Source: a virus. Taken from it: DNA of 30,886 nt. The notes under the pieces were generated by a model. It was not told where the DNA came from, made no database searches, and saw only the letters and a list, made by a program, of their open reading frames with translations. Positions within the stretch are counted from its first letter, which is position 1. Every line of letters begins with the position of its first letter. The stretch spans positions 1 to 30,886 of IMG/VR virus record IMGVR_UViG_3300020162_001996. One strand, 5' to 3'. The translations under genes were made by a program, and so were the position numbers. Positions 1 to 30,886 of the stretch are shown here, in pieces.

Positions 1-1456
1 AAAATTCTTCTTTTGGTGTATCAAAACTAGCTTCTGTACCTGTTAATTCTTTATATCCTTTATCAAAGTCAACTATCACACCATCCATATCACAATATAT
101 CTTGTAGTCAGCTTTTTCTTTAACATCTTCTTCAAATATCTCTGGTCTGTATTTACCAAATTGTCTTAATAATACTCCAGCAGCAGCATTGGCTTCATTT
201 TCAATTTCAGATCCTGTTTTACCATCTTCTGGTTTTAAAGGAGCCATTTCATCTTGTTTACGATGAACTAATTCATGAGCTAATGTACGTAAAATATCTG
301 CTGTTAATCTTGGTCCTTTAACAACTAGTAATTCATCACTTTTAGGATTATAAGCACCTAATGAATGCATATTTTTAGCTAATTCTTGATCATCACTAAA
401 AGTAATTTTAGGTACTTGTTGTAAGTCAAGTGCTTTAGCAGCAAAATCAATAAAGTCAGCTATAACATTATCTGATGCTTCTTGAGGTTCAGTTAATGTT
501 TCTTCTAAATTTGATTTCCACCAATTAATAGTGAATAAATCTTCTTCTATATTAACAGATATACCTTTTTTAGATAACCAATTTAATACTTGATCACGTT
601 GTTCAGGACTATCTCCTAAATTAGGTATTAACATACGACGTTCTTTTCCACCAAATGCTTGTTGAGAGTATTCAAATGGAATTAACATTGTATTTAAATA
701 GTTTTCTATTTTAGGTGTTAGTTGATATGGTACACGTATAATTAAATTACCATCAATCTGATTTTCTTGAAGTTGATCTACATTTAATACTGGTACGCCT
801 AGTATTTTAAGTATGTCATCATATTGTCCTTTTTGTATTACTGCTTCTGGAAAACAATCTTTTAAAGACTCATATGTGTTTAAGTAATTATTTCTAGCTT
901 TAGAGTACTCAGTTGAATTTTTATCTTGAACTGAACGTAATTCAAGTACTGCTTTTTTAAGCTGTGTTATTAAACCACGTACTTGAGTTCCTGTTAAGCG
1001 TTTACCTTGACTAACTACTTTTTCTTCAATAGATAGAGGCATTACTCTAGTACTAAATGCTTTTTGTAATGGAGTAAAATAATCTTGTTCTTCTACTTCA
1101 TTTTTAGCTCCAGCAACATATGCTTTTAATTCTAAGTCATTATCAAAAGCTGTAAAAATATCTTTAATTGGAGAAGCATCATTACTTATTCTAACACTAA
1201 CTTTAGCTATTGGAGATGTGGCTAAATATAAATCCCAAATACGTTTACTTTGTTCTTTAGTTATACCATCACGTGTTTTATGTCCAATTAAAACTATTAC
1301 TTTAGTGATATAAGGACGAGCAGCTAAGTCTTTAACTACTTCAAAGTGTCCTTCATGTGGTGGTTTAAATCCACCTGGATAGTAACAAATAGCTGGAGGA
1401 GTAGTTTGTTCATTCTCCTCATTTAATTCGTTTAATATAGTATTTAGATCAATCAT
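1..1456 (-). CDS. Nucleotidyltransferase - zincin peptidase - HAD phosphatase fusion (C-terminus beyond window)
   Basis: The reading frame is open from an ATG at 1456 to the left edge (485 codons, no stop), so the C-terminus is missing. Three enzyme signatures follow in order. Residues 24-160 look like an HxGH nucleotidyltransferase: GGFKPPHEGH at 28-37 and RLTGTQVR at 153-160, resembling the [IV]SGTxxR motif of NMN adenylyltransferases. Residues about 340-430 look like a zinc peptidase: HELVH at 394-398, then a downstream EIENEANAAAG stretch like the third-ligand region of ImmA/IrrE-type zincins. From about 450 a HAD domain starts with DMDGVIVDFD (456-465), as in 5'(3')-deoxyribonucleotidases. 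Residues 170-330 are unassigned. The start overlaps the kinase stop by ATGA, so translation is probably coupled. The three motifs are seen directly; substrates are unknown. An NMN/NAD role is only a guess from the nucleotidyltransferase motifs. Confidence 0.8.
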   Translation of the reverse strand, partial: MIDLNTILNELNEENEQTTPPAICYYPGGFKPPHEGHFEVVKDLAARPYITKVIVLIGHKTRDGITKEQSKRIWDLYLATSPIAKVSVRISNDASPIKDIFTAFDNDLELKAYVAGAKNEVEEQDYFTPLQKAFSTRVMPLSIEEKVVSQGKRLTGTQVRGLITQLKKAVLELRSVQDKNSTEYSKARNNYLNTYESLKDCFPEAVIQKGQYDDILKILGVPVLNVDQLQENQIDGNLIIRVPYQLTPKIENYLNTMLIPFEYSQQAFGGKERRMLIPNLGDSPEQRDQVLNWLSKKGISVNIEEDLFTINWWKSNLEETLTEPQEASDNVIADFIDFAAKALDLQQVPKITFSDDQELAKNMHSLGAYNPKSDELLVVKGPRLTADILRTLAHELVHRKQDEMAPLKPEDGKTGSEIENEANAAAGVLLRQFGKYRPEIFEEDVKEKADYKIYCDMDGVIVDFDKGYKELTGTEASFDTPKEEF

Positions 1457-2202
1457 TTAATAAATGCCTTTATTTTAGACACAGCAGAAGCTGATGGTGT
1501 AAATTTAGGTTTTTGTTTAATTAAATCAGCAATATCTTGATTCAATTGAATAACGTCAGCTTTTGCTTTAGCTATTTCTTCAGGTGTTTTTGGTTTACCT
1601 TTAGCTTTAGATGTGTCAAAAAATCTACGTTTTATTTCTTGTGTATCAAAACTTTTATCAGCATCTTCAGGATCATTATTTATAATAACTAAATTATCAC
1701 CAAATGCTTGTTTATATGTTTCAATGTTTTGATTAATATCTCTCCATGTTCTTAAGACAATACTAGGCATCAATGAACGCTCTCTACCAACATTACGTTC
1801 AAGTGATGTCATTGGAGAAACATATATCATTATCATCATGGTTTCATAGCCTAAAGCCTCTAATTCTGCCTTTTTCTTGAGTAAGGGGCGAGATGCTGCA
1901 CCTGTACCATCAATGATAATATCGTTTAAATTTTCGAGTGCTTTGGCGTATTTTTCCTTAGTTGCTTTTTGAGCTTGAGCCATTAATTTACCAGCTTGTG
2001 ATAATTGTTCAGGATCAAAATCCTTTTGTTTCATACCTAAGCCTGATGCTTTAAGTAATTCCTCATAAGTGTCGTCGACATTTATTACTTGGAATTTAGA
2101 TAATGGTAGTGATTTAGATATAAAGGATTTGCCAGCACCTGCTGGGCCCGCCAAAAATATCGCCTGAGGCGTGTTGCCTATTTCCTTTATTTTAATCTTC
2201 AT
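1453..2202 (-). CDS. P-loop kinase, zeta-toxin / polynucleotide-kinase-like
   Basis: A 249-aa P-loop NTPase. Walker A is GPAGAGKS (19-26), an acidic pair NVDD follows at 41-44, and IIIDGTG (95-101) is a Walker-B-like strand. RNVGRERS near 136-143 supplies the arginines expected of a lid region. This order resembles the zeta toxin / AAA_33 / polynucleotide kinase group, which phosphorylates small molecules or nucleic acid ends; the substrate cannot be read from the sequence. The C-terminal 60 residues are lysine-rich and helical and may be an appendage. The gene ends in an ATGA overlap with the nucleotidyltransferase-HAD fusion, which suggests linked chemistry. No antitoxin-like partner is visible, so a toxin role is unlikely. 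An ATATTTATT variant of the candidate late motif lies just upstream. Confidence 0.72.
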   Translation of the reverse strand: MKIKIKEIGNTPQAIFLAGPAGAGKSFISKSLPLSKFQVINVDDTYEELLKASGLGMKQKDFDPEQLSQAGKLMAQAQKATKEKYAKALENLNDIIIDGTGAASRPLLKKKAELEALGYETMMIMIYVSPMTSLERNVGRERSLMPSIVLRTWRDINQNIETYKQAFGDNLVIINNDPEDADKSFDTQEIKRRFFDTSKAKGKPKTPEEIAKAKADVIQLNQDIADLIKQKPKFTPSASAVSKIKAFIK

Positions 2203-2216
2203 GTTATCAATAAATA

Positions 2217-2699
2217 TTAACTATCTTTTCTTGGGCGACCACGTTTCCCACCAGTTTTAACATAAACAGTTGATTTTTTAAGTGTTGGATCCATTTTTGG
2301 ACGGCCACGTTTACCACCAGTTTTAACATAAACTACAGGTGTTTTCTTAAGTGATGGATCCATTTTTGGACGACCACGTTTACCTGTACCTTTACTTTCA
2401 CGTATTTTAGCTGCTTTTTCCTTGCGTTTAAAATAACGTGGATGTACAATTAATGAATCTAAATAAAATGCACGTATAGCACCATTTTCTTCTACACACT
2501 CATAACCACCATCTTTCCACCCAGGTGTACCTGGTTCATGTTTTTTACGATAGTAGAATTTACTGTCAGGGCTACTTTCATAATACATAGCTGGTAATAC
2601 TTCAATACCTTTAGTAAACTCCAAATATTGTTGTTCATCAACTTCTACTTCATAAGCTTTACGCGGAACAATGTTTGCTTCAATTTCAATTACTTTCAT
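2217..2699 (-). CDS. Protein with three C-terminal AT-hook motifs
   Basis: A 160-aa protein. Residues 1-95 form an unrecognised N-terminal domain rich in beta-strand and aromatic residues. The tail carries three copies of the AT-hook core K-R-G-R-P, at 107-111, 130-134 and 152-156. The copies sit in a repeat of about 21-23 residues, with KMDPxLKK after the first two cores and VYVKTGG before the second and third. AT-hooks bind the minor groove of AT-rich DNA, which fits this AT-rich genome. It probably binds phage or host DNA, for example as a nucleoid-like or transcription-modulating factor; which of these is not known. It starts at an ATG 13 bases after the stop of the 54-aa gene, behind an A-rich leader, and probably shares promoter P1 with it. 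Confidence 0.7.
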   Translation of the reverse strand: MKVIEIEANIVPRKAYEVEVDEQQYLEFTKGIEVLPAMYYESSPDSKFYYRKKHEPGTPGWKDGGYECVEENGAIRAFYLDSLIVHPRYFKRKEKAAKIRESKGTGKRGRPKMDPSLKKTPVVYVKTGGKRGRPKMDPTLKKSTVYVKTGGKRGRPRKDS

Positions 2700-2712
2700 A
2701 ACTTATTTTTAT

Positions 2713-2877
2713 TTAAAGTTCTTCTATAATACCTAATATTTCAGCTCCAAGAAAAGCAGCGGCCATTACATATAAATCACCATATACCATTCCCCAAATA
2801 CATCCTAATATTCTACATACTGATTTAGTAATACTAGTAAAAAAATGCCAATTTGTTTTTGATTCTTTTTGTTGCAT
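2713..2877 (-). CDS. Small membrane protein, 54 aa
   Basis: A short frame starting MQQKESKTNWHFF and ending EILGIIEEL. Residues about 20-50 are hydrophobic, with a Cys-Arg-Ile-Leu-Gly-Cys stretch and a MAAAFLGAEILGII segment, consistent with one or two short membrane helices behind a basic N-terminus. Support for it being real comes from promoter P1 directly upstream (its -7 element ends 17 bases before the ATG), an A-rich leader (AATAAAGGTT) like that of its neighbours, and the close fit between the 67-aa and AT-hook genes. I do not recognise the family. As an early-type small membrane protein it could act on the host envelope, but nothing in the sequence shows this. Confidence 0.6.
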   Translation of the reverse strand: MQQKESKTNWHFFTSITKSVCRILGCIWGMVYGDLYVMAAAFLGAEILGIIEEL

Positions 2878-2894
2878 AACCTTTATTTATATAT

Positions 2895-2921
2895 TAAATA
2901 TAGTGAAAAAATTGCGGTCAA
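2895..2921 (-). promoter_or_regulatory. Promoter P1 (TTG-N16-TAnnTTTA)
   Basis: On the minus strand TTGACCGC begins at 2921, followed after 16 bases from the TTG by TATATTTA (2902-2895). This matches the Bacteroidetes -33 TTG / -7 TAnnTTTG pattern except for the last base. The element starts five bases past the stop of the 67-aa gene and points at the 54-aa gene. P2 and P3 have the same TTGACCGC block and the same spacing. Confidence 0.7.
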
Positions 2922-2925
2922 TCAA

Positions 2926-3129
2926 TTACTTAATATATTTGACAGCGATTCTATACTCATTCATTTCTTCCTCATTCATAAGGCCAAATAACACATATAT
3001 TTGACACTCTTTCTCATATAACTTATTGAATATCTTTGCCTCATAGTCATTGTTGACATCTAAGGTATCCATGATCTTTGTCTCATTAAACAAATCCACT
3101 GCTTCTTGTACTAATTGTTCGTTTATCAT
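2926..3129 (-). CDS. Hypothetical early-type protein, 67 aa
   Basis: A small acidic protein (starts MINEQLVQEAVDLFNETK) predicted to be mostly helical, with no signal peptide or membrane segment and no recognised domain. A lone Cys sits in KECQIYVLF. It lies between promoters P2 and P1, so it is a single-gene unit with its own promoter upstream and the next gene's promoter starting a few bases past its stop. The ATG at 3129 is preceded by AATAAAAGTT, the A-rich leader shared with neighbouring genes. This arrangement is typical of early phage genes that alter the host, but the function is unknown. Confidence 0.62.
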   Translation of the reverse strand: MINEQLVQEAVDLFNETKIMDTLDVNNDYEAKIFNKLYEKECQIYVLFGLMNEEEMNEYRIAVKYIK

Positions 3130-3152
3130 AACTTTTATTTCTTATTATATAA

Positions 3153-3179
3153 TAAATTTAACATAAGAGCCGCGGTCAA
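3153..3179 (-). promoter_or_regulatory. Promoter P2 (TTG-N16-TAnnTTTA)
   Basis: The minus strand reads TTGACCGCGGCTCTT from 3179, with TAAATTTA at 3160-3153, 16 bases after the TTG. A perfect 14-bp palindrome, TTATTATATAATAA, overlaps the end of the -7 element and is also present at P3 but not P1. It lies between the 63-aa gene stop and the 67-aa gene start. Confidence 0.72.
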
Positions 3180-3185
3180 TCAATC

Positions 3186-3377
3186 TTAATAACCACGTTC
3201 CATTTCAAATTGACGTTTTTCGTGGTCAACCTCACTATATACGTCTAAATTTAGATATGTATTATTCCAAAAATTATGAAATAAATACTCCTTAACCCAT
3301 TCCGGATTAGTAGAGTTTATAATATCGCGTTCCTCCGCTGTTAAAACTTCCTTACTCATTAATTCTTGTGTGTTCAT
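3186..3377 (-). CDS. Hypothetical early-type protein, 63 aa
   Basis: A small acidic, aromatic-rich protein (starts MNTQELMSKEVL, ends FEMERGY) with no recognised domain, signal peptide or membrane helix. A GTG nine bases upstream (3386) would add three residues. I prefer the ATG at 3377 because it leaves the same distance to the promoter's -10 region as in the P2-driven gene (21 bases) and a purine-rich leader of similar length. The gene has its own promoter, P3, and is followed within seven bases by P2, so it is a one-gene unit. Function unknown. Confidence 0.6.
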   Translation of the reverse strand: MNTQELMSKEVLTAEERDIINSTNPEWVKEYLFHNFWNNTYLNLDVYSEVDHEKRQFEMERGY

Positions 3378-3400
3378 ATCTTTCACTTTTTATTATATAA

Positions 3401-3427
3401 TAAAGATATGCCAAGAGTCGCGGTCAA
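3401..3427 (-). promoter_or_regulatory. Promoter P3 (TTG-N16-TAnnTTTA)
   Basis: The minus strand reads TTGACCGCGACTCTT from 3427, with TATCTTTA at 3408-3401, 16 bases after the TTG, followed by the same TTATTATATAATAA palindrome seen at P2. It begins within the T-rich tail of the upstream terminator, so transcription stops and restarts within about 60 bases. Confidence 0.73.
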
Positions 3428-3459
3428 TAAAGGAAGCGGTTCGGAATTAACCGAACCGC
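3426..3459 (-). terminator. Intrinsic terminator after the nuclease gene
   Basis: A perfect 9-bp inverted repeat (arms GCGGTTCGG and CCGAACCGC, 6-base loop) lies at 3436-3459. On the minus strand it is followed by TTCCTTTATT. It sits 21 bases past the stop of the PD-(D/E)XK nuclease gene and closes the replication operon ahead of promoter P3. Confidence 0.82.
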
Positions 3460-3480
3460 CTCTATATAGTATAAATTTTA

Positions 3481-4266
3481 CTAATCTGTGATTTTAAATG
3501 ATGTTGGTAATGTCTCAGTTACTGGTTTGAAGTTTGGATTTTCAAGTTTATATATTTCATATATGTTCATAAACATTTTAAAGTTAGCTTCAATATCACT
3601 TATTGTTTTTAACTCCCATCCTTTACCTTGTATTTTATCCTTTTTACCTTCACTACGAGTGTTAGCTTTAAGCCATAAAATACCTGTTTCCTCTATTTTA
3701 TCAGTGTGGGTTTCATTCCATGCTTCAGAGTAAGCGGCTAATTGTAAGTCATATGATGTATGGAGTGAGTTAGATGTTTTAATATCTAATAACCACAATT
3801 TTTCATTCATGCGAACTACTAAGTCAGCTGTACCAGCATACTTATGTTTGTCTGAAAATAAATGATACTCGCTTACTATGAGTTCTGGTTTGTGTGTGTT
3901 CCAAAAGTCAGCGAATTTAAGAATCATTTTCCACACATCCATACTGTACATTGCTTTTCCATCGTTATCAAGCCAATGTATTTCATTACCTTGTAAAAAT
4001 GAATCAATAGCGTTATGTACTTGAGTACCTTCACCTGCTGCTTTAGAGGCAATAATATCTGAGTTATGTCCTACGTCTTTTAACCAGTTGTGAAAAAACT
4101 GATTTTTAGGGAAATAATTCAATACTGATGTTACTGATGGATAGTATTCTTCTCCACGTCTATAAAAACGAGAGTCCAATACATTTACTTGCCTATCTCC
4201 CTCATTGTAATCTACAATGCGTTTGATTTTAGGGTCTTTAATTATGTTGACATTTCTATCAATCAT
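3481..4266 (-). CDS. RecB/Cas4-like PD-(D/E)XK exonuclease
   Basis: A 261-aa nuclease of the RecB-like PD-(D/E)XK group. Visible motifs are GEGTQVH with His84, Glu133 in VSEYHL, Asp148 in GTADLV, the DIK core Asp161-x-Lys163 in LLDIKTS, and QLAAY with Gln175, the RecB-family motif. These residues bind metal and cut DNA in the family, so this is probably an exonuclease acting in replication, recombination or host DNA breakdown. The length suits a stand-alone phage enzyme with no helicase domain and no iron-sulfur cysteines, unlike Cas4 proper. Its ATG overlaps the primase stop (ATGA), so the two are probably co-translated. A strong terminator follows. Confidence 0.85.
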   Translation of the reverse strand: MIDRNVNIIKDPKIKRIVDYNEGDRQVNVLDSRFYRRGEEYYPSVTSVLNYFPKNQFFHNWLKDVGHNSDIIASKAAGEGTQVHNAIDSFLQGNEIHWLDNDGKAMYSMDVWKMILKFADFWNTHKPELIVSEYHLFSDKHKYAGTADLVVRMNEKLWLLDIKTSNSLHTSYDLQLAAYSEAWNETHTDKIEETGILWLKANTRSEGKKDKIQGKGWELKTISDIEANFKMFMNIYEIYKLENPNFKPVTETLPTSFKITD

Positions 4267-5198
4267 GCTAATTCTAGTTTTTTGTATATTAGTTCACCTA
4301 GAGATAGTTGCTCGGCTTCATGAACTAATTTAGTGAATTTTTCGAAGCCCATTTCTGATGGATCTTTATCCTTTAAATCAACCAGATAAACGTCTTTACC
4401 TAAATTGAGTAATTCCTCTGCGTATTTTAGAGCATCTTTTAAGGCGTCCCTATCTAAAGACACGTATACTGTTTTAACATTTGATTGTACTAATTTCATC
4501 ATTAGTGCTTTAGGTATTGTTTTACCTAATAATGGTACTGCGTTACGTTTAATAGCAATAGCATCAAAAATACCTTCACATAATATTACAGGTACATCCC
4601 AGTTTATGAAATATTCTAGTCCTATAATTTCATTTTTATTGCATTTAGGAGCATCATATTTTTTCTTTGAGTCTGGATTGATGTCTCTAGCAATAAAATA
4701 ATTTAATTCGCCATTAACATCATATGATGGAACAATAATTCTGCCCCCATACCTGCCATTTTCACAATAACCTATATTATACTTCAATATATCTGCCTTA
4801 TTGATATCTCGTTTTTTTAAATACATTAAAGCGTGTTTAGCCATAATATCTGTGCGTGCGAGATTAACTAATGGCTTATATTCTTTAGGTAATTCAACTT
4901 TAGTTTTGTCACTAACAATTTCTTCTTTAGTTGTAAAACCAAGTATTGACTTTAACTCAGCTATTTTGTCAGGAGCAGCTTTTAGTTTCTTAAATAAACC
5001 TACTAATGTTTTACCTTTAGCGTTACATACCCAACAATGCCATGGATTTTCTCCTTTCATGTTAGGAACCATGTTCACCTCTAATTTAGGTTTATGATGA
5101 TTACAAAAAGGACATTTATAAGCGTAGTTGTTACTACTCGTTTCTTTTCCTTTTCCTAATACACTGTTTATAGTATGTAGTAAGGCTGCATTAATCAT
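4263..5198 (-). CDS. DNA primase (CHC2-type zinc finger plus TOPRIM)
   Basis: A 311-aa primase. The N-terminal zinc finger has CPFC (29-32) and CWVC (55-58), with two histidines at 35-36. The central region around 140-165 has the RIIVPSYD stretch typical of primases. The TOPRIM domain shows Glu208 in ILCEGIFD and the Asp-x-Asp pair 249/251 in SLDRDA, which coordinate the catalytic metals. No helicase domain follows, so it would work with a separate replicative helicase outside the window, as T4 gp61 does with gp41. It is transcribed with the RecB-like nuclease. Confidence 0.88.
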   Translation of the reverse strand: MINAALLHTINSVLGKGKETSSNNYAYKCPFCNHHKPKLEVNMVPNMKGENPWHCWVCNAKGKTLVGLFKKLKAAPDKIAELKSILGFTTKEEIVSDKTKVELPKEYKPLVNLARTDIMAKHALMYLKKRDINKADILKYNIGYCENGRYGGRIIVPSYDVNGELNYFIARDINPDSKKKYDAPKCNKNEIIGLEYFINWDVPVILCEGIFDAIAIKRNAVPLLGKTIPKALMMKLVQSNVKTVYVSLDRDALKDALKYAEELLNLGKDVYLVDLKDKDPSEMGFEKFTKLVHEAEQLSLGELIYKKLELA

Positions 5199-5225
5199 AA
5201 CCTGTAATATAGCTAAATTATTTTA

Positions 5226-5654
5226 CTAGGCCAAATCTCTAGTAAAAAACTTACCTAGTATATTATCATTGTAACTGTTAGTACCTGGAATTAAGCAATC
5301 AAATTTACATTGATAATGCATTTCATAGTATGTAAGTTCCTTTTTTGATTTACATGGTTTGAGTATTAAACACTCAAAAAACATTGGACTTAGTTCATTA
5401 ACATCAGTTAGTAATTCTTTAGATGAACCCCAATATGTTTTCCAATCGCTTTCAACACGAACAATTTCATGTGTTGGTTTACGACCTGGAGTGACTGGTA
5501 ATGCAGCAAGTTGTTTTTTGGTTAATTTTTTCTTTTTGTTGTACCAAAAATATTTCTTACCAATGTAAAATTTACTATTAGTTAAGTTTGTAATTTTGTA
5601 AACAAAACCGATATAATCTTCGGGATCTAATTTATCCCAATAATTCCATTTCAT
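5226..5654 (-). CDS. GIY-YIG family endonuclease, free-standing
   Basis: A 142-aa protein with a degenerate GIY-YIG pair: GFVYKI at 16-21 and FYIG at 29-32. A lysine-rich insertion (33-62) follows, then YWGSSKEL (74-81) and Glu111 in TYYEMH, the position of the metal-binding Glu of the family. The C-terminus SYNDNILGKFF is probably a DNA-contact segment. There is no separate DNA-binding domain such as homing enzymes carry. It sits between a tail adhesin and the primase, a junction where a mobile endonuclease gene could have landed, but it could equally act in DNA breakdown or repair. A candidate late motif lies 12 bases upstream of the ATG. Confidence 0.75.
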   Translation of the reverse strand: MKWNYWDKLDPEDYIGFVYKITNLTNSKFYIGKKYFWYNKKKKLTKKQLAALPVTPGRKPTHEIVRVESDWKTYWGSSKELLTDVNELSPMFFECLILKPCKSKKELTYYEMHYQCKFDCLIPGTNSYNDNILGKFFTRDLA

Positions 5655-5666
5655 AACATTATTTTA

Positions 5667-5675
5667 TATAAATAT
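5667..5675 (-). promoter_or_regulatory. Candidate late promoter motif ATATTTATA
   Basis: ATATTTATA on the coding strand, one base past the stop of the upstream adhesin gene and 12 bases before the GIY-YIG start. One of six such copies in intergenic gaps of this window. Confidence 0.45.
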
Positions 5676-5676
5676 T

Positions 5677-7200
5677 TTAACAGGCGGTAGAACCATCCAC
5701 TGTGATGTAAACATTTTGTGGACCTGATGATACAACAGAATAGCTAAAGTCACAACCAAATCCACCTGGTCCATCAGGACAAACTGATGTACTTCCTGCT
5801 ACTGTAAATGTTGATGAGTTATTGAAAACAATTGTATCTCCAATTTCTAATCCACTAATTACAAAACTATAAGTACAATCTGTGGTTGTTACTGGACCAG
5901 CGCTGAAAAAATCTCCAGCATTTATACTAAATTGCATATTTCCTGCAGGAGCAGTAGTTTTGTATTTTGTATAAACAATTGCTTGATTCTCAGGTGGAAG
6001 TGATGTTGTTGGAGTTGGTGTGTTAGTAGGAGTAGGTGTTGGTGTTGGTGTGTTAGTTGGCGGTGGTGCTGTAGGTGTTGGCGTTGGAGTGTTAGTTGGA
6101 GTAGGTGTGGGTGTATCTGTTGGAGGTGGAGCAGTTGGAGTTACTGTTGGTGTGTTAGTAGGTGTTGATGTTGGTGTATTTGTTGGGGTTGGTGTTGGCG
6201 TATCCGTTGGAGGTGGAGCAGTTGGTGTCACTGTTGGTGTACTTGTAGGAGTTAGTGTTGGTGTGACTGTAGGGGTTGGAGTAATACAACTACAAGAAGT
6301 GTTACCATATGTGACGTTAGATATTGTTGCACCTATTCCAGACACTGTTCCAACAATAACACAATCATTAATTACTTGTGGTCCAATACTATAAAAAGCA
6401 CTTACTGGTGTACCACAACAATTTATATATCCTACTGTACCCGCAACGTCAACTTCAAAAGTTACTTGTGTTACGCAATTTGTTGTTGGAGTAGGTGTTG
6501 GTGTAACAGTATTTGTTGGAGTTGGTGTAGGTGTAGGCGTATCTGTTGGAGGAGGAGCTGTTGGTGTGTTAGTAGGAGTAGGTGTAGGTGTATCCGTTGG
6601 AGGCGGAGCAGTTGGTGTTTGGGTTGGTGTAGGTGTAGGTGTATCCGTTGGAGGCGGAGCAGTTGGTGTGTTAGTAGGTGTTGATGTTGGTGTAGAAGTA
6701 GGTGTCGCTGTAGGTGTTGGTGTTACAGTTGGTGTAGGGGTAGGTGTTGCAGTTGGGGTTGGTGTAGGTGTTGGGGTAGGGGTAGGAGTAGCTGTTGGAT
6801 AAAATCCATCAGTGTAATTCAAATCCCATTTAATCAAAAATGTTTGATCAGTATTTGATGAGATAGGAATTGGCTCAGCCATTTTAGCTACCGCTATTAA
6901 TTCTTGAGCGTCATTATATAAACCTACTGTTGACACATATGGTGAAAATTCTGAGCCTGAAATAGATCCAGTGGCAAAATCTTTTAATATACCGTAATTA
7001 TCTTCTGACGTTACATAAACAACACTACCATTAACTGATGAACTAAATGGTGTCATAACACCTTGAGACCCTGATAATAATGTTGGGTTATATGAGGTGT
7101 TAAATTCATAGTCTTTTATAGTACATTTGATGAAAGTCTCATAAACAACATGGTTGTTTTTAAACTTAACATCGAAATTTGGTACTATAGTTCTAATCAT
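5677..7200 (-). CDS. Tail adhesin with two Thr-Pro linkers
   Basis: A 507-aa modular protein. Residues 1-134 resemble the C-terminal domain of the 344-aa tail protein two genes upstream: shared YETxxxx...NPT, then [16 protein letters not shown] against [17 protein letters not shown] Thr-Pro linker (135-239) leads to a small Cys-rich domain (240-306, with adjacent cysteines in NCCGT and a CSC). A second Thr-Pro linker (307-400) leads to a C-terminal beta-rich domain (401-507) with several cysteines. The N-terminal part probably anchors the protein to the tail, while the outer domains on stiff linkers probably bind the host surface. The Cys-rich outer domains suggest disulfides, so they may fold outside the cell. 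I do not recognise the two outer domains. The start is the first ATG, behind an A-rich leader. Confidence 0.72.
6001..6282 (-). repeat. Thr-Pro repeat-coding stretch, distal linker of the 507-aa adhesin
   Basis: The coding strand is almost wholly A/C/T (ACN-CCN codons), encoding units such as [11 protein letters not shown] and [13 protein letters not shown]. Third positions vary, so the repeat is kept at the protein level more than at the DNA level. Confidence 0.85.
6484..6798 (-). repeat. Thr-Pro repeat-coding stretch, proximal linker of the 507-aa adhesin
   Basis: About 105 residues of Thr-Pro dipeptides, with the [13 protein letters not shown] block occurring three times, separated by Gln-Thr-Pro-Thr or Asn-Thr-Pro-Thr. 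Confidence 0.85.
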
Positions 7201-7221
7201 TTCTTTTTATTTAAAATCATT

Positions 7222-8502
7222 TTATGGAGGACATGCACCTGTAAAACAATCAGTTTCAACTTCAACATTATCACCAGCATTAACCACTATACCTGATATT
7301 TGTGGGAATGGATTTGAAGTGAAATATGTTGTACCAACCACAACACTATTAACATACACTCTTAAAGCACAACAGTTTCCTGTGCCTGGTAAGTTAGTAG
7401 TTACATTAAGTTGGATTGTATTTGATCCACCATAATTTACACCACTTGGAGTATACTTAACTCCATATAAAGTTGATGTTAATGGGAAGGTTGATGGGCC
7501 GCTTAATGATCCCATAAAATTACCATTAATACCAACATCATTAATTGATCCAAATCCACAATCAAAGTTTCTAATTGTCCAAATAGATGTTGGAGTTGTT
7601 GGTGTTGGAGTAGGTGTAGGTGTGTTAGTTGGAGTTGGGGTTGGCGTTAATGTTAATGTTGGAGTTGGAGTTGGTGTGTCTGTTGGTGGTGGTGGAGTTG
7701 GTGTTATTGTAGGAGTTACAGTTGGAGTGTTTGTTGGTGTTGGTGTAGGTGTATCTGTTGGTGGTGGAGGAGTTGGCGTCACAGTTGGTGTTGGAGTAAC
7801 TGTGAATGTTGGTGTTGGTGTAGGGGTATCAGTAGCTGTTGGTGTTGGAGTTGGAGTTGGTGTTGGTGTAGGAGTTGGAGTAGGCATAAATCCTTCTGGA
7901 ATTATACTTAATACAGCTATATTTTGCTCATAGAATACATTACCAAGGTATGAACTCTGAGATATTGTTGTACCAATAGATGAGCCTATATTACTTCCAC
8001 TATATCGTAAATTATAATTGCCATCATCATAAATTTTATAAGTACTAGAACCACTAAGAAAACTTAATTCAAATGTGGTTGGTAATATCTTATCACCAGT
8101 TAATTGGCGTGGAAAATTAATAACATAAATTAATGAACCATTTCCTGTTGGGAAATATTTTATTGTATCTAAGTTACCTAAATTTACAAATCCATTATAA
8201 TATGAGGATGTAGATAAAGTACCATCATTATAGATGGTATTAAACATTGAACTTGTATTAACATATGTTGGTAAGAAATCAGGATAGTAAGTAGCATTTA
8301 CCATATCATAAACTAAACGATCATATTGGCCGTTAGTTTCAAATTCATTAAATGAATCAAATAATGAACTAGTAAATTTAACTCCTGCGTTTACAGTGAT
8401 TTGATAATTATCTAAAGATCCTGACTCAATATCCCAGCTTTTATTGGCTGTATATGGTACTACAAAGTAGTCTGATACATTAATTCGTTTAAATGCTGAC
8501 AT
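7222..8502 (-). CDS. Tail protein/adhesin with Thr-Pro linker
   Basis: A 426-aa protein. Residues 1-205 form a conserved tail-protein domain: [15 protein letters not shown] near the start, [14 protein letters not shown] around 60-73, and [12 protein letters not shown] followed by [14 protein letters not shown]. The middle of it aligns by eye with the central part of the 344-aa protein ([12 protein letters not shown]). A Thr-Pro linker occupies 207-304. The C-terminal beta-rich domain (305-426) has cysteines at several positions, including an adjacent pair in GNCCALRV, and is probably a receptor-binding or adhesive head. With the next gene it seems to divide between two polypeptides what the 344-aa protein holds in one. 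It starts at the first ATG, 10 bases past the stop of the 344-aa gene. Confidence 0.72.
7591..7884 (-). repeat. Thr-Pro repeat-coding stretch in the 426-aa adhesin
   Basis: About 98 residues of Thr-Pro repeats with two [13 protein letters not shown] blocks, a variant of the [13 protein letters not shown] block in the neighbouring adhesin. Confidence 0.85.
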
Positions 8503-8512
8503 TGGCGGAACA

Positions 8513-9547
8513 TTAGAAATCTAATTTAACACGTAATAATAGTTCTTTAGTAAAATCTTTTACTAATGGTTTATTTAATTTTGCTACAGCAACTAAATCA
8601 CCAGCTTCATTATACATACCAACAGTTGTAATATACGTTTGTGGGTTGTAAATTAATGATGTGTATAATAAGTTACCATTTGAATCAATTACAGTTGGGT
8701 TTGTTGTGTAATTATTTTCAGCGTTTTTAACTCTTACAAAGAAATAACGTGATGAGATAGTTTCATAGTTTTGTAAACGGAAACCAGCTCCTGAATTTAT
8801 TAATTCAAACACTTTTCTGTTATTATAGTTGTAAGATGGATTTGCTGAAGCTACTGTATTAGAACTATTTTCATTCCAAGTTACATTCAAACCACCTAAA
8901 GCTCCAACTGGGTTAGCTAAAGCACGTGGATTTAAAATAATTAATCCTTCATCAGGGATTACAATACCATAAGAACCACTCACTGTGTAAGCTGAAGAAT
9001 AAATACTATCAAAAGATCCACTTAACAATTGATAAACACGAGATGTACCAATATAAGTAGCTGTTGATGTTACAGTTGAATCATCAGTTAATTTTAAAAC
9101 ACTACTACCAGTAGCTAATGTTAAAGTTATTGAACCTGGATTAAATGATTCTTTAAAACGAGCTCTATTAACAGATAAAACAATAATATCTTTTGATACA
9201 TAATTTGAAGTACCAAATGAGAATGAAGTATTTTCATCTCCATAGATCAATGTTCTAAATTGACCATAGATATCTCTTGTTGGAGTTTTATCAACAATAG
9301 ATGGGTTAAAATAAGCTGAACCTGAACCACTTATATGTCCATAGGCTACAGAAAATTGAACTTCAGCGTTAATATTAGATGAACCTGTTTGGTAAACATC
9401 TAAGTAAAATTTACCTGGAGTTGAAGATTCTTGAACTGAACTTGAATAAAGAGCAGTTAATGTAGTCACATCTCCCGTCCACATTGGTGAAATGGAAGCG
9501 TCTGAACTTATTACTGAATCATCAGAAGCAAAAGCTGTAAATGACAT
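8513..9547 (-). CDS. Tail structural protein, 344 aa
   Basis: A beta-rich 344-aa protein with no Thr-Pro linker. The centre (about 120-230) contains [28 protein letters not shown] and [12 protein letters not shown], a pattern also found in the N-terminal domain of the 426-aa protein. The C-terminal part (about 255-344), with [16 protein letters not shown] and [16 protein letters not shown], matches the N-terminal domain of the 507-aa protein. It looks like the undivided form of the tail or fibre platform. Its position among fibre genes and its composition (Ser/Thr/Asn-rich, no signal peptide) fit a virion protein. Exact place in the tail unknown. Confidence 0.68.
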
Positions 9548-9554
9548 ATATTAA

Positions 9555-10223
9555 TTAGGTTTTAATTATTGTTAAAGGTATAGTAATTCTAGCACCACTG
9601 TCTCTACCAATACAAGTTAATGTAGTTGTAATAGTAGCTCCTGGTAAAGCTGAAGTACCGAACAATGTATTAATTGTTGTAGCAATTAAACTAAATGAAG
9701 TACCAATTTGGCTTACTGATAAACTAGCACCACTAGCATTTGGAACAGTTACATCAGTTGCTAAAGCAGTTGTGTCAACACCAGCGCCAGTAAATGTACT
9801 TAAGAATCTTGAATCTCCCACAGTTACTAAATAACCAGATGGTTCAAATGTTGAAACAGCACCTAAGTAGTTTAATGTTTGAGGAGTAATAGTTAAAGCA
9901 GCTGATTGACGTAATGTTACAGTTGTATAACCAAGATTTAATACTGGTAGTTTAGAAGTACCACGTGGTAAAGTCACTAACTTATATTTTAAGTTTTGTG
10001 TTTCATCAGTGAAAGCTTGCAACAGCGGCATTTTCTCAATAGCCTCACCAAAAAAAGCAGAACCTGAAGGATGATTTGGGTTGTATAAAGTATAATCAAT
10101 CTCATCATCTGCTAATGCAAATTGTGTAATCTGAAATGATCCGTCGTTACGAGCCATTAATTCGCGGCCCTTCTTTGTTAACACGGCATCAATCGTTACT
10201 AATTGGTTGTTTAAAAATGACAT
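9555..10223 (-). CDS. Tail-associated structural protein, 222 aa
   Basis: The N-terminal 95 residues form a compact conserved-looking domain: VTIDAVLTKKGRELMA, FQITQFALADDEIDYTLY, and later a PLLQAFTDETQNLKYKLV region. I associate this pattern with uncharacterised tail proteins of T4-like environmental phages (memory, not a search). Residues 100-222 are Thr/Ser/Ala-rich beta structure with little specific sequence. A candidate late motif lies 16 bases upstream of the ATG, after the 26-base gap from the 1623-aa gene. Function beyond a structural role is unknown. Confidence 0.65.
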   Translation of the reverse strand: MSFLNNQLVTIDAVLTKKGRELMARNDGSFQITQFALADDEIDYTLYNPNHPSGSAFFGEAIEKMPLLQAFTDETQNLKYKLVTLPRGTSKLPVLNLGYTTVTLRQSAALTITPQTLNYLGAVSTFEPSGYLVTVGDSRFLSTFTGAGVDTTALATDVTVPNASGASLSVSQIGTSFSLIATTINTLFGTSALPGATITTTLTCIGRDSGARITIPLTIIKT

Positions 10224-10239
10224 CTTTTAATGTGTTTTA

Positions 10240-10248
10240 TATAAATAT
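10240..10248 (-). promoter_or_regulatory. Candidate late promoter motif ATATTTATA
   Basis: ATATTTATA (extended as TATATTTATATA) in the 26-base gap between the 1623-aa and 222-aa tail genes, 16 bases before the ATG. Confidence 0.45.
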
Positions 10249-10249
10249 A

Positions 10250-13200
10250 TTATGGAATCAGAACTGTACTAAATATCTTACTCTTCAAGTCACTTACAAT
10301 ATTAGCCATCTTAGAATCAACATCAGGTGCTATATTAATGTTTTTTGCTATACCTGCTGATGTTTGTCCAAAACGTTTTTTATAGTCAATTACAATATTA
10401 GTTTCATCAGGTATTTTTCTACTAATAATATATCTTTTAATACTACCTGTTAAGTTATTAACTGGGAATTCTTTTATTGTACCTAAGTCAATATTTCTAT
10501 TTAATGTAATAGACATTGAATCATTAGTATTAATTGGAGTATAAATACTAGTTATTTCATATTCTTCTAATGGTGAGAATCCTTCAGCTGATGAACTTAA
10601 ATTATATAGTCTAATTAAGTCACCAGGATTTAAGATAAACGGGTATTCAGCTTCATCATAAGTTGGTGTACCACCATCAAGTCCATTAAAGTAAAATCCT
10701 TCACTAGTATAACTACCACTAATAACTCCATAATAATATTCAGACATAACTTGTGGAGCTATCAATACATTTGACTGACTAACATGTACTCTAAAATGTC
10801 CTTGATCAACTGCTTCAAATGATGAACTTATAAAAGAGTTATAAGTACTTGTACCACCTGTTCCTGTTCCTCCACCTGGTTGGAATGTTATTGGACCAGC
10901 TCCTGATGTTATTATAGTTATAAATCCTATTAGTCCAGTATCATAAGTAACTGAGTTTTGAGTTTGTCCAGATTGTCCATTTATAGGAATTTGGAATCCA
11001 GCGTAGTTATATGAACTTCCTCCATAATTGTATTGTATAAGAACACCTACATTTATATTATCAACTAACGGAGGTGATCCAATATAAGTAACAGTGGCTT
11101 GGAATATTCTAAAGTCTGTAACTGGATCAGTATTAAGGTTAACAGTGAGAGTAAAATCACCTAAAGAATATGGAGGAAGTGATGTACCACCACTCTGTTG
11201 TGTAATACTAATTAATTTAGGTTTTACTAAATTATAAGTTAAAGCAGCTGAATCATTTCTTCTCCATATTACAGGATAAAATCTAAATCCACCTGCAAAT
11301 ATATGTTTATTACCATCCAATAACTGTTGTCTGGTTGGGTTTTGGTTATCAAATAATCCTATGTTTACTGTTTCTTCAGATTTAAAAATACTTTGTACTT
11401 GATATAAATTGTATTTTTGATCTTCAGTTAATAAATCATAGTTACGTTTTGTTAACTCAGTTAATGAACCTGTTTCATCAATTAAGTATTTAATGTAAAC
11501 ATTTGAACGTTCAGGCATTGAAAGTAAATCAGATCCTGAACATACTACTTCACTAAAGAAAGCAAATTGTCTTGTATTTTTATCTATGGTTGATGTTTTA
11601 CCAAATGTAGTATCACCATTTGAAAATACATTATATAAAGTACTTGTTGTAGTTGATCCTTTATATCTAGGTCTTATATGACGTTGATATGTGTCTGTAA
11701 AATCCTGATATTGTAAGCTATGAGTTATTGGAATAAGATTTTCTAATACTGTTAATGCTTTTCTTTTACTAGAAGTTTGGTTTAATTCAACATTATTTAA
11801 TAATGGATTAAATTCAACATCCCATATTGATTGAGAGTATGAACTAGTTAAAATAGTATTATAACCAACAGCAAATGGATTGAAATTAGCTATATCAAAA
11901 TCATCATGTATAAAAATAGATGATGAAGGTAATTCACCTGTAAAGAAATCTCTAGCATCTGATGTTACAGTTGTTGGACCAAGATTTGTTTTATAATTTA
12001 TTTCATAAAGAGATTGACTATAATCACCACCATTACTTCCTGTTATAAAAGCAGTATTAATAGAACCGCTTTGATTATTATGTCTAGTTACTCGAGTATT
12101 TATAACTTTAACACTTGGTCTTTCAAGTAAGTGTGGTTTAATAACAATACCTGAAGCTAAATTTGTTCTAGCTGGTGTGAAATCTTTAAGTGTTCTGAAA
12201 AGCGAATTATGAAAATAACTAATTAGTTCTATAAAATCTTTATAGTTAAATTCATTAACATACTTTTTAAAATAGTCAGCTCTTAAAGCGTCTAGCTTAT
12301 CATATCCTACTCCAGTTGGGTCACCTATAAATTCATCAATTGTATAAGTTGAACCTAATTGAGCGATAATGTCTTTATTTATTTCATCTTGAGGTGATAA
12401 ACCAGCATCTAATAAGTGTATATCTTTTGATGTTGGAAGTATAGGTTGTAGTTCAATACTCTTATTAGGTAATAATTGAGTACCATATAAACTACTACTT
12501 ACAATTCTAACTTTATCAGTTACTGGATTAGCATATCCAGAATTTGGAGTATCAGCATAATATGTTTCTACAAATGAAACATAATTATTTTGATTAGAAA
12601 AATTACTAAATGAAGCTGTCCACTTTTGAATTGTTTGATTTGGAGCTGTTGAAGCTACAGTTGTAGTTATACTATGGTTATAAGTGTATAAGTTATTTCC
12701 TAAAGTAAATCTAGTAGTTAAATCATTATAAGCTGATGAAGTATAGTTACCTTCAAATGATTCAGGATTTAAAACATGTGAATTAAATGCTGATTCAGAT
12801 AAATAGTTAGACCATAATCTTACTTCTTGAATTGAACCACTAAATGGATAAGAACCACTACCAAAATTAAGTGTTGTTCCATTAGTGTACCAAGAACTAT
12901 TTTGAGTTGTTGTAGTTAAACTAGCACTTGCTACATGTCCTACTTCTCCCCAAACATTGTTTTTAATATAAACATCATATGTTTGAGAAGTAGCTACATC
13001 ACCAATTCTTAAGTTTGGATTTGTTCTTTGTACTAATACACTATACCAACTTGTTTCACCTGTAGATCCTGTCATAAACACAGGTACTGTTGGTGTTGTA
13101 ATAGAAGTTGAACCTAAGTTAAATTGTAAATATCCAAATTTACCTATACTACCTGAGTAAATAGAATTATTTGATCCTGTATCGGTATATAATAAATTTA

Positions 13201-15121
13201 AGCTATAATTAGAACCATTATAAAATAATGACTGAGTAGCTGGATTAGAAGCTGTTGTGAATGCTTTAAATCTAAATTCAATACCATTTGGAGCTATATC
13301 ATTGTTACCTGTTCTAGATAAACTTTGAGATGTATAATTCCAAGGTATACTTACTGTATTTGAACCAGTTAAATTTAAAGCATAAGTGAATCTATCATAT
13401 TCATATTCAGAAGTAGATTCAGTTTTATCAACACCACCATATTCAATATAAGACATCACAGTTGGTGGAATACCAAATATAGTATTTAAGTATTGAATAA
13501 ATCGAGTTGTACCTTTAGACTTAAGTAGTAAAGGTAAGTTATGATATAAACGCTTATATATTCCTTTTTGTTGATCTTGTCCTGATGTTTGATATTGAGA
13601 GGAAGTAATTAATGTTTGGTATGAACCTGTATTAGGTAAATAAGTACCATCAGGATTTACACCATACAAATATTGAAATACATCAGTACCATCTTCATCA
13701 GTGTATACATTTATACCCATTGATTGAAGAGCATAATACACTAAATCTTTAGAAATACCTTGATCTAAAGCGTTTCTAGACTTATATAAATCAGTTATTG
13801 CTTTAGTGTATATCCAAACCTCATCAAACATAGTTCCTATAGAACCTATAAATTGAAATAATTCTTGATTACCAGAATTTTCATTTATATATGTTGGTAA
13901 AGCGTATATTAAATAGTCTTGGTTTCTACTATCATAATCTGAAGATATAATAGATTGACTAGTATAGAAATTAAAAGCAGCTACAGATGATGTAGACGCA
14001 TTTATATAAGGTTTAGTTGATGTTGTTTTAGGCCAAGTATATGAACTAGATTCATAGTATAAGAATTTCTCATATCCATCAAGTCCTTGTACAACACTAT
14101 TTATTTTAAGTTGATAGTTTTGAGCGTCTAATTGAGATGTTGTATTACCACCAGCAGCTGCTGAAGCACTTGCCGCTGTGTAATCTTCAATTAGTTTTAT
14201 TTTATATTTAAATCCATCTAATCTTTGTTGAGCAGAGGAAAAATGAACAAAATTACCAAGATCTGTATAATCAACATTTATTTGAAACTGAGATGAGCTA
14301 ATTAATCCTAATAATGATTGTAAATTAGAATTTATACTAGTTTTAGAATCAGTTAATCCAGTTAAATTGTAATACTCAGTTGGATTTGATCTAACATTAT
14401 CTAATTCAAGATCAAAGTTAGGTCCACGAAGTGTTGGGTATGTAATAGTTACAGGAGTTGGTCTTCTTGTAACTGTAAAAACTTGAGCGTCAGATATTTT
14501 ATCAACAACAGATAATGGTGTTAATAAACTAACTGTGAAAGGTAATGGGTTAAGTAATTTAATTAGTATACTAGATGGAGTAGTATTATCATCTAATGCT
14601 ATATTTGTAGCAGGAAATAATACTCCATTTCCAATATTAATATAAAATTCTTTAAAATATCCTAATGATTGAAATTCATTTATAAATGATAAAGCACCTT
14701 CTCTTACAATCTCATTAGAAACATTATTGGTTGATAATCTTATTTCAGTTCTATCTGAAGATATTTCTTTAATAAAAAATAACTTATTAGAAGTATTGAT
14801 AATTTTAGGGCGGAGAATATTATAATTAACTGTATAGTCTCCACTACTAGCTCCAACACTATCTAAATCTCTACTAGGATCAAATATTAATTCTTGAGTG
14901 TAACTACCAGAAGCATCAGCTGGGTAATTTCCTGGAATGTTATAATTTCTAAAATCAGGTATTATATATAAAAGAGAACCAGCAGGATTGAAGACATCCA
15001 TTTCAACAAAGTCTCCATCCACACCAAATTTTCTAACTTGACTAATAGAACTAACTAATGATCCAGCTGATCCAGTTAATATATTATTATCACTATATAT
15101 TCTTGTGACAGTACTTATCAT
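10250..15121 (-). CDS. Giant tail/fibre protein with LamG-like domain, 1623 aa
   Basis: The longest gene in the window. The protein is rich in Ser, Thr, Asn and Tyr and lacks a signal peptide or membrane segment, as expected of a virion protein. Residues roughly 580-795 look like a concanavalin A/LamG-type sandwich: FRFKAF, then SWYSVLVQR, then the closing FSGSIQEVRLWSNYLSESAF pattern typical of that fold. The N-terminal 450 residues and the last 700 are beta-rich with no domain I can name; around 905-990 there is a helical stretch with DEFIGDPTGVGYD and KKYVNEFNYKDFIELI. A LamG domain usually binds carbohydrate or protein, so receptor or polysaccharide binding is plausible. It follows a 115-aa coiled-coil protein by two bases and is probably assembled with it. 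Confidence 0.78.
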   Translation of the reverse strand: MISTVTRIYSDNNILTGSAGSLVSSISQVRKFGVDGDFVEMDVFNPAGSLLYIIPDFRNYNIPGNYPADASGSYTQELIFDPSRDLDSVGASSGDYTVNYNILRPKIINTSNKLFFIKEISSDRTEIRLSTNNVSNEIVREGALSFINEFQSLGYFKEFYINIGNGVLFPATNIALDDNTTPSSILIKLLNPLPFTVSLLTPLSVVDKISDAQVFTVTRRPTPVTITYPTLRGPNFDLELDNVRSNPTEYYNLTGLTDSKTSINSNLQSLLGLISSSQFQINVDYTDLGNFVHFSSAQQRLDGFKYKIKLIEDYTAASASAAAGGNTTSQLDAQNYQLKINSVVQGLDGYEKFLYYESSSYTWPKTTSTKPYINASTSSVAAFNFYTSQSIISSDYDSRNQDYLIYALPTYINENSGNQELFQFIGSIGTMFDEVWIYTKAITDLYKSRNALDQGISKDLVYYALQSMGINVYTDEDGTDVFQYLYGVNPDGTYLPNTGSYQTLITSSQYQTSGQDQQKGIYKRLYHNLPLLLKSKGTTRFIQYLNTIFGIPPTVMSYIEYGGVDKTESTSEYEYDRFTYALNLTGSNTVSIPWNYTSQSLSRTGNNDIAPNGIEFRFKAFTTASNPATQSLFYNGSNYSLNLLYTDTGSNNSIYSGSIGKFGYLQFNLGSTSITTPTVPVFMTGSTGETSWYSVLVQRTNPNLRIGDVATSQTYDVYIKNNVWGEVGHVASASLTTTTQNSSWYTNGTTLNFGSGSYPFSGSIQEVRLWSNYLSESAFNSHVLNPESFEGNYTSSAYNDLTTRFTLGNNLYTYNHSITTTVASTAPNQTIQKWTASFSNFSNQNNYVSFVETYYADTPNSGYANPVTDKVRIVSSSLYGTQLLPNKSIELQPILPTSKDIHLLDAGLSPQDEINKDIIAQLGSTYTIDEFIGDPTGVGYDKLDALRADYFKKYVNEFNYKDFIELISYFHNSLFRTLKDFTPARTNLASGIVIKPHLLERPSVKVINTRVTRHNNQSGSINTAFITGSNGGDYSQSLYEINYKTNLGPTTVTSDARDFFTGELPSSSIFIHDDFDIANFNPFAVGYNTILTSSYSQSIWDVEFNPLLNNVELNQTSSKRKALTVLENLIPITHSLQYQDFTDTYQRHIRPRYKGSTTTSTLYNVFSNGDTTFGKTSTIDKNTRQFAFFSEVVCSGSDLLSMPERSNVYIKYLIDETGSLTELTKRNYDLLTEDQKYNLYQVQSIFKSEETVNIGLFDNQNPTRQQLLDGNKHIFAGGFRFYPVIWRRNDSAALTYNLVKPKLISITQQSGGTSLPPYSLGDFTLTVNLNTDPVTDFRIFQATVTYIGSPPLVDNINVGVLIQYNYGGSSYNYAGFQIPINGQSGQTQNSVTYDTGLIGFITIITSGAGPITFQPGGGTGTGGTSTYNSFISSSFEAVDQGHFRVHVSQSNVLIAPQVMSEYYYGVISGSYTSEGFYFNGLDGGTPTYDEAEYPFILNPGDLIRLYNLSSSAEGFSPLEEYEITSIYTPINTNDSMSITLNRNIDLGTIKEFPVNNLTGSIKRYIISRKIPDETNIVIDYKKRFGQTSAGIAKNINIAPDVDSKMANIVSDLKSKIFSTVLIP

Positions 15122-15123
15122 AA

Positions 15124-15471
15124 TTAAATTTCTTCTATTTCACCAGGATTAAGCCCAGTAACTTGTAAAATTTGATTTTTTAACTCAACATTTTCTTGTC
15201 TTAAATAGTCAATTTCACTTTGTAAATCTTCTATAGACACTCCTAAATACTCTAAACTTCTAGTGGCTAAACCTAAATGAGACTCATCTGAACCTGATGG
15301 AGGAATATCAAAAAATAAAGTATTATATTGATTAAAAAATTCATTAACAGTTAAATCAGGTGTGTCTTCAGTTTGAGTTGTTTGAGGAACTAACTGATTG
15401 AAATTATTGTTAATAACATTATTAATGTTACTACTATAAATAGTTTTTGTTAATTGTACTAATTCAGCCAT
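15124..15471 (-). CDS. Small coiled-coil tail protein, 115 aa
   Basis: The N-terminal half is Asn/Gln-rich (NINNVINNNFNQ), probably extended. The C-terminal half has a heptad pattern (IEDLQSEIDYLRQENVELKNQIL) typical of a parallel coiled coil. The ATG overlaps the preceding gene's stop by one base, and the stop is two bases before the 1623-aa gene, so all three are translated together. It may trimerise and link or chaperone the giant tail protein; this is inference from position. Confidence 0.62.
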   Translation of the reverse strand: MAELVQLTKTIYSSNINNVINNNFNQLVPQTTQTEDTPDLTVNEFFNQYNTLFFDIPPSGSDESHLGLATRSLEYLGVSIEDLQSEIDYLRQENVELKNQILQVTGLNPGEIEEI

Positions 15472-16565
15472 TATTCAACAGTTTGTGAAACTTTAAAATA
15501 AAAATCATCATCATAAATGTAAGTACCACCATCAATGATAGACTTAATTTGTATTTTATAATAACGATCAGGTTCTAAACCATTCATATATAACATAAAA
15601 TAACTACTTGTGTCATCAGCACTTAATTTAGTAGCTACATTATCAAAATCAATTACTTTTAAATTTGAGTTTAAATCAATAATAGAATAATAAGAAGTTT
15701 CAGGTAATATTTTATTATAGATATATAAAGAACTAGTTACAAACGTTCTAGCTGGATATCTATCTTTAGCATATACTCTTAACTTAGCATATTCACTATC
15801 ATAAAAAACATTTTTATTGTTTGATAATGACACTAATATATTATTGTTACTTACAACTGTACTTGATCCTGGGGTGAATGTACTATCATTCCATTTAAAC
15901 TCCAAGCAAGGTGGATAAATTGTGTTAGTGTCTCTTGAAAAGAAATCAAATGTGTATTGATAATTTGGATTAAATTCAATTGATCCAGTATTACGAATAA
16001 TAAATCCATTATTTGGTATAACACTAGCTGTCCAAGCAGCAACAATTGATGTTACATTAACATTAATATCTTTAGTTGAAAAATAATTAAATGTTTGTGA
16101 TGCTGAATAAGCATTATACCAGGCAGCACCTCCTGAATTTCCAACATAAAATGAAGATGAAACTCCAGCTGGTAAACTAGTTACAGACCAAGTATTTGTT
16201 TGGTTTGCACTTCTATATTGCCAACTAGCTCCATTATCACTTTCAGGAATGTTATTAAAACGTCCTGTACCCATGTCCCAACTCTGATATAATGGGTTAA
16301 TATCAATATTAAAATTGGTTGGTATCCCATCAACATGGGCATTATATAATTTTAAAGAGGCTGTATAATTAATACCTGATTTAGAAATAACATCAGAAAT
16401 GTCATCATTATCAAATTTAATTAATACACGACTAGTAGATGAAGACACGTAAAGGTTAGGTGCCTTTTTAGATAAGTCTAAAATAGCATCTAACCCCGCG
16501 TTTAGAGTATTATAATCTGTATAGATTGTTGTGTCCTGTGAAGGAAATATTTTATAAACACCCAT
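15471..16565 (-). CDS. DNRLRE-like tail structural protein, 364 aa
   Basis: A beta-rich 364-aa protein. The start (FPSQDTTIYTDYNTLNAGLDAILDL, then SSTSRVLIKFD and ASLKLYNA) follows the pattern of DNRLRE-type beta-sandwich domains: a 'Thr-Ile-Tyr ... Asn-Ala-Gly ... rvLIkFD ... LkLY' series. The C-terminal 120 residues look like one or two fibronectin-like sheets ending at the TVE terminus. Position directly after the gp6-like wedge and GH19 genes and before the giant tail protein suggests a baseplate-to-fibre connector. A candidate late motif precedes it by 19 bases. Confidence 0.62.
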   Translation of the reverse strand: MGVYKIFPSQDTTIYTDYNTLNAGLDAILDLSKKAPNLYVSSSTSRVLIKFDNDDISDVISKSGINYTASLKLYNAHVDGIPTNFNIDINPLYQSWDMGTGRFNNIPESDNGASWQYRSANQTNTWSVTSLPAGVSSSFYVGNSGGAAWYNAYSASQTFNYFSTKDINVNVTSIVAAWTASVIPNNGFIIRNTGSIEFNPNYQYTFDFFSRDTNTIYPPCLEFKWNDSTFTPGSSTVVSNNNILVSLSNNKNVFYDSEYAKLRVYAKDRYPARTFVTSSLYIYNKILPETSYYSIIDLNSNLKVIDFDNVATKLSADDTSSYFMLYMNGLEPDRYYKIQIKSIIDGGTYIYDDDFYFKVSQTVE

Positions 16566-16584
16566 TATTATAGTATTATTCTAG

Positions 16585-16593
16585 TATAAATAT
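16585..16593 (-). promoter_or_regulatory. Candidate late promoter motif ATATTTATA
   Basis: CCCATATTTATA on the coding strand in the 44-base gap between the GH19 gene and the DNRLRE-like gene, 19 bases before the ATG. Confidence 0.5.
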
Positions 16594-16609
16594 GGGACGT
16601 TTATAGAGA

Positions 16610-17209
16610 TTAAGCTAGTAAGTGATGGTATTCTTTGAAGTGTTTAATACGATCTGCTAATCCAATAGTACCACCATTAACACGTTTTGTAATTTTAGTT
16701 ACAACCGCGTCAGTAGCACCTTCATCAGCCATCTTATGTAAACCATTTTTAGAAAAGAACCAAGCAGCTGATAATAAAGCATATTTGTCAGCTACTGATG
16801 ATGGATCTTTTGTTAAGTCTTCATTAATAGATTTACCAAATGCTGTGTAGTTATCTTTACCTGTTAATTGGATATAACCACGACCACAGAATTTAGCTCC
16901 ATCACCAGATGCTTCAGGACCATTACCCATTCTATTACCATATACTTTGTTAGCAATTTTTTCAGGTTGTCTAGCATATGATGCTGCAGCGGCTTCAGTT
17001 GGGAAGTATTTTTTAAATGTATTTGCTAAACCTTTAGCACTATAGTTTAAATTTTCTTTAGTTAAACGGAATCCACCTGATTCGTGACCACATTGAGCTA
17101 AAAAGTGAGCTAAGCGTAGTGGAGTATTGATTTGGAATTTTTCCATTACTCCTGGAATTTGGCTAATTACTTTGTCAGGAATGTGTCCTTTTAATTTGTC
17201 TAGGTTCAT
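16610..17209 (-). CDS. GH19 chitinase-like endolysin / muramidase
   Basis: A 199-aa single-domain protein of the glycoside hydrolase 19 fold. HESGGF (42-47) holds the predicted catalytic acid Glu43, LAHFLAQCGHESG is the family's N-terminal helix, and GRGYIQLTGKDNY (109-121) is the diagnostic block. GH19 enzymes in phages usually cut peptidoglycan glycan strands. It has no signal peptide, so release at lysis would need a holin, which I cannot identify here. Lying inside the baseplate operon between the gp6-like and DNRLRE-like genes, it may instead be a tail-carried lysozyme used at entry; the sequence does not decide this. Length is complete for the fold. Confidence 0.88.
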   Translation of the reverse strand: MNLDKLKGHIPDKVISQIPGVMEKFQINTPLRLAHFLAQCGHESGGFRLTKENLNYSAKGLANTFKKYFPTEAAAASYARQPEKIANKVYGNRMGNGPEASGDGAKFCGRGYIQLTGKDNYTAFGKSINEDLTKDPSSVADKYALLSAAWFFSKNGLHKMADEGATDAVVTKITKRVNGGTIGLADRIKHFKEYHHLLA

Positions 17210-17219
17210 ATTTTAATTT

Positions 17220-19091
17220 TTAGTAAGTTACTACTTTACCATAAATATCAGTGTCAGGGAATCTTACTTCAAAAATCATTGGATCAAGAGATGGATAAAC
17301 AACACCTTGCTTTGTAGCGGCTTTAATATCATATGAGTATAGAGAGTAGTTACCGCCCGCTAAGTTTATAATATCTACTTTAACAACTGATTGAACTCCC
17401 ATTACAGCACCGATTAAATTATAAATGTTTGAATAAATAATTGGTTGATTGATTTGCCATTTAGAAATATCAAAATAGTTTTTAACAGCAGCTATAGCTC
17501 TAGTTAATACTTCTTGAGAGTTATAAGCTGGAGATGTTGTTATGTCAAATGATACTTTTATATTGGTATAATAAGCATCCTTAATTAAAATAGCATCACT
17601 AGCCATTTTATGATATGCTAAATATGTTTTTAAATTCTGTTTAATAGCATTAGATGCTCTAGTCATTTTATTATCTAAATCAGTTGATAAAATATAAATA
17701 GATAAAGCTAATGGATTATTAGTTACAAAATTTTGTCTATCAGTATCATTAGCTACTAAATAATCTTGTGTTACATAAGCTTTACTTATATAACCAAATT
17801 TAGCAGGCATTGAAAGTGTTCTAACTAAATAGTCAGCTTTAGTAACATTTCTATTTTGAGTAGGGAAGTTAGCTAAAGCTTGTAAACGAATCTGTTCTGT
17901 TGATTCACCAGGTCCACCACCAGCTGATGGGTGTGAGTTATTAAATCTAATAGAATTTCTTAAACTAGTAATTAAATTAGCATCTAAATTGTAAGAGTCA
18001 ATAAATGAAGTTATTGTTGAATTTATATTAATATCATCAGATGGTAAGTTAGCTGTTATGCCTCCTCCAGTAACATATTCAACAGTTAATGTTGTGTTAG
18101 ATGGGGCTATACCATATTCATTTGTGTATAAGAAATTTGATGGATCATAAGCTTGATTTAACTTACTAATGCCATCTACTAAACCTAAACCAACATTATC
18201 TGGATTTGGAATGATAGTTTCATCAGGTACTGATGTTACTCCACTACCAAATTCTAAAGTTAAATTATTATCATCATCAAAACGAGATACAAAACGTCTT
18301 GGTACTCGTTTTAAACGTAACATAAAACGAGCATTATCATTTTCATCAGCATAATTTGGCTCGTTAGATGGTATATTTAAACTTTCATCAAACACTGTAT
18401 CTTGAGCTAAATAAGGTACTTCATACCATTGATTATTATCACTATCTGTTATACTTAATATTTGAATTATATCAGGGTCAGATATAGTTACAGTTGAAAA
18501 TTGTTGAGGATTACCAAATGTAAAATCTGTTGTTTTAATAGTACCTGAATATGCTTTTACTTGTTTTTTAAGTAAGTAAAATTGTGGATTACCACTTCCA
18601 TCATATTGGTATATAGTGATTGTTGTTGAATCAAATGAAGATGAGAATCCAAAATCAACTAAATCCTCAGTTATAAAAGTTACACTTGGATTTGATGTTG
18701 ATTGTATAGTTGAGTTTTGAGCTATTTTAAAAGCATATCTCCAGTCAGGACTATAAGTTGGAGCGCCAATACTTGGTACCTGTTGATACACATCTAACAT
18801 AACACTAGATGCTGTTGTTATTTTAGGTCTATATCCTAAAGCATAAGCTAAAGCAATTATATTTTTTCTCTCTTGAGCGTATAATAATAATGTTTCTTGT
18901 AATTGAGTATCAGTATAAAATGATAAAACGTCACCAATATAAGCGGCCATCTCCATAAACATATTACCTGGAGATGATGGACTGAAGTCCATATAAGTAT
19001 TTTGGAAATATGTTCTAGCGTAGTTAATAAGATCTTGTCGCAACGTAGCGAAATCTTTATTATAATATTTTATATCTGGTTGGTTTGCCAT
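17220..19091 (-). CDS. Baseplate wedge protein, gp6/J-like
   Basis: A 623-aa protein. The N-terminus (LINYARTYFQNTYMDF, then SSPGNMFMEMAAYIGDVLSFY and LLLYAQERKNIIALAYALGYRP) is the hallmark of T4 gp6/phage-J-type baseplate wedge proteins. The middle carries RLKRVPRRFVSRFDDDNNLTLEFGSG, and the region around 400-560 (FPTQNRNVTKADYLVRTL) resembles the conserved Baseplate_J core. In T4, gp6 dimers form the ring that joins wedges and drives sheath contraction. It is preceded by the gp25-like gene one base away, the same pairing as in many contractile tails. Confidence 0.88.
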   Translation of the reverse strand: MANQPDIKYYNKDFATLRQDLINYARTYFQNTYMDFSPSSPGNMFMEMAAYIGDVLSFYTDTQLQETLLLYAQERKNIIALAYALGYRPKITTASSVMLDVYQQVPSIGAPTYSPDWRYAFKIAQNSTIQSTSNPSVTFITEDLVDFGFSSSFDSTTITIYQYDGSGNPQFYLLKKQVKAYSGTIKTTDFTFGNPQQFSTVTISDPDIIQILSITDSDNNQWYEVPYLAQDTVFDESLNIPSNEPNYADENDNARFMLRLKRVPRRFVSRFDDDNNLTLEFGSGVTSVPDETIIPNPDNVGLGLVDGISKLNQAYDPSNFLYTNEYGIAPSNTTLTVEYVTGGGITANLPSDDININSTITSFIDSYNLDANLITSLRNSIRFNNSHPSAGGGPGESTEQIRLQALANFPTQNRNVTKADYLVRTLSMPAKFGYISKAYVTQDYLVANDTDRQNFVTNNPLALSIYILSTDLDNKMTRASNAIKQNLKTYLAYHKMASDAILIKDAYYTNIKVSFDITTSPAYNSQEVLTRAIAAVKNYFDISKWQINQPIIYSNIYNLIGAVMGVQSVVKVDIINLAGGNYSLYSYDIKAATKQGVVYPSLDPMIFEVRFPDTDIYGKVVTY

Positions 19092-19092
19092 T

Positions 19093-19527
19093 TTATCTAA
19101 TTAAATTAATAAGTCCTCTTGTTTCAACATTAACAACAACTTGTTGGTTTTGTTGATTAAGTTGATAATTTATAGCTATGTTCACTAAATTATTGTCTGG
19201 ATCTCTTTTGATGATTATAGACTGTAAAATAATATTAGGAACATAAATTAATATTTCATCCTCTAGTCTAGCAGCTATATCATCAAATGTTGAATCATCA
19301 TTAGCCTCAAATATAGCTCGTCTAATATCTCCTCCAAAATTAGGATCATATAAACGTTCACCCTTGTTAGTTAAAACATAATTAATCAAATTAGATTTAA
19401 TTTGATCTTTAGTTGTTATTGTTGAATTAAAAACACTAGTGTTATTACTGTATAAAACACTAATACCAATGCCTTTTGGTTGTCCAAAGTCTTGAGGGTT
19501 AAGTCTATATATTTGTCTAATTGCCAT
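19093..19527 (-). CDS. Baseplate wedge protein, gp25-like
   Basis: A 144-aa protein of the gp25/GpW lysozyme-like fold. Features are NLINYVLTNKGERLYDPNFGGDIRRAIFE (about 46-74), the segment characteristic of the family, followed by a C-terminal beta-alpha part (IIIKRDPDNNLVNIAINYQL). The EPR-like core of the family appears here as KGERLYDPNFG. gp25 starts sheath assembly on the baseplate. The name 'lysozyme' for this fold is misleading and no catalytic role is expected. It shares a base with the upstream 153-aa gene and lies next to the gp6-like gene. Confidence 0.9.
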   Translation of the reverse strand: MAIRQIYRLNPQDFGQPKGIGISVLYSNNTSVFNSTITTKDQIKSNLINYVLTNKGERLYDPNFGGDIRRAIFEANDDSTFDDIAARLEDEILIYVPNIILQSIIIKRDPDNNLVNIAINYQLNQQNQQVVVNVETRGLINLIR

Positions 19528-19988
19528 TAGAGTTTTCCGTCTTGTTTCATTTTATTCATTAACGCGCTAAAATCAGGTACTACATCAATTTTAACAGCAT
19601 TTATATCTCCTGCTGGTCTAGTACTAGATAGCATTTGATCTACACTATTTACTACTTGTACTTCATTCATCATTGGTCCACCAAAACCTTGAGCCATTGA
19701 TGAATCCATAGTACCTAATGATTGCCAATCACTAGCATGTTTAGTTTCATTTAATATCTCATTTAAGATATTATTATTAGTAAACGCGGTAGGTTTAATA
19801 GGCTGTGTAGGTTTGGCAGGTTTTATAGATTCAACCATGGAATTTTTTACTGTGGTTTGTTTGGCCTCTGCCACCACTGGCTTAGGGTCTGGTGCCTCAA
19901 GCAATATTCCAAGCTCTTCCCTTACAACAGCTTGTACTTCTTCGCGTATAACCTTGCGTAATAATTTTACAAATGTATCAGCTTTCAT
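19527..19988 (-). CDS. Hypothetical baseplate-operon protein, 153 aa
   Basis: It begins MKADTFVKLLRKVIREEVQAVVREEL, a basic-acidic amphipathic helix, followed by a Pro/Lys-rich linker (about 35-75) and an Asn/Met-rich, probably disordered C-terminus with PDFSALMNKMKQDGK at the end. I chose the ATG at 19988 over one at 20045, which would add 19 residues but overlap the upstream gene by 41 bases. The chosen start leaves a 16-base gap. It is encoded between the 407-aa protein and gp25-like protein, so it is likely a baseplate assembly or scaffolding factor, but I do not recognise it. Confidence 0.62.
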   Translation of the reverse strand: MKADTFVKLLRKVIREEVQAVVREELGILLEAPDPKPVVAEAKQTTVKNSMVESIKPAKPTQPIKPTAFTNNNILNEILNETKHASDWQSLGTMDSSMAQGFGGPMMNEVQVVNSVDQMLSSTRPAGDINAVKIDVVPDFSALMNKMKQDGKL

Positions 19989-19991
19989 GTC

Positions 19992-20000
19992 TATAAATAT
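19992..20000 (-). promoter_or_regulatory. Candidate late promoter motif ATATTTATA (weak case)
   Basis: ATATTTATA on the coding strand, only 3 bases before the chosen ATG. A promoter here would give a nearly leaderless transcript or start inside the gene, so this copy is less convincing than the others. Confidence 0.3.
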
Positions 20001-20004
20001 TTTA

Positions 20005-21228
20005 TTATCCAAGTATTGATTTAATTTCTTCAAGTAATTCAGCATCCGTTTTTAAACGGCTTGGTGCGGTTTGTGTTATTTTTAATTTACTAAATGAATC
20101 TAACGCCTGATATTGACGTTGTTCATTAGGTAATGTTACTAATTTAAGCATATATGTTTTACCACCAGCACTGGTGTAATTCTCATCAGATGGAACACTA
20201 TTTTTAGAATCTTCTAATTGTAGACTTAATTCATTTTTATCAACACCTGAATTGTTTTGATCAATTAAATTAAATTGTAATTTATTAATTTTGATTCTAA
20301 TTTTAGTTAGCATTTCTTTAAATATAGTTAGAAATAATTGAAGAGATGTAATAGCAGCTTGATACTGATCTATTTTTTTATTATCTTTTTCTAACTGTTG
20401 TAAACTTCTAACTGTGTTAAATAACGCTAAACCTACTGAAGGTTTAGAAGGTGTTGGGGCTGCTAATTCAGCTGTAATTCTAGCGAATCTAGCTAACATT
20501 AATCTTTGTTTAATTTTAATATATATTTTTATTACAGATAAAGCTATATTAAGTACTCTAACTATATTGTTTAAAGTTGTTATTATTCTATTAAGTGTTT
20601 CTACAGTTCTTTTAATATTAGAAACACGTCTATCAAAATTACTTTTAAATATAGCGTAGTTACCTGGATTTGAAGGTGTGAAAGTGAACACACCATTTTC
20701 AATAGTTAGTGTACCTTTATTTTGTAATTGTTGTTTAGTATCTTTAGTTAATTTTTTAATTAATAAATCTGCTATATTCTCAGCCCTAATAAAAGACATT
20801 AATATAGGAGTAGCTATAGACGCTATTTGAAGTTTAGCATTTTTAGATGTTTGTTTAGCTTGATCTTTTAAAAATCCTTTTTTATCATCAAGTGATTTTT
20901 CAAGTTCTTCTGATTTTTTCTTCTCTTTATCTTTACGATCCTTTATCTGCTTTTGTGTCTTATCAAGTTTATTTTTAGATTCATCTGAATTAGGTAATTT
21001 TGATGTAAAATCTTTTAACTTATTAGGATCTAATTTTTTTAATTGATCAATAGGTACATTGTTGAGTGATGCTAATTTTTCAGGAGGTAAATTTTTAATA
21101 GCATCTACTTGAGCAGGACTTAATTGTTTAAGTTTACTTGGATCTAAAGTAGAAGTTAATCCTTTAGGTATATTATTTACATTACCTGGTTGTGAATATT
21201 GTGATGGTATATTTCCTATTGTTGACAT
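20005..21228 (-). CDS. Helical baseplate/tail protein with an 11-residue N-terminal repeat, 407 aa
   Basis: Residues 28-74 carry about four copies of an 11-residue unit, L-x-P-x-K-L-x-x-L-x-x (LDPSKLKQ, LSPAQVDAIKN, LPPEKLASLNN, VPIDQLKKLDP). A highly charged Lys/Glu coiled coil follows (85-125), then a hydrophobic-rich helical middle (130-240: IASIATPILMSFI, NRIITTLNNIVRVLNIALSVIKIYIKI) and a C-terminal region ending AELLEEIKSIL. No enzyme motif is visible. The position between the spike and gp25-like genes suggests a baseplate hub or tail-tube initiation component. The middle could look like membrane helices, but in this place amphipathic packing helices are more likely. Confidence 0.6.
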   Translation of the reverse strand: MSTIGNIPSQYSQPGNVNNIPKGLTSTLDPSKLKQLSPAQVDAIKNLPPEKLASLNNVPIDQLKKLDPNKLKDFTSKLPNSDESKNKLDKTQKQIKDRKDKEKKKSEELEKSLDDKKGFLKDQAKQTSKNAKLQIASIATPILMSFIRAENIADLLIKKLTKDTKQQLQNKGTLTIENGVFTFTPSNPGNYAIFKSNFDRRVSNIKRTVETLNRIITTLNNIVRVLNIALSVIKIYIKIKQRLMLARFARITAELAAPTPSKPSVGLALFNTVRSLQQLEKDNKKIDQYQAAITSLQLFLTIFKEMLTKIRIKINKLQFNLIDQNNSGVDKNELSLQLEDSKNSVPSDENYTSAGGKTYMLKLVTLPNEQRQYQALDSFSKLKITQTAPSRLKTDAELLEEIKSILG

Positions 21229-21231
21229 TAT

Positions 21232-21681
21232 TTATATTATTGATACAGTGTCTGATTTAACATTACCTGGTTCAGCTAAAGAATTTTTCACATTAGCCAT
21301 TTTTAGTTTTAAATAAGCAGATGCTATAACAGCTAATGGAGGAAAAGCAACAGCTGCCTCCATCATTTTACTATAATTAGTCACAGCATCATTCTGGTCA
21401 TTAACTGTTTCTTCTAAAGCATCTGCCTTAGGTACAGGTTCAACTGTTCTTCCTTTAGTGTCATATCCAAATTGAATATATGGAGAGTTAATGATAAAAA
21501 AGTTTTTTTCTGAATTTGTACTACCTTCAGGACCAATATCATATCTAACAGAATCTCTTGAAGTGAAGTGAACTGTTCCTTTTGAATTAAACAATATATT
21601 GTTATCATCAGTGTTAAACACTAATCTTCCTGATGATATTAATATCTGTTCTCCTGTATAGTCTTTTATTGGATCAGCCAT
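21232..21681 (-). CDS. Baseplate central spike-like protein, 149 aa
   Basis: Residues 8-60 run as short alternating beta strands (ILISSGRLVFNTDDNNILFNS, then TVHFTSRDSVRYDI), the pattern of the triple-stranded beta-helix in gp5 C-terminal/spike proteins, followed by FFIINSPYIQFG. The C-terminal part (80-149) is helical with an Ala-rich AAVAFPPLAVIASAYLKL segment. It is encoded between the two lytic hub-type proteins and the 407-aa protein, where a membrane-piercing spike would be expected. No PAAR tip motif is visible. Assignment rests on repeat pattern and position. Confidence 0.58.
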   Translation of the reverse strand: MADPIKDYTGEQILISSGRLVFNTDDNNILFNSKGTVHFTSRDSVRYDIGPEGSTNSEKNFFIINSPYIQFGYDTKGRTVEPVPKADALEETVNDQNDAVTNYSKMMEAAVAFPPLAVIASAYLKLKMANVKNSLAEPGNVKSDTVSII

Positions 21682-21687
21682 AATTTT

Positions 21688-23385
21688 TTATTTAAAATAT
21701 GATTTATATTGATTAAATATTGTTTTAGCTTCTTTTACTCTTTCTTTTAAAACTTGAACACCTGCTCTAGAATTTTGTTCTGTATTATATATATCACCAC
21801 TAGGATAATATTTATTAAATTCAGATTGTGATAAGGCAAACATTCCTTTATATTTAGTGTTTCCCGCTTTTGGTTTAAATCCACTTTCAATATAAGCTGT
21901 TGTTATTATATAGTCAAGAGGTACACCATATTCACCTGATAAATTTGAAAATAAATCATATAAATCTTTAGGTATATTTTTCTTAGCTTGAGCCATTTTT
22001 TGAGGTATTTTATACGCCGCCCAATAGGTAAAAAAGTTACCTGGTGTATAACTTGTTTCTACATCTTCACCAAATGTTTTATTAAAATCATCACCGACAT
22101 TAGTACTCCATTTGGCGTAAGTTGTAGTAACATATTTTGTACCATTTAATCTAAAACCATACATGTTACCATTAATATTGGCTGAAGTGAATTTATTTTT
22201 TGTTGGTACTTTTTGACTTGGTTGGACAAAAGAATAATATAAAACAGCTTTAACACCAGCAGGTCCTTGGTTATGCCCTAAATAAACGAGAGTAAACTCA
22301 GCTTTATCTGAGGCTGTAACTGGTGGAAGTTCTGATTTTTTAGCTGGTGCTCTTTTAACATCATTAGGATCATTTAAAGCATCAATATATTCTTGAGTAT
22401 AATCATCAACGTGTCTAGCTATTTGATCTGTTAATTGAGTTGGAGCTAATTCTAATTCTTGGTCCTCTAAGAATACAAATTCATCAACTTGTTCCTCATC
22501 AGGAGGGGGAGCAGCTGTTGGTAGTTTTTCTTCTTGTTGTGGGGGTGTAGCTACTTGTGGAGTAGGAGTAGCTGTTACAGTTGGAACAACATTTTTTGAT
22601 ATTATTTCATCTATTTGTTTTCCAATTAATTTATAAACAGGTTTATCACCATGTGGTTCAATAGCTCCAATTGGTGGCTCAACAAGTATTGCTCCTTGTT
22701 TTTCATATTGTTTATAATAGTCTCTAACTTCTTTTTCAGTTACATTTTTTAATCCACCCCACCCCCAAGAACCTTGAACTGTTAAAACAACTGCTTTAGG
22801 GAATTTTGTTTTTATTAAACTGAATAATTTAGGAATATTATCTTTAACAAATTTACCAAATCCACCATTTGTTCCAATTACAGTAACAACATGTGTCACT
22901 TCAGGATCACCACTATACTCTGTTAAAGCTTCTATTAACCAAGAAACTCCTTTTCCACCTTCCCATAAAGATGATTTACCACCTTTATCAGTTAATCGTG
23001 ATGATTGAGTTGAGTTTTTATCAACATATGGAGTTTGACTATCACCAATTAAAATAGCTTTAACTTTTGGAGATTTAGGATTATTATCAGCTGTTACTAT
23101 TTTATTAGCATCTGTTTTATCAATTAATGTTTCATAATTATTATTTCCTAAAGTTAAAGTAGAATGTGTTTGGCTTTTAGTTATAGCAACATATGAGTTT
23201 CCATAATATAAAGGAATATTATCTTTATTTTGAGTCTCTGATAGGAAATCTAATTCAGTATCTTTTAATCCGGAATATATAAATACATTTCCTTTGTTAT
23301 CAGCTGTGACGCCATTAGATTGTCTACCTTCAATACTTACCTCACCAGGTTTAACATCTCTAAAATATTGTTTTTTAGTTGACAT
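21688..23385 (-). CDS. Tail-tip protein with SGNH hydrolase-like and lytic transglycosylase domains
   Basis: A 565-aa multidomain protein. Residues 1-100 are a platform domain nearly identical to that of the upstream 609-aa protein. Residues 107-262 look like an SGNH/GDSL hydrolase: IGDSQT with Ser116, GTNGG (171-175) as block III, and His245 in EPHGDKP. A Pro/Gln/Glu linker (265-320) shares the PDEEQVDEFVFLED...PTQLT string with its paralogue. The C-terminus (about 475-560) resembles an SLT/lysozyme-like domain: EYGVPLDYIITTAYIESGF with predicted catalytic Glu500, then GMFALSQ. The two enzymes could deacetylate or deacylate envelope polymers and cut peptidoglycan on entry. The start overlaps the 609-aa gene by 11 bases. 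Confidence 0.75.
   Translation of the reverse strand: MSTKKQYFRDVKPGEVSIEGRQSNGVTADNKGNVFIYSGLKDTELDFLSETQNKDNIPLYYGNSYVAITKSQTHSTLTLGNNNYETLIDKTDANKIVTADNNPKSPKVKAILIGDSQTPYVDKNSTQSSRLTDKGGKSSLWEGGKGVSWLIEALTEYSGDPEVTHVVTVIGTNGGFGKFVKDNIPKLFSLIKTKFPKAVVLTVQGSWGWGGLKNVTEKEVRDYYKQYEKQGAILVEPPIGAIEPHGDKPVYKLIGKQIDEIISKNVVPTVTATPTPQVATPPQQEEKLPTAAPPPDEEQVDEFVFLEDQELELAPTQLTDQIARHVDDYTQEYIDALNDPNDVKRAPAKKSELPPVTASDKAEFTLVYLGHNQGPAGVKAVLYYSFVQPSQKVPTKNKFTSANINGNMYGFRLNGTKYVTTTYAKWSTNVGDDFNKTFGEDVETSYTPGNFFTYWAAYKIPQKMAQAKKNIPKDLYDLFSNLSGEYGVPLDYIITTAYIESGFKPKAGNTKYKGMFALSQSEFNKYYPSGDIYNTEQNSRAGVQVLKERVKEAKTIFNQYKSYFK
23086..23385 (-). repeat. Duplicated platform-domain sequence, copy B
   Basis: Codes for the first 100 residues of the 565-aa protein. 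Two blocks are identical in DNA to copy A: 23098-23152 (55 bp) and 23221-23269 (49 bp), against 24917-24971 and 25040-25088. Confidence 0.85.
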
Positions 23386-25204
23386 AAGCTATTCTTTCTA
23401 ATCCTGCTTCTATTTGACCACGTGATTGATTTTTTCTAATTACACCACCCGCTGGATCAAATACAGTATATGTTCCATCTGAATTTTTACCAGTTATTAC
23501 CATCCAGTGTTGGTTACAGCATGTATAACTTATACCTTTAGAATCTCCTTTATAGTTTCCTTTTTTATTACCTTTATATAAGTTATATCCTTTAGGCCAT
23601 CCTTTCTTTGATGACCATTCAAAACCAACTGGTTTAGATTTTAATATATTATCAATTCCATCTAAACTTCCACTTGTTAATTTTATACTTTTACCAAATA
23701 TAGCTGCTAAACTATCAAAGTATACAAGTACAGATTTAGTATTTGGTTTACCACTATTCCATACAGAATAAGGAGTAGTTTTGCTAGCATCCTTTGTAGC
23801 ATTACCTAATAACATACATATTGTAGTATAACAACATCCATGACTACTCATTTTTAAATCACCTGATTTATATGACCCCCATTCAGGATCACTTTGGCTA
23901 TATAACGGTGTTGAATGATAAATTATATCTCCTAAATTACTGTAGTCTTTAGAATTATTTTGAATTAATACTTTTATAGATCCAACTTTATCACCAGTTG
24001 GTATTTTTTCTTTCTTTTTCTCTCTGTTAATGATTTTTTCTTCTTCTTCTTTTTCTCTTCTAAGATCTTCAATAGTTAATTCTTCATTATTATTAACAGT
24101 AGTATCAATAAAAGCAGTTAATTGTGTAGGAGAAAGTTCAGAAGAGCTTTCTTCTAAGAATATAAATTCAGTTACTTCTTCATCATCAGGAGGGGGTGCG
24201 GCTGGTGGTATTTTTTCTTCTTGCTTTGGAGGAAGAGATTGTTGTTGTTGAGGTTGAGTTTGTTGAGAAGTAATAGTTGTATCTAAATTAGATTCAATTT
24301 GTGATTTGAATCTAGTTAACATTTCTGAGGGTATGTCTATATGTTTTGTAGTTACTTTAACAACGTTATCTTTATTATTTTTTTCTACTACACTTAATAA
24401 GTTTTTTAAAGCTGAAGGATAATCGTTATATGATGTCCATTCGCCTGGATTATACATCATATATACTTTTATACCTTTATTTTTTATAGCAGTGACATTA
24501 TCTTTAAGTGTAGATCCAGGCCATGGGTCCATTATTATAAAATTGACCATACCATCAATCTTACTTAGATATTTTTGAATATCTCTATTATTATTACCAC
24601 TACCTGAGAATATACCAATACTGATGTTTTTAGTTGTTAAGTTAGCTTTTTTTACTTCAGCTTCATATTCACTTTTGATATTAGACCATGCTGTTTTATC
24701 TGTATTAGGGACAACAATAACATATTTTTCATAAAAATCAGGAAGTGAATTTTTTATTTTAGGAGGCATGTAATCCTTTCCTTCTTTTCCTCCAACAGCT
24801 ATCCCAGGATAAAATACAAGTACACTTATCGGGCCTGTTTTTCCATTTGGTATTGTTATAGTAGCGTTAGCAGTTATTATAGTTTTATAACCAGTAATGT
24901 TAGGATCAGTTGTTGTTATTTTATTAGCATCTGTTTTATCAATTAATGTTTCATAATTATTATTTCCTAAATCAAGAGTATTATGAACTTCAGATTTAAT
25001 AACTCCAAAGTAAGAATTACCATAGTAAAGAGGTATATCATCTTTATTTTGAGTCTCTGATAGGAAATCTAATTCAGTATCTTTTAATGCTGAATAAAAT
25101 ATAACATTACCTTTTTTATCGGCTGTAAAACCATTAGACTGTCTACCCTCGACACTTACATCGCCTGGATTGATTTTTCTAGAATATTGTTTTTTATCAG
25201 CCAT
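23375..25204 (-). CDS. Tail-tip protein with alpha/beta-hydrolase-like and C39-like peptidase domains
   Basis: A 609-aa paralogue of the next gene. Residues 1-100 are the shared platform domain. Residues 120-305 look like an alpha/beta hydrolase: VLVFYPGIAVGG, the possible nucleophile Ser200 in IFSGSGNNN, Asp226 in MDPWPG and His288 in TTKHIDIP. The GxSxG elbow is not canonical, so the catalytic claim is weak. A Gln/Pro/Glu linker (315-400) includes the shared FIFLEESSSELSPTQLT. The C-terminus (430-609) matches the C39-like papain fold: PLYSQSDPEWG, HGCCYTT with Cys457, His566 in NQHWMVITG and Asp583 in VFDPAGG. The peptidase probably cuts peptidoglycan cross-links. It follows the hub gene by two bases. 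Confidence 0.75.
   Translation of the reverse strand: MADKKQYSRKINPGDVSVEGRQSNGFTADKKGNVIFYSALKDTELDFLSETQNKDDIPLYYGNSYFGVIKSEVHNTLDLGNNNYETLIDKTDANKITTTDPNITGYKTIITANATITIPNGKTGPISVLVFYPGIAVGGKEGKDYMPPKIKNSLPDFYEKYVIVVPNTDKTAWSNIKSEYEAEVKKANLTTKNISIGIFSGSGNNNRDIQKYLSKIDGMVNFIIMDPWPGSTLKDNVTAIKNKGIKVYMMYNPGEWTSYNDYPSALKNLLSVVEKNNKDNVVKVTTKHIDIPSEMLTRFKSQIESNLDTTITSQQTQPQQQQSLPPKQEEKIPPAAPPPDDEEVTEFIFLEESSSELSPTQLTAFIDTTVNNNEELTIEDLRREKEEEEKIINREKKKEKIPTGDKVGSIKVLIQNNSKDYSNLGDIIYHSTPLYSQSDPEWGSYKSGDLKMSSHGCCYTTICMLLGNATKDASKTTPYSVWNSGKPNTKSVLVYFDSLAAIFGKSIKLTSGSLDGIDNILKSKPVGFEWSSKKGWPKGYNLYKGNKKGNYKGDSKGISYTCCNQHWMVITGKNSDGTYTVFDPAGGVIRKNQSRGQIEAGLERIAYVN
24905..25204 (-). repeat. Duplicated platform-domain sequence, copy A
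   Basis: Codes for the first 100 residues of the 609-aa protein; shares two perfectly identical DNA blocks of 55 and 49 bp with copy B 1.8 kb away. Confidence 0.85.
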
Positions 25205-25206
25205 TA

Positions 25207-25989
25207 TTAATAAACATTATCTTTTAAAGTTAATTTCATTATTCTAAGTTGATTTTCAATACTGTCTGTTGATGAAGGAGTACCTGTGACTAATAAAGTA
25301 GTTGTTCCTTTTTTATAAGCATATATAGTAGTATTGAATCCACTCTTTTTAGAGAATAATTCAAATTCATTACCAGCTGTATTTGTATAATTTTCTCTAA
25401 AAGTACCTCTAGGATCAAGAGTTGGTGTTGGTGTAGGTGTAGGTGTTGGGGTAAGTGTAGGTGTCTCAGATGGTGCAGGAGTAGGAGGTACTGGGGTTGG
25501 TGTAGTAGAAGGAACTACCTGACCAGGTTGTGGTCTGACAAATCCCATTTCATTCATTCTATAATTAGCTACTGAGTCTGTAGGTAATGGAGGATTATCT
25601 TGTGGTACCTTATTATCATCAACTGTGTTTTGAATAGCAATTGGACCAATAATATAATATGTTATTCTATCATATTGTCTAGATAAATCACCAATATGAT
25701 TATTTGGACCTTCAATTAATGGTACTATCTCACCTACTTCAGGTAAGCGAGTAAAATTAGGATTGAAATTATAAGCGGTTCCAACAACAGCATTATTAAA
25801 AATAAGTTTAGATATTTTTAAATTATTACGTATTAATTCATACTGAATAGATCTATCAGGATTAATAGCAGTGACTCTTCCATATTGAATCTCTTTAGAT
25901 TTAATAGGACCACCACCACCTCTGCCTCCAGAATATTGGCTGTTATTAGCCGCTTGGTTACCTGTTATTATGACATTCTCAACTCCCAT
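25207..25989 (-). CDS. Baseplate hub OB-fold protein with Thr-Pro linker
   Basis: A 260-aa protein. Residues 33-120 (IQYGRVTAINPDRSIQYELI, then FNPNFTRLPEVGEIVPLIEGP and YYIIGPIAI) follow the five-strand OB pattern of gp5-type hub/spike N-terminal domains. Residues 121-154 are an extended segment. A Thr-Pro linker (155-192) ends in [14 protein letters not shown], and a small 65-residue beta-rich domain (193-260) closes the protein. The N-terminal Gly-rich stretch (20-28) is probably flexible. A Thr-Pro linker in a hub protein is unusual and suggests that the C-terminal domain projects from the tail tip. The start overlaps the upstream 121-aa gene by 11 bases. Confidence 0.66.
   Translation of the reverse strand: MGVENVIITGNQAANNSQYSGGRGGGGPIKSKEIQYGRVTAINPDRSIQYELIRNNLKISKLIFNNAVVGTAYNFNPNFTRLPEVGEIVPLIEGPNNHIGDLSRQYDRITYYIIGPIAIQNTVDDNKVPQDNPPLPTDSVANYRMNEMGFVRPQPGQVVPSTTPTPVPPTPAPSETPTLTPTPTPTPTPTLDPRGTFRENYTNTAGNEFELFSKKSGFNTTIYAYKKGTTTLLVTGTPSSTDSIENQLRIMKLTLKDNVY
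25414..25527 (-). repeat. Thr-Pro repeat-coding stretch in the hub protein
   Basis: About 38 residues rich in Thr-Pro and Val-Pro, coding-strand A/C/T-only for much of its length, like the adhesin linkers 17 kb away. Confidence 0.75.
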
Positions 25990-26344
25990 TACTTAGTTGT
26001 TTAGGCTCTTCAATTTTAACACCACTAATTTCTTGGAACAATAATTCTTTATCACGCTCACTTAATATACCTCCATCACCTCCATCACCAGGTCCAGTAG
26101 ACATAACGCGTTGAACAATACCTGCCATTTTGATTAAGGCTTCATCATTCTTAACTGCTATTTCCATATACTCTTTAAGTAATGGTACCAACATCATTGC
26201 ATCACCTGGCTCTTGAATCATTGGTTTGAGCTGGTCGATTAATGATTTAATTTCCTTTTCCTTGCGAGATGCATTTTTATATATGTCCTCTAGTAAGCTT
26301 GAAAAGGTTTTGTCCTTAAATATAACTTGATTGAAATCCATCAT
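25979..26344 (-). CDS. Helical tail-module protein, 121 aa
   Basis: A mostly helical 121-aa protein: IFKDKTFSSLLEDIYKN, then KEIKSLIDQLKPMI, GDAMMLVPLLKEYMEIAVKNDEALIKMAGIVQRVM, a Gly/Asp-rich loop (GPGDGGDGG, 88-96) and a short acidic tail. I recall similar uncharacterised proteins at this position, just ahead of the hub, in environmental T4-like phages, but I cannot name a function. Two ATGs stand in tandem at the start (26344 and 26341); the first is given. A candidate late motif lies 10 bases upstream. It is the first gene of the baseplate operon. Confidence 0.65.
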   Translation of the reverse strand: MMDFNQVIFKDKTFSSLLEDIYKNASRKEKEIKSLIDQLKPMIQEPGDAMMLVPLLKEYMEIAVKNDEALIKMAGIVQRVMSTGPGDGGDGGILSERDKELLFQEISGVKIEEPKQLSNGS

Positions 26345-26354
26345 TCCTATTTAA

Positions 26355-26363
26355 TATAAATAT
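26355..26363 (-). promoter_or_regulatory. Candidate late promoter motif ATATTTATA
   Basis: TCCATATTTATA on the coding strand between the sigma-factor gene and the first gene of the baseplate operon, 10 bases before the ATG. The position at an operon head is what a late promoter would require. Confidence 0.52.
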
Positions 26364-26378
26364 GGAAGATGCAAGGAG

Positions 26379-27128
26379 TTATAACGCCATAGTAACACGT
26401 CCATGTTCGTAGTATTCATTATACTTACGAATATATATTACTTTTAGACGTTTAATAATTTTAGTAATTTGTGGTGTTGATGCCTCAGTCATTTCTTTAA
26501 TATAAATGTATAAGGCTTTCTTATTAAACATATCTAGATTTTCACTTTTTCTAAACAACTCAGTTATAGCATCAGCGATTTGAGCGTCACGTTGTTTAGG
26601 AAATAAAATGAACATATTGTGGTCTATATATTTAACAAATTGTTTTAAAAATGAAACAGGTTGAATATCATGAGCTGCTTCACTAACATTTACTAGATCA
26701 ATTAAAATTGATTTATCTTCATCAACCGCTTCAACAGGAGCTTTATCTTTTAGCTTCTTATAATTTGCATTATTATATAAGATAAGGTAGCGCTTAGCAA
26801 TAGTACCAAAGTAAGAATAAGCTTTTCCTTTTGATTGGTCATATAAATGTAATTTTTCTAAAAGAAATGCCACTACCTCATGCTGAAGTTCAGGGATTGT
26901 ATCTACTTCTGTATAATAAAACTTAAAAGTATGAATGATATTTTCAGCCAGCTTATGAAACGCATAGTTAATTTTTTCGTTAAAAACTTTATTTCGCTTT
27001 TTAGGACTTCTTAATTTTAAATACTCAATAATAGCATCCTCAGTTTCTTGAGTGAAATAATTAATTGACTGTTTTGGTTTACGTTTACGAACAGTCCCTT
27101 TCTTGGTTAGTAATACTTCTTCACTCAT
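26379..27128 (-). CDS. Late-transcription sigma factor, gp55-like
   Basis: A 249-aa protein. After a basic N-terminus (RKRKPKQ) residues 26-130 form a sigma region-2-like helical domain: YDQSKGKAYSYFGTIAKRYLILYNNANYKKLK (96-127) matches the 'KAxSYFxxIAxN' core seen in T4 gp55-type late sigma factors. The C-terminal part (200-235), NKKALYIYIKEMTEAST followed by PQITKIIKRLKVIYIRKY, looks like a helix-turn-helix. In T4 gp55 directs host RNA polymerase to late promoters with only a -10 type element. The gene lies directly upstream of the tail module, whose gaps carry a repeated -10-like motif. The family call is by motif, not by search. Confidence 0.68.
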   Translation of the reverse strand: MSEEVLLTKKGTVRKRKPKQSINYFTQETEDAIIEYLKLRSPKKRNKVFNEKINYAFHKLAENIIHTFKFYYTEVDTIPELQHEVVAFLLEKLHLYDQSKGKAYSYFGTIAKRYLILYNNANYKKLKDKAPVEAVDEDKSILIDLVNVSEAAHDIQPVSFLKQFVKYIDHNMFILFPKQRDAQIADAITELFRKSENLDMFNKKALYIYIKEMTEASTPQITKIIKRLKVIYIRKYNEYYEHGRVTMAL

Positions 27129-27129
27129 C

Positions 27130-27402
27130 TTAACCTCTTAAATAATGATTTAATGAATCTTGAATATTTTGTAAGTTGCGGAAAAAGAAACCAATTTGAT
27201 CATCAGCTTTAAAGGCTTCTGTTAAATCAACAGCGTGTAGTTGTTTGTTTGACTCTTCAACTATAGCAGATACACTATCAATAATAATTTTTTGTTTAGC
27301 AGCAATTTGCTCTAATTTAACTACTTTTTGATTTAGGTTCCAAACAATATATCCGAATATTGTAAATACCCAAAGTCCAATAGATATAATTCCTAGTATC
27401 AT
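27130..27402 (-). CDS. Small single-helix membrane protein, 90 aa
   Basis: Residues 1-22 (MILGIISIGLWVFTIFGYIVW) form one N-terminal membrane helix, followed by a coiled-coil-like region (NQKVVKLEQIAAKQKIIIDSV) and a soluble C-terminus ending LNHYLRG. There is no lipobox or signal-peptidase site. It overlaps the HD gene stop by ATGA and ends one base before the sigma-factor gene. It could be a spanin-like or host-membrane factor, but there is no lysis gene beside it, so the role is open. Confidence 0.65.
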   Translation of the reverse strand: MILGIISIGLWVFTIFGYIVWNLNQKVVKLEQIAAKQKIIIDSVSAIVEESNKQLHAVDLTEAFKADDQIGFFFRNLQNIQDSLNHYLRG

Positions 27403-28178
27403 ATATTTTTCATTATATCGGCTAAAGCGGGGTTAATCATTGTTTTAAGTGCCTTCTGCTTAACAGCCGAATTATTTTTATTTAATTTAAAATTGTCTTT
27501 TTTAAGTTCTTTAGATTGTTCTTGCTTTGGTCCTAATAACTTAGGTAACCATTCAACTTCAAACTCAATACGAGCAGCTAATAAATCTGCTTGATGAACT
27601 ACAAACATAATTGAAGTACGAGGTTTAGTTTCAGGTGTGAAACCCATTAAGTAAGCTTTATTTGCTTCCTCATATAAACCATCATGTGTTCTGATAGCTA
27701 AGAATTCATTTTTAGTATACTCAATACCGTTAGTCATTAGTAAGTATAGACCACGATCAGGTACAGTCATGTATTCTAGTCTATCATTGAACATATAAGT
27801 TTCATTCAACTTATCTCGTCTCCATTGATCTGTCTGTTCAATGTATGAAGCGTTTTGTTCATCTCCAAACTTACCTAAATCATGATTGATAGCTGAGAAT
27901 ACTAGTTCCTCAGTTGTATAAGTATCTATCATACCAAATTCACGCCATACTTGATCTATTTTAAGAGCAGCGTCGACAACTCGATTCACGTGGTCAACAT
28001 AACCACCTGGAAAACAGTTGTGATATTGTGACTTATGAGAAGCAGGCATCATGACAAATCGTTCTTCATGTTTAAGGTAGAATTGTTTAAGTTTCTCACC
28101 TCGTTCACCTGAGATATAGGTGTCAATAGTATTTAGGAACTTGTCCCAATTAGATTTGATTTGTTCTGGAGTTAACAT
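27399..28178 (-). CDS. HD-domain metal-dependent phosphohydrolase
   Basis: A 259-aa protein with the HD signature in order: His63 in GGYVDHVNRVV, His99-Asp100 in INHDLGKFGD, His165 in IRTHDG and Asp198 in VVHQADLLAARIE. These residues bind the metal pair in HD phosphohydrolases, which act on nucleotides, nucleotide second messengers or nucleic acid ends. The substrate cannot be read here. The C-terminal 45 residues are Lys/Gln-rich and may bind nucleic acid. It starts after the 59-aa gene with an A-rich leader and overlaps the membrane-protein gene by ATGA. Confidence 0.82.
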   Translation of the reverse strand: MLTPEQIKSNWDKFLNTIDTYISGERGEKLKQFYLKHEERFVMMPASHKSQYHNCFPGGYVDHVNRVVDAALKIDQVWREFGMIDTYTTEELVFSAINHDLGKFGDEQNASYIEQTDQWRRDKLNETYMFNDRLEYMTVPDRGLYLLMTNGIEYTKNEFLAIRTHDGLYEEANKAYLMGFTPETKPRTSIMFVVHQADLLAARIEFEVEWLPKLLGPKQEQSKELKKDNFKLNKNNSAVKQKALKTMINPALADIMKNI

Positions 28179-28187
28179 AACTTTTAT

Positions 28188-28367
28188 TTAGTTTTGTGTT
28201 TCGGCGTTAATTAATGTTCTAATTTCTTCAACTTTGTCTTTTAAAGCACTAAGCATTTCTTTAGCTAATAATGCTGTGAATTTAGGGTTTGAAAATTGAG
28301 CTCCAAATCCATTTAACATGTTTTCAAGTTGATCTAATTTACGCTCAACTGGTTCTTTATATCTCAT
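28188..28367 (-). CDS. Hypothetical helical protein, 59 aa
   Basis: A short frame starting MRYKEPVERKLDQLENML and ending RTLINAETQN, with strong helix-forming composition and heptad-like spacing (KLDQLENML; LSALKDKVEEIRTL). Its ATG overlaps the glutaredoxin stop in an ATGA, the same coupling used by other gene pairs here, and its stop is nine bases before the HD gene start, which together make it very likely real. No family recognised; possibly a small oligomeric accessory protein. Confidence 0.66.
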   Translation of the reverse strand: MRYKEPVERKLDQLENMLNGFGAQFSNPKFTALLAKEMLSALKDKVEEIRTLINAETQN

Positions 28368-28672
28368 ATATGTTGTTTTATAATACCTACTAACTGAGGT
28401 ATTGTATCGAATGTACGTAAAGTATCTGATGTTTCCAATTTAGTTTCTGGGACGATTGTTAGTACTGTATCTTTAGTCTCAATGAATACAATCGGATATG
28501 CTTCTGTTTGAAACTTATCCTCAACTTTATCAGCGAAATCAGAAAACTGATCCGCATCAATATTATCATAGGTTATTCCGCAACCGTCTAATTCACTCTT
28601 CAACCAATCGCAATAATCGCATCCACTTAACGTCAATAACCTTATTCCTACTTTCTCATTCTCATTACTCAT
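28364..28672 (-). CDS. Glutaredoxin-like thiol oxidoreductase
   Basis: A 102-aa thioredoxin-fold protein. The redox motif Cys18-Asp-Tyr-Cys21 follows the first strand (IRLLTLSG), and the cis-proline is Pro60 in AYPIVFIE. Glutaredoxins of this kind supply electrons to ribonucleotide reductase in many phages; no reductase gene lies in the window. Two more cysteines are absent apart from Cys31 (DGCG). It opens a gene cluster that follows a terminator and candidate promoter motif, with a leader of about 80 bases. Confidence 0.82.
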   Translation of the reverse strand: MSNENEKVGIRLLTLSGCDYCDWLKSELDGCGITYDNIDADQFSDFADKVEDKFQTEAYPIVFIETKDTVLTIVPETKLETSDTLRTFDTIPQLVGIIKQHI

Positions 28673-28750
28673 AAGTAACTAATTATTTATTAGTGTATAT
28701 AAAAAATATGGAAAATTCCTTGGGGGGCCAAACTTCTCTTGATGTTCATA

Positions 28751-28759
28751 TATAAATAT
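28751..28759 (-). promoter_or_regulatory. Candidate late promoter motif ATATTTATA
   Basis: TATATATTTATATATG on the coding strand, directly after a terminator hairpin and 78 bases before the glutaredoxin start. The leader between them holds a C-rich island (TTGGCCCCCCAA) in otherwise AT-rich DNA. Being just past a terminator, this copy is well placed to restart transcription. Confidence 0.5.
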
Positions 28760-28762
28760 ATA

Positions 28763-28790
28763 AGAGGGGTAAGCTTACGCTCACCCCCCT
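28763..28790 (-). terminator. Intrinsic terminator after the MoxR-type ATPase gene
   Basis: A 12-bp stem (28763-28774 with 28779-28790) and a 4-base loop. Read as minus-strand RNA all twelve positions pair (ten Watson-Crick, two G-U) and the loop is GUAA, a GNRA tetraloop. Read on the plus strand, the two wobble pairs become A-C mismatches. It begins 18 bases past the ATPase stop. The tail after it (TATATATTTATA) is T-rich but not a pure T run. Confidence 0.75.
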
Positions 28791-28808
28791 GGCTAACCAA
28801 CATCAACA

Positions 28809-30002
28809 TTATTTGGTAATATATTTAACCAATTCTTTATTTAACATCATTAATTTAAATTTACCTGGATTGCTATTATAAATCGATTTAACCATATTAT
28901 AACTTACATCCGTAGCAAATATTTTCTCGGTAATTATTTTGGCTATACGTTCTATAAGTGGTTTTTCAACCGTATTTTCTTTAGCATAGAACTCTAAATA
29001 GTTACTAACCCTTGTACCTAATGTTGAGGCAATATCTGCGCGATATGCTTTGTCTTTACCTACTAGGCTCTTAAGTGTGTTAAGTACATACTGTTCATCT
29101 TGTGACATGATATTTTCTGGTGAAATCATCTTATCTAATTTATTGTTAATGAACATAGTAAACAAAGTACTAAACTCACTACCAACTGAACCCTCTCCAA
29201 TCATTTGAATTAGTGGTAACTGGTCTTCAAATGTTTTAATTGAACTGATACTGTTAAAGAACATACTAACACTTCTACTGTTAATTTCTTTAGTAACTAA
29301 TTCTGGATGCATCAATAAGAAGTTAATACAACGACCATCTAGCTTATTCTCTTCAGCCCACTTACCCCAACATTTAAGATCAAATTTCAAATTAACACTA
29401 ATGAACCTCGTTTTTTGAGCGTTGTCAATACTGTTAACTAAATAATCTCCATTATCAGGATTACTTGTAAGAATGATATGCCAATCTTTAGGCAACTTCC
29501 AACTAATATATTGTTGGCGGTCAATTAGCTCCATTACAGCTTGAATGAATCTCATATCAGCTCTATTCCAGTCATCCAATAATAGAATACCACCATTTGT
29601 TTTTCCACTAATCCATTCAGGTGGACAGTAACTCATACGATTCAAACCTGTTGATTCAAATCCTTTCTTACGATAGTCCTCAACTGAATTCTCATCTACC
29701 CATTCAGTCACTTTTTTATCTTTCATTTCAAATTGACGAATTGGAAAACCAACCAAGTCACCTATTTCCTCAATTTGTGCAAGGTTCAATTTAACAAAAT
29801 TCAATCCTAACTCATCTGCTAACTGAATAATAGAAGATGTTTTACCAATACCTGAGTCACCTACTACTTCAGTACTCACCATTGGTTTATTATTTTCTTG
29901 CAGATAACGATTGTTATCAATAATGTGTTTCAAAAAGTCCTTCAATTCATGGACATTTAATGATACAGTTGCGTTTGTTTTTGTTGTTGATTTCTTAGCC
30001 AT
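28809..30002 (-). CDS. MoxR-type AAA+ ATPase
   Basis: A 397-aa ATPase. Walker A is GDSGIGKT (48-55), Walker B is ILLLDDWN (139-146) and sensor 1 is TSNPDNGDY with Asn181. The order and the Asp-Trp-Asn-Arg-Ala-Asp after Walker B fit the MoxR group of AAA+ proteins. The C-terminal 200 residues are helical and less conserved. MoxR proteins usually act with a vWA-domain partner as a chaperone or metal-insertion pair; here the partner is two genes upstream. It follows the 123-aa gene by five bases and closes the operon with a terminator. Confidence 0.85.
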   Translation of the reverse strand: MAKKSTTKTNATVSLNVHELKDFLKHIIDNNRYLQENNKPMVSTEVVGDSGIGKTSSIIQLADELGLNFVKLNLAQIEEIGDLVGFPIRQFEMKDKKVTEWVDENSVEDYRKKGFESTGLNRMSYCPPEWISGKTNGGILLLDDWNRADMRFIQAVMELIDRQQYISWKLPKDWHIILTSNPDNGDYLVNSIDNAQKTRFISVNLKFDLKCWGKWAEENKLDGRCINFLLMHPELVTKEINSRSVSMFFNSISSIKTFEDQLPLIQMIGEGSVGSEFSTLFTMFINNKLDKMISPENIMSQDEQYVLNTLKSLVGKDKAYRADIASTLGTRVSNYLEFYAKENTVEKPLIERIAKIITEKIFATDVSYNMVKSIYNSNPGKFKLMMLNKELVKYITK

Positions 30003-30007
30003 TTTTC

Positions 30008-30379
30008 TTATTTTTTATTATACTTAAATTTAAAATCACTACTGAGGTCATCATTTGGAACATATGGATACCATTCACCATTATCAAAATCTGAACTGTC
30101 CTCAACTAGTATATATTTTGATGTTAACATAATATTGCCTGTGACTATTACATAAGTGAACCGAGCACGAATCTCATTTTTATTGTTTGTAAATAATGCA
30201 AAATGTAAACCCAAACATTTATTATTTAGTTGATTAACAAATTCAGCAACATTAATATCAGTGAAATCAGCGTTATTAAGAATAGCTAAACCCATTCTAA
30301 TATTATCCTGGTCTTCACTATTAAACATGCTAATCAATAATTCAACAGTGTCATTATCTAATACATGAACATTCTCCAT
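30008..30379 (-). CDS. Hypothetical protein between the vWA and MoxR genes, 123 aa
   Basis: An acidic 123-aa protein with a helical N-terminal half (DTVELLISMFNSEDQDNIRMGLAIL) and a beta-rich C-terminal half (RARFTYVIVTGNIMLTSKYILV, then WYPYVPNDDL). No catalytic motif, membrane helix or signal peptide is seen. The start overlaps the vWA stop by one base (TAATG), so it is co-translated with that gene and is probably a third component or adaptor of the MoxR/vWA pair. Not recognised as a family. Confidence 0.68.
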   Translation of the reverse strand: MENVHVLDNDTVELLISMFNSEDQDNIRMGLAILNNADFTDINVAEFVNQLNNKCLGLHFALFTNNKNEIRARFTYVIVTGNIMLTSKYILVEDSSDFDNGEWYPYVPNDDLSSDFKFKYNKK

Positions 30380-30886
30380 TAAGAGTTGATTTGTACTTTA
30401 GCACCTGGTAGTTCATTATTAATACCTCTTCCTGAACAATGAACCCATAAAACAGGTTTACATGGTTGTGTACGTTCAATACTGCATTCACCATCAGTTA
30501 AATAAATTAAGTTCTGATATTTGTCTTTATGGTCCCAAAGATATTTCATTACTGGTTCATAACTAGTACCTCCACGGCCAGTTACTTCTTTAGCCTCTTC
30601 AGCTTTACCAGTATATTCATAAACACGTCCAATTGTAGCATCACACTCAACTACAGTTACTTGAGTACCTGTTTTCCATATGTGATGAATTTCACTTAAA
30701 AACTCCTTCAAATCATCTTTACTAACTGATCCTGATGTATCAACAGCTACAAGTGTATTTTTCTTTTGTTTAATTTTAAGAGCTGGGTTACCATAGAAAC
30801 GTTTATTTGGTTTACGTCTTGTTTTCTTAGTAAATACTTTACTAGCCATACCATTAAAACGTCTTAAATAAGCTCTCCAATCAATA
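30379..30886 (-). CDS. vWA metallopeptidase-like protein (DUF2201-type), N-terminus beyond window
   Basis: The frame stays open to the right edge, so the gene is cut; an internal Met at 30849 is not the likely start. The visible 168 residues begin IDWRAYLRRFNGM and continue KKTRRKPNKRFYG before the vWA domain, the 'WRxxLRRF ... RRPxRRF' lead-in I associate with COG3864/DUF2201 proteins, whose N-terminal half carries a zinc-peptidase-like domain. The MIDAS metal site is complete: DTSGS (codons near 30741-30727), Thr in GRGGTSYEP and Asp in YLTDGE. Such proteins pair with MoxR ATPases, as here. Presence of the N-terminal peptidase half is a prediction for the sequence to the right. Confidence 0.76.
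   Translation of the reverse strand, partial: IDWRAYLRRFNGMASKVFTKKTRRKPNKRFYGNPALKIKQKKNTLVAVDTSGSVSKDDLKEFLSEIHHIWKTGTQVTVVECDATIGRVYEYTGKAEEAKEVTGRGGTSYEPVMKYLWDHKDKYQNLIYLTDGECSIERTQPCKPVLWVHCSGRGINNELPGAKVQINS

Follow-up and report, generated by a model that had tools for sequence, protein, structure and literature searches.

The 30,886-nt stretch of viral DNA analysed here (the window) encodes at its left end a real, conserved, and modular multi-enzyme protein, which is probably a capsid-targeted polyprotein that would be cut by a gp21-type prohead protease and ejected as separate enzymes. This reading builds on features computed here, namely, the domain content and folds of the chain, the conservation of its N-terminal tag and of its junctions, the exchange of modules, and the presence of gp21 in relatives. 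The phage possesses a contractile tail and T4-like baseplate genes, and it is a T4-type phage, probably of Bacteroidota. In the tail region, two proteins (5677-8502, minus strand) with different ends carry long mid-protein Thr-Pro repeats (TPTPTPT), and these repeats probably serve as extended linkers in adhesins or fibre proteins. Two adjoining proteins at 21688-25204 (minus strand) share the N-terminal region MxxKKQYxRxxxPGxVSxEGRQSNG, and one ends in a lysozyme-like domain and the other, as judged by eye, in a C39-peptidase-like one.

Domain composition and relatives of the chain

The gene and the domains of its product are as follows.

2..1456, minus strand: polyprotein gene, 485 codons inside the window, continuing off the contig
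785..1399, minus strand: HxGH nucleotidyltransferase domain of CoaD/NadD fold, residues ~20-224, Z 14.6 to E. coli PPAT
563..751, minus strand: small alpha/beta domain, residues ~236-298, fold and function of no recognised kind
137..469, minus strand: zincin-like metallopeptidase domain, IrrE/M78-like, residues ~330-440
263..277, minus strand: predicted metal-binding motif HELVH, with a third-ligand candidate, ENEAN, at 188-202
2..112, minus strand: start of the HAD 5'(3')-deoxyribonucleotidase domain, with DMDGVIVDFD at 62-91

The frame starts with ATG and runs without a stop codon until it exits the left end of the contig. Its portion in the window amounts to the N-terminal four fifths of a protein of ~600 aa, in which the C-terminal HAD domain is incomplete, and comparison with the relative L002 places about 116 residues beyond the contig. 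A preliminary description of this DNA had proposed that three enzyme-type domains are joined in one chain, on the basis of a continuous frame and the motifs GGFKPPHEGH, RLTGTQVR, HELVH with a downstream ENEAN, and DMDGVIVDFD. The frame is indeed continuous and every motif is present, and the joining of the three domains is borne out by structure prediction and by full-length relatives; the motif segments did not fall into unrelated folds, the outcome named beforehand as speaking against the claim. The first homologue search of the polyprotein yielded 16 loci, and the second raised the total to 74 distinct adenylyltransferase-containing frames. The whole chain, which the description had suggested seeking in related phages, was recovered from many independent IMG/VR contigs, ruling out an assembly artefact or a sequencing join. 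On these contigs the closest relatives are 599-602 aa at full length and distant ones reach more than 1,000 aa; since the complete 599-602-residue relatives end with the HAD domain, the fusion is real and conserved. Overlooked before were a fourth small domain, the N-terminal tag, repeated [LIF]xE junctions, and a tagged upstream kinase gene.

The AlphaFold model of L002 (full length, 85% identical) consists of separate domains connected by low-confidence linkers, with a mean pLDDT of 78.9 and a pTM of 0.41, and the latter value means that the relative placement of the domains is not predicted. Structure comparison of L002 residues 20-224 was led by phosphopantetheine adenylyltransferase (Z 14.6), while Foldseek ranked nicotinate-nucleotide adenylyltransferases (NadD) at the top and the best NCBIfam model was coaD, at a score under the model's cut-off. 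Both the HxGH and the S/TxxxR motifs (GGFKPPHEGH and RLTGTQVR) are conserved across relatives. An NMNAT identity is not established, as the CoaD and NadD matches are equally good. The earlier suggestion of a link to NAD+ is weakly supported: cyanophage relatives are annotated as NMNAT and occur in virions, but CoaD scores as well as or better than NMN adenylyltransferases. An NAD+ role of the polyprotein is possible, and nothing specific points to it; the enzyme may serve CoA-, NAD-, or other nucleotide chemistry.

The first ~37 residues of the HAD domain lie inside the window, and its family was examined on L002, where PHROG 2643 was matched at E=2e-27 and residues 449-600 aligned with 5'(3')-deoxyribonucleotidases (Z 15.5 to 3bwv). 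Structure prediction, as modelled on L002, confirms the adenylyltransferase (CoaD/NadD) and 5'(3')-deoxyribonucleotidase folds, and the HAD domain may hydrolyze deoxynucleotides. In the zincin, H394, E395, H398, and E419/E421 are invariant in 24 relatives. Its best Pfam scores among the alignment members, E=0.036 for M78 and E=0.0056 for DUF6782, are both under the cut-off; its structure matched viral IrrE-like predicted structures (TMt 0.82), and no useful match came from searching PDB sequences with a zincin profile. The zincin may act on a host protein or in self-processing. The small alpha/beta domain is truncated in the relative L010. Evidence for the identities of the zincin (IrrE-like) and of this fourth domain is weaker than that for the adenylyltransferase and the HAD domain. 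Pfam matched the window protein with Sigma70_r1_1 and PBP1_XylR below cut-off, which was judged to be chance, and PADLOC returned no defence-family match for the fusion or for the kinase.

The N-terminal tag and the inter-domain motif

The predicted tag and the candidate cut sites (slashes mark the cuts) are located as follows.

1418..1456, minus strand: predicted capsid-targeting sequence MIDLNTILNE/LNE/, residues 1-13, candidate cuts after E10 and E13
764..772, minus strand: candidate cut site LQE/NQ, residues 229-231, kept in 19/19, pLDDT <50 at residues 232-235
488..508, minus strand: candidate cut sites LEE/TLTE/, residues 317-323, LEE in 22/24 and [LIF]xE nearby in 24/24
128..139, minus strand: candidate cut sites IFE/E and FEE/D, residues 440-443, between zincin and HAD

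T4 gp21 cleaves after L/I-x-E, the capsid-targeting sequences (CTSs) of that phage are 10-19 residues long, and the first ten residues of IPIII are enough for packaging (PMC9026906). At its N terminus, the polyprotein has a short helix that ends in [L/I]xE, resembles these sequences, and agrees with the N-terminal propeptides of T4-type CTS proteins (about 7-19 aa, ending in [L/I]xE). The T4 packaged proteins used as controls start similarly, with MKTYQEFIAE/A in ipII/ipIII, MELITE/L in alt, and MAKINELLRE/S in gp24. The site is kept in 24/24 aligned rows, and pLDDT is <50 at residues 7-17.

Almost every relative has 12-36 residues in front of the adenylyltransferase motif. When relatives were clustered at 90% identity, [LI]xE was found in this stretch in 44/44, against a mean of 23.6 and a maximum of 33 for shuffled segments; at 60% clustering the count was 14/14 (shuffle mean 6.7, maximum 13), figures to be read with the facts that so short a motif arises by chance about once per 100 aa and that close relatives are non-independent. 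Neither [LI]xD nor [LI]xK is enriched in the same stretch. The tags themselves are diverse around a constant motif, as in MIDLNTILNE, MSLVNELIKGLLPE, MIDIHKLGNLIAE, and MNKLTQYLVDSILNE.

Adenylyltransferase homologues in cyanophages are also tagged. The S-SCSM1 adenylyltransferase has the T4-like N terminus MKSFLQFLKE/A, and in S-SRM01 an HxGH nucleotidyltransferase starting with MKNFHQFITE/A adjoins a homologous zincin gene. The S-SCSM1 enzyme was detected by mass spectrometry in purified virions (PMC9602691), and NMNAT-like proteins were reported from virions of S-CBWM1, S-SZBM1, and S-CREM2 (PMC9602691, PMC10665884); those authors left undecided if true packaging of the enzyme takes place. 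A tag of this kind could account for the presence of these adenylyltransferases in virions. In cyanophage B23 the zincin (gp332) is encoded by a stand-alone gene with the tag MNYKQFLRE/S. Separately, we noticed two mosaic cyanophage proteins beside head or tail genes, S-SSM7_236 (994 aa) and S-SCSM1_29, which share several small modules, some of them separated by [LI]xE; the latter protein bears a virion-protein annotation.

Within the chain, the [LIF]xE sites of L002 that almost all aligned relatives retain lie at the N terminus, 231, 319/323, and 442/443, all of them domain boundaries, with conservation in 24/24, 19/19, 24/24, and 22/24 rows, respectively. In the AlphaFold model, pLDDT is below 60 at most of these sites. 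The 20 aa before the HAD domain contain [LI]xE in 22/24 distinct linkers (shuffle mean 7.5), where the model drops to pLDDT <50 at 443-449, and the linkers are divergent in sequence while the motif is retained (EIFEEDVKEKADYK, EIFEVLNEGKQEQYK, and AMGLEENEKVMDYK). At the junction of residues 317-323, the relatives L007, L009, and L034 contain an additional DUF5661 module, flanked by [LI]xE on both sides in the first two and on the left side in the third. Some candidate sites have F or V at P3, beyond the T4 consensus. The motif also occurs inside folded domains; its depletion there was discarded as extra support, because the HAD domain is also depleted of [AV]xE and the effect is unspecific.

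We infer packaging, cleavage, and ejection of the window polyprotein along the following lines. The first ~10 residues would serve as a T4-like capsid-targeting sequence and bind the chain to the prohead core, where a gp21-type protease would remove the tag and then cut the flexible linkers at [L/I/F]xE. The adenylyltransferase, the small domain, the zincin peptidase, and the 5'-nucleotidase would thereby be freed inside the head as pieces small enough to leave with the DNA through portal and tail, and they would act on the host when infection begins. Alternatively, the packaged chain might lose its tag and nothing else, and the enzymes would then be ejected still linked to each other. A precedent is T4 Alt (682 aa), which is packaged and trimmed at its ends only (PMC9026906), and cleavage between the domains is read from sequence; however, the linkers diverge strongly and yet retain [LIF]xE, and inserted modules bring sites of this type along with them, which makes an uncut chain quite unlikely.

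Head genes, prohead protease, and module exchange

The gene directly upstream of the polyprotein carries a tag of its own.

1453..2202, minus strand: zeta-toxin/AAA_33-like kinase gene, directly upstream, overlapping the polyprotein gene by 4 nt
2182-2202, minus strand: kinase tag MKIKIKE/, found right before the P-loop in 23/25 relatives

Under the proposed mechanism, this neighbouring kinase gene, as well as other genes that lie downstream, would use the same tag for one protein each. Directly upstream of the kinase gene, a small protein (2217-2699, minus strand) shows three C-terminal AT-hook-like repeats of the GKRGRPKMDP type. The order of primase, exonuclease, kinase, and fusion in the window is partially matched in Flavobacterium phage immuto_2-6A, where primase and exonuclease are followed by a hypothetical gene, a 907-residue polyprotein, and a separate HAD gene, and then by terminase, portal gp20, prohead protease gp21, scaffold, and gp23. 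The relatives G006 and G009 have the same head gene order, following a run of small genes. In the genome of immuto, which is complete, tag-type N termini are present in 15/23 head-region genes versus 36/202 elsewhere (Fisher 4e-6), and the same 23 proteins show the motif at residues 27-40 in 3 cases only. A further window protein (5226-5654, minus strand), GIY-YIG-like by eye, has an apparent relative in immuto_171, whose annotation as "NAD synthetase" is probably a wrong name.

We found gp21 (PF03420) in 17/63 records (4/15 plus 13/48), which are mostly fragments, and in 5/6 of the records over 100 kb. It is encoded in the close relatives G006, G007, and G009, among others, and the window fragment stops short of that region. 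The regions of the catalytic His, Ser, and Asp in the relatives' gp21 align with those of T4 gp21. The expected propeptide site of the major capsid proteins of these phages has V at P3 (IVSE/A, LVVE/Q), and some cyanophage tags have F there (FFSE/A, FFTE/A); because of these residues, the prohead protease here may have a wider specificity than that of T4. Two side observations concern the protease genes. A jumbo-phage contig of 268,739 bases (G048; loci L116 and L123) carries two gp21-type protease genes as well as a 1337-residue polyprotein (L086), and the gp21 homologue at G044:C1:50206-50733 (L111) has one TAG within the matched frame, a possible stop reassignment or error.

The position beside head genes also bears on the reading of the chain as an unpackaged cytoplasmic fusion for nucleotide or cofactor salvage, in which adenylyltransferase, kinase, and nucleotidase would cooperate and the N-terminal motif would be incidental. 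A kinase does adjoin the adenylyltransferase, like a split NadR-like pair, and homologous genes without a tag exist, for HAD in L014, L015, and L047 and for the zincin in S-SRM01 and L061, which also weighs against the capsid-targeting reading. The untagged HAD relatives fit such a role, but the tag statistics, the position next to head genes, and the detection of homologues in virions all stand against it, and we regard it as very improbable.

When every remaining frame of the retrieved loci was compared with the polyproteins, 39 non-redundant stand-alone homologues of internal modules emerged. Thirty of the 39 start with an [LI]xE tag, while random windows taken from these proteins would give 5.3, and [LI]xE also stands at 28 of the matching internal junctions (12.3 expected). 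The tag cut of a separate gene and the junction of a polyprotein can match to the residue, as in MIKLFDILSE/IGINLSNY versus KKKLNE/IGIDLSNY and, for the KQVG module, MIKLIDLLKE/AKQVGTLYHFT versus NISE/SKQVGTLYHYT. The KQVG module is a new ART-fold module, found both as a tagged gene and within polyproteins (L061:8528-9031, L104, L087, and L013), with the motifs YHxT, [ST]xTR, and EExI. It folds like ADP-ribosyltransferases, Tpt1 and DarT being the nearest solved folds, and the phage collection searched contained no homologue of it. All copies compared, 4 separate and 3 internal, have an E before KQxG. Likewise, the Zn-ribbon module has an E nine residues before its first Cys in 11/11 polyproteins, with L, I, or V at P3.

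The preliminary description had offered a polyprotein that cuts itself with its internal zincin. The polyprotein part of this explanation is supported, whereas the likely cutter is a gp21-type protease acting at [L/I/F]xE. For polyvalent proteins, packaging followed by cleavage through their own zincin domain has been proposed and is backed by the processing of P1 DdrB (PMC5512222), and almost every complete long relative of the window chain has a zincin. However, self-cutting would leave unexplained that the junctions bear the gp21-type motif, that single genes are tagged, including the B23 zincin and the kinase and ART-like genes that lack a zincin, and that L067, a complete relative, joins two enzymes with no zincin. 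We favor the gp21-type protease and judge zincin self-cutting to be unlikely.

Comparison with known systems

It is, on balance, likely that in T4-type phages one tag brings many enzymes into the prohead, that the head-maturation protease frees effectors at [L/I/F/V]xE, and that modules pass freely from tagged genes to polyproteins and back, so that the motif could serve to predict injected proteins in uncultured phages. The open-access literature searched yielded no account of a prohead protease cutting a phage polyprotein between its enzyme domains. If the proposal is true, tailed phages possess a polyprotein and maturation-protease strategy for injected cargo, the delivery route of multi-enzyme phage proteins is explained, and a testable protease-substrate rule replaces self-cutting by the zincin. 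It would also provide a packaging route for the adenylyltransferases found repeatedly in cyanophage virions, as well as a sequence signature by which injected proteins could be listed across thousands of T4-type phages; among these would be enzymes of counter-defence, for example ART-fold modules, peptidases, and kinases.

The cyanophage NMNAT-like virion proteins resemble the window chain in being HxGH nucleotidyltransferases of T4-type phages in purified virions, with the tag seen in S-SCSM1, but they are 400-440 aa long and lack the zincin and HAD domains, and no mechanism of packaging is offered in the publications on them. In giant phages (phiKZ, SPN3US), ejection proteins located in the head likewise undergo trimming by a gp21-related protease; they differ in the cleavage motif and in having N-terminal propeptides rather than forming multi-enzyme chains.

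Like the T4 internal head proteins (IPI, IPII, IPIII, and Alt), the chain has a short N-terminal segment ending in [L/I]xE and, in its relatives, is accompanied by a gp21-type protease and a T4-like head gene order; an ART-fold module among the cargo is a further likeness to Alt. The T4 proteins are single proteins with one tag each, whereas the window chain places several unrelated enzymes behind a common tag and has cut-type sites between them. With the polyvalent proteins of Iyer et al. 2017 (PMC5512222), the chain has in common that a single phage polypeptide combines at least two unrelated enzymatic domains, that a zincin is often among these, and that delivery with the DNA is presumed; the zincin of the chain shows HExxH and a downstream Glu. 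In that work, the internal zincin is proposed as the processor, in contrast to the protease favored here, and the sections consulted mention no capsid-targeting sequences or prohead-protease sites; Pfam detected no MuF, ArdC-N, or DdrB-like partner domains in the relatives scanned. The chain is best read as joining two known kinds of phage protein, the capsid-targeted internal proteins of T4 and the polyvalent proteins.

Follow-up and report, generated by a model that had tools for sequence, protein, structure and literature searches.

A lineage-wide class of promoter-like repeats before exchangeable small genes in T4-like Bacteroidetes phages

Arrays in which a promoter recurs in front of one small gene after another have a described counterpart in T4-type phages, the promoter-early stem-loop (PeSL) cassettes (Arbiol 2010; Comeau 2014), as outlined in PMC4503421. 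According to that outline an early-type promoter is repeated between the small ORFs of variable regions, which undergo modular shuffling, and the locus described here resembles it in both respects; one of its repeats (P3, below) also forms a joint of terminator and promoter. That such sequences can be of practical use is known from archaeal viruses, in which anti-defence genes were found through an early promoter that they share (PMC11065993). As a phylum, Bacteroidetes are dominant in the gut as well as in lakes and seas, and phage takeover of their transcription is little known. Their sigma-A consensus consists of TTTG at -33 and TAHHTTTG from -12 to -5, with transcription starting 4-5 nt further (PMC6847099; PMC2483708); T-12, A-11, T-8, T-7, T-6 and G-5 of this -7 box are nearly invariant (PMC6847099), and in F. 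johnsoniae the box is TAHHTTT, with starts 4-5 nt downstream (PMC6847099).

The DNA analysed here (the window) is an IMG/VR virus record of 30,886 bases and 31% G+C, with all of its main genes on the minus strand. Its baseplate protein is 46% identical, over the full length, to those of Flavobacterium phage immuto and Microcystis phage Mel-JY01; its exonuclease is 56% identical to that of immuto, and a primase gene adjoins the exonuclease gene in both. The window thus carries the baseplate wedge, primase and exonuclease homologues that mark T4-like Bacteroidetes phages (relatives of Immutovirus), and to judge from these similarities it is a fragment of a T4-like myovirus, the host of which, given immuto and the promoter type, is most likely a member of the Bacteroidetes.

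Several features lie outside the main argument. The gene at 1453-2202 encodes a P-loop kinase whose Pfam match is Zeta-toxin / polynucleotide-kinase-like, and that at 5226-5654 a SegE-like GIY-YIG homing endonuclease (Pfam, E=3e-26); the label 'NAD synthetase' borne by the PHROG of the latter, and by an immuto gene, is likely an annotation error in public records. The sequence ATATTTATA occurs six times on the gene strand (minus strand 5675, 10248, 16593, 20000, 26363 and 28759) and never on the opposite one, mostly just 5' of gene starts, and is a candidate late promoter. In some related contigs the corresponding position 3' of the exonuclease gene is taken by genes for outer-membrane beta-barrel / TonB-dependent-receptor-like proteins of 748-1092 aa (L139:6812-9058, L169:6404-9682, L128:6826-9786, L140:6906-10178; Pfam Plug, OMP_b-brl_3/4, CarboxypepD_reg). 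A full receptor-like gene is unusual in a T4-like phage, and a role as receptor decoy or in superinfection is possible.

The repeats of the window and their class

The preliminary description held that a promoter had been copied three times, each copy sharing TTGACCGC, a 16-base gap from TTG and TAnnTTTA. All of these elements are present, on the minus strand, in three putative promoters: P1 (TTGATTGACCGC-N11-TATATTTA, 2925-2895, -7 box 2902-2895), P2 (TTGATTGACCGC-N11-TAAATTTA, 3183-3153, -7 box 3160-3153) and P3 (TTGACCGC-N11-TATCTTTA, 3427-3401, -7 box 3408-3401). The choice of TTG did not hold: the one at -33-like host spacing (N20) is the upstream one, that is, the first TTG of TTGATTGACCGC, and it is present in P1 and P2 and missing from P3. 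The pattern TTGACCGC-N11-TAnnTTTA matches the window three times, always on the minus strand, with no match on the other strand, none to the reversed pattern and none in 2000 Markov shuffles; the motif is thus not equally common inside genes elsewhere in the window. A position matrix trained on other genomes, the window being held out, scored P2 at 56.6, P3 at 50.8 and P1 at 46.3 bits, against 0.6 bits for the best of 100 shuffles. These counts and hold-out scores exclude a chance origin of the motif. A sigma-70-like -35/-10 reading was likewise rejected: TATAAT stands 24 bp from TTGACC, and P1-P3 are not built from a properly spaced TTGACA/TATAAT pair.

P1-P3 are the only strict matches in the window; a weaker site had been missed. 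This degenerate sequence, TGACCTC-N11-TAAATTTA (30050-30025, minus strand), precedes a gene for a MoxR-like AAA ATPase (28809-30002) and, at 3.7 bits, is the sole site in the window other than P1-P3 to score above all shuffles. Many relatives carry a TGACC(T/C) version at the equivalent place, and we therefore regard it as a fourth, weaker member. A fourth copy of TTGACCGC, at 29524-29517, lies within a gene and has no -7 box.

Relatives were found through the PD-(D/E)XK/Cas4-like exonuclease gene (3481..4266, minus strand), which served as the anchor of the variable locus and yielded 47, and by motif scanning of viral contigs. They show that the repeats are promoter-like modules, as supposed, and that these belong to a lineage-wide class and are not simply copies of one local sequence. 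The class pattern, TGACC(G/T)Y-N11-TAWMTTTA with an AT-rich leader, is found in one lineage of T4-like Bacteroidetes phages, with the consensus T(T/A)GAT-TGACCGCRRYT..TT...TAWMTTTA and TATAA within a few bases after it. Spacing is rigid: of the 103 distinct GACCGC sites in contigs that bear the motif, 79 are followed by TAnnTTT after exactly 11 bases and none at any other distance; the -7 box of all 79 has A as its eighth base. Orientation is equally strict, TGACCKY-N11-TAWMTTTA lying on the gene strand in 76 of 76 cases in 13 related contigs, with no occurrence opposite or in controls. Typically the stop codon of the preceding gene lies 5-11 nt upstream of the box, the leader is kept nearly to the ATG (in the motif-bearing contigs), the ATG most often follows 30-31 nt past the start of the -7 box, and the ORF behind is mostly one of 50-90 aa. 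Non-structural genes, namely those for DUF932, RecA/KaiC-like ATPase and MoxR-like ATPase proteins, also stand behind class promoters.

Two accessory elements are less general. The 14-bp palindrome TTATTATATAATAA reported for P2 and P3 is indeed there (3155-3142 and 3403-3390); as a conserved element it did not survive comparison, being exact in only 40 of 112 non-redundant copies among the relatives, and for this reason we discard it as an operator and regard it as a variable AT-rich start region rather than part of the functional core. A stem-loop terminator with a 12-bp stem (3433..3462, minus strand; terminator scan) lies directly before P3, after the exonuclease gene, and the resulting terminator-promoter joint recurs in L131, L156 and L157. 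The preliminary description had each promoter start within a few bases of a stop codon or terminator tail; no terminator separates the units from one another. Stem-loops accompany only P3 and about five other copies (~6/112), and transcription should therefore continue from one unit into the next.

The box also turns up inside a gene: in L127:8071, L131:6923, L149:6865 and L156:6914 the LTAEE codons of the 63-aa gene read TTGACCGCGGAAGA, a copy that has no -7 box and is absent from the window. It may be a coincidence or the scar of a past recombination event.

Small genes and their exchange

The genes behind P1-P3 are small and of no recognised family, as described; the claim of one gene per promoter fails at P1, which heads two consecutive genes. 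Behind P3 lies a 63-aa protein (3186..3377, minus strand; ORF start corrected to the ATG at 3377), which is acidic (pI 4.6), has a mixed predicted fold of moderate confidence (pLDDT 80) and has homologues in 11 related loci. P2 precedes a 67-aa protein (2926..3129, minus strand), likewise acidic (pI 4.4) and predicted to form a three-helix bundle (pLDDT 95.7). P1 is followed by a 54-aa hydrophobic, probably membrane, protein (2713..2877, minus strand) and then by a 160-aa protein (2699-2217, minus strand) with three AT-hook-like repeats of the KRGRP(K/R) type. The homologue of the 160-aa gene in L041 lies directly behind a TGACCGC promoter of its own. The KRGRP(K/R) repeats stand in tandem at the end of the protein, in relatives as well, and the repeat DNA aligns out of register.

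Searches of the window's small proteins against Pfam and PHROGs gave no significant match, and the best PADLOC hit (E=0.007) was not meaningful. The predicted fold of the 63-aa protein matched nothing in the PDB, that of the 67-aa protein nothing in the PDB or BFVD at E<=0.001, and tblastn with both proteins against 50,697 phage records found none. Given this want of family, PADLOC and fold matches, it is from position and from analogy with the SPO1 takeover module and the archaeal anti-defence genes that a host-directed or anti-host function suggests itself as plausible. The same lack of any family, fold or defence-related match, together with the gain and loss of units, could be taken to mean that the promoters are real and the small genes neutral passengers – unneeded ORFs that come and go. 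We consider this unlikely, since both families are conserved over wide divergence (identity down to 43% with 16 invariant columns for the 63-aa family, down to 47% with 18 for the 67-aa family) and the prediction for the latter is a well-folded domain. Acidity is a common property, 71% of 63 small array proteins having a pI <6.

The arrangement in related phages bears out the modular character attributed to the locus: promoter-like modules before small genes recur as arrays, with five tandem units in L147/L020. In an all-against-all comparison the small proteins fall into many families, several of them with differing neighbours. Single small genes are exchanged at the promoter repeats, as comparisons of the window with L062, L169, L127 and L149 make plain. 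From the 63-aa gene through P2 to the ATG, the window is all but identical to L062; there the window continues with the 67-aa gene and L062 with an unrelated 56-aa gene, and similarity resumes at P1, then once more at the 160-aa gene. In L169 the stretch of terminator and P3, and everything from P1 onward, correspond to the window, with another gene in the interval. L127 and L149 lead from the 67-aa gene directly to the 160-aa gene, the unit of P1 and the 54-aa gene being absent, and L131 has other DNA, with no match, in its place.

The promoters themselves do not follow their genes. Mean differences among promoters are 12.1 of 46 positions within a gene family, 12.7 at the same locus and 13.8 in unrelated pairs, and the promoter nearest to P2, from another phage (2 of 46 differences), drives another gene family. 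Strict co-inheritance of promoter and gene is rejected on these figures, promoters of the same family differing as much as those of the same locus. Because gene exchange is bounded by promoters and promoter similarity tracks neither family nor locus, these comparisons point to the promoters behaving as recombination blocks.

The repeats mark the boundaries of exchange, and conservation of the leader extends almost to the ATG; both would also be expected of sites for recombination or replication, or of conserved leaders for translation, with only an accidental likeness to promoters. We think this very unlikely in view of the sigma-A type -7 box at a fixed distance from the upstream box, the unbroken gene-strand orientation (76/76), which extends to single genes outside the arrays, and the presence of host-type TTG-N20-TAWMTTTA at equivalent positions in sister lineages.

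We prefer, and hold to be probable, the reading in which a lineage-specific promoter class is coupled to cassette exchange of small genes. P1-P3 and the site at 30050 would form one class, specific to this phage lineage, from which the host's RNA polymerase would transcribe ahead of DNA replication. Its -7 box, TAWMTTTA, would be of the Bacteroidetes sigma-A type; TGACC(G/T)Y would stand at a rigid distance from it, near positions -30 to -24, and the A/T-rich leader would suit translation without an SD sequence. Starts are expected some 4-5 nt after the -7 box. From each promoter the tiny gene downstream would receive a short leader and, no terminators standing between units, transcription would add up along the array as upstream promoters read through. 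The repeated promoters would at the same time provide blocks of homology at which recombination between related phages would exchange, add or remove individual genes, each delimited by promoters, making of the locus a fast-changing store of small accessory genes that probably act on the host.

Host sigma-A and a possible phage activator

A central issue is what reads the box. TAHHTTT is present in all phage copies; its final base is A, not the G of the host consensus, in 112 of 112; part of the search patterns fixed this A, and counts in which any base was allowed there also gave A only. TTG at the N20 spacing of the host -33 element is found in 40 of the 112. The uniform A and the scarcity of TTG mean that plain sigma-A recognition is not self-evident.

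Nor does the box look like a host element. The strict motif gave nine scattered matches in 84,980 cellular genomes, with no enrichment; one of them, in a Chryseobacterium (L233), is promoter-like, intergenic and single, and in 60 genomes of that bacterium's family TTGACC-N13-TAHHTTTR occurred 46 times, against 108 for the reversed control. We reject a host promoter class on the strength of the scattered matches and the below-control count, and the TGACC box is phage-specific, since hosts show no enrichment.

Sister lineages use plain, host-like promoters. Immuto has 24 GTTG-N20-TAWMTTTAG sites, all on one strand (control 0), nearly all of them within 60.9-76.2 kb (MW353176.1, L196) before small genes in some 24 tandem units; their leader, GGTATCAATAATTAAAA, is strikingly conserved, and the same version occurs in 64 viral-contig stretches. 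Other T4-like contigs of 155-172 kb carry 14-39 gene-strand copies of TTG-N20-TAWMTTTA and 1-4 on the opposite strand; with the spacing set to N17 the count is 0-4 per strand.

Both promoter classes meet in G041, of the window's own lineage, where they precede different genes: plain TTG-N20 stands before DNA polymerase, Hsp20 and a DNA-binding protein, and TGACC before small genes, DUF932, the RecA/KaiC-like and MoxR-like ATPases and a 76-aa helix-turn-helix-like protein. This last protein (L384:6328-6558), with an HTH_3 match of E=0.014 that falls short of the curated cut-off, is conserved in six further contigs; itself behind a TGACC-type promoter in G041, it is a candidate regulator of the class.

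We judge the chances evenly poised that the TGACC box is read by host sigma-A alone, and put its being read with the help of a phage-encoded activator only a little below even. One form of the latter possibility is that TGACC sites are activator-dependent 'middle' promoters, at which a phage protein bound near -30 replaces the sigma contact at -33 in the manner of MotA, the TTG-N20 sites being the true early class. The geometry TGACC-N13-TA is near that of T4 middle promoters, in which the MotA box (TGCTTtA) lies 12+-1 bp from the -10 box and replaces the -35 element (PMC2988021); the host -33 TTG is usually absent while TGACC is kept at rigid spacing, both classes occur in G041 before different genes, and the box is not enriched in the 60 genomes of the host-type family. 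Against it, sister lineages place their small arrays, DUF932 and the MoxR-like ATPase behind plain TTG-N20, and TTG at host spacing is kept in P1 and P2. We rate such middle promoters as a real possibility, somewhat short of even. More tentatively still, and clearly under even, TGACC may define a phage-controlled class for Bacteroidetes RNA polymerase, in which an activator appropriates sigma as MotA does at about 10-20 promoters per genome, mostly in front of swappable tiny genes.

Comparison with known systems

The analysis makes the promoter code of one abundant T4-like lineage explicit and searchable, gives a sister code for immuto, an isolated phage, ties dozens of small gene families to that code, and offers a sequence-level snapshot of gene exchange. 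As in archaeal viruses, the code could serve as bait for fast-evolving, possibly anti-host or anti-defence genes.

Several described systems share one or other aspect of this organisation. The conserved early promoter of archaeal viruses likewise places one regulatory sequence before many small accessory early genes and is usable as bait; it differs in being of TATA/BRE type, and anti-CRISPR function has been shown in the archaeal viruses only (PMC11065993). The host-takeover module of SPO1 is also a cluster of many, mostly small genes, aimed in that phage at host processes (PMC6873191); function has been shown for SPO1, its host is Gram-positive, and there is no evidence of homologous proteins. 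The SAS/ESAS elements of cluster K mycobacteriophages are short repeats before many small non-structural genes (PMC3203893), but SAS occupies the position of the ribosome-binding site, with 3-7 bp between it and the start codon (PMC3203893), whereas the present repeat is promoter-like and further upstream.

T4 middle promoters, with a MotA box centred at -30, are alike in that a phage-specific box replaces the -35/-33 element, and its distance from the -10/-7 box is almost equal in the two; the sequence differs (TGACC against TGCTT), and the activator is here a candidate only. The arrays of immuto (MW353175-MW353177) resemble the present ones in their approximately 24 tandem units of promoter and small gene, TAWMTTTA, conserved leader and DUF932 in the regulon; they differ in having TTG at exactly N20, as in the host, the leader GGTATCAATAATTAAAA and no TGACC box.

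The closest known kind is the T4 PeSL cassette. Measured against PeSLs as outlined in PMC4503421, the present repeats combine a Bacteroidetes-type -7 box with TGACC in place of sigma-70 elements, belong to phages of another host phylum, and carry the stem-loop of the composite in only ~6 of 112 copies, in the window only at P3. Lacking both the composite terminator and the sigma-70 elements by which PeSLs are characterised there, the class is not filed among them: on that outline it works like PeSL shuffling, yet is not a PeSL.
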